From contig NZ_WHJH01000014.1 of NCBI RefSeq assembly GCF_011682145.1, forward strand, positions 62,001-126,000: a stretch of 64,000 nucleotides of DNA, in the 5' to 3' direction. The notes beneath the pieces were generated by a model. The model ran no database searches. It was not told where the DNA came from and was given only the letters and a program-made list of their open reading frames with translations. This document shows, piece by piece, positions 1-64,000 of the stretch. Source of the DNA: Massilia mucilaginosa. GTDB taxonomy: Bacteria > Pseudomonadota > Gammaproteobacteria > Burkholderiales > Burkholderiaceae_D. Made by a program: the position numbers and the translations under genes. How positions within the stretch are numbered: position 1 is the first letter of the stretch; each line of letters opens with the position of its first letter.

Positions 1-384
1 TTTCTGGCGTGCCGGGAAATGCTCCAGCATGCCGGTGATGATCACCGGCCGGTTGGTGCGGTAGTACTGTTGCAGGAAGTCCTCGCCGGAGAGCCGTTCC
101 CGTCGTTCAATCCCCTCGTCGTACAGCCGGTTCAATTGCGACTGGATGTTGAGCACCCAGTCGCGCTTGTTGACCCGATTGGCCAGCCTGCGCGCAGCCT
201 GCAAATACGGGCTGCGCAGCGCCGCGTCGATTTCGGTCCGGGCATTCGCCTGGGACAGGTTCGATTTGACCAGGATGGCGGCGATCGTCTCGGGCGGTGT
301 GCCGAGCATGAGGTTTTCGGCGATCCAGCGGCGCCAGTCGTCGTTGAGCTGCATGGCCGGCTTCGCGTTCGATTGAATTTTCAA
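1..384 (-). CDS. cupin-like (JmjC/Cupin_8) domain protein, N-terminal part
   Basis: Only the N-terminal 128 codons are inside the window; the gene runs off the left edge. The visible part has a helical lead region (DDWRRWIAENLMLG, then repeated Q/R-rich helices) followed by FLQQYYRTNRPVIITGML, which is the typical entry into a Cupin_8/JmjC-type beta barrel of 2-oxoglutarate/Fe(II) oxygenase-like proteins. The metal-binding residues would lie outside the window, so enzymatic activity cannot be judged. I chose a TTG start because GGAG lies 7 nt upstream of it; an in-frame ATG 27 nt further upstream (position 411) is the alternative. The family assignment comes from the RPVIITG segment and the helical lead region, not from a complete domain. 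Confidence 0.7.
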   Translation of the reverse strand, partial: MKIQSNAKPAMQLNDDWRRWIAENLMLGTPPETIAAILVKSNLSQANARTEIDAALRSPYLQAARRLANRVNKRDWVLNIQSQLNRLYDEGIERRERLSGEDFLQQYYRTNRPVIITGMLEHFPARQK

Positions 385-462
385 GAGGTTTCTCCAGGAG
401 GTTGCGGGCATGGAGAAACCGGCCGCCTTGTGAGTCGGCAACCGGTCCCTCCGCTTAGCCGC

Positions 463-2130
463 TTAGCGGCCCTTCCATACTGCGCTGGTCAGGGTACCGT
501 TGGCATCGCCGTCGAGTTCCCAGGAGAACGCGCCACGCAGGCCCTGATCGCGCACATACTTCATCTTCACATCGATGGTGGCCGGATCGTCATAGCTCCA
601 CCATTCGCTGTTCGTGGTCAGCAGGTACAACTGCTTGGTCACCGGATGAGTCCAGCGGGTGCCGGCCTTATTGATGAGAACCTTGTAGTCGTCGATGCCG
701 GATTCGTACTGGCCGGCTGCCGGACCGCTTGCTGCCTGGTACAAACCGTCGCCGCGCGGGCCGGGGCTCACGCCTTTCCAGCCGCGGCCGTAGAACGGCA
801 CGCCCAGCAGGATTTTGTTCTTCGGCATGCCGGCTGCGATCAGCGTCTTGATCGCGTCGTCGGTGTTGTACTTGATCAGGTTGCCGGTCGCCGGGTCGGC
901 AGGGTCACGGTAAAGTGGCGCATGGAAATTAGTAGTGTTTTCCCATCCACCATGGAAGTCGTACGTCATCACGTTGACCCAGTCCATGTACTGACTATAC
1001 AGCGCAGGTTCGGTCTGGGCAATCTTCTCGCCGCCGGCGCCGATGGCGGCCGTCAGCGGATAGCGTTTGCCGTCGAGCTTGCCCTGTGCGTCGAGCTGGG
1101 CGCGGAACTCGGCCATCAGCAAGGTGAAGTTGCGCTTGTCGTTGACCGTGTCGACCGTGTTGTACGACTGGCCGCCACCGCCCGGGTATTCCCAGTCGAT
1201 ATCGATGCCGTCGAACACGCCCTTGGCCGCGCCCGGTCCGCCGCGTCCATCCTGCACCGGCAAGTCGCCGGCAATGAATTGCTTGATGCACGAGCGCGCC
1301 AGCTGCTTGCGCAGGGCGTCGGTCTTGGCGGCCGCCGAGAAGTAGCGCGACCAGCTCCAGCCGCCCAGCGAAATGAATACTTTCAGGTTCGGGTGGGCCG
1401 CTTTCAGCAGTTTCAGCTGGGCGAAGTTGCCGGTCAGCTTGGCATCCCAAGGGATGACCTTGCCGTCGACGGTGCGCGCAGGCGAGCGCTGGTAATCGGC
1501 ATAGGCATCGCCGCCGGTGCCGGCGTCGGCTGGCGGCGGCGTGGTGTTGCCGGTTTCGGCCTTGGTCACCATGTCGCATTCGTAGCCGCCGTTTTTGGCG
1601 TACACATTGCCGAAGGCATAGTTGATGAAGGTGAGCTGGTCAGCCACGCTGGTCGGCACGCCGTTCACTGGTGTCTTGGTGGTATGGATGTCGGCCACTT
1701 CGTAGCCACGGCCGTACACGCCCCACTGCGCGAAGTAGGAACCGATTTCACGTCCGCCGACCGGGGTGGGGGTCGGCGTCGGTGGCGTTGGGGTCGGCGG
1801 CGTCGGTGTTGGCGGCGTCGGTGTCGGGGTCGGCGGGGTAGGCGTCGGCGTCGGGGTATCGGTGGTCAGTTCCCACGGTCCCCATTGTTCTGTGCCGGGG
1901 ATATTGTTCTGGGTCCACCACTTGGCTTTGTAGACCTTGCCCTGGTAGACCGCGCAATGACCGGCGGTGTAGATGGCGCTCGCATTCCAGTCGGCGCAGG
2001 CGACCACGGCCGCAGCCGTTTTGGTCATGCTGCCCTGCATGTCGGATTTGTCGCCGCCGCTGCCGCCGCACGCGGCGAGCATGCCGCCGATGAGCGCGAT
2101 CAGCAGGCTGCTCTTTGTGTTGTATTGCAT
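463..2130 (-). CDS. GH18 chitinase, lipoprotein with chitin-binding module
   Basis: Secreted or surface-anchored endochitinase of glycoside hydrolase family 18, hydrolysing beta-1,4-GlcNAc bonds. The order of parts is: signal peptide with lipobox LAAC (Cys21), a CBM5/12-type chitin-binding module at about residues 47-88 (WNASAIYTAG ... YKAKWWTQNNIPG ... WGPWEL), a Pro/Thr linker at about 91-123, then the GH18 barrel to residue 555. The catalytic motif DxxDxDxE is intact (FDGIDIDWE, Asp307 to Glu314, Glu being the proton donor), and the barrel motif SLGGWSWS is present at about 254. The ATG used is preceded by AAGGAG at good spacing; an in-frame start 15 codons upstream lacks such a site. It stands alone, just downstream of a 117-bp palindromic element that may lie in its promoter region or 5' leader. 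Confidence 0.93.
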   Translation of the reverse strand: MQYNTKSSLLIALIGGMLAACGGSGGDKSDMQGSMTKTAAAVVACADWNASAIYTAGHCAVYQGKVYKAKWWTQNNIPGTEQWGPWELTTDTPTPTPTPPTPTPTPPTPTPPTPTPPTPTPTPVGGREIGSYFAQWGVYGRGYEVADIHTTKTPVNGVPTSVADQLTFINYAFGNVYAKNGGYECDMVTKAETGNTTPPPADAGTGGDAYADYQRSPARTVDGKVIPWDAKLTGNFAQLKLLKAAHPNLKVFISLGGWSWSRYFSAAAKTDALRKQLARSCIKQFIAGDLPVQDGRGGPGAAKGVFDGIDIDWEYPGGGGQSYNTVDTVNDKRNFTLLMAEFRAQLDAQGKLDGKRYPLTAAIGAGGEKIAQTEPALYSQYMDWVNVMTYDFHGGWENTTNFHAPLYRDPADPATGNLIKYNTDDAIKTLIAAGMPKNKILLGVPFYGRGWKGVSPGPRGDGLYQAASGPAAGQYESGIDDYKVLINKAGTRWTHPVTKQLYLLTTNSEWWSYDDPATIDVKMKYVRDQGLRGAFSWELDGDANGTLTSAVWKGR

Positions 2131-2176
2131 GTTGTCTCCTTGGTCGATGGGTGTCCGTTTTACGATCTTCTGCATG

Positions 2177-2293
2177 GGACCTCGAAAAACCTACTGCGCG
2201 GCGCCATTTTCGCCCTGCGATGCTCACCGTACGTTCGTACGGCTGCGCTTCTTAGACGAAACTTGCACCGCTCGCTACGGTTTTTCGAGGTCC
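2177..2293. repeat. 117-bp MITE-like long palindrome
   Basis: The element is bounded by a perfect 15-bp inverted repeat, GGACCTCGAAAAACC at one end and its reverse complement at the other. The two halves remain alignable as imperfect reverse complements all the way to a central hairpin CCGTACG-TT-CGTACGG. Transcribed or single-stranded it would fold into one long hairpin. It contains no convincing gene. It sits 46 bp upstream of the chitinase start. Only one copy was seen here, so calling it mobile is inference from its architecture. Confidence 0.7.
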
Positions 2294-2629
2294 CTCTGCA
2301 ATCGGAACTGCGCCGATCAATCCGGAAAACGGTGAGCCAGAGTGAGCCTCGGAGAATTGGTAGTCAAGTGGTTTTAGCGAGTTGAGTAAAATGAAATACC
2401 AGTTAGATTTCTGAAAGAATGTCGCGTCCAGGCAAGGTATGCCTTTATCGCGCATGCATATTCGGGAAACGCATCGTCAAGTGTAGGGTTGGAGAAAGGC
2501 GGGATATCAGAGAGATATCAAATTGTACACAAGGTCAGTAGTACCGATTTAGTACCCATTTTGATTGGTATTACCCGCGCCGCGTAGGAAGCGGCGGGTT
2601 TTTCATGCGCGTGACGATTTTGTTGAAAA
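2294..2629. other. intergenic region between chitinase and phosphoribosyltransferase genes
   Basis: About 335 bp without a convincing gene. It is AT-richer than its surroundings, as expected for the chitinase promoter region. Short open frames on the minus strand here have no ribosome binding site and no recognisable product. The only structure I can support is the hairpin followed by a T run at the right end, listed separately. Confidence 0.5.
2573..2603 (+). terminator. hairpin with T run (plus-strand intrinsic terminator)
   Basis: A GC-rich stem (ACCCG/CCGC pairing with GCGG/CGGGT, 2-nt bulge) with a 7-nt loop is followed by five T on the plus strand. On that strand there is no annotated gene upstream, so it either ends an unrecognised short transcript or blocks read-through coming from the left. 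On the minus strand, where the phosphoribosyltransferase gene ends nearby, there is no T run. Confidence 0.45.
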
Positions 2630-3211
2630 TCACCGCTGCTTGAGGTCTTCCGGACGGATTGCCCACAGGCCAGGCAAGTTGCGCCAGTAGCCATACACAT
2701 CCATGCCGAAACCGACCACGAACTTGTTGGGAATCGACAGGCCGACGATGTCCGCCTTGACCGGTTTGCTGCGTTTCAGGGCCTTGTCGGCGAACACGGC
2801 GATGACGACTTCGGCCGCGCCCATGTCGAGCAGGCGCTGCTTGACCTGGGCCAGGGTTTCGCCCTCGTCCAAAATATCGTCGAGCACGATGATGATGCGG
2901 CCGGCCACGCTGGGGCGCGGGATGACTTTCCACACCACATTGCCGCCCTGGTCGTCGTCGCCGTAGCGGCTGACGTGGATGTAGTCGAATTCGAGGGGGA
3001 AGCGCAGCTGCGGCAACAGGTTGCCGGTGAACACGACGGCGCCGCCCATGACGCCGAGCACGAGCGGGAAGGCGGCGTTGTCAAGGCGGTCGAAGCGGGC
3101 GTTGAGCTTGTCCGCGACCTGGCGCACGGCGGCCTGGACGGCGGCGCCATCGAAGATTTCCTCCGCATTGTTGAGAAGGGTGCGTGCACGTTCAGCGTGG
3201 AATTCTTGCAT
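2630..3211 (-). CDS. hpt: hypoxanthine(-guanine) phosphoribosyltransferase
   Basis: Purine salvage enzyme transferring phosphoribose from PRPP to hypoxanthine or guanine, cytosolic. The PRPP-binding signature of type I phosphoribosyltransferases is clear: a run of hydrophobics into VLDDILDEGET at about residues 109-119. The flexible-loop region lies at about 76-93 (DYIHVSRYGDDDQGG) and the C-terminal purine-stacking segment is VVGFGMDVYGYWRNLPG. Length of 193 residues is normal for the bacterial family. I used the ATG; a TTG ten codons upstream is possible. The gene appears monocistronic, with a REP-like palindromic element just upstream. The exact purine preference is not decided by the sequence. 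Confidence 0.85.
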   Translation of the reverse strand: MQEFHAERARTLLNNAEEIFDGAAVQAAVRQVADKLNARFDRLDNAAFPLVLGVMGGAVVFTGNLLPQLRFPLEFDYIHVSRYGDDDQGGNVVWKVIPRPSVAGRIIIVLDDILDEGETLAQVKQRLLDMGAAEVVIAVFADKALKRSKPVKADIVGLSIPNKFVVGFGMDVYGYWRNLPGLWAIRPEDLKQR

Positions 3212-3302
3212 GGTAGTTAGCTCATAAAGGACACCAGGCAATTATGCGGGAAAGTGCACTGCACAATGGGGACCGTTGGAATTGTGCGACACGGCGAGCG
3301 CC

Positions 3303-3394
3303 CGTCGTTCCCGCGAAGGGCTGGGCGCCCCCACGGCAACCCATAGCACCTATGCTCAAAGGTGCTATGGATCCCCGCCTGCGCGGGGACGACG
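3303..3394 (+). repeat. REP-like palindromic element, copy 1
   Basis: Composite of hairpins bounded by CGTCGTTCCCGCG at one end and the inverted CGCGGGGACGACG at the other. The middle hairpin is CCATAGCACCT / AGGTGCTATGG with an 8-nt loop. The right hairpin is TCCCCGC-CTGC-GCGGGGA. The 54-nt right half matches copy 2 at 9344-9397 with only two differences, and these two are base-paired to each other. The copy lies in an intergenic region. Confidence 0.85.
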
Positions 3395-3467
3395 AGGGTG
3401 GGGGCGGGAACGATGTCGGTGGTGCGGCGAATGCCGTCGTTGGTCGCGTGAGCGACATAGCGACAGT

Positions 3468-4748
3468 TCAACTGTAATCGCGCAAATCCTCGATCACCTT
3501 GCCATCGTCAGCCAGGGTCCCAGGCGACTCGAACCGCACTTCCCCGCGCAGCTTGGTCACCTCGCGAATCGACTCCACGATCGCCGCCGCCTGCGCCGCA
3601 TCCGGCGCCGTGGCCACCTCGCAGTGCAAGGTCATCACATCGTTGGCCATCCTGCCGGTCACCACCAGGCGCGCCTTCAAGATGCCCGGATGCCGGCGCA
3701 CGATGTTATTCACCTGCGACGGATGCACGAACATCGCCCTGACCTTGGTAGTCTGGTCGGCCCGTCCCAGCCAGCCGCGAATCCGGCTGTTGGTGCGCCC
3801 GCAGCGCGACGGCCCGGCATCGACCAGCAGCGCCGACATATCCCCCGTCGCAAAGCGGATCAAGGGATAATCCGCATTGAACAAGGTCACCACGATCTCG
3901 CCGATATCGCCCGGCGCCACCGGCTCGCCGCTCCCGGGGCGCACGATTTCGAGCACCACATCCTCATCGAGCATCATGCCGGGATTGAGCACGCCGCCGG
4001 TGGCCGTTTCGTACGCCATGCTGCCGATATCGGCCGACGCATAGGTCTGGAACACATGCGGCACGCCGTTTTCGCGGAACCACGCGCGCAAGGACTCCGG
4101 CAGCGCCTCGGCGCCCAACAGCGCGTTGCGCATGCTGCTGATGTCGGCCCCCATCTCGCGCGCCTTTTCGATAATGATGCGCAAAAACGAGGGCGTGCCC
4201 ACATACGTATCCGGACGCAGGTCGGCAATCGCCTGCACCTGCATCTCGGTCTGCCCGGCGCCGGCCGGAATCACCGCGCAGCCGATGCGCGCCGCCCCGC
4301 CTTCGACCATGAAGGCGGCCGGCGTAAAGTGATACGAAAAGCAGTTCTGCAGCAGCCCGCCCGCGCGCACGCCGGCCGCGTACATCGGCCGCGCAAAGCG
4401 CCACCAGTCCTGGCCGCGTCCCTCCGGATCGAAAATCGGCCCCGGCGACACATACACGCGCGACAGCTCGCCGACGGGCGTCACCGCCAGCCCGCCGAAG
4501 GGCCTGGACGCCGTCTGCAGCGCCTTCAGGTCGGCCTTGCGCGTGATCGGCAGCGTCGCCAGCGCGGCGCGGCTGTCGATGGCGGCACTATCGACGCCCT
4601 CCAGGATGCGCGCCCAGCCCGGCGCGCTGCGGGCGCGCTCGATCAGTTGCGGCAGGCGCGCCATCAGGTCGCGCTCGCGCTCCTGCGGATCGCGCGTCTC
4701 CAGCGCGTCGAGGGTGTCGCGGGTGTCCCCGAGGTTGTCTACCTTCAT
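3468..4748 (-). CDS. phenylacetate-CoA ligase-like AMP-forming acyl-CoA synthetase
   Basis: Adenylate-forming enzyme of the PaaK-like family (426 residues, the usual PaaK length), expected to activate an aromatic or other carboxylic acid to its CoA thioester with ATP. Family features visible are the FSYHFTPAAFMVEGGA and VIPAGAGQTEMQ segments, YASADIGSMAYE in the position of the adenylate-binding Y-x-S/T-E loop, LIRFATGDMSALL with the ribose-binding Asp, and a C-terminal small domain carrying GRADQTTKVRAMFVHPSQV. It is the last gene of an eight-gene operon with a LivFGHMK-type importer; its ATG overlaps the stop of the YjbR-like gene (ATGA), so translation is probably coupled. Importer plus ligase suggests uptake followed by CoA activation of the same substrate class. 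The substrate is unknown. Confidence 0.85.
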   Translation of the reverse strand: MKVDNLGDTRDTLDALETRDPQERERDLMARLPQLIERARSAPGWARILEGVDSAAIDSRAALATLPITRKADLKALQTASRPFGGLAVTPVGELSRVYVSPGPIFDPEGRGQDWWRFARPMYAAGVRAGGLLQNCFSYHFTPAAFMVEGGAARIGCAVIPAGAGQTEMQVQAIADLRPDTYVGTPSFLRIIIEKAREMGADISSMRNALLGAEALPESLRAWFRENGVPHVFQTYASADIGSMAYETATGGVLNPGMMLDEDVVLEIVRPGSGEPVAPGDIGEIVVTLFNADYPLIRFATGDMSALLVDAGPSRCGRTNSRIRGWLGRADQTTKVRAMFVHPSQVNNIVRRHPGILKARLVVTGRMANDVMTLHCEVATAPDAAQAAAIVESIREVTKLRGEVRFESPGTLADDGKVIEDLRDYS

Positions 4749-5098
4749 GCTTGTTCTCCGATCTGGCGTTGCAGCTTGCGGGTCAACTTGGCAAAAATCA
4801 GTTCGTAGGCGCGCCGCAGCAGCGCCGCGCCTTCCGCGTCGCTGAGCGCCTTCGCGTCCTCCACGTACACCCACTTGGCCCGCGCCAGGTACGGCGCGGG
4901 AATGATGCCGGGGCGGTCGGTCAACTCCAGAAAGCGCTCGTCCTCCACCTTGAAGCAGATGCCGCTGGCCGGCACCGCGTGATCCGACATCGCGAACATC
5001 TTCTCGCCCACCGAATACACGGCCCGCGTGTCCCATTTCAGGTCTTCGGTCGCGCCGGGGAAGGTGCGGCACAGCGCTTTTGCAGCTTCAAAATTCAT
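4745..5098 (-). CDS. MmcQ/YjbR family protein
   Basis: Small (117-residue) protein of the MmcQ/YjbR (DUF419, CyaY-like fold) family. The family pattern is clear: CRTFPGATEDLKWD near the N-terminus, VYSVGEKMFAM, then CFKVEDERFLELTDRPGI and PAPYLARAKWVYVEDAKAL. Members are often annotated as DNA-binding from their fold, but no biochemical role is established that I can rely on. It lies between the LivF-type ATPase gene (9-bp gap) and the PaaK-like ligase gene (4-bp overlap), so it is co-transcribed with the importer. Its place in an acid-uptake operon is not explained by the family. Confidence 0.88.
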   Translation of the reverse strand: MNFEAAKALCRTFPGATEDLKWDTRAVYSVGEKMFAMSDHAVPASGICFKVEDERFLELTDRPGIIPAPYLARAKWVYVEDAKALSDAEGAALLRRAYELIFAKLTRKLQRQIGEQA

Positions 5099-5107
5099 CG
5101 TGATCTT

Positions 5108-5929
5108 TCAAGCCAGCCAGCGTTTGCGGCGGCGATAAAACTTCATGTCCCTGAAACTCTTGCGCTCGGCCCCGGCCACGCCAAGATAGAACTCCTTGAC
5201 GTCTTCATTGTTGGCCAGTTCCTTCGCCTCGCCTTCCATCACCACGCGCCCGTTTTCGAGGATGTAGCCGAAGTCGGCGTAGCGCAGCGCGACCGTGGTG
5301 TTCTGCTCGGCCAGCAGGAACGACACGCCTTCTTTCTGATTGAGATCCTTGACGATGTCGAAGATCTCTTCGACGATCTGCGGCGCGATGCCCATCGACG
5401 GTTCATCGAGCAAAATCATCGACGGCTTGGCCATCAGCGCGCGTCCGATGGCGCACATCTGCTGCTCGCCGCCCGATGTGTAGCCGGCCTGGCTGCCGCG
5501 CCGCTCTTTCAGACGCGGAAAATACTGGTACACCGCTTCCAGCGCGGCTTTCAGTTCGGCGCGCGGGATACTGCGCGTGTAAGCGCCGGTCAGCAGGTTT
5601 TCCTCGATAGTCAGGTGGCCGAAACAGTGACGGCCCTCCATCACCTGCGACAAGCCGCGCTTGACCAATTCGTTCGGCGTCAGGTGGTCCACCCGTTCAC
5701 CCTTGAACTGCACCTCGCCCTTGGTCACGTCGCCACGTTCGCCGCGCAGCAGGGTCGAGATGGTTTTCAGGGTGGTCGATTTCCCGGCGCCGTTGGCGCC
5801 CAGCAGGGCCACGATCTTGCCTTTCGGGACCTGCAGCGACACGCCCTTCAAAACCAGGATCACATGGTCGTAAATGACTTCGATGTTATTGACCGACAGG
5901 TACGGCGTGCTGGCAGCGATGGTGGTCAT
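5108..5929 (-). CDS. LivF-type ABC transporter ATP-binding protein
   Basis: One of two ATPases of a HAAT-family (branched-chain amino acid/amide type) importer, cytoplasmic face of the membrane. Walker A GANGAGKST at about residue 43, Q-loop region, signature YTSGGEQQMCAIGRAL (TSGGE in place of LSGGQ, as is common in LivF proteins), Walker B MILLDEPSMG and the switch His region LLAEQNTT are all present. The protein carries a basic C-terminal extension of about 30 residues (RRRKRWLA end) beyond the usual LivF end. Downstream of the substrate-binding protein gene and upstream of the YjbR-like gene in the same operon. Substrate should not be assumed to be leucine because of the accompanying acyl-CoA ligases. 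Confidence 0.92.
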   Translation of the reverse strand: MTTIAASTPYLSVNNIEVIYDHVILVLKGVSLQVPKGKIVALLGANGAGKSTTLKTISTLLRGERGDVTKGEVQFKGERVDHLTPNELVKRGLSQVMEGRHCFGHLTIEENLLTGAYTRSIPRAELKAALEAVYQYFPRLKERRGSQAGYTSGGEQQMCAIGRALMAKPSMILLDEPSMGIAPQIVEEIFDIVKDLNQKEGVSFLLAEQNTTVALRYADFGYILENGRVVMEGEAKELANNEDVKEFYLGVAGAERKSFRDMKFYRRRKRWLA

Positions 5930-5998
5930 AGGCTTTTCGCATGGTATAAAAATCCCTCGCGCCGCTGCTCTGGCGCGAGGGCAAGGGACTTGATATGC

Positions 5999-7312
5999 TT
6001 ACTTCATGCAGCTCGGCGTGATCTTCTTCTCGGCCGCGTAGGCCGCCGACGACTCCTCGACCAGCTTGCGCGTGAGGGCCTTGTCGCCCACCACCCAGTT
6101 TGGCGTGATGGCGATCCACTTCTTGCCATCCCACTGCTGGACCTTGACCGCGCCCGAGCCTTCGTGGTCGTCGCAGCTGGTTTTCACGGTCGGGAACATG
6201 CCGAACGCGCCCAGCGCCTTCTGGCGCGCCTCGTCCACGTTCAGGTTTTCCAGGCCCCAGCGAATCTGGTCGCCGGTCATGGTTTTGCCCTTGCCGAATT
6301 TGTCCTGCGCCACGCGGATCGCCTCCACCCACAGGATGCCGGCGGTCAGGCCGCGCATGTGGTACACCGAGCCGATACGCGCCTGGTCGGACAGGTTGCC
6401 CTTGCCGGCCGCGTAGACCTTCTTGCGGATCTCGTCGATCAGCGGGTAGTTACCCGGCGTGTTGAAGGTCATCGAGGTGTAGCCCTTGGCCGCTTCGCCC
6501 GATGGAATCATGTCTTCTTCCGAACCGGCCCACCACACGCCCAGCATCTTCTCGCGCGGGAAGCCGTTGCGCTGCGCGGTCTTGATCGCCACCGAATTCA
6601 TCACGCCCCAGCCCCACAGGATCACGTGGTCCGGCCTGGCCTGGCGGATCTGCAGCCACTGCGACTGCTGCTCGCTGCCCGGCGGCGCCACCGCGATCTT
6701 GATCAACTCGAAGCCGTACTGCTTGGCCTGCGCTTCCAGCACCGGCAGCGGTTCCTTGCCGAAGGCCGAGTCGTGGTACAGGTGGACGATCTTCTTGCCT
6801 TTCAGCTTGGCGTAGCCGCCTTCCTTGTCGGCCAGGTACTTGATCATCGCCGCCGCCTGGTTCCAGTAGCTGGTAATGAGCGGGAACACGTACGGGAACA
6901 CCTTGCCGTTGGCCGCGTCGGAGCGGCCGTAGCCGAGGGTCGTCATCGGGATCTTGTCCTGCACCAGGCGATCGAGCACGCCGTAGGCGATCCCGGTGGA
7001 GAGCGGCTCGACCATGGTGGCGCCGCCGTTCTTGGTTTTCAGCCGTTCGTAGCATTCGATGCCGCGCGACGGGTTGTATTCGGTCTCGCATTCTTCCCAC
7101 AGGATCTTGACGCCATTGACGCCGCCGTTGGCGTTGACCAGGTTGAAGTAGTCGATCGCGCCGCCGTAAAAGCCCGAACCGCCGGCCGCATACGGGCCGA
7201 CGCGGTAGGACGGCAGCGCGAGGAACTGGTCGGCCGCCTGCACCTGGTTGAAGGCGCCGATCAGGGTGGCGCACAGCATGATGCTCTTCATCTTGTGTTT
7301 TACGTGATTCAT
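5999..7312 (-). CDS. periplasmic substrate-binding protein (LivK/HAAT type)
   Basis: Type I periplasmic binding protein of the branched-chain amino acid/amide family, 437 residues. N-terminal Sec signal peptide (ends near VQAAD). Characteristic early segments are GGAIDYFNLVNANGGVNG and LWEECETEYNPSRGIECYERLK, and the middle carries KKIVHLYHDSAFGKEPLPVLEAQAKQYGFEL. It is longer than classical LivK (about 370 residues), as are the homologues encoded next to acyl-CoA ligases. The gene follows the LivM-type permease by 21 bp and precedes the LivF-type ATPase by 69 bp. Its ligand is unknown; a carboxylic acid later activated to a CoA ester is the inference from the neighbours. Confidence 0.92.
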   Translation of the reverse strand: MNHVKHKMKSIMLCATLIGAFNQVQAADQFLALPSYRVGPYAAGGSGFYGGAIDYFNLVNANGGVNGVKILWEECETEYNPSRGIECYERLKTKNGGATMVEPLSTGIAYGVLDRLVQDKIPMTTLGYGRSDAANGKVFPYVFPLITSYWNQAAAMIKYLADKEGGYAKLKGKKIVHLYHDSAFGKEPLPVLEAQAKQYGFELIKIAVAPPGSEQQSQWLQIRQARPDHVILWGWGVMNSVAIKTAQRNGFPREKMLGVWWAGSEEDMIPSGEAAKGYTSMTFNTPGNYPLIDEIRKKVYAAGKGNLSDQARIGSVYHMRGLTAGILWVEAIRVAQDKFGKGKTMTGDQIRWGLENLNVDEARQKALGAFGMFPTVKTSCDDHEGSGAVKVQQWDGKKWIAITPNWVVGDKALTRKLVEESSAAYAAEKKITPSCMK

Positions 7313-7333
7313 TGTGGTCTCCGGAAGAATGCG

Positions 7334-8392
7334 TTAGTGCGGGAACGGCCAAAGCCGCAGTTTTTCTTTGCCTACTTGCCACAGGCGCGCAAGGCCGTGC
7401 GGCTCCACGATCAGAAAAAAGATAATCAGCGCGCCGAACACCATGAACTCCAGGTTCGACGCCACCGAGGTTGGCAGCGACAGGCTGTGCGCCAGGATAT
7501 TGAGGAACACCGGCAGCAGCACGATGAAGGCCGCGCCCAGGAAGGAACCGAGCACCGAGCCGACCCCGCCGATGATGATCATGAACAGGATGCGGAACGA
7601 CAGATCGAGGCTGTACGCTTCCGGTTCGACCGTGCCCAGATAGGCATAGGCGTACAGCGCGCCGGCCACGCCGCAGTAGAACGAACTGACCGCGAACGCC
7701 AGCAGCTTGGTGCGCATCGGCCGAAAGCCGATCACTTCGGCCGCCACGTCCATGTCGCGCACCGCCATCCACGAGCGGCCCACGTTGGAGCGGATCATGT
7801 TCTTGGCCAGCAGCGCCATGAGCGCCACGATCGCCAGCACCAGCATGTACTTGCTGGCCGGCGTATCGAACAGGTAGCCGAAGATGACGATCTTCTGCGC
7901 CGTGATCACGCCCGAGCTGCTGTAATTGGTCAGGTAGGGAATCTTGGTCAGGCACCAGACCACGAAGAACTGGGTCGCCAGGGTCGACGCGGCCAGGTAA
8001 AAGCCGCGGATGCGCAGCGACGGCAGGCCGAAGGCGATACCCACCATTGCGGCGCACAGGCCGCCCAGCACAAAGGCGAGCAGCATCGGAATGCCGGGCA
8101 GGCGCGCGATGAAGTTAAACGAGGCGAACGCGCCGACCGCCATGAAGGCGGCGGTGCCGAGCGAGAGCTGGCCGCAATAGCCGGTGAGGATGTTCAGTCC
8201 CAGCGCGGCCAGCGCAAAGATCAGGAACGGGATCAGGATCGCCGACAGCATGTAGGGCGAGGCGAACAGCGGCACGAGGACGAGCGCCAGCAGCAGCAGG
8301 GCGCCCAGGGCGATGCGGTCCTGGCGGATCGGGAAGATCTGCCCGTCGGTTTCGTAGGTGGTCTTGAATTGTCCGGCTTCGCGGTAAAACAT
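7334..8392 (-). CDS. LivM-type ABC transporter permease
   Basis: Inner-membrane permease of the HAAT importer, 352 residues with about ten hydrophobic segments. LivM signatures seen are LNILTGYCGQLSLGTAAFMAVGAF, FGLPSLRIRGFYLAASTLATQF and GVAGALYAYAYLGTVEPEAYSLDLSF followed by IIIGGVGSVLGSFLGAAF (split here for length). The N-terminal 30 residues are hydrophilic and begin MFYREAG, typical of the long LivM variants paired with fatty acid or aromatic acid ligases. It starts one base after the LivH-type gene ends, so the two permeases are tightly coupled. Confidence 0.92.
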   Translation of the reverse strand: MFYREAGQFKTTYETDGQIFPIRQDRIALGALLLLALVLVPLFASPYMLSAILIPFLIFALAALGLNILTGYCGQLSLGTAAFMAVGAFASFNFIARLPGIPMLLAFVLGGLCAAMVGIAFGLPSLRIRGFYLAASTLATQFFVVWCLTKIPYLTNYSSSGVITAQKIVIFGYLFDTPASKYMLVLAIVALMALLAKNMIRSNVGRSWMAVRDMDVAAEVIGFRPMRTKLLAFAVSSFYCGVAGALYAYAYLGTVEPEAYSLDLSFRILFMIIIGGVGSVLGSFLGAAFIVLLPVFLNILAHSLSLPTSVASNLEFMVFGALIIFFLIVEPHGLARLWQVGKEKLRLWPFPH

Positions 8393-8393
8393 G

Positions 8394-9290
8394 TCAGATT
8401 CTCCGGATGATTTTTTCGCCGAACAGGCCTTCCGGCCGCACCAGCAGGAACAACAGGGCCAGCACGTACGGGAACCAGCCTTCGATGCCGCCGCCGACCA
8501 TCGGGCCGATATACACCTCGGCCAGCTTTTCGGACGCGCCGATGATCAGGCCACCGACAATCGCCCCGGGGACCGAGGTAAACCCGCCCAGGATCAAGAC
8601 CGGCAGCGCTTTCAGGGCGATGAAGGTCAGCGCGAACTGCACGCCGTTGCGCGCTCCCCACAACAGGCCCGCCACCAGCGCGACCAGTCCGGCCACGGAC
8701 CACACCACGGCCCAGATCTGCTGCAGCGGGATGCCGACCGCGAGTGCCGCCTGGTGGTCGTCGGCGACCGCGCGCAGGGCGCGGCCGACTTTGGTTTTCG
8801 AGAACAGCAGCGCGAGCGCGGTCACCAGCAGCGCGCAGATGGCGGCGGCGGTAACGTCGAACTGGGAGACGATGATGTTGTAGTTATCGAGCAGGTAGGG
8901 GATCGGTACGTCTTCGATCGGCAAGTCCAGCTTGTGCACCTGCGAGCCCCACAGCAGCTGGGCCAGGCCTTCGATGAAGAAGGCCAGGCCGATGGTGGCC
9001 ATGAAGAGGGTGATTTCGGGCTGGTTGACCAGCGGGCGCAGGACCACCCGTTCGATGGCAAGACCGAGCGCGATCATCACCACCATGGTGAGCGGAATGG
9101 CGATCCAGATCGAGACGCCGAATTTGTCGATGATGCCGACGCAGGTGAGGGCGGCGAAAAACACCATCGCGCCCTGGGCGAAGTTGAACACGCCCGAGGC
9201 TTTGTAGATCAGGACGAAACCGATGGCGACCAGCGCGTACATGACGCCGGAAAGCAGGCCGCCGATCAGGACTTCAAAGAAAAAATTCAT
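8394..9290 (-). CDS. LivH-type ABC transporter permease
   Basis: Second membrane permease of the importer, 298 residues. Family motifs include GGLLSGVMYALVAIGFVLIY near the N-terminus, FNFAQGAMVFFAAL, RALRAVADDHQAALAVGIP in the cytoplasmic coupling loop, and GGFTSVPGAIVGGLIIGASE near the end. It forms the transmembrane channel with the LivM-type subunit. A REP-like palindrome occupies the 131-bp gap between this gene and the upstream LivG-type ATPase gene, a position where such hairpins often alter message stability and subunit ratio (general knowledge; not shown here). Confidence 0.92.
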   Translation of the reverse strand: MNFFFEVLIGGLLSGVMYALVAIGFVLIYKASGVFNFAQGAMVFFAALTCVGIIDKFGVSIWIAIPLTMVVMIALGLAIERVVLRPLVNQPEITLFMATIGLAFFIEGLAQLLWGSQVHKLDLPIEDVPIPYLLDNYNIIVSQFDVTAAAICALLVTALALLFSKTKVGRALRAVADDHQAALAVGIPLQQIWAVVWSVAGLVALVAGLLWGARNGVQFALTFIALKALPVLILGGFTSVPGAIVGGLIIGASEKLAEVYIGPMVGGGIEGWFPYVLALLFLLVRPEGLFGEKIIRRI

Positions 9291-9319
9291 GGTGCGTCCT
9301 CAGGTCCGTCGGTTAGCTC

Positions 9320-9397
9320 CGTCGCCCCCGCGCAGGCGGGGGGCCATAGCACCTATGCTCAAAGGTGCTATGGATTCCCGCCTGCGCGGGAACGACG
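9320..9397 (+). repeat. REP-like palindromic element, copy 2
   Basis: Three consecutive hairpins: CCCCCGC/GCGGGGG on the left, CCATAGCACCT/AGGTGCTATGG in the middle, and TTCCCGC-CTGC-GCGGGAA on the right, bounded by CGTCG and CGACG. Compared with copy 1 the right stem has T-A where copy 1 has C-G, a compensatory change. It lies inside the importer operon between the LivG- and LivH-type genes. Confidence 0.87.
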
Positions 9398-9421
9398 GGG
9401 TATATGTCGTTTGCGATAGCT

Positions 9422-10273
9422 TCAATGCGCCACTCCCAAGTACGCATTAATCACGTTTTGATTGCTGCGCACTTCATCCGGCGTGCCGTCCCCGATCTTC
9501 TTGCCGTAATCGAGCACCACCACGCGGTCCGAAATATCCATCACCACGCCCATGTCATGCTCGATCAGCACGATGGTGGTCCCGAACTGGTCGTTCACGT
9601 CGAGGATGAAACGGCACATGTCCTGCTTCTCCTCCACGTTCATGCCCGCCATCGGCTCGTCGAGCAGCAAGATATCGGGTTCGGCCGCCAATGCCCGTCC
9701 CAGCTCCACGCGCTTTTGCAGCCCGTACGGCAGCCGTCCCACCGGCGTCTTGCGGATCGCCTGGATCTCCAGGAAATCGATGATCTCCTCCGCCTTTTCG
9801 CGGTGCGCAATCTCCTCGCGCCGCGCCGGCCCCCAGTACAAGGCCTGCATCAGGAAATTCGACTTCATCTTCAGGTTACGGCCGGTCATGATGTTGTCCA
9901 GGACCGTCATCCCCTTGAACAGCGCGATGTTCTGGAAGGTGCGCGCAATGCCCGCCTTGGCCGCGCCGTAACAGTCCATGTTCTTGCGGTGCTCCCCGCG
10001 CAGCACGATCTCCCCTTGCTGCGGGCGGTACACGCCATTGATCACGTTCAGCATCGAACTCTTGCCCGCACCATTCGGTCCGATGATGGCGCGGATTTCG
10101 TGCCGCCTGACGTTGAACGAGATGTCGGTGAGCGCCTTGACCCCGCCGAACGACAGCGAGATGTTGTTCAGGTCGAGGATCACCGGCCCGATCTTGCGCG
10201 CCGATCCCGCCATTGCTGGCTCATTCATCGCTGGTTCATTCTTCGCTGGATCATTAAGTTCGTTCATCTTCAT
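9422..10273 (-). CDS. LivG-type ABC transporter ATP-binding protein
   Basis: Second ATPase of the HAAT importer, 283 residues. Walker A GPNGAGKSS at about residue 64 (final Ser instead of Thr), LivG-specific stretch KAGIARTFQNIALFKGMTVLDN, signature LPYGLQKRVELGRALA (a degenerate LSGGQ, common in this subfamily), Walker B DILLLDEPMAGMN, and the switch region IVLIEHDMGVVM. The N-terminus carries a low-complexity Asn/Glu/Pro/Ala repeat (NEPAM twice) before the domain. The start is the ATG preceded by GAGGAG; an upstream frame extension overlaps the preceding gene and is not needed. It lies 13 bp after the acyl-CoA ligase gene. Confidence 0.92.
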   Translation of the reverse strand: MKMNELNDPAKNEPAMNEPAMAGSARKIGPVILDLNNISLSFGGVKALTDISFNVRRHEIRAIIGPNGAGKSSMLNVINGVYRPQQGEIVLRGEHRKNMDCYGAAKAGIARTFQNIALFKGMTVLDNIMTGRNLKMKSNFLMQALYWGPARREEIAHREKAEEIIDFLEIQAIRKTPVGRLPYGLQKRVELGRALAAEPDILLLDEPMAGMNVEEKQDMCRFILDVNDQFGTTIVLIEHDMGVVMDISDRVVVLDYGKKIGDGTPDEVRSNQNVINAYLGVAH

Positions 10274-10286
10274 CGCAACGCGCTCC

Positions 10287-12242
10287 TCACGCAGCCTTCT
10301 CCAAAACAGGGTAGGTGGTGGCCCCGCAGATGCGCAGATCGGCGCTGACCGTGCCCACGCGGCCATCTTCGAACTTGACCTGGGTGCTGATGAACTGACT
10401 GGCCTTGTCGGTGTACAGCGCCTCGATCAGCACCGCGTATTTGTCGGCGATGAATTTGCGCCGCACCTTGCGCGTGCGCGTCAGTTCATCGTCGTCCGGG
10501 TCGAGCTCCTTGTGCAGCACCAGGAAACGGTGGATCTGGGTCGCGCCCATCAGCGCTTCGCCGGCCAGGTCGGCGTTGACCTTCTCCACGCAGTCGCGTA
10601 TCAGGTCGTAGGTGGTGCCGTGCGCGGCCAGGTCGGTGTAGCCGGCGTAGGCGATATTGCGCCGCTCGGCCCAGTTGCCGACCGCTTCCATGTCGATATT
10701 GATGAACGCGCACACCTGGCTGCGCGCGTTTCCGAACGCGACCGCCTCTTTGATAAACGGGAAGAACTTGAGTTTGTTTTCGATGTAGTTCGGTGCGAAG
10801 ATCGCGCCGCAGTCCATCTTGCCCACGTCGGCTGCGCGGTCGATGATTTTCAGGTGGCCTTCACTGTCGAATATGCCGGCGTCGCCCGTATGAAAGTAGC
10901 CGTCGGCGTCGATCACTTCGGCAGTCGCATCGGCGCGCTTGAAGTAGCCGGCCATGGTGGCGGCCGACTTGACCAGCACCTCGCCGCTGGCGGCGATCTT
11001 GACCTCGACGCCGGGCGCCGGCAGGCCGACGCTGTCGAACTTGATGTTCCCGTCCGGTTGCAGGCACACGTAGGCGCAGGTTTCGGTGGAGCCGTACAGC
11101 TGCTTGAGGTTGACGCCGATCGAACGGTAGAAGCGGAACAGGTCCGGCCCGATCGCCGCGCCGGCGGTGTAGGCCACGCGCACGCGCGACAGGCCAAGCA
11201 CGTTTTTCAGCGGTCCGTACACCAGCAGGCTCCCGAGCGCATACGCCGCGCGGTCAAGTCCGGACACCGGTTTGCCGTCCAGGATATCGGCGCCGCAGCG
11301 CCTGGCCACGTCCATGAAATGGTGGAACATCTTGCGCTTGATGGCGCTCGCGTCTTCCATCCGGATCATGACGGTGGTGAGCATGTTCTCGAACACGCGC
11401 GGCGGCGCAAAATAGTAGGTCGGCCCGATCTCGCGCAGGTCGGTCAGCACCGTGTCGCCCGACTCCGGGCAGTTGACCGTGAAGCCGGCCACCATGGCCT
11501 GCGCCAGCGAGAACAGGCAGTCACCCACCCACGCCATCGGCAGGTAGGAGAGGATGTCTTCGCGGTCGGTGAGTTTGTCGAAGCCGACCCCGCCCACGCC
11601 GGCCGCCATCAGCGCGGCATGCGACTGGCATACGCCCTTCGGTTTGCCGGTGGTGCCTGAGGTGTACAGGATGATTGCAATGTCGCTGCCGCCGCCCGCC
11701 GCCAGCGCCGCGTCGAACGCGCCGGGGTGGGCCTGATCCCACGCGTGGCCGAGCGCTTGCAGCGCGGCGAATGAAGTCAGGCCGGCCTGCTTGTAGTGGC
11801 GCATGCCGCGCTCGTCGTCGAAAGCGATGTGGCGCACCTGCGGGCACAGGGCCTGCAGTTCGAGCAGCTTGTCGACCTGTTCCTGGTCTTCGACGATGGC
11901 AAAGGCGATTTCGGCGTCGTTGAGCACATAGGCCATGTCGGCCGCCGGCGCATCCTGGTACAGCGGCACCGGCACGCCGCCCAGGCATTGCGCCGCCAGC
12001 ATGGCCCAGTACAGGCGCGGGCGGTTGTCGCCGATGATGGCCAGGTTCATTCCGCGCGCAAAACCCAGCGAAGCCAGGCCGCAGGCCAGTGCGCGCACTT
12101 CGGCGTTGACCTCCAGCCAGCTCCAGGTCTGCCAGATGCCCAGGTGCTTTTCGCGGAAAGCGGGGCGCTGCGGGCGTTCCTGTCCGTGCGCCAGCAGGCG
12201 CCGTGGAAAAGTCTGCAATTGCGAGCCATCGAGTGTCTGCAC
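10287..12242 (-). CDS. long-chain acyl-CoA synthetase-like AMP-forming ligase
   Basis: Adenylate-forming ligase of about 651 residues, first gene of the importer operon. Core motifs are intact: IILYTSGTTGKPKG (phosphate-binding loop), YGSTETCAYV (adenine-binding), YFHTGDAGIFD (ribose-binding Asp) and KIIDRAADV (hinge Arg region). Family relatives of this size next to Liv-type transporters are usually annotated as long-chain fatty acid or branched/aromatic acid CoA ligases. I chose a GTG start because AGGGG lies about 6 nt before it and it gives the usual N-terminus (LQTFPRRLLAHGQERPQRPA); a longer upstream frame has no site. A Crp/Fnr-family regulator is divergently transcribed 155 bp away and could control the operon (inference). 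Confidence 0.88.
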   Translation of the reverse strand: MQTLDGSQLQTFPRRLLAHGQERPQRPAFREKHLGIWQTWSWLEVNAEVRALACGLASLGFARGMNLAIIGDNRPRLYWAMLAAQCLGGVPVPLYQDAPAADMAYVLNDAEIAFAIVEDQEQVDKLLELQALCPQVRHIAFDDERGMRHYKQAGLTSFAALQALGHAWDQAHPGAFDAALAAGGGSDIAIILYTSGTTGKPKGVCQSHAALMAAGVGGVGFDKLTDREDILSYLPMAWVGDCLFSLAQAMVAGFTVNCPESGDTVLTDLREIGPTYYFAPPRVFENMLTTVMIRMEDASAIKRKMFHHFMDVARRCGADILDGKPVSGLDRAAYALGSLLVYGPLKNVLGLSRVRVAYTAGAAIGPDLFRFYRSIGVNLKQLYGSTETCAYVCLQPDGNIKFDSVGLPAPGVEVKIAASGEVLVKSAATMAGYFKRADATAEVIDADGYFHTGDAGIFDSEGHLKIIDRAADVGKMDCGAIFAPNYIENKLKFFPFIKEAVAFGNARSQVCAFINIDMEAVGNWAERRNIAYAGYTDLAAHGTTYDLIRDCVEKVNADLAGEALMGATQIHRFLVLHKELDPDDDELTRTRKVRRKFIADKYAVLIEALYTDKASQFISTQVKFEDGRVGTVSADLRICGATTYPVLEKAA

Positions 12243-12397
12243 CAGCGTCCCCTTTTGTTTGTCTGGCCCCCTCCGTAACGTCAAAATCGGGGTGGCGCGT
12301 TTTTTGTGTGATGATATTAGCTCGCGTTGGCCGAGGAGGTTGTCTTTTGGATGACAATTGAGCCTCAAATTCGCGACTTTCGATGCTGCGGCGCACA

Positions 12398-13084
12398 ATG
12401 ACAAACCAGACACAGACATTAATAGATCACCTGCGCTCGACCATCTGGGCCCGCACCCTCACGAGCGCCGAGATGATCCGGGTGGAGGCCGACTGCTTCG
12501 AGCAGTTCGTGCCCAAGGGCGGTTTCGTCTGCCGCAAGGGCGAGCCGCTGGAGAACTGGGTCGGGATCATCGACGGCCTGGTCAAGATCAACAATTTTTC
12601 GCCGTCCGGGAAAAACGTCACCTTCGCCGGCGTACCCACCGGCGGCTGGTTCGGCGAAGGCTCGCTGCTCAAGGACCAGACCCGCAAATACGATGTGATG
12701 GCGCTGCGCGACACGCGCGTGGCGCGCATGCCGCGCGAAACCTTCGAATGGCTGCTGGAAGTGAGCCTGCCGTTCACCCGTTTTCTGCTGATGCAGCTCA
12801 ACGAGCGCCTGGGCCAGTTCATCGGCCTGGTCGAAAACGACCGCATGCTCGATATCGATACCCGCGTGGCGCGCTGCCTGGCCGCCATGTTCAACTCGCA
12901 TTTGTATCCGGGGCTGGAAAAACTGGTGCAGATTTCGCAGGAAGAAATCGGCTACCTGTCGGGCGCCTCGCGCCAGCGCGCCAACCAGGCCTTGCAACTG
13001 CTCGAAAAAGAAGGCTTGCTGCGCCTCGACTACGGCGGCATCCGCGTGCTCGACCTGGAAGGGCTGCGCCACTTCCAGGCCTGA
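12398..13084 (+). CDS. Crp/Fnr family transcriptional regulator
   Basis: DNA-binding regulator of about 228 residues. N-terminal cyclic-nucleotide-binding-like beta barrel (GGFVCRKGEPLENWVGIIDG ... GGWFGEGSLL), dimerisation helix (FTRFLLMQLNERLGQFIGL), then a winged helix-turn-helix (LVQISQEEIGYLSGASRQRANQALQLLEKEGLL). There is no N-terminal cysteine cluster, so it is not an Fnr-type oxygen sensor. The barrel lacks the clear cAMP-binding RxS motif, so the ligand is unknown. It is divergent from the acid-import operon, the natural candidate target. An in-frame ATG five codons earlier is an alternative start; neither has a strong ribosome binding site. Confidence 0.88.
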   Translation: MTNQTQTLIDHLRSTIWARTLTSAEMIRVEADCFEQFVPKGGFVCRKGEPLENWVGIIDGLVKINNFSPSGKNVTFAGVPTGGWFGEGSLLKDQTRKYDVMALRDTRVARMPRETFEWLLEVSLPFTRFLLMQLNERLGQFIGLVENDRMLDIDTRVARCLAAMFNSHLYPGLEKLVQISQEEIGYLSGASRQRANQALQLLEKEGLLRLDYGGIRVLDLEGLRHFQA

Positions 13085-13128
13085 GATGCGCGCCACGGCC
13101 GGGCGCGATAGAGGTATCATAGGACACA

Positions 13129-14964
13129 ATGACACCACCCGATTCAACGCTGCCCATGCCCACCTCCACCGCGCGCGACGAGCGCCTCGCGCAGCTGCGC
13201 GCCGCCATGCGGGGCGCGCAGGTCGACGCCTGCATCATTCCCTCATCCGACCCGCACCTGTCCGAATACCTGCCCGGCCGCTGGCAGGGGCGTGAATGGC
13301 TGACCGGTTTCACCGGCTCGGTCGGCACCTTCATCGCCACCCACGACTTCGCCGGCTGCTGGACCGATGCCCGCTACTGGACCCAGGCCGCCACCGAACT
13401 GGCCGGCAGCAGCGTGCAACTGATGAAAATCCCGTCCGGCGCCAGCCTGCTGCACATCGACTGGCTGGCCGCCAGCCTGGCTCCGGGCCAGACGGTGGCG
13501 GTCGACGCCCGCGTGCTCGGCCTGTCCAGCGCGCGCCTGCTGGCCGATGCCCTGAGCGCGCGCGGCATCATTCTACGCACCGACATCGACCTGCTGGACG
13601 GCGTCTGGAGCGAGCGCCCGGCGCTGCCGCCGCAGCCGGTGTTCGAGCACGCCGCGCCGTTCGCCTCCCTTGGCCGCGCCGACAAGCTGGCCGCCACCCG
13701 CGCCGCCATGGCAAAGCTGGGCGCGGACCGCCACTTCATCTCGACCCTCGACGACATCGCCTGGCTGTTCAACCTGCGCGGCGCCGACGTGAGCTACAAC
13801 CCGGTATTCCTGGCGCATGCGCTGCTGACCAGCGGCGGCGCGACCCTGTTCGTGGCCGAAGCCAAGGTCGCGCCCGACCTGCGCGCGCGCCTCTTGCAAG
13901 ATGGCGTGACCCTCGCCCCGTACGAAGACGCCGCCGCGGCGCTGGCCGCGCTGCCGCCTGACAGCGCGCTGCTGATCGACCCGCGCCGCATCACCGCCGG
14001 CATGCGCGACGCCATCGCAGCGGGCGTCAAGGTGATCGAAGCGGTCAACCCGAGCACCTTCGCCAAATCGAAGAAATCCGCGCTTGATGCCGCCCACGTG
14101 CGCGCCGCCATGGAGCACGATGGCGCGGCCCTGTGCGAATTTTTCGCCTGGCTCGATGCCGAACTGGCCAACCCGGCCCGCGCCCCCTTGACCGAAGTGG
14201 CCATCGACCGCCACATCACGGCCGCGCGCGCGCGCCGGCCCGGTTTCGTGAGCCCGAGTTTCGGCACCATCGCCGGCTTTAACGCCAACGGCGCCATCAT
14301 CCACTACCGCGCCAGCGAGGCCGCGCAGGCCGTCATCGAGGGCGACGGCCTGCTGCTGATCGACTCCGGCGGCCAGTACCTGGGCGGCACCACCGACATC
14401 ACCCGCGTGGTGCCGGTGGGCGCCACCAGCGAGGCGCAGCGCAGCGACTTTACGCTGGTGCTCAAGGGCGTGATCGCGCTGTCGTCGGCGCGCTTCCCGC
14501 GCGGCACCCGCTCGCCGATGCTCGATGCGCTGGCGCGCGCCCCGATCTGGGCCGCCGGCATCGACTACGGCCACGGCACCGGCCACGGCGTCGGCTTCTT
14601 CCTGAACGTGCACGAAGGTCCGCAGTCGATCTCCGCCAGCGCCATGCCGGAGCCGCACACCGCCATGGAAGAGGGCATGATCACCTCGGTCGAACCGGGC
14701 ATCTACCGGCCCGGCCGCTGGGGCATCCGCATCGAAAACCTGGTCCTGAACGTGGCGGCGGGTGCCACCGAATTCGGCGACTGGCTGCGCTTCGAGACCC
14801 TGACCCTGTGCCCGATCGACACGCGCTGCCTGCACCTGCCGCTGCTGCGCGCCGACGAAATCGCCTGGATCAACGACTACCACGCCACCGTGCGCGCACG
14901 CCTGGCGCCCCACGTGAGCGGCCCGGCCGCCGCCTGGCTTCAACTACGCACGCAGGAGATCTGA
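13129..14964 (+). CDS. aminopeptidase P family (Xaa-Pro) M24 peptidase
   Basis: Cytosolic metallopeptidase that removes an N-terminal residue preceding proline. At 611 residues it is the long, three-domain form (two creatinase-like N-terminal domains, about 1-310, then the pita-bread M24 domain). Dinuclear metal ligands are visible in order: LLIDSGGQYLGGTTDITRV (two Asp), GHGTGHGVGFFLNVHEGP (His), ITSVEPGIY (Glu) and GIRIENLV (Glu). The stop and the ATG of the next small gene share one base. An internal ATG ten codons in is also possible. Confidence 0.93.
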   Translation: MTPPDSTLPMPTSTARDERLAQLRAAMRGAQVDACIIPSSDPHLSEYLPGRWQGREWLTGFTGSVGTFIATHDFAGCWTDARYWTQAATELAGSSVQLMKIPSGASLLHIDWLAASLAPGQTVAVDARVLGLSSARLLADALSARGIILRTDIDLLDGVWSERPALPPQPVFEHAAPFASLGRADKLAATRAAMAKLGADRHFISTLDDIAWLFNLRGADVSYNPVFLAHALLTSGGATLFVAEAKVAPDLRARLLQDGVTLAPYEDAAAALAALPPDSALLIDPRRITAGMRDAIAAGVKVIEAVNPSTFAKSKKSALDAAHVRAAMEHDGAALCEFFAWLDAELANPARAPLTEVAIDRHITAARARRPGFVSPSFGTIAGFNANGAIIHYRASEAAQAVIEGDGLLLIDSGGQYLGGTTDITRVVPVGATSEAQRSDFTLVLKGVIALSSARFPRGTRSPMLDALARAPIWAAGIDYGHGTGHGVGFFLNVHEGPQSISASAMPEPHTAMEEGMITSVEPGIYRPGRWGIRIENLVLNVAAGATEFGDWLRFETLTLCPIDTRCLHLPLLRADEIAWINDYHATVRARLAPHVSGPAAAWLQLRTQEI

Positions 14965-15230
14965 TGTCGACCGCACGTTCAACCCGCGCCAGCGCCGCCG
15001 TCGACCGCCTCAAGGTCCGCAGCGGCAACGCCGGCTACTCGATGGCCCGCACCGGTGAAGGCCTGTTCTTCCTGTCGGAAGCGCCGGGCGAGCCGCCCCT
15101 GTGCGCCCCGCTCGACCTCGATCAATTTGTCGCCTTCGTCAACAAGCTCGGGCCGCAGGTGGCGCGCCGGGTCAGCAAACTCGATGTCGCCTTCGAAAAG
15201 CAGCTGGTGAAGAAGAAGCCCGCTCCCTAG
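14964..15230 (+). CDS. hypothetical small protein, 88 residues
   Basis: I do not recognise a family. The product is basic at both ends, with a short central sequence GYSMARTGEGLFFLSEAPGE followed by CAPLDLDQFVAFVNKLGPQ and a Lys-rich C-terminus (KQLVKKKPAP). No signal peptide or membrane segment is visible. The start is well supported: AGGAG stands 5 nt before the ATG, which overlaps the aminopeptidase stop by one base, so the two are translated together. Codon use matches the neighbours, which supports a real gene. Confidence 0.75.
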   Translation: MSTARSTRASAAVDRLKVRSGNAGYSMARTGEGLFFLSEAPGEPPLCAPLDLDQFVAFVNKLGPQVARRVSKLDVAFEKQLVKKKPAP

Positions 15231-15251
15231 CATTATCTTGAAGGAAACCGC

Positions 15252-15998
15252 ATGTCGTTCCCGGAGCTGCTGTCGGCCTACTGGTCGAAACCCGAAATCG
15301 CCACCAATGGCCTGATCCTGCTCAATCTGCTGGGCGCCCTGGCACTCGGGCTGCTGGTCGGCTACGAGCGCTCGTACCACGGGCGCGCGGCCGGCATGCG
15401 CACCTATGGCCTGGTGTGCATGGCCTCGGCCGCGCTGACCATCGTGGGCGGCTATCCGGGCTTCTGGTTCGGCGGCCACGGCGCCTCCCTGCTGGCCGCG
15501 GTCGATCCGACCCGCGTGATCCAGGGCATCGTCACCGGCATCGGCTTCCTTGGCGCGGGCGTGATCATGCGCGAGGGCTTCAACATCAGCGGCCTGACCA
15601 CGGCCGCGTCGATCTGGACCTCGTCGGTGATCGGCATCCTGGTCGGCGTCGGCTTTTACCTGGCGGCGATGGGGCTGGCCTTCTTTGCGGCGATGATCAT
15701 GATTTACCTGTCCAAGCTCGAAGCCTGGCTGCCGTCGCGCCACGCGGTGGCGGTGATGATGCGCTTCAAGCACGACTTCGTGCCGCGCGAAGATGCGCTG
15801 CGCCGCATCGCGCTGGCGCGCGGCTACGCCATCGCCGGCGGCTCGCTCACCATCGGCAGCGAGAACAATATGCAGGAATGGCGTTTCGTGGCGCTGGCGC
15901 TGTCCAAAAAGAGCGGCGCGCCGCTGTCGGACCTGGCGGCCGAACTGGCGCAGTTCAACGGCATCGACAGTTTTCAAATCTCCCACGCCCGCAACTAA
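15252..15998 (+). CDS. MgtC/SapB family inner-membrane protein
   Basis: Five-helix membrane protein of the MgtC/SapB family, 248 residues. The family signatures GLLVGYERSYHGRAAGMRTYG and GFLGAGVIMREG...GLTTAASIW are both present in the N-terminal membrane part (about 20-155). The C-terminal third (about 165-248) is a soluble ACT-like regulatory domain, as in MgtC itself. MgtC proteins are linked to growth at low magnesium and to inhibition of F-type ATP synthase in pathogens; the role in this organism is not shown. It follows the 88-residue gene by 21 bp with AAGGAAA before the ATG. Confidence 0.92.
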   Translation: MSFPELLSAYWSKPEIATNGLILLNLLGALALGLLVGYERSYHGRAAGMRTYGLVCMASAALTIVGGYPGFWFGGHGASLLAAVDPTRVIQGIVTGIGFLGAGVIMREGFNISGLTTAASIWTSSVIGILVGVGFYLAAMGLAFFAAMIMIYLSKLEAWLPSRHAVAVMMRFKHDFVPREDALRRIALARGYAIAGGSLTIGSENNMQEWRFVALALSKKSGAPLSDLAAELAQFNGIDSFQISHARN

Positions 15999-16022
15999 TC
16001 AGGCTGTATCCAAGGAGCTGCC

Positions 16023-16601
16023 ATGAAGGCACAAGACATACTCGATTTCTGGTTCCTGCCAGCCGGCGCCCAAGGGCACGGCGAGGCGCGCGAGGTCTGG
16101 TTTCGCAAGAGCGACGCATTCGACGCCGAGGTGGCCGAGCGCTTCGGCCCCCTGCTCGAGCGCGCCGTCGCCGGCGGCCTGCGCGAGTGGGACGACCAAG
16201 GCCCCCAAGGCGCGCTGGCGCGCATCGTGCTGCTCGACCAGCTCACGCGCAATGCCTGGCGCGGCCAGCCGGCCTCGTTTTCGGGCGATGCGCTGGCGCT
16301 GGCCGCCGCCATGCGCCTGGTCGAGGGCGGCGCCGACCAGACCCTCACGCCCTTGCAGCGCTGGTTCGTCTACATGCCCTTCGAGCACGCCGAGGATGCG
16401 CGCATGCAGGAGCGCGCGGTCGCGTTGTTTGCCGGCCTGGCGCAGTATGGCAAAGCCTTCGAAGGCGCGCTCGATTACGCGCACCGCCACCGTGGCGTGA
16501 TCGCGCGCTTCGGCCGTTTCCCGCACCGTAACGCGATCCTGGGGCGTGCTTCCACACCCGAAGAACTCGACTACCTCAAGCAGCCCGGATCGGGCTTCTA
16601 G
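16023..16601 (+). CDS. DUF924 family protein
   Basis: All-helical TPR-like protein of the DUF924 family, 192 residues. Recognised from DILDFWFLPA at the N-terminus, VWFRKSDAFDAEVAERFGPLL, ARIVLLDQLTRNAWRG, PFEHAEDARMQERAV and GRFPHRNAILGRASTPEELDYL. The molecular function is unknown. AAGGAG precedes the ATG. The next gene's ATG directly abuts the TAG stop, so it belongs to the same operon as the DUF2520 and GNAT genes. Confidence 0.93.
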   Translation: MKAQDILDFWFLPAGAQGHGEAREVWFRKSDAFDAEVAERFGPLLERAVAGGLREWDDQGPQGALARIVLLDQLTRNAWRGQPASFSGDALALAAAMRLVEGGADQTLTPLQRWFVYMPFEHAEDARMQERAVALFAGLAQYGKAFEGALDYAHRHRGVIARFGRFPHRNAILGRASTPEELDYLKQPGSGF

Positions 16602-17444
16602 ATGGCGCGCACGCTCAATATCATCGGCGCCGGCCATGTGGGGCGGGTGCTGGGCCGCCTGTTCGCCGCCGCCGGCGCTTTCGAGGTGCGGGATGTGCTG
16701 ACCCGTTCGCAGGCGGGCGCGCAGGACGCCGCCGGTTTCATCGGCGCCGGGCGCGCGGTGCCGTCCATGGAGCGGATGCGCAGCGCCGACGTGTGGATGC
16801 TGGCCGTCGGCGACGACCAGATCGGCGCCGTGTGCGCGCAGCTGGCACGGTGCCATTCATTACAGGACGCCATCGTGTTCCACTGCAGCGGCGCCGCATC
16901 GTCGGCGCAGCTGGCACCGGCCGCGCAGGCCGGGGCGCTGGCGGCGAGCGTGCATCCGATCCGCAGCTTTGCCGATCCGGCGCAGGTGGCGCAGCACTTC
17001 GGCGGCACCTTTTGCGGAGTCGAAGGCGATGCCGCGGCGCTGGCCGTGCTCACGCCGGCCCTGGAGGCGATCGGCGCGCAGCCGGTGGCGATCGACGCGC
17101 AGGCCAAGACGGTGTACCACGCGGCCTCGGTGTTCGCCTCGAATTACCTGGTGACGGTGCTCGACGCCGCCCTGCGTGCCTACCAGGCGGCCGGCGTGCC
17201 GGAGCCGGTGGCGCGCGCGCTGGCGCAGCCGCTGGCGTCGGAAAGCATGGCCAATGTGTTCCGCCTGGGCGCGGCGGCGGCGCTGAGCGGGCCGATTGCG
17301 CGCGGCGACATGGATAGCGTGGCGCGCCAGCAGGCGGCGCTGGCCGCGTGGGACCGGCCGACCGGTGAACTGTACGCGGCGCTGGTGCCCGCGACCGCCG
17401 ATCTGGCGCAACGCAAGACCAACATTGGCAAAGACCCATCATGA
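16602..17444 (+). CDS. Rossmann-fold and DUF2520 domain protein (NADP oxidoreductase-like)
   Basis: 280 residues. N-terminal NAD(P)-binding Rossmann domain with LNIIGAGHVGRVLGRLFAAAG, then a C-terminal helical DUF2520 domain (AKTVYHAASVFASNYLVTVLDAALRAY, split by a short loop; ending AWDRPTGELYAALVPAT). The architecture resembles pyrroline-5-carboxylate reductase and ketopantoate reductase-like enzymes, but the substrate is not known. Start abuts the preceding stop and the end overlaps the next ATG by four bases, both typical of translational coupling. Confidence 0.88.
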   Translation: MARTLNIIGAGHVGRVLGRLFAAAGAFEVRDVLTRSQAGAQDAAGFIGAGRAVPSMERMRSADVWMLAVGDDQIGAVCAQLARCHSLQDAIVFHCSGAASSAQLAPAAQAGALAASVHPIRSFADPAQVAQHFGGTFCGVEGDAAALAVLTPALEAIGAQPVAIDAQAKTVYHAASVFASNYLVTVLDAALRAYQAAGVPEPVARALAQPLASESMANVFRLGAAAALSGPIARGDMDSVARQQAALAAWDRPTGELYAALVPATADLAQRKTNIGKDPS

Positions 17445-17944
17445 TCAGGAAAGCCGAAGCGAAGGACCATGCGCAGCTGGTGGCGCTGTACAAGGCGGTG
17501 GCGCGCATCCCGGACGGCATTGCGCGCACCCCGGACGAAGTCAGCGACGATTACGTGCGCGCTTTCATGCGCAAGGCGGCCGCCGACGGAGTCCAGTTCA
17601 TCTACGAGGAAGATGGCGTGATCGGCGGCGACATCCACGCTTCGCGCGTCGGCATCGCCGCGCTGGCGCACTTGCTGACCGACCTGACCATCGCCGTGGC
17701 GCCCGCATGCCAGGGCAAGGGCGTGGGGCGCGCCCTGTTCGGCGCGCTGCTGGCCGAGGTGGGCGAGCACCTGCCGCATATCACGCGGGTCGAGCTGTTC
17801 GCGCGCGAATCGAATGTGAAGGCGCGCGCGCTGTATGCCTCGCTCGGCTTCGTCGAAGAAGGCCGCCTGCGCGGGCGCGTGCGCAACGCGCGCGGCCAGA
17901 TCGAGGACGATACGCTGATGGGCTGGATCCGGCCGGCGCCCTGA
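17441..17944 (+). CDS. GNAT family N-acetyltransferase
   Basis: 167-residue acetyl-CoA-dependent acyltransferase. The acetyl-CoA pyrophosphate-binding motif is LTIAVAPACQGKGVGRALFGALL (Q/R-x-x-G-x-G/A pattern QGKGVG), followed by VELFARESNVKARALYASLGFVEEG, typical of GNAT motif B. The acceptor substrate cannot be told. It shares an ATGA overlap with the DUF2520 gene. Confidence 0.9.
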   Translation: MIRKAEAKDHAQLVALYKAVARIPDGIARTPDEVSDDYVRAFMRKAAADGVQFIYEEDGVIGGDIHASRVGIAALAHLLTDLTIAVAPACQGKGVGRALFGALLAEVGEHLPHITRVELFARESNVKARALYASLGFVEEGRLRGRVRNARGQIEDDTLMGWIRPAP

Positions 17945-18119
17945 AGCCTGATCCGCCGCTTATGCAACGCGGCTGATGCATTAATGCGAAAAGATGCAAC
18001 CATGCATCGACAAACGCAAAAAATCGCAATAAGCTAGACCGTTACGGTGATGTTGCGGGAGACTTGCCAAAACGGCAGGGATCGCCATGCCGCTGCTTAC
18101 GTCGACCAGGGAGACCAGC

Positions 18120-18482
18120 ATGCTATTTTTGAAAAGTACGTCTGTCACAAAGGCGCCCGGCATTTATGAAGTCGACATTGCCGCCAAGCCCCCCGGCAAG
18201 ACTTTTGGCGTATTCCTCGCCACCGACCCCGACAATCCACCGAATTCGGTCCTGGCCGGCCTGGCCGAGCTGGGCTTCCAGAATACCCACAGCGAGGCCT
18301 ACACCCACAAGGACCGCGGCAAGGTGCTCGACCTGCATTTCCAGAAAGATGGCACCGACATCTTCAAAGGCTGGAAAACCGAAGAGTGCGAGGAAAACCT
18401 GAAAGCCATCGATACCTTGTTCGGCAACATCGGGATCACCGTCACGCCGCGCGTGATGTCGCTGGCCGAAGCCTACGCCTGA
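18120..18482 (+). CDS. hypothetical protein, 120 residues
   Basis: No family recognised. The product is a soluble, mixed alpha/beta-looking protein without signal peptide or membrane segment. It includes a charged central part (EAYTHKDRGKVLDLHFQKDG) and a helix (CEENLKAIDTLFG). The ATG used has GGGAG 8 nt upstream; an ATG 11 codons earlier lacks a site. The gene stands alone after a 175-bp gap in which I see no other gene. Codon use is like the neighbours. Confidence 0.7.
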   Translation: MLFLKSTSVTKAPGIYEVDIAAKPPGKTFGVFLATDPDNPPNSVLAGLAELGFQNTHSEAYTHKDRGKVLDLHFQKDGTDIFKGWKTEECEENLKAIDTLFGNIGITVTPRVMSLAEAYA

Positions 18483-18498
18483 GCGCTTGCCTGAGTAA

Positions 18499-19086
18499 CT
18501 AGCCCGTCACCTCGATGTGATACAAGGCCCACGGACAGGCGCCGAAACGTTCGGCCACCGGCTTGGCGGCCATGTCCGCGAACCGGTCCGCGTCGTACAC
18601 CGCCCATAGCGGCCCCAGTCCGCCCAGCGCCATCGGCGTGCCGTCCAGATGGGTGGCGACGATGAAGCGCTGCGCGCGCGCCTGCGCCACCGTCAGCGCC
18701 ACCGCATAGCCATCGACCGCGCGCAGCAGCAATGTGGCGTCCTCGCGCGGGCGCGTGCCGGAGAGCGCCACCACATCGAGCAGCAGCGGCCCGCGCAGCG
18801 CGTGCGGCCGGCTGTCGTATTCCAGGGTCGGGCGAATGCTCAGCGCGGGCAGCGCCAGCAGCGCGCCGAAGTCGATGCTGAAGGCTTTCTCGAAGCGCAG
18901 CTTTTGCTTGTGCATCATCTGGTCGAGCACCGGGTCGAACGGGCCGCGGTTGCTGCGCGCCAGCGCGCCGGTCAGGGTCAGCAGGGCCGGTCCGGGGGCG
19001 CGCTGGAGATCGGCGCTTGTGGCCGCCCCGGCGGCCGGCAGGGCGGCCGCGCTCAGCGCCGCGCCCAGGAAGTGGCGTTTTTTCAT
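18499..19086 (-). CDS. molybdopterin-dependent oxidoreductase-fold periplasmic protein
   Basis: 195 residues with an N-terminal signal peptide (MKKRHFLGAALSAAALPAAGA). The rest resembles the sulfite oxidase/YedY molybdopterin-binding fold: LLTLTGALARSNRG, FDFGAL-type segment SIDFGALLALP, then LRGPLLLDVVALSGTRP, LLRAVDGYAVALTVAQAR and GGLGPLWAVYDADRF. In true enzymes of this fold a conserved Cys ligates molybdenum; here the only Cys of the mature protein lies near the C-terminus (FGACPWAL), so cofactor binding is doubtful. The gene is convergent with the 120-residue hypothetical gene. Confidence 0.72.
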   Translation of the reverse strand: MKKRHFLGAALSAAALPAAGAATSADLQRAPGPALLTLTGALARSNRGPFDPVLDQMMHKQKLRFEKAFSIDFGALLALPALSIRPTLEYDSRPHALRGPLLLDVVALSGTRPREDATLLLRAVDGYAVALTVAQARAQRFIVATHLDGTPMALGGLGPLWAVYDADRFADMAAKPVAERFGACPWALYHIEVTG

Positions 19087-19144
19087 GCGAAAATACCTCC
19101 ATCGTTAGTATCTTCCTGCCATCATATCGCCATCCCGCCCTCCC

Positions 19145-19738
19145 ATGGACCTGTTTCAAGAAACTCGGCTGAGCCCGTTCCCGCTCGACGATGGCATGCT
19201 GTCGGTGCTGCCCCGGTTGCCCTTGCGCCTGTCCAACGCCGAGCTGCTGGCGCGCCTGATCGCCGAGACCGCCTGGCGCGCCGAATCGATCACCCTGTGG
19301 GGCAAAGCGCATCTTCAGCCGCGCCTGACCGCCTGGCATGGCGAGGCGGCCTACACCTATTCCGGCCTGCGCCTGGAACCGCTGCCGTTCACGCCTTTGC
19401 TGCTGGACCTCAAGCACGCGGTCGAGGCCGCCTGCGGGCATCGCTTCAACAGCGTCCTGCTCAATTACTACCGCAACGAGCGCGACAGCATGGGCATGCA
19501 CAGCGACGACGAAGCCGAGCTCGGCCCGCAGCCGGTGATCGCTTCGCTCAGTTTCGGGGCCGCGAGAACCTTCATCCTGCGCCACAAAGGGACAAAACAG
19601 ACACTTAAACTAGGCTTAAATGACGGTACTTTAATAGTGATGTCAGGCAACACTCAAAAGCACTGGCAGCACGGAATCAACAAGTCGACGCGCGCCATCG
19701 GGCCGCGAGTGAACCTAACTTTCCGCTACATCTATTAA
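19145..19738 (+). CDS. AlkB-like 2-oxoglutarate/Fe(II) dioxygenase
   Basis: 197-residue dioxygenase of the AlkB family, expected to repair alkylated DNA or RNA bases by oxidative demethylation. Iron ligands HxD and H are present (MGMHSDDE, His119 and Asp121; WQHGI, His176), as is the 2-oxoglutarate-binding RxNLTFR (Arg188 and Arg194). The family's substrate-binding LLNYYRNERDSMGMHSD segment is intact. The third quarter of the gene has strikingly AT-rich codons (CTA, TTA, ATA) unlike the rest: I count 26 G/C in the 70 bases from 19591. No frameshift is seen. Confidence 0.92.
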   Translation: MDLFQETRLSPFPLDDGMLSVLPRLPLRLSNAELLARLIAETAWRAESITLWGKAHLQPRLTAWHGEAAYTYSGLRLEPLPFTPLLLDLKHAVEAACGHRFNSVLLNYYRNERDSMGMHSDDEAELGPQPVIASLSFGAARTFILRHKGTKQTLKLGLNDGTLIVMSGNTQKHWQHGINKSTRAIGPRVNLTFRYIY

Positions 19739-19891
19739 TTTGCGCTTAACGTGTGCTAACTGAAAAATGCATATATCTGAACTTGCAGTCAGTTATTCGC
19801 CGGCAGTGCGATTTTTCGCGTTACATTTACTTACAAGTCTTACGGAATGGCCCTTCATGCGTCCTTTCGCTGGTGCTATCTTGATTACCTC

Positions 19892-19910
19892 GCAATTCAT
19901 TGGGAATTGC
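19892..19910 (+). promoter_or_regulatory. hairpin in the leader of the outer-membrane barrel gene
   Basis: Perfect 7-bp inverted repeat GCAATTC-ATTGG-GAATTGC, 31 nt before the ATG of the next gene. It could be a stability hairpin in the leader or an operator. It lies in an AT-rich 200-bp region that must contain the promoter. Confidence 0.4.
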
Positions 19911-19941
19911 GGAACAGACTGTTTCAAACAAAGGATTCCGC

Positions 19942-20499
19942 ATGAAAAAGCTCATTTTTGCATTGATCGCCGGTGCCACCGCGATGACCGCCGCACAAGC
20001 GCAAAGCCCTGCTCCGTACATCGGCCTGGGCGTCGCTTCGTCCGACCATAGTTTCAAAATCGGCGGCAGCGACTTCGACGGCGACGGTTACAAGCCATCG
20101 CTGAAAGTCTTCGGCGGCGTGGATATCACCCCGATGTGGGGCGTGGAAGCCGGTTACACCGACTTGCGCAAGGCTGAATACGACTACAAGATCGGCAACA
20201 ACAAGTTCACCGGCAGCACCGAAGGCAAGCGCGCTTACGTCGCCGGCAAGGGCACCATGCCCGTGAACGAGATGTTCTCGGTGTACGGCAAGCTGGGCGT
20301 TGGTTACAGCAAGGTCGACAGCACCTCGTCGAACCTGAACTACAAGGAAAGCGACACCGGCGTGTATGCGGGTGTTGGCGCCCAGTACAACATCAACAAA
20401 CAGGTCGCCCTGACGCTCGAATATGAGCGCTATGGCAAGAGCAAGGACTTCGGTGCCAAGGCGGACGCCATCACCGTTGGCGCTCGTTACAATTTCTGA
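19942..20499 (+). CDS. OmpA-like/opacity-type outer-membrane beta-barrel protein
   Basis: 185 residues. Cleavable signal peptide (MKKLIFALIAGATAMTAAQA) followed by an eight-strand-type barrel with alternating hydrophobic residues: PYIGLGVASSD at the first strand, KVFGGVDITPMWGVEAGYTDL, SVYGKLGVGYSKV, GVYAGVGAQYNI, ALTLEYERYG, and the C-terminal strand ITVGARYNF ending in Phe, the usual BAM recognition residue. Function is unknown; such proteins are structural or adhesive. AAGGA lies 7 nt before the ATG. The longer upstream frame is leader sequence. Confidence 0.9.
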   Translation: MKKLIFALIAGATAMTAAQAQSPAPYIGLGVASSDHSFKIGGSDFDGDGYKPSLKVFGGVDITPMWGVEAGYTDLRKAEYDYKIGNNKFTGSTEGKRAYVAGKGTMPVNEMFSVYGKLGVGYSKVDSTSSNLNYKESDTGVYAGVGAQYNINKQVALTLEYERYGKSKDFGAKADAITVGARYNF

Positions 20500-20606
20500 C
20501 AATGGGCTGAGCCCGGGCCCGGGCTGACGCGCCACGCGCGCAGTCCGGGCCGCTCCTGACAGAATTGCAGACCGGAACAGGCACGGCGCCTTCCAGTGTG
20601 TGCGGC

Positions 20607-20655
20607 AAGCGCCCCCTCCGCTTGCTGTATCCACCGGGAGGCGCTTTGTTTGTTT
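20607..20655 (+). terminator. probable intrinsic terminator of the barrel gene
   Basis: AAGCGCC and TCC pair with GGA and GGCGCTT across a 17-nt loop, followed by a T-rich tail (TTTGTTTGTTT). It lies about 110 bp after the barrel gene's stop on the same strand and just before the end of the convergent RAYT gene. Confidence 0.5.
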
Positions 20656-20669
20656 ACAGGCGCAGACTC

Positions 20670-21134
20670 CTAGCCCGGCACCATCCCGGCCGCGATGAAG
20701 CGGTGCAGCGACGACCATGGCCATTCGCGCGGCGCGGCGCACAGGCCATGGCGCAGGGGATTGTGGTGGATGTAGTCGACCAGGCCGGCGTAGTCGTCGG
20801 CCCCGACCGGATGCTGCTGGTAGTGCGGTTCCCAGATCGTGTCCAGCCCCGCTCCCGCGCGCGACTTGCCGAGCGACTTGGAAAACGCGATCTTGACCGC
20901 GCGCCAGCGGGCCGCGCAATCGTGGTCGCCCGGCGGCAGGGTCCAGATGGCATGGGCGTGGTCGGGCAGGGCGACCCAGGCATCGACGTGGAAGGGTTTG
21001 CGGCTGCGCGCCTGGCGGATGGCTTCGCCGAAGGCGGAGATATGGTCGGTCAGCAGGGTGCCGCCGCGCCCGGACAGGCGCACCGTGAAGAAGTAACTGT
21101 GACCGGCGACCCGGTTGGCGCGATAGTCATTCAT
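20670..21134 (-). CDS. REP-associated tyrosine transposase (RAYT), Y1_Tnp family
   Basis: 154-residue IS200/IS605-like Y1 transposase domain of the RAYT group. The metal-binding HUH-type motif is PDHAHAIW (His59, His61), the family hallmark W-x-P-H-Y appears as WEPHY (about 101-105), and YIHHNPLRHG (Tyr121 a candidate nucleophile) corresponds to the conserved YIHxNP motif. RAYTs act on REP palindromes rather than on their own flanking ends; two REP-like elements are in this window about 11 and 18 kb away. No IS ends are seen around the gene. It begins MNDYRANRV, typical of the group. Confidence 0.92.
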   Translation of the reverse strand: MNDYRANRVAGHSYFFTVRLSGRGGTLLTDHISAFGEAIRQARSRKPFHVDAWVALPDHAHAIWTLPPGDHDCAARWRAVKIAFSKSLGKSRAGAGLDTIWEPHYQQHPVGADDYAGLVDYIHHNPLRHGLCAAPREWPWSSLHRFIAAGMVPG

Positions 21135-21226
21135 CTTTCCAGTGTGCCGGGCAGGATGGGCTGGTGTGTCGGTTGGCGCAAAGGCGGCGTGCTTCTAAAG
21201 CGGACTGTGCTGCGAAAACCGCTTGC

Positions 21227-21248
21227 GCCACCCCGCGCACGGGGTGGC
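21227..21248 (-). terminator. hairpin downstream of ettA, possible terminator
   Basis: Perfect 9-bp stem GCCACCCCG / CGGGGTGGC with a 4-nt loop, 15 bp after the ettA stop on the minus strand. The T tract that follows is weak (GGTTTTC about 9 nt later), so it may instead protect the 3' end of the message. Confidence 0.4.
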
Positions 21249-21262
21249 TCTCGCAGCGCCGC

Positions 21263-22930
<1,668 letters not shown>

Positions 22931-23150
22931 TGAGTTTCTTGAAATGGGGACGGAAGGTCAACAGGATACAATAAGTCGCCCCGGCTTTGGTTCTTTCCTG
23001 CGCCGCCCGGCTGGTAGCTCCCATTCGAGGGTGCCGGCTTTATGCATATTGCAAGGTTTACCGATGCGCAGTGTCGGGAATATTTACACTTGCAAACATG
23101 GCAGAGCGCAATGTTTCCGCAAGTCATTGATTTAGTACATCTTTTGCTTT
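22931..23150. other. divergent promoter region, ettA and PEP-CTERM gene
   Basis: With the promoter listed next, this makes a 303-bp gap between divergent genes. The left part must carry the ettA promoter on the minus strand. I see no gene and no strong structure in it. Confidence 0.4.
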
Positions 23151-23167
23151 TGGGCATGGAAATTGCT
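23151..23167 (+). promoter_or_regulatory. sigma-54 (RpoN) type promoter
   Basis: The sequence TGGGCATGGAAATTGCT has GG and GC dinucleotides exactly 10 nt apart and matches the -24/-12 consensus (TGGCACG-N4-TTGCW) except at two positions. It would start transcription near 23178, leaving a leader of about 56 nt before the PEP-CTERM gene. In other betaproteobacteria PEP-CTERM genes are controlled by RpoN with the PrsK/PrsR system (established knowledge); that system is not in this window. Confidence 0.6.
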
Positions 23168-23233
23168 TTATTGTTATTGGGCAGCAAGCTCCAATAAAAA
23201 CAAATTCCAACTCTTACCTGAAAAGATAACTCG

Positions 23234-24007
23234 ATGACTTTTAATTTGATCCGCAGCGTGATGTCGGCCGCCGCACTGATTCTGGCCACCAGCTCGGCAC
23301 ATGCCCTGGTTGTAAGCAATTCCACCAACGCGACCGACCTGGCCAAGGCCCTGGGCGGCACCGGCGTGACCATCAGCAACGCCACCCTGGCCAGCGCCAC
23401 CCCGACCGCAAGCGGCATCTTCACCAAGGGCGGCAATATCGGTTTCGACCAGGGCATCCTGCTGACCACCGGCCTGACCAGCTGCGCAACGGGCATCAAC
23501 AACGGTGCCGAATGCTCGGGCGGCGGCACCACCACCTCGCTGAAATTCGATTTCACCAGCACCACCGGCAACATCTTCTTCAACTATGTGTTCGCTTCCG
23601 AGGAATACAACGAATACGTCGGCTCGAACTTCAACGACCTGTTCGAACTCAAGCTCAACGGCGTGAACATCGCCCTGGTGCCAGGCGACAAAGGCGTGGT
23701 GTCGATCAATAACGTCAACAACGGCATCAATGCCGCCTACTACCGCGACAATGCCAAGAACACGATCGCGACCGGCTACGATGGCTTGACCACGGTCCTG
23801 AACGCCAAAGCGTTCGGCCTGGTCGGCAAGAACACCTTCGAATTCCTGATCCAGGACCGTGGCGATGCCAGGCTCGATTCGGGCGTGTTCATCCAGGGCG
23901 GCACCTTCGCCGCCGATCCGGTCGGCGTGCCTGAACCGGGCAGCCTGGCGCTGCTGGGCCTGGGCCTGGCCGGACTGGCCGTCGCCAAGCGCAAAAAAGC
24001 GGCGTAA
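23234..24007 (+). CDS. choice-of-anchor L domain protein with PEP-CTERM anchor
   Basis: 257-residue exported protein. Signal peptide to about residue 25 (SSAHA cleavage), then a choice-of-anchor L domain (about 30-225) recognised from the conserved GIFTKGGNIGFDQGILLTTG, FNYVFASEEYNEYVGSNFND and FELKLNGVNIALVPG. The C-terminus has the PEP-CTERM sorting signal: VPEPGSLALLGLGLAGLAV followed by basic KRKK, which is processed by an exosortase (XrtA-type; none in window). Such proteins are linked to exopolysaccharide and floc or biofilm formation. A sigma-54-like promoter precedes it and a strong terminator follows. Confidence 0.9.
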   Translation: MTFNLIRSVMSAAALILATSSAHALVVSNSTNATDLAKALGGTGVTISNATLASATPTASGIFTKGGNIGFDQGILLTTGLTSCATGINNGAECSGGGTTTSLKFDFTSTTGNIFFNYVFASEEYNEYVGSNFNDLFELKLNGVNIALVPGDKGVVSINNVNNGINAAYYRDNAKNTIATGYDGLTTVLNAKAFGLVGKNTFEFLIQDRGDARLDSGVFIQGGTFAADPVGVPEPGSLALLGLGLAGLAVAKRKKAA

Positions 24008-24025
24008 GCACGCTGCCTGAAAACA

Positions 24026-24052
24026 TAGCGGCCTGCGGGCCGCTATTTTTTT
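24026..24052 (+). terminator. intrinsic terminator of the PEP-CTERM gene
   Basis: Perfect 8-bp stem TAGCGGCC / GGCCGCTA with a TGCG loop followed directly by seven T. It begins 18 bp after the stop codon. Confidence 0.9.
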
Positions 24053-24060
24053 GCCCGGGT

Positions 24061-24078
24061 TTTCACATCCCTTTCACA
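24061..24078 (+). promoter_or_regulatory. direct-repeat box upstream of the two-component operon
   Basis: TTTCACA-TCCC-TTTCACA is a perfect 7-bp direct repeat with 11-bp period, the spacing at which OmpR-family regulators bind as tandem dimers. It lies 68 bp before the response regulator start, so autoregulation is a reasonable inference. Confidence 0.45.
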
Positions 24079-24145
24079 GCGCGGGCGCCAGACTGTCCGG
24101 CTTTGATAAGATGCTGCCGCCCACGCTCAACAAGAGGACCCGAAC

Positions 24146-24820
24146 ATGCACCTGCTGGTGGTGGAAGACAACGCCCTGCTCGCGAGCAACCTGGCCGACG
24201 GGCTGGAACTGGCCGGCCACAGCGCCGATTTCGCCGCCGACGGCGTGCTCGGCCTGCATCTGGCGCTGCAGCACCATTACGATGTGCTGATCCTCGACCT
24301 CGGCCTGCCGCGCATGGATGGCCTGGAACTGTGCCGCCGCCTGCGCGCCGCCGCGCCGCGCCGCATCCCGGTGCTGATGCTCACCGCGCGCGACACCCTG
24401 GGCGATAAACTGTCGGGCTTCGACAGCGGCGCCGACGATTACCTGGTCAAGCCGTTCGCGCTGGAAGAATTGCTGGCCCGTTGCAGCGTGCTAGCGCGCC
24501 GCCACACCCTGCACCAGGACCATGTGCTGGCCATCGGCAGCCTGCGCCTCGACCGCCGCGCGCGCAGCGCCGAACGGGACGGCCAGGCGCTCGGGCTGCA
24601 TCCGGCCGGCTACCAGATCCTGCTGGCGCTGGCCGAGGCGCACCCGCGCGTGCTGACGCGCTCGGAACTGACCCAGGTCCTGTGGCAGGGCGAGCCGCCC
24701 GACTCGGACGCCCTGCGCAGCCATTGCTATCAACTGCGCCAGAAGCTCGACAAGCCGTTTGCGCGGCCGATGCTGCTCACCGTGCACGGGGTCGGCCTGC
24801 GCCTCGACGCGCAGGCATGA
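24146..24820 (+). CDS. OmpR-family response regulator
   Basis: 224 residues. Receiver domain with acidic pocket VVEDN, phosphoacceptor Asp51 (ILDLGLPRMDG), Thr in MLTARD and Lys in DDYLVKPF; then a winged-helix DNA-binding domain (LGLHPAGYQILLALAEAHPRVLTRSELTQVLW ... LRSHCYQLRQKLD, shown in parts). The general layout resembles QseB/PmrA-type regulators. AGAGGA precedes the ATG. The kinase gene starts within its stop codon. Target genes are unknown. Confidence 0.93.
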   Translation: MHLLVVEDNALLASNLADGLELAGHSADFAADGVLGLHLALQHHYDVLILDLGLPRMDGLELCRRLRAAAPRRIPVLMLTARDTLGDKLSGFDSGADDYLVKPFALEELLARCSVLARRHTLHQDHVLAIGSLRLDRRARSAERDGQALGLHPAGYQILLALAEAHPRVLTRSELTQVLWQGEPPDSDALRSHCYQLRQKLDKPFARPMLLTVHGVGLRLDAQA

Positions 24821-26088
24821 TGGGGCGCGCCCACAGCCTGCAGCGGCGCATGGTGGCCGCCTTCGCCCTGTTCTCGATGATCAGCGCGCTGTGCTTCGGC
24901 GCGCTCGGCGTGCTGTTCCTGTACACGGTCGAAGACAGTTTTTTCGCCAGGCTGCTCGAACAGGAAGCGGCGCACCAGCGCCACGCCTGGCAGCGCGATG
25001 GCCGCCTGGCCGCGCCGCTGCGTCCTTTCGTCACGCTCCACCACGGCCAGGCCGGCTTTCCGGCCGACCTGGCGCGGCGCCTGGCGGCGGGCGCGCGCGG
25101 CACCGAAGTGCCCGGCGACGCCGGCCGCCACTATCACCTGCGTCCCCTGCAACTGGACGGCGCCGGGCCGCTGGTGCTGGTGGCCGAGGTCGGGGCCGAA
25201 CTGGTGGTGCGTCCGCGCCTGCCGTTCATCCTCGCTTTCCTCGGCCTGTCGGCGCTGGCGCTGCTGGCCGCGTCGCTCGGCGCCGGCTACTGGCTGGCAC
25301 GGCGCGCCACCGCGCCGCTGCGCCAGCTCGCCGGGCTGGTCGCGCAGAGCGCGCCCGAGCGGCTGCCGCGCGCCTTCGCCAGCGCCTTTCCCGACAATGA
25401 AATCGGCCTGCTGGCGCATGCGCTGGAAGACGCGCTGGCGCGCATCGCCGGCTTCATCGAGCGCGAACAGCATTTCACGCGCGACGCCAGCCACGAGCTG
25501 CGCACCCCGCTGGCCGTGATCGACGGGGCCGCCGCGCTACTGGCGCAGCAGGCGCTGCCGGAACGCGGCGCCGCCCAGCTGGTGCGCATCCGCAGCGCGG
25601 CGGCGCACATGACGCAGACGGTCGAGACCTTGCTGTCGCTGGCGCGCGAAGAAGCCGCCGCGCCGGCGCCGTGCGCGCCGCTGGCGCTGCTGCCCCTGAT
25701 CGAAGCGGCCGTGGTGCGCTTCGCCCATCTGCTCGATGGCAAGGCGGTCGAGGTGCTGGTGGAGGTGGCGCCGCACGAGACGGCGCGGGTGCCGGGCCCG
25801 GTGCTGGCGATTTTGCTGTCGAACCTGGTCAGCAATGCCTTCAGCCACACGCACCAGGGCAGCATCCGCATCGCGCGCGAGGGCGCGCTGCTGGTGGTGG
25901 CCGACAGCGGCCCGGGCATCGCCCCGGCGCTGCGCGAGAGCATGTACCAGAGCGGCGTCAAGGGCGAGCACAGCAGTGGCTTCGGACTGGGCCTGTCGAT
26001 CGCGCGCCGCCTGGGCGAGCGCTTCGGCATCGGGCTCGAGATCGTCAGCGGCGCGGGCGGCACGCGCGCCCTGCTGCGCCTGCCCTAA
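24817..26088 (+). CDS. sensor histidine kinase, partner of the upstream regulator
   Basis: 423-residue membrane kinase. Two transmembrane segments (about 15-38 and 135-158) enclose a periplasmic sensor region of about 95 residues. HAMP-like linker follows, then the H box RDASHELRTPLAVI with His226, N box LLSNLVSNAFSHT, G1 ADSGPGIAP and G2 GFGLGLSIA. The short periplasmic domain has no recognised ligand motif. Its ATG overlaps the regulator's stop (ATGA), so the two are translationally coupled. Confidence 0.92.
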   Translation: MMGRAHSLQRRMVAAFALFSMISALCFGALGVLFLYTVEDSFFARLLEQEAAHQRHAWQRDGRLAAPLRPFVTLHHGQAGFPADLARRLAAGARGTEVPGDAGRHYHLRPLQLDGAGPLVLVAEVGAELVVRPRLPFILAFLGLSALALLAASLGAGYWLARRATAPLRQLAGLVAQSAPERLPRAFASAFPDNEIGLLAHALEDALARIAGFIEREQHFTRDASHELRTPLAVIDGAAALLAQQALPERGAAQLVRIRSAAAHMTQTVETLLSLAREEAAAPAPCAPLALLPLIEAAVVRFAHLLDGKAVEVLVEVAPHETARVPGPVLAILLSNLVSNAFSHTHQGSIRIAREGALLVVADSGPGIAPALRESMYQSGVKGEHSSGFGLGLSIARRLGERFGIGLEIVSGAGGTRALLRLP

Positions 26089-26106
26089 GAATGTGCGCAG
26101 CCCTGC

Positions 26107-26973
26107 CTATTTGCGCCTGAGCAATCCCTCGGCCGCATACAGCGCCAGCGCGCCCCAGATGATGGCAAAGCCGATCATGCGCTCCTGGGTAAACGCTTCG
26201 TGGAACAGGAAGATCCCCAGGCTGAGCTGGATGGTCGGGCCGATATATTGCAGCAGACCGAGCACCGACAGCGGAATCTTGCGCGCGCCGCTGGCGAACA
26301 GCAGCAGCGGAATGGCCGTGATCGGCCCCGAAGCGATCAGCAGCGCCCGCGTGCTGTTCGATGGCGTGTTGAGAAATGCGTTGTCCCCCGTCATGCTCAG
26401 CCAGATCACGAAGCCGAGCGCGAACGGGAACAGCAGCATGGTTTCGAACGACAAGCCTTCCAGCGCGCCGAGCGAGGCGGTCTTGCGCAGCAGGCCGTAG
26501 CCGCCGAAGGACGCGGCCAGCGCCAGCGCGATCCAGGGCATGCGCCCGGCCTGCCAGGTCAGCCACAGCACGCCGCAGGTGGCCAGCCCGATCGCCAGCC
26601 ACTGCACGATGCGCAGCCGTTCCTTGAGGATCAGGAAGCCAAGCATCACGTTGAACAGGGGATTGATGAAGTAGCCCAGGCTCGCTTCGATCACGTGGCC
26701 GCTGTTGACGGCCCAGATGTACAGCAGCCAGTTAAAACTGAGCAGCAGGGCGCTGAGCGCGAAACTGGCCACCACGCGCGGCTGTTGCCTGAGCGCGCCC
26801 AGCCATTTCCATTGCTGGCGGATAGTCAATACAATGACCAGGAACAGCAGCGACCAGAGCACCCGGTGGCCCATGATCTGGGCCGGCGGCACTTCTTTGA
26901 GTGCATGGAAATACAAGGGAAACAGACCCCAGCACAGGAAGGCCAGGGCGGCGGACAGGATGCCGGTACGCAT
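26107..26973 (-). CDS. rarD: EamA-family transporter RarD
   Basis: 288-residue inner-membrane protein with ten predicted hydrophobic helices in two EamA halves. It matches RarD in the N-terminal FLCWGLFPLYFHALKEVP, MGHRVLWSLLFL, LSFNWLLYIWAVN, EASLGYFINPLFNVMLGF and the FETMLLFPFALGF segments. RarD is named for chloramphenicol sensitivity in Pseudomonas but its natural substrate is not settled. It is convergent with the kinase gene (18-bp gap). The ATG is used; a TTG three codons upstream is possible. Confidence 0.9.
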   Translation of the reverse strand: MRTGILSAALAFLCWGLFPLYFHALKEVPPAQIMGHRVLWSLLFLVIVLTIRQQWKWLGALRQQPRVVASFALSALLLSFNWLLYIWAVNSGHVIEASLGYFINPLFNVMLGFLILKERLRIVQWLAIGLATCGVLWLTWQAGRMPWIALALAASFGGYGLLRKTASLGALEGLSFETMLLFPFALGFVIWLSMTGDNAFLNTPSNSTRALLIASGPITAIPLLLFASGARKIPLSVLGLLQYIGPTIQLSLGIFLFHEAFTQERMIGFAIIWGALALYAAEGLLRRK

Positions 26974-27149
26974 GAGTGACAATCAGAGATTCATTAGATC
27001 AACATTATCCCGCAGATAGGGGAAGCTTGCTGGCGGCCGCCCATTTGCCGATGATGCAAATCTAGCATCGGGAACGCACTCATCGCCTCAGTACGTTTAT
27101 CATGGCGTCTTCGAAAGCAAGTGCAATCTTGCTGTAACCAGGGGTATTA

Positions 27150-27233
27150 ATGATGCAACGAATTGTGCTTGCTTTTTCCATGACCATCTTCTATTGTGCA
27201 ATGCAACAAAACAAGAATATGGTGCAATCTTGA
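27150..27233 (+). CDS. 27-residue leader peptide upstream of kup
   Basis: A short frame (MMQRIVLAFSMTIFYCAMQQ, then NKNMVQS) begins with ATG preceded by AGGGG at 5-nt spacing, the best ribosome binding site in this region. It ends in TGA that overlaps the TTG start of kup in the sequence TTGA. The N-terminal 18 residues are hydrophobic. The overlap suggests that kup is translated by termination-reinitiation, or that the peptide senses translation conditions. Existence as a translated peptide is inference from the site and the overlap. Confidence 0.5.
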   Translation: MMQRIVLAFSMTIFYCAMQQNKNMVQS

Positions 27234-29110
27234 CAGCGCAACACAAGAAGAGCGGCCTGGCGGCCACCACCCTGGCGGCCGTCGGGATTGTCTATGGCGA
27301 CATCGGCACCAGCCCGCTGTATACCCTGAAAGCCGTGTTCCACGAAGACCACGGACTGGTTTTGAATACCCCCAACCTGCTTGGCATCATTTCCCTGATC
27401 TTCTGGGGACTGACCCTGATCGTCTCGCTCAAGTACGTCACCCTGGTGCTGCGCGCCGACAACCGCGGCGAAGGCGGCATCATGGCGCTGATGGCGCTGG
27501 CGCTCAATTCGGTGACCAAAAACTCCAAATGGTATTTCCCGCTGATGGTGCTGGGCGTGTTCGGCGCCACCATGTTCTACGGCGACAGCGTGATCACCCC
27601 CGCCATTTCGGTGCTGGGCGCGATCGAAGGGCTGGAAGTGGCCATTCCCGGCTTGCCCAACTGGGTGGTGCTGCTGGTGTCCGCCATCGTGCTGGTGGCC
27701 CTGTATTCGGTGCAGCGGCGCGGCACGGCCGGCATCGGACGCTGGTTCGGCCCGGTCATGGTGGTCTGGTTCGCCACCCTGGCGGTGATGGGCGTGGTCA
27801 ACATCGTCGAGGCGCCCCAGATCCTGGCCGCGCTCAACCCCCTGCATGCCTTCCGCTTCATGCTGGAAAACAAATTCACCGCCTTCATCGCGCTCGGTGC
27901 GGTGGTGCTGTCGCTGACCGGGGCCGAGGCGCTGTATGCCGACATGGGCCACTTCGGCAAGAAACCGATCCGCGCGGCCTGGTTCCTGATCGCCTTTCCG
28001 GCGCTGGCGCTGAACTACATGGGCCAGGGCGCGCTGCTGATCATGCATCCCGAGCACGTCAGCAACCCCTTCTATAACCAGCTCGGCAGCTGGAGCATCT
28101 ACCCGCTGCTGCTGCTCTCGACCATGGCCGCCGTGATCGCGTCGCAGGCGACCATTTCGGGCACCTTCTCGATGACCAAGCAAGCCATCGCGCTCGGCCT
28201 GATGCCGCGCATGCGCGTGCTGCACACGTCCGAAAGCGAAATCGGCCAGATCTACATCCCGGCCGTCAACTGGCTGCAACTGGTGGTGGTGCTGATCGGC
28301 GTGATGATCTTCCAGTCCTCCGACGATATGGCCGGCGCCTACGGCATCGCGGTCACCGCCACCATGCTGTGCACCACCGTGCTGACCTTCTTCGTGACGC
28401 GCTACCGCTGGCACCTGCCGCTGGTGCTGTGCTTCGGCGCGACCGGCTTTTTCGTGGTCATGGACATCATGCTGTTCTCGTCGAGCACCCTGAAACTGTT
28501 CCACGGCGGCTGGTTCCCGCTGCTGCTGGGCGCGATTTTGTTTACCGGCATGATGACCTGGAAGCGCGGGCGCCACCTGGTGTTCGAAAACCTGCAATCG
28601 CACGCCATTCCGCTCGAAGACTTCCTGCAGTCGCTGTTCGTGGCGCCGCCCACGCGCGTGTACGGCACCGCGATTTTCCTGCGCGGCGAAAGCGACGGCG
28701 TGCCGCACGCGCTGCTGCACAACCTGTCGCACAACAAGGTGCTGCACGAGCGCGTGGTGTTCCTCACCGTGCACATGATGGAAGAGCCGTGGGTGCCGGC
28801 CGCCGAGCAGGCCAGGGTGACCGACTTGGGCCACAACTGCTTCCAGATCAATGTGTACTACGGCTTCAAGGATGAACCGGATATTCCCAAGGTACTGGTC
28901 CAGTGCGCCGAGCTCGGCCTGCCGTTCGAGATGATGGAAACCTCCTTCTTCATCGCGCGCCAGACCGTCATCTCGGCCCCGGGCGGCGGCATGGCGCCAT
29001 GGCGCGAGCACCTGTTCGTGGCCATGTCGCGCAATGCGCGCGGCGCGGCCGACTACTATCAGATTCCACCGAACCGGGTGATCGAACTGGGAACCCAGGT
29101 CGAGATCTGA
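27230..29110 (+). CDS. kup: KUP/HAK/KT potassium uptake protein
   Basis: 626-residue low-affinity potassium:proton symporter of the inner membrane. The N-terminal signature AAVGIVYGDIGTSPLYTLKA is diagnostic. About twelve membrane segments follow to residue 460 (GEGGIMALMALAL, FYGDSVITPAISVLGAIEG, QATISGTFSMTKQAIALG), then a cytoplasmic domain (FLRGESDGVPHALLHNLSHNKVLHE). No ATG fits: the start is TTG, chosen because the leader peptide's stop overlaps it and it gives the usual MTAQHKKSGL N-terminus. A TTG 12 codons upstream is the alternative. Confidence 0.93.
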   Translation: MTAQHKKSGLAATTLAAVGIVYGDIGTSPLYTLKAVFHEDHGLVLNTPNLLGIISLIFWGLTLIVSLKYVTLVLRADNRGEGGIMALMALALNSVTKNSKWYFPLMVLGVFGATMFYGDSVITPAISVLGAIEGLEVAIPGLPNWVVLLVSAIVLVALYSVQRRGTAGIGRWFGPVMVVWFATLAVMGVVNIVEAPQILAALNPLHAFRFMLENKFTAFIALGAVVLSLTGAEALYADMGHFGKKPIRAAWFLIAFPALALNYMGQGALLIMHPEHVSNPFYNQLGSWSIYPLLLLSTMAAVIASQATISGTFSMTKQAIALGLMPRMRVLHTSESEIGQIYIPAVNWLQLVVVLIGVMIFQSSDDMAGAYGIAVTATMLCTTVLTFFVTRYRWHLPLVLCFGATGFFVVMDIMLFSSSTLKLFHGGWFPLLLGAILFTGMMTWKRGRHLVFENLQSHAIPLEDFLQSLFVAPPTRVYGTAIFLRGESDGVPHALLHNLSHNKVLHERVVFLTVHMMEEPWVPAAEQARVTDLGHNCFQINVYYGFKDEPDIPKVLVQCAELGLPFEMMETSFFIARQTVISAPGGGMAPWREHLFVAMSRNARGAADYYQIPPNRVIELGTQVEI

Positions 29111-29241
29111 CAGGCGTCGAAACCACGTCGAAATACAAGTCGATACAGAAACGCCACACTTTTCATGCGAGACGCCTAGTGCGGCGACGGGCAACTGCTG
29201 CTAAACTTTGGCAACTTTTTCCGTCACCGCCCAAGGATTCC

Positions 29242-29709
29242 ATGAAACTCAAGCTTACTCTCGCCGCCGCCTTCGTCGCCACGCTCGTCCTGACCGCTTG
29301 CGGCAGTTCGGACAACAGCCCGGTCCAGGTGGCGCCGCTGCCGCCGCCACCGGTGGTGATCAACGATCCGGCCGCGCTGGTCAGCAAGGATACGGTGCTC
29401 GGCACCGGCGCCGAAGCGGCCATCGGCAAAGGCATCAACGTGCACTACACCGGCTGGCTCTACGATTCGACCAAGCCCGACAACAAAGGCACGCAGTTCG
29501 AAAGCACCGTCGGCAAGACGCCTGTCGCTTTCATGCTGACCAAAGGCACCCTGATCGAAGGTTGGACCGATGGCATTCCAGGCATGAAAGCGGGCGGCAA
29601 GCGCACCCTGACGATTCCATCGTCCAAGGGTTACGGCACGACCGGCAAGGGTCCGGTGCCTGCCAACACCGGCATGGTGTTCGATATTGAACTGATCAGC
29701 GTCAATTAA
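29242..29709 (+). CDS. FKBP-type peptidyl-prolyl isomerase lipoprotein
   Basis: 155 residues. Lipoprotein signal with lipobox LTAC (Cys20), a short Pro-rich linker (PLPPPPVV), then one FKBP domain (about 48-155): GKGINVHYTGWLYD, FESTVGKTPVAFML, LIEGWTDGIPGMKAGGKRTL, IPSSKGYGTTGKG and MVFDIELISV. The active-site aromatic residues of FKBPs (Tyr in HYTGWL, Trp in EGWTDG, Tyr in GYGTTG) are present, so catalysis is likely. AAGGA precedes the ATG. It probably assists folding in the periplasm. Confidence 0.93.
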   Translation: MKLKLTLAAAFVATLVLTACGSSDNSPVQVAPLPPPPVVINDPAALVSKDTVLGTGAEAAIGKGINVHYTGWLYDSTKPDNKGTQFESTVGKTPVAFMLTKGTLIEGWTDGIPGMKAGGKRTLTIPSSKGYGTTGKGPVPANTGMVFDIELISVN

Positions 29710-29855
29710 TCCCGGCGCCGGCCCTGGTAACGCCGGGGCCGGCGTGGCGCGCGCGCACCAATCCGCAGTGCCGAGGCGCGCGTCTGATGCGCCTCAAACA
29801 GGGCGCCGCAAGTGGGCCGATCCTTGATCCTTTCACACCTCGAAAGGATCACGCC

Positions 29856-30956
29856 ATGTTTCCCCGTACACTACTGCCGACGCTGCTGCTGCTGGCGCCC
29901 CTGCTGGCGCCGCTCGCCAGCCTGGCCGCGACGCGCTACGCGACGCGCTATACAGTCACGTCCCTGCCCGCCAACACCAATCCGCTCGGCATCAACAATG
30001 CCGGCCAGATCGTCGGCGACCTCGCCACCGCCGAAGGCCAGCGCGGCTTCACCTGGTCCGGCGGCACCCTGGCCACGATGGGCACCCTGGGCGGCGCCGA
30101 CAGCTCGGCCGTGGCCATCAACCAGGCCGGCCAGGTGGCCGGCCATGCCAGGCTCGCCAGCGGCGCCATGCGCGCGCTGCGCCACACCGGCGCCGGCCTG
30201 GTCGAACTGGCGATCCCCGCCAGTACCGACAGCTTCGCCCACGCCATCAATGATGCCGGGCAGATCGCCGGCCAGTATGTGACCGCCATCCCCAGCTACC
30301 GCGCATTCTTGTACGGCGGCGGCGTCAGTACCGACCTCGGCACCCTGGGCGGCGACTTCGCTTCGGCGGCCGGCATCAACAACGCCGGCCACGTGGTGGG
30401 CGTCTCGGCGCTCGACGACAGCTCGCCCTACCTGGCGCATGCCTTCTTGTATGCCAATGGCAGCATGACCGACCTCGGCACCCTGGGCGGCAGCTACAGT
30501 GCCGCGACCGACATCAACGATGCCGGCCTGGTGGTCGGCCACGCCTGGGTGCAGGGCAGCGAGCACGCCTTCCTGTACGCCAACGGCAAAATGACCGACC
30601 TCGGCACCCTCGGCGGGCGGCGCAGCTTCGCCCACGCCGTCAACCAGGGCGGCCAGGTGGTGGGGCGTTCCGACACGCCCGGCGACGCCGGCTCGGCCGC
30701 CTTCCTGTACCAGGGCGCCGCCCTGATCGACCTCAATACCCTGATCGATCCGGCGCTCGGCTACAGCGTGCACAACGCCACCGGCATCAACGACAGCGGC
30801 CAGATCGCCGCCTACGGCTGCCGCCTTGAGGGCAGCGAGTGCGGCGGCTTGCTGCTGCAACCGAGCCCGGCGCCCGAACCGGGCGCCTGGGCCATGCTGC
30901 TGGCCGGACTGGGCATGCTGGGCTGGTGCCGCCTGCGCGGCGCCCGCATGACATAA
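29856..30956 (+). CDS. HAF-repeat PEP-CTERM protein 1
   Basis: 366-residue exported protein. Signal peptide (to about residue 25), then repeated HAF units of about 45-50 residues of the form AFLY-NG-MTDLGTLGG...A.DIN-AG-VVG; at least six units can be read, including AFLYANGSMTDLGTLGGSYS and AFLYANGKMTDLGTLGGRRS. The end is a PEP-CTERM signal (APEPGAWAMLLAGLGMLGW plus Arg residues), so it is sorted by an exosortase. First of three tandem paralogues with the same leader pattern (GAAAGGAT...CCATG). Function is unknown. Confidence 0.9.
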   Translation: MFPRTLLPTLLLLAPLLAPLASLAATRYATRYTVTSLPANTNPLGINNAGQIVGDLATAEGQRGFTWSGGTLATMGTLGGADSSAVAINQAGQVAGHARLASGAMRALRHTGAGLVELAIPASTDSFAHAINDAGQIAGQYVTAIPSYRAFLYGGGVSTDLGTLGGDFASAAGINNAGHVVGVSALDDSSPYLAHAFLYANGSMTDLGTLGGSYSAATDINDAGLVVGHAWVQGSEHAFLYANGKMTDLGTLGGRRSFAHAVNQGGQVVGRSDTPGDAGSAAFLYQGAALIDLNTLIDPALGYSVHNATGINDSGQIAAYGCRLEGSECGGLLLQPSPAPEPGAWAMLLAGLGMLGWCRLRGARMT

Positions 30957-31017
30957 CACAGGGCGCGCGGCGGCCGTGCGCGCACGATGGCAGCTTGTCC
31001 ACCTTCGAGGAGTCGCC

Positions 31018-32082
31018 ATGTCCACTCGCCTTGCACTGGCGCTGTTGCTGTCCGCCGCCGCCGCAGCCGCCGCCGCCGTACCGGCCTACACCGTGACCGT
31101 CCTGCCCGATGCAATGACCCCGGCCGGCATCAACAATGCCGGCCAGATCGTCGGCACCCGCAACGACCACGCTTACCTGTGGTCGAGCGCCGGCGGCGTC
31201 GATCTCGGCACCCTGGGCGGGGCCAGCAGCACCGGCATGGCGCTCAACCGCTTCGGCGAGGTGACCGGCGGCTCGCTCACGGCCAGCGGCGAAGAACACG
31301 CCTTCATTTACAGCCGTGGCGTGATGACCGACCTCGGCACCATCGGCGGCGGCGACTTTACGCGCGGCACGGCGATCAACGACCTGGGCCAGATTGCGGG
31401 CGACTTTCGCGCGCCCGCCAGCGGCTGGGGCGCCTTTGTGCGCCTCGATGGCCAACTGCGCGATATCGGCCATCTGGGCGGTTCGAGCATCTGGGCTAGC
31501 GGGATCAACAACGCCGGCCGCGTGGTCGGCAGTTCGCTGGGAGCGCAGGAGTTCCATCCGCCGCGGACGGCCTTTATCTACGAGAACGGCGTCATGACAG
31601 CCCTCAACTATTCACCCTCGGGCAGCAGCACCGCCAACGCCGTCAACCAGGCCGGCCAGCTTACCGGCACCGACTGGCACGGGCCCGAGTCCGCCTACCT
31701 GTACACCGACGGCATGACCCAGGTGCTGGGCAGCATGTACGGCCTGGCCGCGTGGGGCACCGCGCTCAACAACCGGGGCGAGGTGGTCGGCAACCTGGGC
31801 GGGGCGCTGCAAGTGCCGTTCTTTGGGTTTATCTACGCCAACGGCGCCATGAGCGACCTCAACACGCTGATCGATCCCGCGCTCGGCTGGACCGTGACCA
31901 GCGCCGCCGGCATCAACGACAGCGGCCAGATCGCCGCCTACGGCTGCCACGACAGCGGCGGCTGCGGCGGCCTGCTGCTGCAACTGGCGCCGGTGCCCGA
32001 ACCGGGCGCCTGGGCCATGCTGCTGGCCGGCCTGGCCCTGCTCGGCTGGCGCCGCCGCGCGCGGGCGCAAGGCGGCGCATGA
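31018..32082 (+). CDS. HAF-repeat PEP-CTERM protein 2
   Basis: 354 residues, same plan as its neighbours: alanine-rich signal peptide, HAF units (DLGTLGGASSTGMALNRFGE, AFIYSRGVMTDLGTIGGGDF, AGINNAGQIVG), ending VPEPGAWAMLLAGLALLGW followed by RRRARAQ. The last unit (LNTLIDPALGWTVTSAAGIN) is nearly the same as in the first protein, showing recent duplication. The start is the ATG after the CCTTCGAGGAG site. Confidence 0.9.
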   Translation: MSTRLALALLLSAAAAAAAAVPAYTVTVLPDAMTPAGINNAGQIVGTRNDHAYLWSSAGGVDLGTLGGASSTGMALNRFGEVTGGSLTASGEEHAFIYSRGVMTDLGTIGGGDFTRGTAINDLGQIAGDFRAPASGWGAFVRLDGQLRDIGHLGGSSIWASGINNAGRVVGSSLGAQEFHPPRTAFIYENGVMTALNYSPSGSSTANAVNQAGQLTGTDWHGPESAYLYTDGMTQVLGSMYGLAAWGTALNNRGEVVGNLGGALQVPFFGFIYANGAMSDLNTLIDPALGWTVTSAAGINDSGQIAAYGCHDSGGCGGLLLQLAPVPEPGAWAMLLAGLALLGWRRRARAQGGA

Positions 32083-32151
32083 CGTGGCGCAGGGCGCACC
32101 GGCTGGCGCGGCGCATGCTGGTCATCCCACTTGCACCGAAAGGATGATGCC

Positions 32152-33249
32152 ATGCGCCCATTTTGCAGCCTGATGTGGAGCTTGACCGTGGCGGCCTCGC
32201 TGGCGGCGCCGGCCGTGGCCGCTCCCGCTCCCGTTCCCACTGTCATCTACAGTGTCACCGAACTGCCCGGCTTCATGCCGGCGGCCATCAACAATGCCGG
32301 CCAGATCGCCGGGGTGCGCGACGACCACGCCTGGCTCTGGTCGCCCGGCGGCGGGATCGACCTCGGCACCTTGGGTGGCGCCAGCAGCGCCGCCAGCGCC
32401 CTCAACAGTGCGGGCGAGGTGACCGGCTATTCGACCACGGCCGGCGGCCAGACCCACGCGTTCAAGTACGCCAACGGCAGCATGAGCGACCTGGGCACGC
32501 TTGCCGGTGGCGACTACAGCAGCGGCACGGGCATCAACGACGCCGGCCAGGTGGTGGGCAATTTCAATGCGCCCGGCACCGGCTACGGCGCCTTCTTGTA
32601 CAGCGGCGGCACGATGAAAAATATCGGCACGCTCGGTGGCGACTTCGCGGCGGCGGCCGGCATCAACAATGCCGGCCAGGTGGTCGGCACCTCGATCGTG
32701 CAGCAGAATGGGCCGTACCCGGTGTCGGCCTTCCTCCACCAGAACGGGGTGATGAGCAAATTGCCCGGCTGGAGCGACGATTCGAGCGGCGCGGCCGCCA
32801 TCAACCAGAAGGGCCAGGTCACCGGTTTCGGCTGGGACGGCGGCGAAAAAGCCTTCCTCTATACCGACGGCAGCATGCGCAAGCTGGGCTCGTTGAATGG
32901 TTTGCTCAGCTGGGGCACGGCGATCAACAACCTCGGCCACGTGGTCGGCCATCTGGGCGAGCCGCCCAACCCTTCCATGTTCGGCTTCGTCTACGCCGAC
33001 GGCGTGATGCGCGACCTGAACACGCTGATCGACCCGGCGCCGGGCTGGGTGGTGCAGGACGCGGTGGGCATCAACGATGCCGGCCAGATCGCGGCCTGGG
33101 GCTGCCGTGGCGACGAGTGCGGCGGCCTGCTGCTGCAGCTGGCCAGCCACGTGCCCGAGCCGCAGGCCATGGCCATGCTGCTGGCGGGACTGGCGCTGCT
33201 TGGGCTGGCGTGGCGCCGCCGCCTTAGCGCAGCATGTCGATGTGCATGA
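32152..33249 (+). CDS. HAF-repeat PEP-CTERM protein 3
   Basis: 365 residues, third member of the tandem set. Signal peptide ending AAPAVAA, HAF units (DLGTLGGASSAASALNSAGE, AFKYANGSMSDLGTLAGGDY, AFLYSGGTMKNIGTLGGDFA), and a C-terminal VPEPQAMAMLLAGLALLGLAWRRR tract (PEP motif, hydrophobic helix, Arg cluster) followed by an extra tail SAACRCA. The tail overlaps the 3' end of the convergent acetyltransferase gene by 26 bp, perhaps because the original stop was lost. AAAGGA precedes the ATG. Confidence 0.9.
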   Translation: MRPFCSLMWSLTVAASLAAPAVAAPAPVPTVIYSVTELPGFMPAAINNAGQIAGVRDDHAWLWSPGGGIDLGTLGGASSAASALNSAGEVTGYSTTAGGQTHAFKYANGSMSDLGTLAGGDYSSGTGINDAGQVVGNFNAPGTGYGAFLYSGGTMKNIGTLGGDFAAAAGINNAGQVVGTSIVQQNGPYPVSAFLHQNGVMSKLPGWSDDSSGAAAINQKGQVTGFGWDGGEKAFLYTDGSMRKLGSLNGLLSWGTAINNLGHVVGHLGEPPNPSMFGFVYADGVMRDLNTLIDPAPGWVVQDAVGINDAGQIAAWGCRGDECGGLLLQLASHVPEPQAMAMLLAGLALLGLAWRRRLSAACRCA

Positions 33250-33706
33250 TGCCGTCTTCGTCGTAGGGCGCGCTGACGGTCGCGAAGCCGAAGCTGGCGT
33301 AGAAGGCTTCGAGGTGCTGCTGGGCCTCGATGCGGATGCGCTGGCCCGGATACTGGCGTTCGGCGCGGGCGATGCCTTCGGCCAGCAGGGCGCGTCCGCT
33401 GCCGCCGCCGCGCGCGCTCCTGGTGGTCAGCACGCGCCCGAGCGCGACCTCGTCGAACTTCACGCCCGGCGCGAGGCAGCGCAGGTAGGCGGCCAGCACG
33501 CGCGCGCCGTCGACCGTATGCCAGCCGAGCAGGTGGTACGCGCCCTGGTCGTTGCCATCGAGGTCCGGATACAAACAGGTCTGTTCGAGGATGAACACAT
33601 CCTGGCGGCTGGCCATGACCGCGTACAGGTCGGCGCCGGACAGTTGGTCGAAGCGGCGCCATTCCCAGGCGATGGACGGGTTAACGGGCATGCTTGTGTC
33701 TTTCAT
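33224..33706 (-). CDS. ElaA-type GNAT acetyltransferase
   Basis: 160-residue GNAT protein of the ElaA group. Features: WEWRRFDQLSGADLYAVMASRQDVFILEQ, a long ElaA-type start (shown here in part), LGRVLTTRSARGGGSGRALL (acetyl-CoA loop RGGGSG), IRIEAQQHLEAFYASFGF and YDEDGIMHIDM at the end. Acceptor is unknown. It follows the deacetylase-like gene by 10 bp on the same strand, so the two are probably co-transcribed. An ATG five codons later is an alternative start. Confidence 0.9.
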   Translation of the reverse strand: MKDTSMPVNPSIAWEWRRFDQLSGADLYAVMASRQDVFILEQTCLYPDLDGNDQGAYHLLGWHTVDGARVLAAYLRCLAPGVKFDEVALGRVLTTRSARGGGSGRALLAEGIARAERQYPGQRIRIEAQQHLEAFYASFGFATVSAPYDEDGIMHIDMLR

Positions 33707-33716
33707 TGTTTTCAGT

Positions 33717-34760
33717 CTAGTTAGCGGTTTCAAAACCTTCGAGCACATTGACCACGTTGATGCCGATCTCGCTGACCGCGTAGCCGCCTTCGAACACGAA
33801 TGCGGTCGGCAAACCCGTATGCGCGATGCGTTCGCCGATGCGCAGGAAATCGCTGCTTTGCAGCGCGAACGACGACAGCGGATCGCCGGCGAAGGTGTCG
33901 ACCCCGAGCGAGACCACCAGCGCGTCGGGCGCGAAGCCGGCCAGCTTGACGCAGGCCGTCTCCAGCGCCAGGAACCACTGGGCCGGGGTCGATCCGGCCG
34001 CCAGCGGCAGGTTCATGTTGTAGCCCGTGCCTTCGCCTTCGCCGGTCTCGCCGGCGTGCCCCAGGTAGAACGGATATTCGCCGCGCGGGTCGGCATGGAT
34101 CGAGATGAACAGCACGTCCTTGCGGCCGTAGAAAATGCTCTGCGTGCCGTTGCCATGGTGGTAGTCGATATCGAGGATGGCGACTTTCCTGGCGCCGTCG
34201 TCGAGCAGGTGCTGGGCCGCCAGCGCGGCATTATTGAGGAAGCAGTAGCCACCGAAAAAATCGGCGCCCGCGTGGTGGCCGGGAGGGCGGGTCAGCGCGA
34301 AGGTGCCGCGTTCGCCCAGGCGCAGCGCATGCGCGGCGTTGACCGCGCAGTCGGCCCCGGTCTTGGCGGCGATCCAGGTGCCGGCCGTGAGCGGGGTGCC
34401 GCTGTCCATCGAGTACAGGCCCATGCGCGCGGCGAAATTATCGGGTTCGATATCGGTGCGCATGCCGCGGATCGGCCACACCGACGGAAACGCGTCCTTG
34501 TCGGCATTGGCTTCGTCGAGCGCGACCCACTCGCTCCAGGCGCTGCGCAAAAAATGCAGGTAGCGCGGGGTGTGGATGCGTTCGAGCGAGACCAGCGACA
34601 CGCCGTGCGGCGTGACCACCTTGCCCAGGCCGCGCCGTTCGAATTCGGCCAGCACCATCTCGACCCGCTCCGGCTTTTCGAAGCAGGGCACGAGGGCGCC
34701 GCGGAACATCTCGTGGCGCCCCCGATGCTGGGCATGGTGCTCGTTATAGAAGGTCAGCAC
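33717..34760 (-). CDS. histone deacetylase-family amidohydrolase (acetylpolyamine type)
   Basis: 347-residue zinc amidohydrolase of the HDAC superfamily, close in pattern to bacterial acetylpolyamine amidohydrolases. Active-site His pair in RPPGHHAGADFFGGYCF (His162, His163), zinc ligands in ILDIDYHHGNGTQ (Asp199, His201) and LGVDTFAGDPL (third Asp), and the end-of-domain GGYAVSEIG. It probably deacetylates polyamines or another small acetylated amine; the L1 region MRTDIEPDNFAARMG fits that subfamily. A 12-bp tandem repeat lies between this gene and gshA. Confidence 0.88.
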   Translation of the reverse strand: MLTFYNEHHAQHRGRHEMFRGALVPCFEKPERVEMVLAEFERRGLGKVVTPHGVSLVSLERIHTPRYLHFLRSAWSEWVALDEANADKDAFPSVWPIRGMRTDIEPDNFAARMGLYSMDSGTPLTAGTWIAAKTGADCAVNAAHALRLGERGTFALTRPPGHHAGADFFGGYCFLNNAALAAQHLLDDGARKVAILDIDYHHGNGTQSIFYGRKDVLFISIHADPRGEYPFYLGHAGETGEGEGTGYNMNLPLAAGSTPAQWFLALETACVKLAGFAPDALVVSLGVDTFAGDPLSSFALQSSDFLRIGERIAHTGLPTAFVFEGGYAVSEIGINVVNVLEGFETAN

Positions 34761-34774
34761 GGCCGCTCCCGCTG

Positions 34775-34822
34775 TCAGTCACCGCCTCGGTCGCCATCTC
34801 AGTCACCACCTCAGTCACCACA
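34775..34822. repeat. four 12-bp tandem repeats spanning the gshA stop codon
   Basis: Four consecutive units of TCAGTCACCACC type (units 2 and 1 carry a few substitutions). On the minus strand the unit reads GGTGACTGAGGT and contains the gshA stop codon TGA, which is therefore repeated downstream in the same frame. The repeat begins inside the last codons of gshA and reaches to within 15 bp of the deacetylase start. Confidence 0.85.
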
Positions 34823-36403
34823 TAATGTGCTGCTGTTGTACGCCGCCACAAAGTCGTCGAAGTTGCCGCTCTGGGTCTGCTCGATGATCGCCTGTTCGGC
34901 CAGCGAGGCGGCCGCCATCTCGTCGAACAGCGCCGCTTCGGCCGGCATCAGCGGGCTGTCGCGGAACGAGGCCGCATGCAGCTCGCTCTGGCGCAGGCCG
35001 AAGGCGGCCGAGGAACCGAGTGCGCGCACCTCGTCCAGCACCCGTGCCGATGGCGTCAGGGCCGGATTGGCGACCTTGGCGCGCTGCGCGGCCAGCGAGG
35101 CCGCGTGCACGCCGTCTTCATTATGCTGGCTGTCGAGCAGTGCCGCCACCGGGGCGATGCGCTCGATCAGTTCATTGGCCCAGGCCTGCAGCGCGATCTC
35201 TTCGCCGTTGCGCGTCAGGGTCAATCCGGGACGGCGGCCTTCCTTCACCGTGCGCGCGAAATTGCGCGCGTGGACCTGGCTTTCCATGTGGTTGATCAGC
35301 GGGCTCTCGTCGAGCGCGCAGAACAGCAGGAAGGCATCCATGAAGCGGCCCGTCTCGACGCTGATGCCGATCGCCTCGAACGGATCGACATCGAGGCAGC
35401 GCACTTCGATGTACTGCACGCCGCGCTTGCACAGCGCCTGCACCGGACGCTCGCCGGTGCGGATCACGCGCTTGGGACGAATGGTCGAATAGTATTCGTT
35501 CTCGATCTGCAGCACGTTGGTCGAGAGCTGGATCCATTCGCCATCGCGCTTGGTGCCGAGCGCCTGGTACGGCTTGTACGGGCGGTTGACGGCATCCATC
35601 AGGGTGCTGACGTAGCTTTCGAGCGAGTTCTCGTGCGGCGTCAGGCCCGATTGCGCGTCGTTCTGGTAACCCAGGTCGCTCATGCGCAGGCTGGTCGCAT
35701 ACGGCAGGTACAGGGTGTCGCTTGATAGTTTTTCGAGCTGGTGTTCGCGCCCGCGCAAGAAGCCGGTGGAGAGCGCCGGCGAGGCGCCGAACAGGTACAT
35801 CAGCAGCCAGCTGTAGCGGCGGAAGTTGCGGATCAGGGCGATGTAGCTTTCGGACTGGAAGTCGCGCAGCGCGCTGCGCCGTTCCTGGGCGATGCCTTCG
35901 CTGCTGGAAAACAGCTGGAACATCTGCTCCGGCAGCGAGTAGTTGTAGTGGATGCCGGCGATGCACTGCATCGCCTTACCGTAGCGCAGCGCCAGGCCGC
36001 GCCGGTATACGTGTTTGAGCATGCCGATGTTCGACTTGCCGTACCAGGCGATGTCGATCTCTTCTTCGGCCGGCAGTTCGCACGGCATCGATTCGCTCCA
36101 CAGCATTTCGTCGCCCAGCCTGGTGTAGGCGTAGCGGTGGATGGCGTCGAGCTTGTGCAGGGTGGTGCCGATATCGTTTTCGGCCGGCGTGATGAATTCG
36201 AGCAGGGCTTCGGCGTAGTCGGTGGTGATCTGCGGGTGGGTCAGGGCGGCGCCCAGCGCCTCCGGGTGCGGACTGCGCGCCAGGCGTCCGGCGCGGTCCA
36301 CGCGCAGGGTTTCGCGCTCGATGCCGCGCAGGCCCTGGCCCAGCAGGGCGCGGTGTTCATCATCGTCGAGCAGGGCCAGGCGGCGGGTCAGTTGGTTCGA
36401 CAC
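34811..36403 (-). CDS. gshA: glutamate--cysteine ligase, type I
   Basis: 530-residue first enzyme of glutathione synthesis, joining glutamate and cysteine with ATP. It follows the GshA type 1 pattern: [16 protein letters not shown] near the N-terminus (metal-binding Glu residues), [52 protein letters not shown] in parts, [12 protein letters not shown], and [15 protein letters not shown]. Length is normal. A glutathione synthase gene is not in the window. Four 12-bp repeats overlap its 3' end. Confidence 0.95.
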
Positions 36404-36535
36404 GGTGAATCCTTTCTTGTACTGCCAAATAGGTAAGTGCTGCGAGATTAACCGAAATCCGGCCAGCGCGCCTGAGGTTGGAATTTCCTGCCGGGATGGG
36501 GCGTCGTTTCTTATTTTATACGCAACGCCGTCGTC

Positions 36536-38341
36536 CTAGGACGCCGGTTTTTTGGCCGCCGCGATCCACGCATCGACCTGCTGTTCGAGCAGCGCCAGGG
36601 TCAGCGGACCCTGGTCGAGCACCACGCTGTGAAAGCGCCGGATGTCGAATTTGTCGCCCAGCGCCGCCTGCGCCTTGTCGCGCAGCGCGCGGATTTTCAG
36701 CTGCCCGACCTTGTAGCCGAGCGCCTGCGCCGGCCAGGCGATGTAGCGGTCCACTTCCAGTTCATTGTCGCCCGGCGCGTTGGCGGTGTTGGCGTTCATG
36801 TAGTCGAGCGCCTGCTGGCGCGTCCAGCCCTGGGTGTGGATGCCGGTATCGACCACCAGCCGCACCGCGCGGAACATCTCGGCGTTCAGGTGCCCGAAGG
36901 CCGAAAACGCATCCTTGTAAAACCCCAGCTCTGGGCCGAGCGTCTCGGCGTACAGGGCCCAGCCTTCGCCATACGCGCCGTGCCAGCCGTGGCGGCGGAA
37001 GGCCGGCAGGTCGGCGATGTCGGCCGCGCGCGCCACCTGCAGGTGGTGGCCGGGCAGCGCTTCGTGCAGGGCCAGCGTTTCCATCTCCCACATGGGGCGC
37101 GTTTCCATCAGCGAGGTGTTGACCACGAACGCCGCCGGACGGTCGGCGCTGCCGGCTTCGTACCAGGCCGCGCCCAGTTTGTCGGTGCCGGCGCCGGTGG
37201 CCGCCTTGACCAGCACTTCCTGCGTGGGCGCGGCCGCGAACAGCTTCGGCACGGCCGCGCTGGCGCGCGTGATGATGCGCCGGTAGCGCGCCAGCAGCGA
37301 GTCGCCGCTGGTGTAGAACAGGCGCGGATCGGACTTGGCGAAGACGATGAACTGGGCGAAGCTGCCGCTAAAACCGGTGCGCGCGATGGCCGCCGTCATC
37401 TCGCCGCGCAGGCGCGCCACTTCCCTGATGCCGAGCGCGTGGATGGCGGCCGGCGCCATTTCGATGGTGGTCTGGCGCGTCACCGCCAGCAGGTAGTAAT
37501 CGAGCCCGGAGGGCAGCGCGCTGGCCGCGATCGACTCGCGCGCCACCGGCACGTATTCGCTGCGCAGGAAGTCTTCCAGCTCCTGCAGCGCCGGCGCCAC
37601 GCGGTTGCGCAACGCCACCGGACCGGCCAGCGCGAGGGCGTCGCGCACCGGCTTGTCGATGCTGGCCGGAATCTGGCGGAACGGCTGGCCGAGCGGACCG
37701 TCGACCGCGTTTTCGCGCAGCTGCTTGAGCAGCGGCGGCACCGCGCGCACGGTCACCCTGGGCGCCACCCAGCCGCTGCGCATGCCTTCGCGCAGCTGTT
37801 CGATCAGGCCCGTGACGTGGGCCGGCACCGCGTCCAGGCGCGCCAGGTAATTGCGGTAGTCGCTCTCGGTGGCGAACGGCATCTGCGCGGCCAGTTGCGC
37901 CAGGGTGATGTGGACACCCGCGTAAGCGCTCAGCGGCTGCGCCTGGAACGGGTACAGGGCGGCCGCCTTGACCGCCTGCTCTTTCTCCCACACGAACAGG
38001 TCGTAGGAGAGCTGCTGCTGGGCACTGAGCTTGTCGCGTTCGATCTGCCTGGCCTGGTCGAGCATCTTGCGCTGGTGCGCATTGGCGGCCCGGCTGGCGG
38101 CCAGGGTGGTGTCGCTCAGGGCCGCGTCGTAGCGGTAGTCGCCCACCGAGGTGGCGTATTCGGGCTGGTTTTGCAGGCGCCATTCCCAGTCGCCGTCGAA
38201 CAGCGCGCGCGCCTGCTGGTCCGCGCTCAAGCGTTCGACGGCCGGCCGTTCGGCGGCGGCGCGCTCGGGCACGACGGCTTGCCCCGCGCCGGCGGCCAGC
38301 GGGGCGAGCATCAGGACACAGGTGGCGAACAGTTTGCGCAT
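36536..38341 (-). CDS. DUF885 family putative metallopeptidase, exported
   Basis: 601 residues with an N-terminal Sec signal peptide (ATCVLMLAPLAAGAGQA). The DUF885 signature HEALPGHHLQ (HExxPGHH) gives a metal-binding site resembling zinc peptidases, and AYGEGWALYAETLGPELG is the second conserved block with a Glu likely to complete the site. The C-terminal YIAWPAQALGYKVGQLKI segment is also family-typical. Members are thought to be periplasmic peptidases; the substrate is not known. It is monocistronic. Confidence 0.9.
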   Translation of the reverse strand: MRKLFATCVLMLAPLAAGAGQAVVPERAAAERPAVERLSADQQARALFDGDWEWRLQNQPEYATSVGDYRYDAALSDTTLAASRAANAHQRKMLDQARQIERDKLSAQQQLSYDLFVWEKEQAVKAAALYPFQAQPLSAYAGVHITLAQLAAQMPFATESDYRNYLARLDAVPAHVTGLIEQLREGMRSGWVAPRVTVRAVPPLLKQLRENAVDGPLGQPFRQIPASIDKPVRDALALAGPVALRNRVAPALQELEDFLRSEYVPVARESIAASALPSGLDYYLLAVTRQTTIEMAPAAIHALGIREVARLRGEMTAAIARTGFSGSFAQFIVFAKSDPRLFYTSGDSLLARYRRIITRASAAVPKLFAAAPTQEVLVKAATGAGTDKLGAAWYEAGSADRPAAFVVNTSLMETRPMWEMETLALHEALPGHHLQVARAADIADLPAFRRHGWHGAYGEGWALYAETLGPELGFYKDAFSAFGHLNAEMFRAVRLVVDTGIHTQGWTRQQALDYMNANTANAPGDNELEVDRYIAWPAQALGYKVGQLKIRALRDKAQAALGDKFDIRRFHSVVLDQGPLTLALLEQQVDAWIAAAKKPAS

Positions 38342-38388
38342 CTGGTCATTTTAGCAAAGGGGACGGCGCGCACCTTGCACCGCAGAAC

Positions 38389-39222
38389 TTATGTGGCGGC
38401 GCCGGCCCGTCCGCCGCTGACGCGCTCGATGCCGGCCAGGTCAAGCCAGCTTTGCACCTCGCTGTAGCCGCCGGCCGCCAGCAGGGCGCGTACCTGGGCC
38501 GCCTGGTCGTAGCCGTGCTCCATCAGCAGCCAGCCGGCCGGCGCCAGATGGTGTGGCGCGCCAGCCACAATGGTGCGCAGCGCCGACAGGCCGTCGGCAT
38601 GGTCGGTCAGCGCGCCGGCCGGCTCGAAGCGCAAATCACCCTGGACCAGGTGGACGTCGCCGTCGGCGATGTAGGGGGGATTGGCGACGATCAGGTCGAA
38701 CGATTCGGCGGCGATGGCGCCGAACCAGTCGCTTTGCACGAAGCGCACGGCGGCGCGGTTGGCTTGCGCGTTGGCGCGCGCCACTTCCAGCGCGGCGCCG
38801 CTGACGTCGAGCGCCGTGACGCCGGCGTCGGGCCGGGTGTGCGCCACGGCCACCGCGATGGCGCCGCTGCCGGTGCCCATGTCGAGCATGCGGCCGCGCA
38901 CCGGCAGGCGTGCGAGCGCCAGCTCGACCAGCAGTTCAGTATCGGGACGGGGAATCAGCACCGCCGGGTTGACGGCGAAATCGAGGCCGTAGAATTCGCG
39001 CCGTCCGACGATGTAGGCAATCGGTTCGCCCGCCAGGCGCCGCTCCACCAGGGCCGCCAGCGCGGCCGCTTCAGCGCCCGTGAGCAGCCGTTCCGACTGG
39101 GTGATCAGGCCGATGCGCGTGATGCCGAGCGCATGGCAGGCCAGGATGCGGTTTTCCAGCGGGTCGAGCGGCAGCAGCGACTGCAGCGCGCCGATGCGCT
39201 GGCCGGCGCTCATGGTCCACAT
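38389..39222 (-). CDS. prmC: peptide chain release factor N5-glutamine methyltransferase PrmC (HemK)
   Basis: 277-residue SAM-dependent methyltransferase modifying the Gln of the GGQ motif of release factors. SAM-binding motif MLDMGTGSGAIAVAVA and catalytic NPPY in LIVANPPYIADG are clear; the N-terminal helical substrate domain includes the ALVERRLAGEPIAYIVGRREFYG block with RREFYG typical of PrmC. It lies three genes downstream of hemA and two after prfA, its substrate gene, with dsbB inserted between. The first ATG after the dsbB stop is used; another three codons later is possible. Confidence 0.95.
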   Translation of the reverse strand: MWTMSAGQRIGALQSLLPLDPLENRILACHALGITRIGLITQSERLLTGAEAAALAALVERRLAGEPIAYIVGRREFYGLDFAVNPAVLIPRPDTELLVELALARLPVRGRMLDMGTGSGAIAVAVAHTRPDAGVTALDVSGAALEVARANAQANRAAVRFVQSDWFGAIAAESFDLIVANPPYIADGDVHLVQGDLRFEPAGALTDHADGLSALRTIVAGAPHHLAPAGWLLMEHGYDQAAQVRALLAAGGYSEVQSWLDLAGIERVSGGRAGAAT

Positions 39223-39224
39223 GA

Positions 39225-39698
39225 TCAGCGGTTGCCGCGCCGTACCAGCACGAACAGCAGCGAGGCGCTGATGATGGCGAACCAGAGTGCCGACCATTGC
39301 GGGATCGACAGGCCGAGCAGGGTGTCGACCGCATCTTCGCACAGGCCGTCGGCCTCGAAGATCCAGGGCAGGTAGACCGCGGTCGGGACTTTATTGAGCA
39401 TGGTCTGCATCGGGTCGATCCCGCACGAGAAACCCGGATGGGCCAGCACCCACAGCTGCTTGCCGGCGTAGAACAGGCCCGCCAGCGCACCGGCCAGGCC
39501 GAAGAAGCTCCACAATTTGAACTGCTTGGCCGACGCCGCCGCCAGGCACACCAGCCCGCAGAAGAAATAGGCGTAGCGCTGGATCACGCACAGCGGGCAT
39601 GGCAGCATGTTCTTGTAGTGCTGCAGATACAGTGCCGCGCCAAGCAGGGCGAAGCAGATGGCGGAAAGGGTCATCAGGATCGTGCGGTTGTTGGGCAT
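39225..39698 (-). CDS. dsbB: disulfide bond formation protein B
   Basis: 157-residue inner-membrane protein that reoxidises DsbA and passes electrons to quinone. Four membrane helices; the first periplasmic cysteine pair is CPLC (Cys34, Cys37) in MLPCPLCVIQRYAYF and the second is Cys92 (GFSCGID) and Cys120 (DGLCEDAV). Length is normal. The usual neighbours prfA and prmC flank it, and its stop is 2 bp from the prmC start. Confidence 0.94.
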   Translation of the reverse strand: MPNNRTILMTLSAICFALLGAALYLQHYKNMLPCPLCVIQRYAYFFCGLVCLAAASAKQFKLWSFFGLAGALAGLFYAGKQLWVLAHPGFSCGIDPMQTMLNKVPTAVYLPWIFEADGLCEDAVDTLLGLSIPQWSALWFAIISASLLFVLVRRGNR

Positions 39699-39791
39699 CG
39701 TTTCAAGTCCTAGTAGTGTTTTATATGCGTCTTCACATGCGGCTTGGGTAGGCCGCATTGCACAGTCTACAACGTCCGGCTTATGAATTGT

Positions 39792-40868
39792 TTAATCGCC
39801 AAGGGCCGCCAGCAATTCGGCCTGGTGTTCGGCCGCCAGCGCGTTGGTCAATTCGGTCAGTTCGCCGTCCATGATGAAGTCGAGTTTATACAAGGTCAGG
39901 TTGATGCGGTGGTCCGTCATGCGGCCCTGCGGAAAATTATAGGTGCGAATCCGCTCGCTGCGGTCGCCCGAGCCGATCAGGCTCTTGCGGGTGGCCGCTT
40001 CCTTCGACTGCTGCTCGCGCAGCTGCACGTCCTTGATGCGCGCCGCCAGCACCTTGAGCGCCGAGGCCTTGTTCTTGTGCTGGCTGCGGTCGTCCTGGCA
40101 TTCGACCACGATCCCGGTCGGCAGGTGGGTGATGCGCACCGCCGAATCGGTCTTGTTGATGTGCTGCCCGCCGGCGCCCGAGGCGCGGTAGGTGTCGATG
40201 CGCAGGTCGGCCGGGTTGATGTTGACGTCTTCGACTTCGTCCGCTTCCGGCATCACCGCCACGGTGCAGGCCGAGGTGTGGATGCGGCCCTGGGTTTCGG
40301 TGGCCGGCACGCGCTGCACGCGGTGTCCGCCGGACTCGAACTTGAGCTTGGAGTAGGCGCCGTTGCCGATCAGGCGCACGATCACTTCGCGGTAGCCGCC
40401 CAGGTCCGAGACCGATTCCGAGACCGTCTCGACCTGCCAGCGATTGCGCTCGGCGAAGCGCACGTACATGCGCAGCAGGTCGCCCGCGAACAGGGCCGAC
40501 TCGTCGCCGCCGGTGCCGGCGCGGATTTCGAGGAAGATGTTGCGCTCGTCGTTGACGTCTTTCGGGAGCAGCATCTTTTGCAGGTCCATTTCCAGCTGCG
40601 CCACGCGCGCCTTGCCGGCTTCGATTTCATCCTGCGCGAAGTCCTTCATCTCGGGGTCCGCCAGCATCTCCTGCGCTTCGGCGATATCGTTCTGGGCACT
40701 CTGGTACTCCTTGAACAAGGCCACCAGCGGGCCGATTTCGGCGTGCTCGCGCGTCATCTTGCGGTAGGCGTCCATGTTCGAGGTCGCGCCTTCGCTCATG
40801 AGCAATTCGTCAAGTTCGACAAGACGGTTGGCCAGTTGATCCAGCTTGGCCAGCATCGATGGTTTCAT
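39792..40868 (-). CDS. prfA: peptide chain release factor 1
   Basis: 358-residue RF1, terminating translation at UAG and UAA. The catalytic loop is [15 protein letters not shown] with GGQ, and the stop-codon recognition tripeptide PAT is present in [14 protein letters not shown], which identifies RF1 rather than RF2. It lies 78 bp after hemA in the same direction. The ATG used is [12 protein letters not shown]; the frame extension upstream overlaps the gap without a ribosome binding site. Confidence 0.97.
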
Positions 40869-40946
40869 AGGGTGCTCGGGTAAGGTAAGGGGGACTGACA
40901 GGGAACGGCCGCGCACAGGTGGCGCGGCAGGGGACAAGCGGAAGCG

Positions 40947-42221
40947 CTAACGGCGGCCGCGGAACAACTGGGGCAGCAGGGTCGCGAGGCGGGCGCGCTC
41001 GTCGCCCTGGGCGCGGTGCAGCGCCTGCTGCGGGCCGTGCAGGAACTTGGCGGTCAGGCCCTTGGAGAGGGCATCGAGCACGGCGTCGACATCGTCGCCG
41101 CGCGCCAGCATTTTTTTGGCGCGTTCGAGTTCGAACAGGCGCATCGCTTCGCTGTTCTCTTGCAGGTCCTGGATCACCGGCACCATGGCGCGGTCGTCGA
41201 TCCAGTGCATGAACGACTGCACCCGCGTTTCGATGATGGCCTCGGCCTGGGCCACGGCGGCCTGGCGGCTCTCCAGGCCAGTCTGGACCACTTGTCCGAG
41301 GTCGTCGACGGTGTACAGGAACACGTCGTCGAGGCGGCCGACTTCGGGCTCGATATCGCGCGGCACCGCCAGGTCGACCATGAACATCGGTTTGTGGCGG
41401 CGCGTCTTGATCGCGCGCTCGACCAGGCCGAGGCCGATCAGCGGCAGCGAGGACGCGGTGCACGAGATGACGATGTCGAACTGCGCCAGCTGCTCGGGCA
41501 GCGCGGCCAGGCGGATCGCACGGCCGTTGAAGCGGTGCGCCAAGGTTTCGCCGCGCTCCATGGTGCGGTTGGCGATGGTGATGTTTTTCGGGTTCTGGGC
41601 CGCGAAATGCGTGGCACAGAGCTCGATCATTTCGCCGGCGCCGATGAACAGCACGTTCTGGTCGGAGATCTTGTCGAAGATGCGCTGCGACAGGCGCACC
41701 GCGGCGGCGGCCATGGACACGCTGTGGGCGCCGATTTCGGTGGTGCTGCGCACTTCCTTGGCCACCGAAAAACTGCGCTGGAACAGCTGGTGCAGATAGG
41801 TGCCGAGGCCCCCGGCTTCGTCGGCCAGGCGCATCGCGTCTTTCATCTGGCCGAGGATCTGCGGTTCGCCCAGGACCATGGAATCGAGACCCGAGGCGAC
41901 CCGGAATGCATGACGCACGGCGGCATCGTGCGGCAGCATGTACAGATGCGGTCGCAGTTCGGCGAAGTTGAGCTTGTGGTAATCGGCCAGGAAGTGGGCG
42001 CTCGCATCGAGCGGATTGGCGACATCGCTGGCGGCGTACATCTCGGTGCGGTTGCAGGTCGAGAGGATCGCCGCTTCGTCGCCGCCACGGTTGTCGATGC
42101 GGGCAAACCAGCCGCGCGCAGCCTGCACCGCCTGGCCGAGCTGGTCGGGCGCGAGCGCCAGCTGCTCGCGAAGCGAGACCGGTGCGGTGGTGTGGTTGAG
42201 GCCGACGGCGAGCAGTTGCAT
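40947..42221 (-). CDS. hemA: glutamyl-tRNA reductase
   Basis: 424-residue NADPH-dependent enzyme that makes glutamate-1-semialdehyde, the first committed step of C5 haem synthesis. Catalytic Cys56 lies in [28 protein letters not shown] and the NADPH-binding [18 protein letters not shown] are present; a C-terminal dimerisation helix region follows. The N-terminus [19 protein letters not shown] is standard. A candidate small RNA lies upstream on the same strand. Confidence 0.97.
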
Positions 42222-42397
42222 GGCTTTACAGTGTACGGATGTGTAGCGCCATTATACCGTGATGCGTCAAGGACCTACTGAAAGGAGGGTTTTTTGGTGC
42301 GGGAGGGCAACGATCGTAGCGAATGAACCGGGACAGCGGAGCCGTGTTGTCGGCGTTCAAAGACCGCTAACTGAACTATTCCCGAGCATGTCGGTCC

Positions 42398-42524
42398 AAA
42401 AATGACAAACCCGCCTGCGGGCGGGTTGGTCGGGAATGTGGGTGACCCCGGGGAGCCGGGGCCACGATCGGACCTAGTGTCATCACCAGTAAGGGTGGCT
42501 GGGAGAGGACATTCCTAGGGCTGC
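42398..42524 (-). ncRNA. candidate structured small RNA upstream of hemA
   Basis: About 127 nt with its own promoter and intrinsic terminator. The transcript would fold with an outer helix GGAAUGU / ACAUUCC (7 bp), an internal hairpin with CCAGCCACC facing GGUGAU, a CCCCGG-CUC-CCGGGG type hairpin, and a terminator stem AACCCGCC-CGCA-GGCGGGTT flanked by a GAC/GTC pair and followed by TTTTT. No good open frame starts inside it. It lacks the 4.5S RNA core (no GGAAGGAAGCAGC type motif) and the tmRNA ends. No known family was recognised. Transcript ends are estimates. Confidence 0.6.
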
Positions 42525-42530
42525 CAGCAA

Positions 42531-42558
42531 ATTATAGCACTCGGTGCTCAAAAATCAA
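42531..42558 (-). promoter_or_regulatory. sigma-70 promoter of the candidate small RNA
   Basis: On the minus strand TTGATT (-35) and a perfect TATAAT (-10) are separated by 16 nt, with transcription expected to start near 42524. It is the most consensus-like -10 I noticed in the window. It overlaps the leader of the divergent Abi-family gene. Confidence 0.65.
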
Positions 42559-42570
42559 GCAGGTGTCAAG

Positions 42571-43215
42571 ATGAAATGGACCGACCTTGAGCGACATTTT
42601 TCGCCTGCCCGGCTGGGCCGTTACCGAGCCTTGTGCGCAGGTGACGACGTCAAGGCCGCATCCGTGTATGTGAACAATATGCTGCTGGCGGGAGCGATGA
42701 TGCCCATGCTGAGTGTGCTGGAAATTGCACTCCGAAACGGTATCCATCGTCGCATGTCCGCGCTGTCTCAACGGCCCGATTGGTGGGAGGCGTTGGCGGG
42801 CGATCCGGCCTTTGCGCGACAGACCAAAGAGGTCACTGGCGCGAAGGAACGGCTGCAACGGCGCGCTGAAGCGGCCACGTCCGACAAGATTATCGCGGAG
42901 TTGACCTTCGGTTTTTGGAGCTCGCTGTTCAATGGCGGCTTTACACCTATCGTATGGAAAGATTTGCGCCTGGTTTTCCCCCGCTGTCCGAAGGCGCAGC
43001 GCAAGCGCAATGCCGTCTCATCGGCGCTGAACCAGATGCGCGACTTGCGCAATCGGGTATTCCACCATGAGCCACTCTTATGGTTGCACCCCGACCTGCT
43101 CGGTTTGCACGCCAGGGGGACCGAAGTGATCGGCTGGATCGATCCTCAACTGGTGTTATGGCTGGCCAGCTACGATCCCCTGCCGGCCACCTGGACCACT
43201 TGCCGGCCGCGTTAG
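42571..43215 (+). CDS. Abi-family protein (abortive infection type, HEPN-like)
   Basis: 214 residues. The family pattern is ERHFSPARLGRYRALC near the start, MLSVLEIALRNGIHRRMS, WW-type segment DWWEAL, FGFWSSLFN and VWKDLRLVFP, then LNQMRDLRNRVFHHEPLL. The last segment has an R-x4-H motif (Arg160 to His165) like the active site of HEPN RNases. Abi_2-type proteins can cause abortive phage infection, but many chromosomal members have no demonstrated role. Single gene, AGGTG before the ATG, divergent from the small RNA promoter. Confidence 0.82.
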   Translation: MKWTDLERHFSPARLGRYRALCAGDDVKAASVYVNNMLLAGAMMPMLSVLEIALRNGIHRRMSALSQRPDWWEALAGDPAFARQTKEVTGAKERLQRRAEAATSDKIIAELTFGFWSSLFNGGFTPIVWKDLRLVFPRCPKAQRKRNAVSSALNQMRDLRNRVFHHEPLLWLHPDLLGLHARGTEVIGWIDPQLVLWLASYDPLPATWTTCRPR

Positions 43216-43247
43216 CGCTGGCAGATGCGGACACGCCACACGCCAGT

Positions 43248-43937
43248 TCACGCCCCCAGCTTTTCCAGCCGGTACCCATAGCTGTACACCGGCACCAGCC
43301 GGAAGCCGTTCTCCGGCCGCAGCTGCAATTTGTTTCTTACACGCGACACATGGGTATCCATGGTGCGCGACGGCACCGCCGTTTCGCGGATCCACACCGC
43401 TTCATGAATATATGCGCGCGACAGCGGCCGGCCGATATTCCGAAAAAACAACAGTGCCAGGTAGAATTCCTTGTGCGTGACCTCGATGACATTGCCATCC
43501 ATCAACAACCGTCCCGGCCGGGTTTCGAAAATATACGGTCCGAACTGCAGTTGTTCGGCCCCGTTCTGGGCCGGATAGGCGCGCCGCAGCAGGGCTTGCA
43601 CGCGCGCCACCAGTTCGCCGCGGCGCAGCGGCTTGACCATGTAATCGTCGGCGCCGGCGCTGATGCCGGCCACGATGTCGTCTTCGGCCGAGCTGCTGGT
43701 AAGGAACATCATGGGGGTGGTGGAGGGCAGCTTTTCCTTGGCGCGGCGCAGCACTTCGGTACCGTTCATGTCGGCCACCTGCCAGTCGAGGATCAGCATG
43801 TCGAAGCTGTCTTTACGTAGCTGTCCAAGCAAGTCCTTACCACTGTCAAACGACTGACAGACGTGTCCAGCGGAGGTCAGCACCTGGCAAATCAGGTCTG
43901 CCTGGCTACGGTCATTGTCTAGGACGGCAATTCTCAT
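43248..43937 (-). CDS. orphan OmpR-type response regulator
   Basis: 229 residues. Receiver with AVLDNDRSQ acidic pocket, phosphoacceptor Asp51 (MLILDWQVADMNG), FLTSSS and DDYMVKPLRR; winged-helix C-terminus (VIEVTHKEFYLALLFFRNIG ... TMDTHVSRVRNKLQLRPENGFRL, in parts). No kinase gene adjoins it. The pocket has D-N-D instead of D-D, within the range seen in active receivers. The partner and targets are unknown. It lies tail-to-tail with the Abi gene (32-bp gap). Confidence 0.9.
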   Translation of the reverse strand: MRIAVLDNDRSQADLICQVLTSAGHVCQSFDSGKDLLGQLRKDSFDMLILDWQVADMNGTEVLRRAKEKLPSTTPMMFLTSSSAEDDIVAGISAGADDYMVKPLRRGELVARVQALLRRAYPAQNGAEQLQFGPYIFETRPGRLLMDGNVIEVTHKEFYLALLFFRNIGRPLSRAYIHEAVWIRETAVPSRTMDTHVSRVRNKLQLRPENGFRLVPVYSYGYRLEKLGA

Positions 43938-44179
43938 GGTGGCGTATGTCGAACGTAAAAACGTGTTGTAGGAAGTGTCCTACTATTACTGAAGAATAGT
44001 TACTCTGAATATAACAGACTTTTACAAAGCAACACTAAATTGGAACACATTAATTTACATCCGGCAACGAACTGGTGTGTCGTACATCGCCTCGTTTCAT
44101 AACACGGTACACTGGAAAAACGCCGATTTCAATCGACATTTTGAGTCTTGACGGAAATTTACATATCGAAAGGAGCACC

Positions 44180-44671
44180 ATGAAAGATGACTTGACAGCG
44201 ATTCCGGGCAATGCGGAAGCAATTTTGCAAGTCCGCGAGGAATGCCGCCGCATGGTGCGCAACCGCGCGGCTGTCTCGGCCGGGGTGTCCGCGCTGCCGG
44301 TGCCCGGGCTGGACGTGATGTCCGACCTGACCATGCTGACCGGAATGGTGAACGACGTCAATGCCGCCTTCGGCCTCACCGCCGAGCAGGTCGAGCATTT
44401 GCAGCCGGCCTACAGGCGCATTGTGTTCGGTGCGGCGGCGGGGCTGGGTGGGATGATGGTCGGCAAGTTGGTCACGCGCCAGCTGGCCGTGCGCTTGCTC
44501 AAGCGCAGCAGCCTCAAGTCGTTTGCCAGGTCGGCCGCGCGCTTCGTGCCGCTGGCCGGCCAGGTGGCCTCGGCGGCGATCGGGTTTGCCGTGTTCCGCA
44601 AGCTCGGCTACGACCATGTGGACGCCTGCGCCACGGTGGCGCAGGAGTTGCTGGCGGCGCGCGCCGGCTAG
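44180..44671 (+). CDS. DUF697-like small membrane-associated protein
   Basis: 163 residues. The N-terminal helix region VREECRRMVRNRAAVSAGVS is followed by ALPVPGLDVMSDLTMLTGMV and a glycine-rich hydrophobic stretch VFGAAAGLGGMMVGKLVTRQ, then RFVPLAGQVASAAIGFAVFR. This is the arrangement of DUF697-type domains, which occur alone or fused to GTPases; a role is not known. A good AAAGGAG precedes the ATG. The gene stands alone between a response regulator and minE; the 242-bp gap upstream is AT-rich and holds its promoter. Confidence 0.68.
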   Translation: MKDDLTAIPGNAEAILQVREECRRMVRNRAAVSAGVSALPVPGLDVMSDLTMLTGMVNDVNAAFGLTAEQVEHLQPAYRRIVFGAAAGLGGMMVGKLVTRQLAVRLLKRSSLKSFARSAARFVPLAGQVASAAIGFAVFRKLGYDHVDACATVAQELLAARAG

Positions 44672-44716
44672 CCGTGGTGCCCTGGCATGCCGAAGCGGCG
44701 CGCTGGGGCGCTCGCA

Positions 44717-44968
44717 TCAGGTGTCCGGCAGCACCACGTTTACTTCAAGCACTTCCAGGTTGCCCTGGCGGTCCAGCGACAGTTTGATGTCGTCCGGATT
44801 GACGCGGGTGTACTTCGAGATCACTTCCAGCAGTTCGCGGTGCAGCGCCGGCAGGAAGTCCGGGCCGGTGCGGTGACCGCGTTCGCGCGCGATGATGATC
44901 TGCAGGCGCTCCTTGGCCGCGGTGGCGCTTTTCGGCTTGGAGGGGAACAGGAATGAAAGCAGGGCCAT
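44717..44968 (-). CDS. minE: cell division topological specificity factor MinE
   Basis: 83-residue partner of MinD that drives pole-to-pole oscillation. N-terminal membrane-targeting and MinD-binding part (SFLFPSKPKSATAAKERLQIIIA) and C-terminal dimerisation domain (FLPALHRELLEVISKYTRVNPDDIKLSLDRQ, in parts) match MinE. It begins 1 bp after minD ends. Confidence 0.97.
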   Translation of the reverse strand: MALLSFLFPSKPKSATAAKERLQIIIARERGHRTGPDFLPALHRELLEVISKYTRVNPDDIKLSLDRQGNLEVLEVNVVLPDT

Positions 44969-44969
44969 A

Positions 44970-45785
44970 TCACTTTACTCCGAAGATGCGCTGGAATATG
45001 CCTGGTTTTTCATAGCTGGTAAAGCGCAGCGGCACGTCGTCGCCGAGGAAGCGCGAGACCACGTCCTCGTAGGCCTCGGCCACGTCGGTGCCCTTGAAAT
45101 GAATCGCCGGATTGCCCTGGTTCGATGCGTGCAGCACCGACTCGGACTCGGGAATGATGCCGACCAGCGGAATGCGCAGGATTTCCTGTACATCCTGGTA
45201 GGACAGCATTTCGTCGTTCTCGACCCGCTTGGGCGAGTAGCGCGTGATGAGCAGGTGTTCCTTGACCGGCTCGGCGCCGGTCTGGGCGCGCCGCGACTTG
45301 GCCTGGATGATGCCGAGGATGCGGTCCGAATCGCGCACCGACGACACTTCGGGATTGGTCACGATGATCGCTTCGTCGGCGAAGGTGAGCGCCATCAGCG
45401 CGCCATGCTCGATGCCGGCCGGCGAATCGCAGATGATGTATTCGAAACCCATGTTGATCAGGTCGTGCAGCACGCGTTCGACGCCTTCTTCCGACAAGGC
45501 GTCCTTGTCGCGCGTCTGCGAGGCCGGCAGGATGAACAGGTTGTCGCAATGTTTGTCCTTGATCAGCGCCTGGTTGAGCGAGGCTTCGCCATTGATGACG
45601 TTGATCAAGTCGTAGACGACGCGCCGTTCGCACCCCATGATCAGATCGAGATTGCGCAGGCCGACGTCGAAATCGAGCACGGCGGTCTTGTGGCCACGCA
45701 TGGCCAGACCGGTAGAAAAGCTGGCGCTGGAGGTCGTCTTGCCGACGCCACCCTTGCCGGAAGTCACAACAATAATTCTTGCCAC
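44970..45785 (-). CDS. minD: septum site-determining protein MinD
   Basis: 271-residue membrane-associated ATPase. Deviant Walker A VTSGKGGVGKTTSSAS at the N-terminus, switch regions AVLDFDVGLRNLDLIMG and YIICDSPAGIEHGALMA, and a C-terminal amphipathic helix (EKPGIFQRIFGVK) that binds membrane. It acts with MinC to block septation away from midcell. It lies 27 bp after minC. Confidence 0.98.
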   Translation of the reverse strand: MARIIVVTSGKGGVGKTTSSASFSTGLAMRGHKTAVLDFDVGLRNLDLIMGCERRVVYDLINVINGEASLNQALIKDKHCDNLFILPASQTRDKDALSEEGVERVLHDLINMGFEYIICDSPAGIEHGALMALTFADEAIIVTNPEVSSVRDSDRILGIIQAKSRRAQTGAEPVKEHLLITRYSPKRVENDEMLSYQDVQEILRIPLVGIIPESESVLHASNQGNPAIHFKGTDVAEAYEDVVSRFLGDDVPLRFTSYEKPGIFQRIFGVK

Positions 45786-45812
45786 AGGGGGTCCTTTTTT
45801 CGTATCTGGTAT

Positions 45813-46562
45813 TTAAACGCGGGAGGCCGGACTGATCGACAGTATATCGATGCGGTCGCCGATCAAGCGGATTTGCGTCGGCTGGCGTGCCAGCTGCGGC
45901 GCGAAGCCATCTTCGAACGTGCGGTAGACGCCGGCGATCGAGACCAGCTCGGGCTGCATCGCCATGGCGAAGATGCGCGCATCGGCATTGCCCGAGGCGC
46001 CCGCCAGTGCGCGTCCGAACAGCGACGCGTAAATATGGATGCTGCCGTCGGCGATGATTTCGGCGCCGTTGTTGACCACCGCCGTGACGATCAGGTCGCC
46101 GCCGCGCGCATACACGCGCTGGCCGGCGCGCACCGGGGTGTCGATGATCATGGTGCCGGGCGTGACGAGCGCCGTGGCTGCTGCGCTCGCCGGCGCGCTG
46201 GGCGCGGGCGCTTGCGCTTCGGCGCGCGCCTTGTCGCCGCTGGCGCCGTCGTCGAGCGAGAGCCCGCGCGCGCGGATCGTATCGTGCATGGATGCCGGGG
46301 CGCCGCGCACGGCCACCGCGTTCAGGTGGTATTTCTTGAGCAGCCCGACCATCTTGTCCCAGTCGATGCGCGGCGCGTTCTCGGCCAGGGCGCTGATATC
46401 GATCACGGCGAATTCGTCTTCGAAGAAATCGGCCGAGCCGCCCGTCATCTGCTTGAGCGCCGCATCGATCGCCAATGGGTCGGCCGAGTACAGAATCGTG
46501 GAGATCGCCACCACGGTGGAAATCTTGATTTCGATAGGCAGTTGGGACGGGCTTTTGAGCAT
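45813..46562 (-). CDS. minC: septum site-determining protein MinC
   Basis: 249-residue FtsZ polymerisation inhibitor. N-terminal domain ([35 protein letters not shown]) and an Ala/Pro-rich linker (about 130-150) lead to the beta-helical MinD-binding domain ([58 protein letters not shown], all overlapping). The start [13 protein letters not shown] is chosen from the typical N-terminus; an ATG 12 codons upstream (46598) is also open and neither has a clear ribosome binding site. A repeat cluster lies upstream. Confidence 0.93.
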
Positions 46563-46715
46563 AGACGAGTCGTGAGGGATGGGCGGATCATCGCCCAAAG
46601 TGGCGCAGGCTCGTGCATTCTACTGTGAAAATTGCGGTTAGGGGAGGGTTGTCCCGCATGTTCCGCGAGGCAACTTCAAACCGGTTTTGAGGGTGTCGAC
46701 GGCCATGGTAGTGCT

Positions 46716-46850
46716 GGTGTAATGCTCAGGCCGTGTCCGAATGTCAGACCTGACACCCGGGATGACAGGTGTAATGCTCAGGCCGTGTCCGAATGTCAGA
46801 CCTGACACCCGGGACAGGCCGTGTCCGAATGTCAGACCTGACACCCGGGA
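46716..46850. repeat. three 34-bp tandem repeats with GTCAGACCTGAC palindrome
   Basis: A 34-bp unit beginning GGCCGTGTCCGAATGTCAG and ending CCTGACACCCGGGA (the two parts joined by A) occurs three times with no mismatch, at 46729, 46781 and 46817. The first two copies also share a 13-bp lead GGTGTAATGCTCA. Each unit contains TGTCAG-AC-CTGACA, a 6-bp stem palindrome. Extra partial units (GACACCCGGGATG) continue to the metE stop codon. A related pair of copies lies at 59324-59396. Confidence 0.9.
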
Positions 46851-46877
46851 TGACACCCGGGATGGACACCCGGGATG

Positions 46878-49169
46878 TCAGGCCCGCATGCGGCGCGCCG
46901 CCGCCACCATGTTGACCAGCGCCGCCTCGGTCTCGGCCCAGCCGCGCGTTTTCAGGCCGCAATCGGGATTGACCCACAAATTGGCCGCCGGAATCACCTG
47001 CGCCGCCTTGCGCAGCAGGCGCTCGATGGCGTCCGTGTCCGGCACCGCCGGCGAGTGAATGTCGTACACCCCCGGCCCGATCTCGTTTGGATAGCGATAC
47101 TGCCCAAAGCCATCGAGCAGCGCCATGTCCGAACGGCTCGTTTCGATCGTGATCACGTCGGCGTCGAGCGCGGCGATCTGCGGCAGGATGTCGTTGAACT
47201 CGGCGTAGCACATATGCGTATGGATCTGGGTGTCGTCGCGCGCCGCGCCGGCCGTGATGCGAAACGCGCGCGTGGCCCAGGCCAGGTAATCGTCCCAGCG
47301 CGCGCGCCGCAGCGGCAAGCCTTCGCGCAGGGCCGGTTCGTCGATCTGGATGATGCCGATCCCGGCCGCCTGCAAGTCGGCCACCTCGTCGCGCATGGCC
47401 AGCGCGATCTGCAGCGCGGTCAGCGCGCGCGGCTGGTCGTCGCGCACGAACGACCATTGCAGGATGGTCACCGGCCCGGTCAGCATGCCCTTGACCGGGC
47501 GCGCCGACAGGCTCTGCGCGTGCACCGACCACTGCACCGTCATCGCGCGCGCCCGCGCCACGTCGCCATACAGCACCGGCGGCTTGACGCAGCGCGAGCC
47601 GTACGACTGCACCCAGCCGTACTGCGTAAACACAAAGCCGTCGAGCTGCTCGCCGAAATACTCGACCATGTCGTTGCGCTCGGCTTCGCCATGCACCAGC
47701 ACGTCGAGGCCGATGGCTTCCTGGCGCGCCACCGCGTGCGCGATTTCGGCGCGCATCGCGCTGTGATACTGCGCCAGCGGCAGGGCCCCGCGGCGAAACG
47801 CGGCGCGCGCGGCGCGAATCGCCGCCGTCTGCGGAAACGAGCCGATCGTGGTGGTCGGATACGCCGGCAGGCGCAGGCGCGCACGCTGCACGGCCTGGCG
47901 CGCGGCAAACGGGGCGGCGCGCCGGTCGGCCCCGGCCGGCAAGGCGTGCACCCGGGCCGCCACGGCGTCGCTATGGACGCGGGTGCTGCGCGCGCGGCCG
48001 GCAATCGCGGCGCGCGCCTCGCTCAGCTGCGGCGCATCGTCGCCGCGCAAGGCGGCTTTCAGGGTCGCCAGTTCAGCCAGCTTTTCGGTGGCAAACGCCA
48101 GCCACGAACGCACTTCGGGGTCGAGCGCGCTTTCGTCGGCCAGGCTCAGGGGCACATGCAGCAGCGAACACGAGGGCGCCAGCCAGAGCTCGCCGCGTTT
48201 GTCGAGCAGCGGCGCCAGCACGGCGATGGCCGCGTCGAGATCGGTGCGCCAGATGTTGCGCCCGTCGACGATGCCGACCGACAGCACCTTGGGCAGCGCC
48301 AGCCAGTCGCACACGCTGGTCAGTTCGTGGGCCGCGCGTACGCCGTCCACATGCAGGCCGGCCACCGGCAGGCGGCAGGCCAGGCCGAGGTTTTCTTCCA
48401 GCGGTGAAAAATAGGTCGCCAGCATGATGCGCGCGCCGGACTGCGCCAGCAGCCAGTAGGCGATTTCGAAGGCGTTGCGCCATTCCTGCGGCAAGTCCAG
48501 CCCGAGGATCGGTTCGTCCACCTGCACCCATTCCACGCCCTGGGCTTTGAGGCGTATCAACAGGGCCGTGTAGACGGGCAGCAGCTTCTCCAGCAGGCTC
48601 AGGCGGTCGAAACCGTTCGCGCGCGCCGTGCCCAGCCACAGGAAGGTGAGCGGACCGATCAGGCTGGCCTTGACCCGGTGGCCGAGCGCCTGCGCCTCGG
48701 CCACTTCCGCCAGCAGGCGCTCGGCGGCCAGCGTGAACGCGGTGTCCGGGCCGAATTCGGGGACCAGATAATGATAGTTGGTGTCGAACCACTTGGTCAT
48801 GTCGAGCGCATGGCTGCCGGCCTGTGCGCCATGCGGGTGGGCGCAGCAATCGGCGTGCTCGCCGCGCGCCATCGCGAAATAGCGCGTCAGCGGCGTGGCC
48901 GCGGTGTCGAAACCGAAGCGCGCCGGTTCGCAGCCGAACAGCTGGATGTGGCCGGCAACCTGGTCGTACAAGGCGAAGTCGCCCACGGTCACCAGTTCCA
49001 GCCCGGCCTCGGCCTGCAAGGCCCAGTGGCGCGCGCGCAAGGCGGCGCCGGCCGCTTCCAGCCCGGCCTCGCCGATCTCGCCGCGCCAGAAGGCTTCGAG
49101 GGCGGTTTTCAGTTCGCGGCGCGCGCCGATGCGGGGGAAGCCAAGTACGTGAGTGTGCAGCGTTTTCAT
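46878..49169 (-). CDS. metE: cobalamin-independent methionine synthase
   Basis: 763-residue enzyme transferring methyl from methyl-tetrahydropteroyl-triglutamate to homocysteine. The two barrels are joined normally: N-terminal [22 protein letters not shown], central [22 protein letters not shown] (in parts), and C-terminal zinc ligands in [10 protein letters not shown] and [11 protein letters not shown]. The EPALREGLP segment binds substrate. The gene is divergent from metR, with a MetR-type operator between. Its stop codon abuts the 34-bp repeat cluster. Confidence 0.97.
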
Positions 49170-49253
49170 GATGTCATCGAGATTTCATTGTTGGTGTGTA
49201 AAGTTTGCGGCAAAGTGTCATATAATCAAAACGAAACCTTTTGCAGTTCCGCA

Positions 49254-49266
49254 TGAAAAATTTTCA
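49254..49266. promoter_or_regulatory. MetR binding site between metE and metR
   Basis: TGAAAAATTTTCA fits the MetR consensus TGAA-N5-TTCA exactly, including an A/T centre. It lies 13 bp before the metR start and 85 bp from the metE start, consistent with metR autorepression and homocysteine-dependent activation of metE. Confidence 0.75.
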
Positions 49267-49278
49267 TTGACCGAGACC

Positions 49279-50187
49279 ATGCTAGAACTTCGACACCTGC
49301 GCACGCTCACCGCCTTGCGCTCATCCGGCAGCCTGGTGCGTGCCGCCCAACTACTGAACCTGACGCAATCGGCCCTGTCGCACCAGATCAAGCTGATGGA
49401 GGAGCGCTACGGCGCCCCCCTGTTCGAGCGCAAGTCGCTGCCGATCGCGTTTACCGCCACCGGCATGCGCCTGCTGGCGCTGGCCGACGATGTCTTGCCC
49501 GAGGTCGAGCAGGCCGAACGCGACGTGGCGCGCCTGTCGCAGGGCGACAAAGGCCAGTTGCGCGTGGCGCTCGAATGCCATACCTGCTTCGACTGGCTGA
49601 TGCCGGTGATGGACGCCTTCCGCCAGCGCTGGCCCGACGTCGAAATCGACCTGGTGTCGGGCTTTCACAGCGAGCCGATCGAACTGCTGCGCAGCGGCCA
49701 GGCCGACCTGGTGATCGGTTCGGCGGGCGGCCCCGAGTACACCGTATTCCCCCTGTTCCGCTTCGAAATCCTGGTGGTGCTGGCCCAGAAACACCGGCTG
49801 GCCACCCAGCGCCGCCTGGAAGCGGCCGATTTTGAGGGCGAAACCCTGATTACCTACCCGGTGCCGGAACAGCGGATCGACCTGATCCGTGAAGTCTTGC
49901 GTCCGGCCAATGTACGCTTCGAACGCCGCACCGCCGAGCTGACCGTCGCCATCCTCCAGCTCGTCGCCAGCCGGCGCGGCCTGGCCGCACTGCCCAACTG
50001 GGCCATCAAGAACTACGTCGATTACGATTACGTGCTGTCGCGCCCGGTGGGCGAGTTCGGCCTGTGGAGCGACCTGTTCGTCTCGGTGCCGCCGGCGCTG
50101 GCCGCCAAGGCCTACGTGAGCGACTTCGTCGGCGTGATCCGCGAACAATGCGCGCGCACGCTCGACGGCATCACCTTGCTTAGCTGA
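49279..50187 (+). CDS. metR: LysR-family transcriptional regulator MetR
   Basis: 302-residue LysR regulator. N-terminal winged helix (LRHLRTLTALRSSGSLVRAA, QLLNLTQSALSHQIKLME, shown in two parts) and a C-terminal co-inducer domain with CHTCFDWLMPVMDAFRQRWP, the MetR-typical stretch, and SGFHSEPIELLRSGQADLVI. Homocysteine is the known co-inducer of the family. It is divergent from metE, its expected target. Confidence 0.93.
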   Translation: MLELRHLRTLTALRSSGSLVRAAQLLNLTQSALSHQIKLMEERYGAPLFERKSLPIAFTATGMRLLALADDVLPEVEQAERDVARLSQGDKGQLRVALECHTCFDWLMPVMDAFRQRWPDVEIDLVSGFHSEPIELLRSGQADLVIGSAGGPEYTVFPLFRFEILVVLAQKHRLATQRRLEAADFEGETLITYPVPEQRIDLIREVLRPANVRFERRTAELTVAILQLVASRRGLAALPNWAIKNYVDYDYVLSRPVGEFGLWSDLFVSVPPALAAKAYVSDFVGVIREQCARTLDGITLLS

Positions 50188-50353
50188 TATTCAGGCGGGG
50201 TAATTTGCGGCTGCACGGCAATCCCCGATTGTTTTTAGTAAATAAGCTGATAAGATTGATTTTGCTCAAACTCGAACGGAATCTGGAAAACTAAGATGGA
50301 GGACTTTGTCACGCTATGTGCTGTCAAAGCCTGTTCATCTGAAAAGGGAAACC

Positions 50354-50671
50354 ATGTTTTCAAGTTCTGACCCATTTTTCCGCTCCATGCGGGAATTGTT
50401 CGACGCCCACGCGGGCATGCTTGAACGCAGCGTCCATGCAGGCATGGATGCTTGTATGTCCGCAGCGGAAGTCAATGTCGATTCGATAAGAACCCTGCTC
50501 GCCACGGCCACCGTCGCAACCCGGCAGTGGCACTGCGCGGGCGGCGCCAGCAACTGGCTGACCCCGGTTCCGCGCGATGCATGGCAGTTAGCATTTTTCG
50601 GTCGGCCCCAACTGGCCGCGCCGCCGGCCGGAGCAGCGCCGGCAACGGCGACCGGCACCGGGACAGCCTAG
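50354..50671 (+). CDS. short phasin-like protein
   Basis: 105 residues. The N-terminal two thirds are predicted amphipathic helix ([40 protein letters not shown]) resembling the granule-binding part of phasins; the C-terminus is Ala/Pro/Thr-rich ([16 protein letters not shown]). Typical phasins are near 180 residues, so this is short. The assignment leans on position directly upstream of phaA and phaB. AGGG precedes the ATG. Confidence 0.5.
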
Positions 50672-50736
50672 TGCAAGGCCGCTCACTTGAAACCCCACTG
50701 GCCACAGCGCCAGGCAACAGCACATCGGAGATTCAC

Positions 50737-51915
50737 ATGGAAGACGTCGTAATCGTGGCCGCTGGCCGTACCGCAGTCGGCAAATTTGGCGGCGCACTGG
50801 CGAAAATCCCCGCCGCCGAACTGGGCGCCCACGTCATCAAGCACCTGCTGGCGAAGATCGATCTCGATCCGGCCAAAGTGAACGAGGTCATCCTCGGCCA
50901 GGTGCTGACCGCCGGTGCCGGCCAGGGTCCTGCGCGCCAGGCCGCCCTCAAGGCCGGCTTGCCCGACATGGTGCCGGCGTTTACCGTCGGTAAAGTCTGC
51001 GGCAGCGGCCTGAAGGCCACCCACCTGGCGGCCCAGGCCATCAAATGCGGCGACGCCGACATCATCATCGCCGGCGGCCAGGAAAACATGAGCGCCTCGC
51101 CGCACGTGCTGCCCGGCTCGCGCGACGGTTTCCGCATGGGCGACACCAAGCTGGTCGACACCATGATCGTGGACGGCCTGTGGGACGCCTTCAACCAGTA
51201 CCACATGGGCGTGACCGCCGAAAACGTCGCCAGGAAGTATGACGTCTCGCGCGCCGAGCAGGACGAATTCGCGCTGCAGTCGCAACTCAAGGCCGAGGCC
51301 GCGCAAAAGGCCGGCAAGTTCAAGGATGAAATCATTCCCTTCGAAATCGTGTCCAAGAAGGGCACCGTCGTGTTCGACACCGACGAGTATCCGAAGCACG
51401 GCAGCACGCTCGAATCGCTGGCCAGCCTGCGCCCCGCTTTCGACAAAGCTGGTACCGTTACGGCCGGCAATGCGTCGGGCCTGAACGATGGCGCCGCCGC
51501 CGTGATCATGATGTCCGCTTCCAAAGCCAGGGAACTGGGCCTCAAGCCGCTGGCGCGCATCAAGGCCTATTCGTCGGCCGGGCTGGACCCGACCATCATG
51601 GGCATGGGTCCGGTCTCGGCGACCAAGCTGTGCCTGCAAAAAGCCGGCTGGAAGCATGAAGACGTGGACCTGATGGAAATCAACGAAGCCTTCGCCGCGC
51701 AAGCAGTTGCCGTCAACAAAGAGATGGGCTGGGATACCAGCAAGATCAACGTCAACGGCGGCGCGATTGCACTGGGGCACCCAATTGGTGCGTCGGGCTG
51801 CCGCGTGCTGGTGACCTTGCTGCACGAAATGATCCGCCGCGACGCCAAGCGCGGGCTGGCCAGCCTGTGCATCGGCGGCGGCATGGGAGTTGCTTTGGCA
51901 GTGGAACGCGACTGA
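50737..51915 (+). CDS. phaA: acetyl-CoA acetyltransferase (beta-ketothiolase)
   Basis: 392-residue thiolase condensing two acetyl-CoA to acetoacetyl-CoA. Nucleophile Cys88 lies in [12 protein letters not shown] (family usually VNKVCGSG, here GK), His in [15 protein letters not shown] and the second Cys in SLCIGGGMG near the C-terminus; the substrate loop NEAFAAQ is intact. It lies between a phasin-like gene and phaB, so polyhydroxybutyrate synthesis is the likely role. CGGAG precedes the ATG. Confidence 0.94.
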
Positions 51916-52066
51916 GCCGCGTTGCGCGCAAGCGCAATGGGGTAACACGGAGCGACAATGAACGCAGCCGGGCACGACCCGGCGGCGCTCGAGCGGAGCA
52001 CGGGCGGTTCCAATCCCGCCCCCGCGATTTGGTTGGAGTTGGTGTATAAAAACAGGAGAAGACAAC

Positions 52067-52807
52067 ATGGCTAGAGTTGCATTAGTGACCGGCGGTATGG
52101 GCGGTTTGGGCGAGGCGGTCTGTTTCAAACTGGCCGCTCTCGGGTATCGGGTCGTCACCACGTATTCCCCTGGCAACAAGAAGGTCGACGAATGGCTGGC
52201 GACCACCAAGGACATGGGTTACGACTTCAAGGCGTATGAGTGCGACGTGGCCGACTACGATTCGGCGCAGGCGTGCGTGGCCAAGATCGCCGACGAAGTC
52301 GGCCTGATCGACGTGCTGGTCAACAACGCCGGCATCACGCGCGACATGACGTTCAAGAAAATGGACAAGCCGAACTGGGACGCCGTCATGGCGACCAACC
52401 TCGACTCCGTTTTCAACATGACCAAGCCGGTGTGCGATGGCATGGTCGAGCGCGGCTGGGGCCGCATCATCAATATTTCGTCGGTGAACGGGCAGAAGGG
52501 CGCCTTCGGCCAGACCAACTATTCGGCCGCCAAGGCCGGCATGCACGGCTTCACCAAGGCGCTGGCGCTGGAAGTGGCGCGCAAGGGCGTGACCGTCAAC
52601 ACCATTTCGCCAGGCTACATCGGCACCAAGATGGTCATGGAAATCCCGAAAGAAGTGCTCGACACCAAGATCATCCCGCAAATTCCGATGGCGCGCCTGG
52701 GCAAGCCGGAAGAAGTCGCCGGCCTGGTCGCCTACCTGTCGTCGGACGAAGCCGCTTTCGTTACCGGCGCCAACATCGCCATTAACGGCGGGCAGCACAT
52801 GTCCTGA
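52067..52807 (+). CDS. phaB: acetoacetyl-CoA reductase
   Basis: 246-residue NADPH-dependent short-chain dehydrogenase making (R)-3-hydroxybutyryl-CoA. Cofactor motif TGGMGGLGEAV, NNAGITRDMTF, and the catalytic Ser-Tyr-Lys (NISSVNGQKG, TNYSAAKAG) are present; QNG/GINGQHMS-type end appears as INGGQHMS, typical of PhaB. It follows phaA by 151 bp, and a clear terminator follows it. AGGAGAAG precedes the ATG. The polymerase gene phaC is not in the window. Confidence 0.95.
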   Translation: MARVALVTGGMGGLGEAVCFKLAALGYRVVTTYSPGNKKVDEWLATTKDMGYDFKAYECDVADYDSAQACVAKIADEVGLIDVLVNNAGITRDMTFKKMDKPNWDAVMATNLDSVFNMTKPVCDGMVERGWGRIINISSVNGQKGAFGQTNYSAAKAGMHGFTKALALEVARKGVTVNTISPGYIGTKMVMEIPKEVLDTKIIPQIPMARLGKPEEVAGLVAYLSSDEAAFVTGANIAINGGQHMS

Positions 52808-52833
52808 CCGCCGCACACCAGTGGCAGGAACCG

Positions 52834-52864
52834 AAAAGCACTGCCTGCGGGCGGTGCTTTTTTT
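52834..52864 (+). terminator. intrinsic terminator of the phaAB operon
   Basis: Nine-base-pair stem AGCACTGCC / GGCGGTGCT (one G-U pair) with a TGCG loop, followed by seven T, starting 27 bp after the phaB stop. Confidence 0.92.
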
Positions 52865-52960
52865 CACCAGGGATGCTTGATGACCTTGCGCTCACGCGCG
52901 TCGTTCTCAAGCACTCTGCGCAGCGCCTCAAGCAACTGCGCCTCAAGCAACTGATCGCCG

Positions 52961-53980
52961 ATGACCGACCACAGGAACACCACCGACTTGAATACCACGT
53001 CCACGCTCACCTTCAGGCTCGCGACCGAAGCCGACATCGCCGCCATGTCGGCCATCCGCCTGGCCGTCACCGAAAACCGCCTGCGCGACCCGGGCCGCAT
53101 CACCACCGCCATGTACCGCGACTATCTGGGGCGCCTGGGCTGCAGCTGGGTGTGCGAGGACGACGGTGTCATCGCCGGCTTTGCCAGCGCCGACCGCGAA
53201 CAAGGCTCGATCTGGGCGCTGTTCATCGACCCGGCGCGCGAAGGGCAGGGCATCGGCAAGCGCCTGCTGGCGCTGGCGGTCGACGACCTGTTCGAACAGG
53301 GTCACACGCAGATCGTGCTCTCGACCAGCGCCGACACGCGTGCCGACATCTTTTATGAATCGCAGGGCTGGGAGCGCGGCAAGATGAAAGACGATATCGA
53401 AGTCCAGTATTCGCTGCAGCGGGCGCGCGAGGTGCCGCCGTCGGCCGACAATCTGTACGAGGCCAGCGTGCCGGTGTTCCGGCGCTACCTGGGCAAGCTG
53501 CGCGCCATGCTGGTGCTGGCCGAAGCGCATCCGCAAGGCGCCGCGCTGCTCGAAGCGCGCCTGGCGCCCGGCATGCTGACCCTGGCCGTGCAGGCCGAGG
53601 TGGCGGCCAATTTCGTTGTGCGCGCCTGCGCCCCGCTGGCCGGCAGCGCCTTGTCGGACAGCGGCGCCTTTCCCGCCAGCGTGCAGCGCGACAGCGGCAA
53701 GTTCCCGGCCACGTACGACGGCCTGCGCCAGCGCATCGACTTCGTGCTCGGTTTCCTGGACGCGCTCACGCCCGCGCAGTTCGACGGCGCCACCAGCCGC
53801 ATGATCAGCGACCGCGCCGGCGAAGCGCTGGTCACCCTGGCCGGCCAGCCCTTCCTGCTGCAGTACGCGCTGCCGAACTTCTTTTTCCACCTGAGCGCCG
53901 CCTACGCCCTCCTGCGCCACAACGGCGTTGCGATCGGCAAGGCCGATTTCGACGGGTTTCATGTCTACACCGGCGCCTGA
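52961..53980 (+). CDS. GNAT acetyltransferase fused to DUF1993 domain
   Basis: 339 residues with two domains. Residues about 15-150 are a GNAT fold: FRLATEADIAAMSAIRLAVT, IWALFIDPAREGQGIGKRLL with acetyl-CoA loop EGQGIG, then IFYESQGWERG. Residues about 160-339 match DUF1993 (LYEASVPVFRRYLGKLRAML, TYDGLRQRIDFVLGFLDAL, FLLQYALPNFFFHLSAAYAL, LRHNGVAIGKADFDGF), a DinB-like helical fold. The two are usually separate proteins; no stop or frameshift separates them here. Function of the fusion is unknown. Confidence 0.88.
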   Translation: MTDHRNTTDLNTTSTLTFRLATEADIAAMSAIRLAVTENRLRDPGRITTAMYRDYLGRLGCSWVCEDDGVIAGFASADREQGSIWALFIDPAREGQGIGKRLLALAVDDLFEQGHTQIVLSTSADTRADIFYESQGWERGKMKDDIEVQYSLQRAREVPPSADNLYEASVPVFRRYLGKLRAMLVLAEAHPQGAALLEARLAPGMLTLAVQAEVAANFVVRACAPLAGSALSDSGAFPASVQRDSGKFPATYDGLRQRIDFVLGFLDALTPAQFDGATSRMISDRAGEALVTLAGQPFLLQYALPNFFFHLSAAYALLRHNGVAIGKADFDGFHVYTGA

Positions 53981-54497
53981 GGCGGCGGCGCTGCTGCACG
54001 AACTGCTGCTGCGCGGGCTGTGGAGCACCGTCATCGACGAAGCCGCGCCCGACGCTTTGCCGCGCCACGGCGGCGCGGTGGCGCGCTTGCTCGCCGCCGG
54101 CGTCGACCCGCACGATCTGGTGGACGTTATCCGCGAGGCCCAGGTCGACACCATCTACAACGTGGCGCAGCTGATCGACTGGCCGGACGAGCACCTGGCG
54201 CCGGATGACGCGTGCGAGGTGCGCCTGGCAGCGAGCCTGGCCGGCGCCGCGCCGCAGCCGCTGTCCGAGCTGCATTCCTGCCTGATGGCGCGCGACCCGA
54301 GCGGGCGCGCGGGCGAGCCGCGTTCGCCCGAACAGCGTCAATACGCCATGCTCGACGCCGGCGTGCGCGCGCAAATCGCCGCCCTGAGCGGCGCGCGCAA
54401 ATGGTCCGCCGCCGCCGTCCTGTGGAAGCGGCACGCGGGCGGCGACCTGAAAGCCGCCCTGGCCGCGGTGCAGCGGCTGGCCGTGCGCGCGGGATAG
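53961..54497 (+). CDS. hypothetical protein, 178 residues
   Basis: No family recognised. The sequence is mainly helical and Ala/Arg-rich, with RGLWSTVIDEAAPDALPRHG, VDPHDLVDVIREAQVDTIYN and a C-terminal WSAAAVLWKRHAGGDLKAAL. No signal peptide or membrane segment. The ATG overlaps the last 20 bp of the GNAT-DUF1993 gene, so co-translation is likely. The frame has consistent codon bias, but an unusually high share of Arg and Ala leaves some doubt. Confidence 0.65.
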   Translation: MSTPAPEAAALLHELLLRGLWSTVIDEAAPDALPRHGGAVARLLAAGVDPHDLVDVIREAQVDTIYNVAQLIDWPDEHLAPDDACEVRLAASLAGAAPQPLSELHSCLMARDPSGRAGEPRSPEQRQYAMLDAGVRAQIAALSGARKWSAAAVLWKRHAGGDLKAALAAVQRLAVRAG

Positions 54498-54568
54498 GGC
54501 GCCCACCGCCGCGATTGCAGCGGCGCGCCATTGCGCTACAATCGACTGTCAACCACAAGAGGACTCCC

Positions 54569-55525
54569 ATGCCCGCCATCCCGACCTGCCTGTTCCCGCC
54601 GATCCAGCCGACCCGGCACGGCATGCTGCAAGTCGATGCGCTCCATACGATCTACTGGGAGGAAGTGGGCAACCCCAAAGGCATCCCCGTGCTGTTCCTG
54701 CACGGTGGGCCGGGCGCGGGCCTGTCGCCCCAGCACCGGCGCTTTTTCGACCCGCAGCAGTACCGCATCATCCTGTTCGACCAGCGCGGCGCCGGCAAAT
54801 CGACTCCGCTGGGCGAATGGCGCGACAACACCACCGACCTCCTGATCGGCGATATCGAGACCCTGCGCGCGCAGTTCGGCGTGGACAAGTGGCTGGTGTT
54901 CGGCGGCTCGTGGGGCTCGACCCTGGCGCTGGCCTACGGCGAAGCGCACCCCGAGCGCTGCCTCGGCTTCATCCTGCGCGGGATTTTCCTGTGCACCACC
55001 GCCGAAGTGGACTGGTTCCTGCACGGCGTGCGCTGGTTCTACCCGGAGCTGTACGACGAATTCGTGGCCCCGATACCCGAAGCCGAGCGGGCCGACCTGC
55101 TCAAGGCCTACACCGCGCGCATGCTGTGCGACGACCCGGCCGTGTACTGGCCGGCGGCGCGCGCCTGGAGCCGCTTCGAAGGACGGCGCGTGTTCCTGCT
55201 GCCGCAGCCCGAAGACAGCGCGTCCGACACGCTCGACCTGGGCGTGGGCCGGCTCGAATCGCACTACATGGCCAATGGCGGCTTTTTGCGCGAGGACCAG
55301 CTGGTGCAGGAAGTCGGCCGCATCGCGCACCTGCCGTGCGTGATCGTGCAGGGCCGCTACGACGTGATTTGCCCGCCGCTGTCGGCCCACCGCCTGCACC
55401 AGGCCTGGCCGGGTTCGCGCCTGCGCATGGTGGCCGACGCCGGCCATGGCGCGCTGGAAGCGGGCATCGCCAAGGCGCTGGTGGGCGCCACCGAGCAGTT
55501 CAAGCGCAGCGGGCGCTTCGATTAG
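54569..55525 (+). CDS. pip: prolyl aminopeptidase (proline iminopeptidase)
   Basis: 318-residue alpha/beta-hydrolase of peptidase family S33, removing N-terminal proline. Oxyanion HGGPGAGLSP, nucleophile elbow GGSWGSTLAL (Ser in GSWGS), acid in GRYDVICP and His in ADAGHGALE complete the triad. The N-terminal FPPIQPTRHGMLQVDALHTI and DQRGAGKSTP blocks are typical. AGAGGA precedes the ATG. Length is normal. Confidence 0.95.
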   Translation: MPAIPTCLFPPIQPTRHGMLQVDALHTIYWEEVGNPKGIPVLFLHGGPGAGLSPQHRRFFDPQQYRIILFDQRGAGKSTPLGEWRDNTTDLLIGDIETLRAQFGVDKWLVFGGSWGSTLALAYGEAHPERCLGFILRGIFLCTTAEVDWFLHGVRWFYPELYDEFVAPIPEAERADLLKAYTARMLCDDPAVYWPAARAWSRFEGRRVFLLPQPEDSASDTLDLGVGRLESHYMANGGFLREDQLVQEVGRIAHLPCVIVQGRYDVICPPLSAHRLHQAWPGSRLRMVADAGHGALEAGIAKALVGATEQFKRSGRFD

Positions 55526-55589
55526 CGACGGCAGGGGTGGCCCTGCTACACTAGCGGCTGTGCATGCATAACCACGATACCAGCGCCCT

Positions 55590-56048
55590 ATGAACCTCCA
55601 GCTCACCGATATCGGCCACGTCATCCAGCTGGCCATTGCGCCGGTGTTCCTGCTCACCGGCGTGTGCACCAACCTGATGGTGCTGACCAACCGCCTGGCG
55701 CGCATCATCGACCGCTCGCGCGTGCTGGAAGACCGCCTCGACATCGCCTACCAGGACGCCTACATGGATGAACTGGATGTGCTGTACCGGCGCTGGCACC
55801 TGATTAACTACGCCATCGCACTGAGTACCGCCTGCGGCCTGCTGGTCTGCCTGGTCATTGCGCTGCTGTTCCTGGGCGATACCACCAACGTCCCGCTGGA
55901 CCAGTACATCGCCGGCCTGTTCGTGATCGCGATGCTGTGCCTGATCGGCAGCTTCGTGTACCTGCTGGTCGAAATTTTTGTCGCGTCCAAGACGCTGCGC
56001 TCGCGCCGCCACGTGCGTCCGCCCGGGTCCCAGCCGAATCCACACTAA
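55590..56048 (+). CDS. DUF2721 family membrane protein
   Basis: 152 residues. Pattern of DUF2721: IGHVIQLAIAPVFLLTGVCT, then LTNRLARIIDRSRVLEDRL, with three membrane segments (about 8-30, 71-93, 106-130). A charged cytoplasmic loop between the first two is conserved in the family. Function unknown. It ends with a basic tail (SRRHVRPPGSQ). The next gene starts 17 bp later. Confidence 0.9.
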   Translation: MNLQLTDIGHVIQLAIAPVFLLTGVCTNLMVLTNRLARIIDRSRVLEDRLDIAYQDAYMDELDVLYRRWHLINYAIALSTACGLLVCLVIALLFLGDTTNVPLDQYIAGLFVIAMLCLIGSFVYLLVEIFVASKTLRSRRHVRPPGSQPNPH

Positions 56049-56064
56049 CAGATTGAGTTTTCTT

Positions 56065-56520
56065 ATGCACGATTATCAACGTCCCCCGACCCTGTACCGC
56101 TACGCGCCGCGCGCCGAACTCGAAGCCGCGCTGGCCCTGGGGCAGTTTCGCCTGGTCCCGGTCAACAACTGCCTGACCCTGTCGTTTTCGCAGGCCTGGG
56201 ACAAAGCCCTGTTCGAGGTGTTCTCGCCGGCCGACTGCTGCCTGGTGATCCACAATACCGAGGAATTCGGCGAGCGCCTGCACCGCGCCGTGCAGCGCAC
56301 CTTGCCAAGTTGGGCCGGGATCGACGGCGCCGTCGAATACGGCGTGCGCGCGGCCCTGGGCGCGGCCTTCACCAAGAGCAGCGCCGAAGCGGAAGAACGC
56401 GAATGGCAGTTCGCCTGGCGCGCCATGGCGCCGCAAATGAGCTTGAATCCCGTGACGGTCAAAATCGGCAGCATCGAAAGCTTCGCCGAACTGCGCGAGC
56501 CGCACAGCTACCAGGCCTAG
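56065..56520 (+). CDS. hypothetical protein, 151 residues
   Basis: No family assigned with confidence. The start LYRYAPRAELEAALALGQFR and internal CLTLSFSQAWDKALFEVFSP recall small ADP-ribosyltransferase-like or DUF2971-like proteins, but no catalytic set can be shown. No signal peptide. It follows the DUF2721 gene by 17 bp, probably co-transcribed, and is convergent with the SRPBCC gene. No good ribosome binding site precedes the ATG. Confidence 0.6.
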   Translation: MHDYQRPPTLYRYAPRAELEAALALGQFRLVPVNNCLTLSFSQAWDKALFEVFSPADCCLVIHNTEEFGERLHRAVQRTLPSWAGIDGAVEYGVRAALGAAFTKSSAEAEEREWQFAWRAMAPQMSLNPVTVKIGSIESFAELREPHSYQA

Positions 56521-56529
56521 CGGCCCGTC

Positions 56530-57093
56530 TTAGTTACCGGGACTGTCGCCCCGTTCGAGCCGCGCCAGCACCGCTTTCATCATGCGCTCGATGTCGGAGC
56601 GGATGATGTTCGCGCCCAGCATGCCGGGCACGTAGAACTTCGGTACCAGCTTGCCGCTGTAGACGATGCGCGTGCCGCCCGTCTCGGGCACCGGGACCAG
56701 CTCCCAGCGGCACTGGTAGACGCGCATGTCGCCCGTGACCAGGCTGATGTCGATGGTCGTCATCGGCTCCTCGCTGGCCTGCACGATCAGGTGGATGTCG
56801 CGCCGGATGAACAGGAAGCTGGCCACCCCGAACTGCTCGATGATGGCCTTGTTGCCGGTGCGCGAAAGGACCTTGGACGTCTTCAGGTCCGGTACGAACT
56901 CGGACATGCGGTCGTAATTGGTCAGCACCTTCCATACCGCCGCCGGCGACGCCTTCACTTCGCCGCTGGACGAGACCTCGAACACATGCTGGTCGGCCAT
57001 ATCGACACGCTTGACCGATACCTCCAGCCTGGATTGGGCCAGGACGGGCTCGGAACAGGCGAGAAGGCAACAAAATAGGATTCGGGGAAACAT
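56530..57093 (-). CDS. SRPBCC-family exported protein
   Basis: 187 residues with an N-terminal signal peptide (MFPRILFCCLLACSEPVLAQ). The rest is a START/SRPBCC helix-grip domain: VSSSGEVKASPAAVWKVLTN, YDRMSEFVPDLKTSKVL, IIEQFGVASFLFIRRDIHL, and a C-terminal long helix IIRSDIERMMKAVLARLE. It resembles polyketide cyclase/dehydrase-like ligand-binding proteins; the ligand is unknown. GGGGAAA precedes the ATG. Confidence 0.88.
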   Translation of the reverse strand: MFPRILFCCLLACSEPVLAQSRLEVSVKRVDMADQHVFEVSSSGEVKASPAAVWKVLTNYDRMSEFVPDLKTSKVLSRTGNKAIIEQFGVASFLFIRRDIHLIVQASEEPMTTIDISLVTGDMRVYQCRWELVPVPETGGTRIVYSGKLVPKFYVPGMLGANIIRSDIERMMKAVLARLERGDSPGN

Positions 57094-57255
57094 GAGACCC
57101 AGCCTACGGGAAAGCGGCGGGCCTGACAAGGAGCGCGCTCAAGCGTGCGCGGCATGGCCCGCGACCTGCCGGCAAAGATTAGAACCCGGCATCTACAGAA
57201 GTAGGTTGTAATGTCGTCTCGCCATGCAGTGCCGACGCTCCGTCTTTACGCCTGA

Positions 57256-59307
<2,052 letters not shown>

Positions 59308-59323
59308 AAAAATTTCACCCCCA

Positions 59324-59396
59324 CCCGGTGTCAGACCTGACACCGGGGGGAGTTAAAGCTGAGGTCGTGTCCGAATGTCAGACCTGACACCGGGTG
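59324..59396. repeat. two GTCAGACCTGAC palindromic repeats in a convergent gap
   Basis: The first copy is a perfect 24-bp palindrome, CCCGGTGTCAG-AC-CTGACACCGGG. The second (59358-59396) carries the same upstream word as the cluster near minC (GTCGTGTCCGAATGTCAG) with one change and one base fewer. Both sit between fadH and the convergent KAS III gene, where a two-way terminator would be expected; no T run follows. Confidence 0.85.
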
Positions 59397-59451
59397 CTGT
59401 TCTGATCGACCAAGCCGGAGCCATGCCGCACCGGCACAGTCGATCTTGCGC

Positions 59452-60573
59452 TTACTTCTTGCGCACCACCACGCAGCCGATCGAGTACCCCGCGCCGAAC
59501 GAGCAAATCACGCCGTGCGAGCCGCTCGGCATATCGTCCTGGTACTTGTGGAAGGCGATGATCGAACCGGCCGACGAGGTATTGGCGTACGTGTCCAGAA
59601 TGACCGGCGCTTCCTGCGGTTCCGCATCGCGCCCGAGCAGCATGCGGGTGATCAGCAGGTTCATGTTCAGGTTCGCCTGGTGCAGCCAGTAGCGCGACAC
59701 CTGCGCCACTTCCAGCCCCGCGTTGATCACCGTCTCGCGGATCATCTCGGCCGCCATCGGACACACTTCCTTGAATACCTTGCGGCCCTGCTGGTGGAAC
59801 AGCTTGTCCGGCTTGCCCACGCCCGTTTCGTCGAAACGGTTCATGAAGCCGAAGTTGTTGCGGATGTTGTTCGAGAATTTGGTCTTGAGCTTCGACTCCA
59901 GGATCTCGAACTGGTGATGGCTGGTCGCCGTGTCGGCCGCTTCGATCACGATCGCGGTGCAGGCGTCGCCGAAAATGAAGTGGCTGTCGCGGTCGCGGAA
60001 GTTCAAATGGCCGCTGGTGATTTCGGGATTGAGCACCAGCACCGCGCGCGCCTGCCCGCTTTGCACCGCCGCCATCGCCGTCTGGATGCCGAAGGTGGCC
60101 GAGGAACAGGCCACGTTCATGTCGAAGCCGAAGCCGTCGATGCCCAGCGCTTCCTGCACCTCGACCGCCATGGCCGGATAGGCGCGCTGCATGTTGCTGC
60201 AGGCGACCAGCACCATGTCGATGTCGGCCGCCGTGCGTCCGGCCCGGTCCAGCGCCTGCCGCGCCGCCGCCACGCAGATCTCGGCCTGCAGCGAGATCTC
60301 TTCGTCGGCGCGTTCGGGAATGCGCGCCGTCATGCGCGCCGGATCGAGAATGCCGGCCTTTTCCATCACATAGCGCGATTTGATGCCCGAGGCTTTTTCG
60401 ATAAAGGCCGCGCTCGAGCCTTCGATGGCCGTCAGCTCGCCCGCCGCGATCGCATCGGCGTGCTCGGCGTTGTACAGTTCGGCGTAGGCGTTGAAGGCGA
60501 CAACCAGCTCTTCATTGGAGATCGAATGGGGCGGCGTAAACAGGCCCGTGCCGCTGATGACGACTTGTTTCAT
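59452..60573 (-). CDS. beta-ketoacyl-ACP synthase III-like protein
   Basis: 373-residue thiolase-fold synthase of the FabH group, condensing an acyl-CoA with malonyl-ACP. Catalytic Cys156 (DMNVACSSATFG), His in YWLHQANLNMN and Asn in YANTSSAGS are intact. It is about 50 residues longer than standard FabH, largely from an insert after residue 20 (AYAELYNAEHADAIAAGELT). No other fatty-acid synthesis gene is adjacent, so it is a paralogue with a special or accessory role (inference). Confidence 0.9.
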   Translation of the reverse strand: MKQVVISGTGLFTPPHSISNEELVVAFNAYAELYNAEHADAIAAGELTAIEGSSAAFIEKASGIKSRYVMEKAGILDPARMTARIPERADEEISLQAEICVAAARQALDRAGRTAADIDMVLVACSNMQRAYPAMAVEVQEALGIDGFGFDMNVACSSATFGIQTAMAAVQSGQARAVLVLNPEITSGHLNFRDRDSHFIFGDACTAIVIEAADTATSHHQFEILESKLKTKFSNNIRNNFGFMNRFDETGVGKPDKLFHQQGRKVFKEVCPMAAEMIRETVINAGLEVAQVSRYWLHQANLNMNLLITRMLLGRDAEPQEAPVILDTYANTSSAGSIIAFHKYQDDMPSGSHGVICSFGAGYSIGCVVVRKK

Positions 60574-60901
60574 GGTGGAGCTTTCAAATAGGGTAAGCCG
60601 GGCATGACCCGGCACGTGCCGACGATTCTACACAATGACATTCGTGGTGGCGAGAAAAGCGGGTGCTGTCAGTACGTATTATTGCAGGTTGACAATGCCG
60701 ATTTCGTACTTGATAATGAAAATCATTCTCAATAGACTGGTCCAGCGGCCCCGTTTCAACGCGCCGGACCGTCGTTTGTGCAGCCTCGCCAGCGCTCTCC
60801 GCGGACTTTCCCTTGACGACATTGCCAGCCCCGCCGGGCAGGTGTGGATCTTCCCCATGCAGCGCGCATGGCTGCATGCCTCCACCGTAAAGGAACCGCC
60901 C
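60574..60901. other. promoter region of the iron-uptake operon
   Basis: 328 bp between divergent genes. It contains the Fur box listed separately, and about 170 bp of leader between it and the GTG start. The plus-strand frame stays open through this region, but it runs through the Fur box and has no ribosome binding site. Confidence 0.6.
60712..60730. promoter_or_regulatory. Fur box
   Basis: GATAATGAAAATCATTCTC matches the 19-bp consensus GATAATGATAATCATTATC at 17 positions. It lies about 170 bp before the start of the TonB-dependent receptor gene and about 140 bp upstream of the divergent KAS III start. It predicts iron repression of the receptor operon. Confidence 0.9.
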
Positions 60902-63049
60902 GTGACATCACCGATCTCCCTGCCGCCGCAACGCCGCCCCCTTTCTGCCGCCGTGATGCTGGCGCTCGCCGCCCTGGCGGCACCGATGGCGCAGGCGCAG
61001 CCGGACGACGCGCTGACAGGCGACCCGGCCATGCAGGCGGTGGTGGTATCGGCCTCGCGCTCGAACATCGAGGCGGACAAGGCGCCGCAGACGGTGGTCA
61101 TCATCCGCAAGGAAGAGATCGAGCGCCAGATGGCCATTTCCAGCAATTCGTCCGACCTCCTGAGCAGCGTGCTGCCGTCCTACACGCCCAGCCGCGGCAA
61201 GATGAACGGTTCCGGCGAGACCCTGCGCGGCCGCGCGCCGCTGATCCTGGTCGACGGCGTGCCGCAATCGAACCCGATGCGCCCGACCGGGCGCGAAGCC
61301 CACACCATCGACTATGCGATGGTCGACCGGATCGAAGTGATCCAGGGCGCCAACGCCGTCAATGGCCTGGGCGCGACCGGCGGCACCATCAACATCATCA
61401 CCCGGCGTCCGGAAAAGGGCTCCTTCAACCAGCACGTCGATGTCCAGGCCAGCACGCCGACATCAGGCCTTGGCAGCGACGTGACGAGCTACAAGACCAC
61501 CTGGCGCGTTTCCGGCCGCGGCGACAAACTGGAGTACCTGTTCTCGGCCGGTTACGAAGACCAGGGCCTGTACCGCGACGGTAAGGGCCGCGCCGTCGGC
61601 ACCGACAATACCCAGGGCGACCTGATGGACTCGCGCACTTACGACATGCTGGCCAAACTCGGTTACTGGATCGACGACAAGCAGCGCGTACAACTGTCGG
61701 TGAACCGCTTTCGCATCAAGTCCGAAGCCAATTACCTGGTGCTGGCGGGCGACCGCAAGACTGGCCTGCCGAGCGTCTCGGTCGAGGGCAAGCCGCCCGG
61801 CACGGCGCCGTGGAACGATGTCTGGACCTCCAGCCTGGCCTACAGCCACGCCGACCTGGCGGGCATGGAACTGTCGGCGATGGTGTTCAACCAGGAGTTC
61901 GAGGGCCTGTTCGGGGCCGATAATTCGGCCACCTTCCAGGATGCGCTGATCGCCCCGGTCGGCACCCTGTACGACCAGTCGCGCTCCGTGGCGTCCAAGT
62001 ACGGCAGCAAGGTCAGTCTCGGCAAATCCGACCTGCTGGGCGGGCGCATGAAGCTCACGGGCGGCTTCGACACCCTGTTCGACACGGGCAAGCAAGACCT
62101 GTACGGCACCGGGCGCACCTATGTGCCGGAATCGGATTACCGCAACCTGTCGCTGTTCGTCCAGGGCGAATACAAGCTGCTCGACCAGCTCACCCTGCAC
62201 GCCGGCGTACGCAGGGAAAAGGCGGACCTGAACATCGACAGCTACCGCACCCTGGCGCAGTACAAGCGGGTGGCGGTCGAAGGCGGCAAGCTCAAATTCA
62301 ACGAGACCCTGCTCAACGCGGGCCTGGTGTACAAGCCGGTGCAGGAGGTCAGCGTGTTCACCAGCTACTCCGAAGGCTTTGGCATGCCCGACATCGGCCG
62401 CGTGCTGCGCTCGATCAATACGCCCGGCCAGAACGTGGCCGACATGCGGGACCTGCAACCGATTCTGACCAAGAGCGTGGAACTGGGCACCCGCATCCGC
62501 AAGGGCGACTGGGATATCGACGCCAGCATCTTCCGTTCGGATTCCGACTTCGGCACGCGCGTCATTCCCGTTAACGGCGCTTTCATGATGGCGCGCGAGA
62601 AGACCCGTATCGAAGGCGTGGAAGCCGCGGCCGGCTACCGCATCTCGGCCGCGCACCGCGCCAAGCTGGCCTATGCCTACACCAAGGGCCGTTACGACAG
62701 CGACGAAAACGGCGCGCTGGACGCGCGCCTCGATGGCCTGAACGTGGCTCCGAACCGGCTGATCGCCACCTGGTCGGCCACTTGGGGCGGCAAGCTCACA
62801 TCGTTCGTCCAGGCGCAGCACGCGTTCCACCAGGAGTTCGACGATCCGGCCAAGGAGTTCAGCGGCTACACCCTGGTCGACGCCACCCTCAACTACAAGC
62901 TGCCCAAGGGCGAAGTGCGGCTGGCGGTTGCCAACCTGCTGGACCGCGATTACATCACCTACTACTCGCAAAGCGCGCTGGTCGAGCCGAAGCGCTATTT
63001 TGCCGGACGCGGAAGAGTACTCACGCTCGGCTACGCGCTGAACTTCTGA
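60902..63049 (+). CDS. TonB-dependent siderophore receptor
   Basis: 715-residue outer-membrane receptor. Signal peptide (LSAAVMLALAALAAPMAQA), a TonB-box-like AVVVSASR at about residue 40, plug domain (ETLRGRAPLILVDGVPQSNP, VDRIEVIQGANAVNGLGATG, GGTINIITRRPEKG) and a 22-strand barrel ending in Phe (VLTLGYALNF). I chose a GTG start with AAGGA 7 nt upstream; the ATG 15 codons earlier (MQRAWLHA) is possible. A Fur box lies upstream and DUF3649 and PepSY genes follow, so it probably imports a ferric siderophore; the ligand is unknown. Confidence 0.92.
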   Translation: MTSPISLPPQRRPLSAAVMLALAALAAPMAQAQPDDALTGDPAMQAVVVSASRSNIEADKAPQTVVIIRKEEIERQMAISSNSSDLLSSVLPSYTPSRGKMNGSGETLRGRAPLILVDGVPQSNPMRPTGREAHTIDYAMVDRIEVIQGANAVNGLGATGGTINIITRRPEKGSFNQHVDVQASTPTSGLGSDVTSYKTTWRVSGRGDKLEYLFSAGYEDQGLYRDGKGRAVGTDNTQGDLMDSRTYDMLAKLGYWIDDKQRVQLSVNRFRIKSEANYLVLAGDRKTGLPSVSVEGKPPGTAPWNDVWTSSLAYSHADLAGMELSAMVFNQEFEGLFGADNSATFQDALIAPVGTLYDQSRSVASKYGSKVSLGKSDLLGGRMKLTGGFDTLFDTGKQDLYGTGRTYVPESDYRNLSLFVQGEYKLLDQLTLHAGVRREKADLNIDSYRTLAQYKRVAVEGGKLKFNETLLNAGLVYKPVQEVSVFTSYSEGFGMPDIGRVLRSINTPGQNVADMRDLQPILTKSVELGTRIRKGDWDIDASIFRSDSDFGTRVIPVNGAFMMAREKTRIEGVEAAAGYRISAAHRAKLAYAYTKGRYDSDENGALDARLDGLNVAPNRLIATWSATWGGKLTSFVQAQHAFHQEFDDPAKEFSGYTLVDATLNYKLPKGEVRLAVANLLDRDYITYYSQSALVEPKRYFAGRGRVLTLGYALNF

Positions 63050-63050
63050 C

Positions 63051-63338
63051 ATGAGCGCGGCCAAGGCGTCCAGCGGCCTGCGTACGGGCTTGCGCATCAC
63101 CGGCGCGGTGTTCGGCGGCTATGCCGTCACCGCGCTGGCGGTGACCACGGCGGCCGCGCTGCTGGCACGCTCGGGGCTGGCGCGTTCCGAAGCGGTGGCG
63201 CTGGCCGCCATGACGGGCTTTATCGTGTACCTGGCGCTGCTGCTGTGGGCGTTCAGCGTGCATAGCGTGGCGCGCCTGTGGGTCGTTCTGGCGCTGGCCA
63301 TGGCGGCCATGGGCGCCGTCCTGTACCTGCTGGCCTAG
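63051..63338 (+). CDS. DUF3649-type small membrane protein of iron uptake operon
   Basis: 95 residues with three hydrophobic segments (about 15-40, 46-66, 72-94). The pattern GLRITGAVFGGYAVTALAVT and TGFIVYLALLLWAFSVHSVA fits DUF3649-type proteins that accompany PepSY-domain ferric reductases. It starts one base after the receptor's stop codon (TGACATG), so is co-translated. Function is not established. Confidence 0.78.
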   Translation: MSAAKASSGLRTGLRITGAVFGGYAVTALAVTTAAALLARSGLARSEAVALAAMTGFIVYLALLLWAFSVHSVARLWVVLALAMAAMGAVLYLLA

Positions 63339-63346
63339 GAGCGCGC

Positions 63347-64000
63347 ATGGAACGCACTTTTACCAAGTCGATGGCCTGGCTGCACACCTGGGCTGGGGTG
63401 AGCATCGGCAGCCTGCTGTTCGCGATTTTCTGGATGGGCACCCTGAGCGTGTTCGACCTCGAGATCGACCGCTGGATGATGCCGCAGACGCGCCTGGCGA
63501 GCGCCGCGCAGCCGCTCTCGCTGGACCGCATCGCCACGGCGGTCGCGCCGCAGGTGCCGGCCGGCGCCGCCCAGTGGCGGGTCGACCTGCCGAGCGCGCG
63601 CGAACCGGTGCTGACCTTGTCGCACCGCGACGGCAAGGGTCAGGCCACCAGCCGCCTGCTCGATCCGACCACCCATGCCTTCATTCCGGAGCAGGGCACC
63701 GAGGCCGGTTCGGGCTTCATCTTCCCCTTCCATTACAGCCTGCACCTGAAGTGGATGGACCTGGGCAAATGGCTGGTGGGCGTGGCCGCAATGAGCATGC
63801 TGGTGTTGCTGGTGTCGGGCGTGGTGATCCACAAAAAGATCTTCGCGCAGTTCTTCACCTTCCGCCCGCGCAAGCGCCTGCAGCGCAGCGCGCTCGACCT
63901 GCACAACCTGACCGGCGTGCTGGCGCTGCCGTTTCACTTCATGATTACCCTGTCAGGGCTGATCATCTTCATCACCATCTATTTTCCGGCGGCGCACCAG
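63347..64000 (+). CDS. PepSY-associated TM protein, N-terminal part
   Basis: 218 codons are visible before the window ends. The N-terminus FTKSMAWLHTWAGVSIGSLL with the first membrane helix, FPFHYSLHLKWMDLGKWLVG, and LHNLTGVLALPFHFMITLSG with a further helix are the PepSY_TM pattern. His residues in WLHTWAG, FHYSLH and DLHNLTG are typical haem or metal ligand candidates. Such proteins are thought to act as periplasmic/inner-membrane ferric-siderophore reductases. AGGAG precedes the ATG. Truncated by the window edge. Confidence 0.85.
   Translation, partial: MERTFTKSMAWLHTWAGVSIGSLLFAIFWMGTLSVFDLEIDRWMMPQTRLASAAQPLSLDRIATAVAPQVPAGAAQWRVDLPSAREPVLTLSHRDGKGQATSRLLDPTTHAFIPEQGTEAGSGFIFPFHYSLHLKWMDLGKWLVGVAAMSMLVLLVSGVVIHKKIFAQFFTFRPRKRLQRSALDLHNLTGVLALPFHFMITLSGLIIFITIYFPAAHQ

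Follow-up and report, generated by a model that had tools for sequence, protein, structure and literature searches.

The interval between hemA and an Abi-family gene in the window (the whole 64,000-nt stretch of Massilia mucilaginosa DNA that was analyzed) appears to hold a structured small RNA, and it raises the question of whether such an RNA gene is real and, if so, which of its two neighbors it serves. We propose that the RNA is probably the divergent RNA antitoxin of an AbiF-like toxin, and that the RNA and the Abi gene together would form a single mobile toxin-antitoxin or abortive-infection module.

The ncRNA gene is about 125 nt long and lies on the minus strand at 42398–42524, as delimited by its blastn relatives and by its match to R1, a covariance model of the RNA built from 17 training sequences. 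Its 5' end near 42524 is taken from the –10 box and its 3' end is placed in the T run; the window RNA, itself a training sequence, matches the whole of R1 (42527–42398) with 120.7 bits. The preliminary description had read a TTGATT-N16-TATAAT promoter, a structured region of about 127 nt and an intrinsic terminator with a T run at this site, ahead of a co-directional hemA and divergently oriented to the Abi gene, and each of these elements stands. Specifically, the sigma-70 promoter (minus strand, 42558–42531) has 10 of 12 consensus matches and a TG before the –10 box, and the promoter scan found one such site where 0.1 is expected in shuffles. The 127-nt stretch folds with –53.9 kcal/mol (z –4.0) and is more stable than all 200 dinucleotide shuffles with which it was compared. 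It ends in the intrinsic terminator (GACCAACCCGCC/GGCGGGUUUGUC, then ATTTTT; minus strand, 42398–42431), whose hairpin (42431–42404) is present in the computed fold and for which the terminator scan returned two overlapping forms against 0.5 expected. The hemA gene follows 177 bp downstream on the same strand, the Abi gene starts 47 bp from the RNA 5' end in the opposite direction, and no part of the RNA falls within the Abi frame. Beyond the window, we used R2, a model of the core alone with 20 training sequences (including those of the window and of genomes G392, G462 and G499); a –10-like hexamer (at least 4 of 6 positions) precedes 40 of 41 R2 matches, at an identical distance in 37, these counts including many near copies and having no chance control. 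The small RNA gene is real, and it is presumably expressed.

The RNA is organized around a core domain, GCAGCCCUAGG...GUCCUCUCCCAG...CUGGUGAUGACACUAGGU (42472–42524), that is formed by the helices P1 (CCUAG/CUAGG; 42519–42515 with 42477–42473) and P2 (GUC-UC-CCAG/CUGG-GA-GAC; 42510–42499 with 42489–42479) and has a nearly invariant internal loop in which CUCUCC stands opposite GUGAUGA. The GGCCC hairpin P3 (GUGGCCCCGG/CCGGGGUCAC; 42442–42465), which is present in the computed fold, and the terminator hairpin follow, all on the minus strand. The core is identical at 52 of 52 positions in three other Massilia and at 51 of 52 in a fourth, while the promoter and the 3' parts are variable. When P1, P2, P3 and the terminator are taken together, 97.1% of the cells are paired and 10 pairs are changed on both sides, and neither value was reached in any of 500 shuffles. 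Here P3 (helix 3; 90.8% of cells paired) shows two-sided changes in three of its seven pairs and the terminator (helix 4) in five of 12, and P1 and P2 each in a single pair, a number that a wider set of sequences raises. Indeed, among 30 distinct core sequences 97.1% of the cells are paired (0/500 shuffles as high; slid controls at most 41.4%), with two-sided changes in six of 14 pairs (4/500) and in 29 cells (0/500). That alignment was fitted to the structure, whereas a MAFFT alignment of 20 sequences is independent of it and gives 96.8% paired (slid controls at most 50.9%), six two-sided pairs (2/500) and 25 cells (0/500). Further pair types do not exceed the shuffles, which were as high in 480/500 cases for the 20 sequences and 457/500 for the 30, and hardly do so in the four-helix set (47/500). 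The proposed outer helix GGAAUGU/ACAUUCC is another matter: it can be written in the window sequence, but it is missing from the minimum-energy fold, and over 17 relatives only 50.4% of its cells are paired against a shuffled mean of 48.7% and slid controls of 25.0–58.1%. Hence the earlier model of four helices that included this outer helix is wrong, and the compensatory changes that were to be looked for in its helices are found in P1, P2, P3 and the terminator instead. Conservation and compensatory changes support a structured small RNA that falls outside the Rfam families.

That no known RNA family fits had also been claimed, and for Rfam this is confirmed by the covariance-model search, in which no family reaches its gathering score in the window. 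Between 42200 and 42700 the only matches up to E 10 are to P9 (17.2 of 43 bits) and GlsR20 (13.8 of 100 bits), far below threshold. The family of most relevance to what follows, abiF (RF03085; 37-bit threshold), has no match at E up to 10 in this interval, in 27 loci mostly of distant relatives or in eight loci of close relatives, and its sole match in the whole genome (19.3 bits) is on another contig. Over the window and 96 loci, R1 gives 24 true matches at 78–149 bits, many of them training sequences or copies of these, and all others are at or below 25.5 bits.

By BLAST and covariance models together, the RNA was found in 64 plasmid records, many of them near copies, and in 15 whole genomes. 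A blastn search of 72,556 plasmid records gave a match in 60, and the models added four more beside Abi genes (L163–L165 and L221). The plasmid hosts are Aeromonas, Pseudomonas, Xanthomonas, Klebsiella, Enterobacter, Edwardsiella, Pantoea and Escherichia. Resistance genes are present on some of these RNA-bearing plasmids as well. The gene table shows no feature under the plasmid matches, but that table holds no RNA genes at all. All 18 of the 60 plasmid loci that were compared with R1 match it, L101 as a broken copy that has lost the 5' half of the RNA (78 bits) and is missed by R2; a more distant plasmid RNA, at L167, scores 53.4 bits. Among 17 genomes of the genus, blastn detects the RNA in five, the window's own included, and in each of them it precedes hemA; a 31-nt match in a further genome (L006, G015) sits in an open stretch of unrelated sequence and was dismissed as chance. 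Over 245 genomes R1 gives nine scores of at least 109 bits, with the rest at or below 37.4, and adds four Oxalobacteraceae genomes to the blastn finds (G256, G177, G155 and G142). In 369 Gammaproteobacteria its only believable matches are the window's own and G392 (38.1 bits), the core of which aligns with compensatory changes; other R1 matches of 24–38 bits were judged as a group and treated as terminator-driven noise. In the same 369 genomes R2 recovers the window, G392, G462 and G499, all of which trained it, and a doubtful match in G386 (27.7 bits). Its independent finds are G809, G756 and G763 among 250 Burkholderiales (76, 58 and 41 bits) and the viral contig L172 (49 bits). A phage origin was considered and rejected, as blastn of 50,697 phage records gave no match and the exact core was not found in viral contigs; two IMG/VR contigs do hold an RNA copy, one beside a broken Abi gene (L171) and the other beside an intact relative (L172).

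The surroundings of some plasmid copies deserve separate mention. In the plasmids of rep_cluster_573 the RNA stands without an Abi gene and faces a convergent gene (L088:10175–11056), with a same-sized gene in the same position in L087, L091 and L096. The L088 protein, the only one of these that was scanned, belongs to the AbiTii family (Pfam AbiTii, E 9.5e-42), so that a second type of abortive-infection gene adjoins the RNA there. On two large Aeromonas plasmids there is an additional RNA copy next to which, on visual inspection, no more than a stub of the Abi start is left (L094:3355–4160 and L095:3355–4160). These extra copies lie about 660 bp from cas6f and a short type I-F CRISPR array, possibly a CRISPR-associated transposon, and the spacers beside them bear no resemblance to the RNA by eye. 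A Xanthomonas citri plasmid carries a C4 antisense RNA (RF01695, 67.8 bits; L089:17901–17993) about 8 kb from the RNA.

Which neighbor the RNA serves had been left as a choice among hemA, Abi and targets in trans. A role as leader or regulator of hemA would suit its place upstream of that gene on the same strand, which recurs in four other RNA-bearing Massilia; yet the RNA has its own terminator, and G256, G177, G155 and G142 have no hemA within 1.5 kb of it. The comparison of hemA upstream regions among relatives, which the preliminary description had suggested as a check, also turned out against such a role. Specifically, by covariance-model search the RNA is missing at 77 of 77 other hemA loci of related species (best score 19.8 bits in 72 of them and 13.4 bits in the other five). 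In four other species examined (L010, L011, L015 and L019) a response-regulator gene lies directly upstream of hemA, and the RNA-Abi module has therefore been inserted between the two in a single subclade of Massilia. The window hemA protein shares 99% identity with its counterparts in M. atriviolacea, M. frigida and M. rubra, in keeping with a Massilia genome. We regard a function in hemA expression as very improbable.

In contrast to hemA, the Abi gene accompanies the RNA on unrelated replicons. An Abi relative of at least 58% identity is present in 41 plasmid records, which are redundant (about nine identity groups, with many near-identical plasmids), and in 40 of the 41 the putative toxin gene has a divergent ncRNA next to it. 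In 34 of these the RNA place that was listed is the adjacent one, at a gap of 31–61 bp. In L220 and L222 the adjacent divergent RNA is the second copy of the record, and in L163–L165 and L221 it is divergent and seen only by the model, that of L221 being truncated next to an IS. An IS also interrupts one of the 40 Abi genes (L100), and the sole exception (L166) has an Abi gene without its first 55 residues and no RNA; an intact Abi gene without the RNA was not seen among these close relatives. The spacing from the RNA core to the Abi start is 36–48 nt in 14 of 15 loci. Pairwise comparison of nine loci, extending over at most 2.8 kb in the Abi direction and 1.5 kb in the opposite one, found shared blocks in 35 of 36 pairs (the window and L163 share none at E 1e-5), all of them within –673 to +136 around the RNA core. 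The shared DNA is a two-gene cassette of about 810 bp that contains Abi and the RNA and nothing else. Moreover, RNA and Abi distances are correlated (Mantel r 0.86, n = 15 loci, 0/5000 permutations as high), which indicates that the two travel together and does not alone show that they interact. The RNA is still present beside Abi relatives of about 35% (L155 and L172) and 45% identity (L167), and beside one with 50% identity to the L105 protein (L219). In L219 (748–1558) the layout is different, with the Abi frame (748–1509, plus strand) and the RNA (1558–1434, minus strand) tail to tail in an overlap of 76 nt. Because the RNA and the Abi gene form one mobile unit while the other hemA loci lack the RNA, we assign the RNA to Abi and not to hemA, so that of the neighbors named at the outset only Abi is retained.

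The Abi gene (plus strand, 42571–43215) encodes a 214-aa HEPN protein resembling AbiF, AbiD and PD-T4-5, and the protein is a probable toxin. Its RNRVFH sequence is the HEPN R-N-x3-H motif, in which R160, N161 and H165 are invariant in 16 of 16 and in 19 of 19 aligned members, in agreement with the R-[NHD]-x3-H pattern. The PADLOC PD-T4-5 profile (PDLC04038) matches all 16 aligned members at E ≤0.01 and the window protein at E 2.3e-15, with partial coverage, as only positions 15–205 of its 309 are matched; PADLOC AbiD profiles match 14 of the 16. Pfam Abi_2 (PF07751) remains below its cut-off of 25.6 bits, with 17.5 bits for the window protein and 24.0 for the best of nine scanned proteins, and HEPN_Swt1 is likewise below cut-off for the Abi protein. 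The AlphaFold model (mean pLDDT 92, pTM 0.87) has as its top PDB fold match 8vz6_A, from the PbAbiF dimer bound to its ncRNA (rank 1 of 182, probability 0.99), and the other 49 matches listed have probabilities of 0.13 or less. It should be noted that the match to 8vz6 is weak (E 0.14, TM 0.45, rmsd 8.2, 12% identity) and that nothing in this fold search of the PDB passes E 0.001. When the Abi profile was searched against PDB sequences, it retrieved only designed ankyrin-repeat and fusion proteins, which were judged spurious. Overall, the protein is HEPN RNase-like and related to AbiF and PD-T4-5.

The converse of the linkage does not hold, since the RNA is often found alone. Of the 60 plasmid records with a blastn match, 24 have no Abi gene of at least 58% identity, and tblastn found none in the eight of these that were searched. 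Among the 15 RNA-bearing genomes, six have an unbroken adjacent Abi frame (G000, G014, G256, G142, G462 and G763) and five have no Abi within 1.5 kb (G007, G003, G177, G392 and G809). The remaining four have damaged Abi genes, which are frameshifted in G012, truncated in G155, interrupted by one in-frame TAG in G499 and reduced to a possible 55-residue remnant (E 0.002) in G756. In G012 (L003:1680–2322) the frameshift precedes the HEPN motif and the core of the adjacent RNA is unchanged. With the exception of L101, the lone copies retain the –10 box and the core. Such a pattern is expected if the toxin can be lost with impunity but the RNA cannot, or if a lone RNA is of use by itself, and because the lone copies keep promoter and core the RNA may have a further role beyond Abi.

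We now put forward a mechanism for the module that draws on the closest studied systems. According to the published accounts, RCd22 neutralizes the AbiF protein of Clostridioides difficile by direct binding (PMC12373285), PbAbiF is inhibited by its RNA, AbiFr, as stated in a review (PMC12737573), and PD-T4-5 is a plasmid-borne, toxin-antitoxin-like distant relative of AbiF/D that provides abortive-infection defense (Vassallo et al. 2022, PMC9519451). By analogy, the RNA would be transcribed from a promoter and stopped at a terminator of its own, and would fold into the two-helix core (P1-P2) with its nearly invariant internal loop, plus the P3 hairpin. The core would then bind the Abi protein and hold off its RNase activity. 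Once the RNA is no longer supplied, either because the plasmid is lost or because a phage disturbs transcription or RNA turnover in the host, the toxin would be set free and growth would stop. In this scheme we infer direct binding, toxicity, neutralization and the trigger from the AbiF precedents. The purpose of the module is likely to be anti-phage abortive infection, because PD-T4-5 was selected as an anti-phage gene giving this type of defense.

The linkage and the conserved internal loop would fit any obligate RNA partner equally well, and the RNA might instead activate the HEPN protein, as a cofactor or sensor, the two forming an RNP effector that recognizes phage or phage-altered RNA. 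That the best fold match is an AbiF-ncRNA complex, from a family said in two sources to be ancestral to the RNA-guided Cas13 (PMC12373285, PMC12737573), agrees with such a role. However, the common lone RNAs with intact promoter and core suit an antidote better, and in the closest studied systems, as far as those accounts describe them, the RNA is an inhibitor; we consider an activating RNA unlikely. A little less likely again is control of Abi expression by the RNA or by its promoter alone, either through interference between divergent promoters or through antisense pairing with the Abi mRNA in a type I-like manner. The short gap between the RNA 5' end and the Abi start in the window and the constancy of the spacing among loci are what such control would lead one to expect, and in L219 antisense contact would be possible where the last 76 nt of the RNA lie opposite the end of the Abi frame. 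Yet the RNA of the window does not touch the Abi frame, the core is conserved, with paired changes, far beyond the needs of a promoter, and the L219 pair has been kept without a shared leader, the overlap there involving the terminator end and not the core.

A host-directed sRNA acting in trans, with the Abi gene as a passenger, would explain the persistence of lone RNAs on plasmids and chromosomes, and the nearly invariant CUCUCC could be seen as part of a C/U-rich stretch (CCUCUCCC) directed against ribosome-binding sites. That stretch lies inside the covarying helix and internal loop, however, and the presence of the RNA at all but one of the 41 close Abi genes is not something that a passenger model predicts, and we regard this reading as improbable. 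The divergent RNA antitoxin hence remains our preferred interpretation of the locus.

Relatives of the Abi gene occur in 600 plasmid records (E ≤1e-3), and most of the distant ones that were examined do not carry this RNA. Among 32 loci with distant relatives, 27 have no R2 match and the other five (L155, L156, L167, L171 and L172) do, four of them being training sequences. On visual inspection, a promoter and a hairpin RNA of another sequence stand divergent to the gene at some distant relatives and are absent at others. In L178, L179, L168, L169, L170 and L193 an element of this kind lies just upstream of Abi, with a promoter and a G+C-rich helix enclosing a small hairpin, followed directly by a T run in L178 and L179; these elements have no R2 match and no Rfam family above threshold. 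An Escherichia coli relative (23% identity), which is not established as PD-T4-5, has a different divergent promoter-hairpin-terminator element upstream by eye, also without an R2 match. The window's own genome contains a second Abi paralogue (L162, contig C389; 26% identity) accompanied by a divergent element that has a promoter-like part and a hairpin but differs in sequence, possibly a second toxin-RNA pair. In a fold-energy test, from which six loci with R2 matches or their near copies were omitted, the regions beside 23 distant relatives have a mean z of –2.1 against –0.2 in 92 control windows (p 4e-6), the controls being mostly coding DNA and several of the 23 near copies. Thirteen of the 23 divergent regions are at z ≤–1.5, nothing is seen at loci such as L177, L181, L195 and L196, and z is only –0.2 and –0.8 at two loci where the R2 match is real. 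Fold energy is therefore only suggestive of structured divergent RNAs beside the distant relatives.

Taking these observations together with the lone copies, we offer a broader and tentative reading, which we hold to be possible but considerably less secure than the antitoxin proposal itself. The RNA would be a separate antitoxin family for AbiF/PD-T4-5-like HEPN toxins that acts in trans from a divergent promoter, the intact lone copies would be selected as anti-addiction RNAs, and the divergent RNAs at distant Abi_2 genes would be further specificities of one large class. If the anti-addiction part is correct, a lone RNA would be a free antidote that lets a replicon or host shed or displace toxin-bearing plasmids, and the number of lone copies makes this testable. 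If the whole is correct, this class belongs with the protein lineage presumed to have given rise to Cas13. Irrespective of this, the close relatives of this PD-T4-5-like Abi gene come with an RNA outside Rfam, the RNA makes it possible to test directly how AbiF/PD-T4-5-like HEPN proteins are restrained, and covariance models are available for its annotation.

The proposed logic, an RNA antitoxin that neutralizes an RNase toxin, is that of the type III systems (ToxIN, CptIN and TenpIN). Type III systems generally carry their RNA as tandem repeats in the upstream part of the toxin operon, and their toxin is not a HEPN protein; the present module is set apart by a single divergent RNA unit and a HEPN protein. 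It is closer to RCd22-AbiFCd of C. difficile and to PbAbiF-AbiFr (8vz6), in which the Abi protein is likewise a HEPN protein with R-N-x3-H, 8vz6 being the best fold match. As in C. difficile, a small ncRNA (98–132 nt there) with its own promoter and terminator adjoins the gene (PMC12373285). The C. difficile ncRNA, however, is co-directional and upstream, and the toxin is reached by terminator read-through, whereas here the RNA is divergent in all 34 listed cases and in six more, is tail to tail in L219 and is not the 5' leader of the toxin mRNA. It also differs from abiF RF03085, which has no match here, in having one core domain and P3 and not the two abiF motifs, and the Abi protein, at 214 aa and below the Pfam Abi_2 cut-off, is shorter than PbAbiF (297 aa in chain 8vz6_A). 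The protein resembles the plasmid-borne PD-T4-5 (PMC9519451) in that the PADLOC profile matches every aligned member, and it differs in the limited stretch of the profile that is covered and in its RNA partner, the term "non-coding RNA" not being found in the main text of that paper. No title or abstract opening retrieved on AbiF, Abi_2 or PD-T4-5 with ncRNA describes this RNA, most subscription journals lying outside the search. The essence of the comparison is that an AbiF protein with an RNA antitoxin is already known and that this module differs from it in its RNA family, its divergent arrangement, the shortness of its protein and the abundance of lone RNAs. A structurally distinct RNA partner is added to the protein family from which the RNA-guided Cas13 is thought to have evolved.
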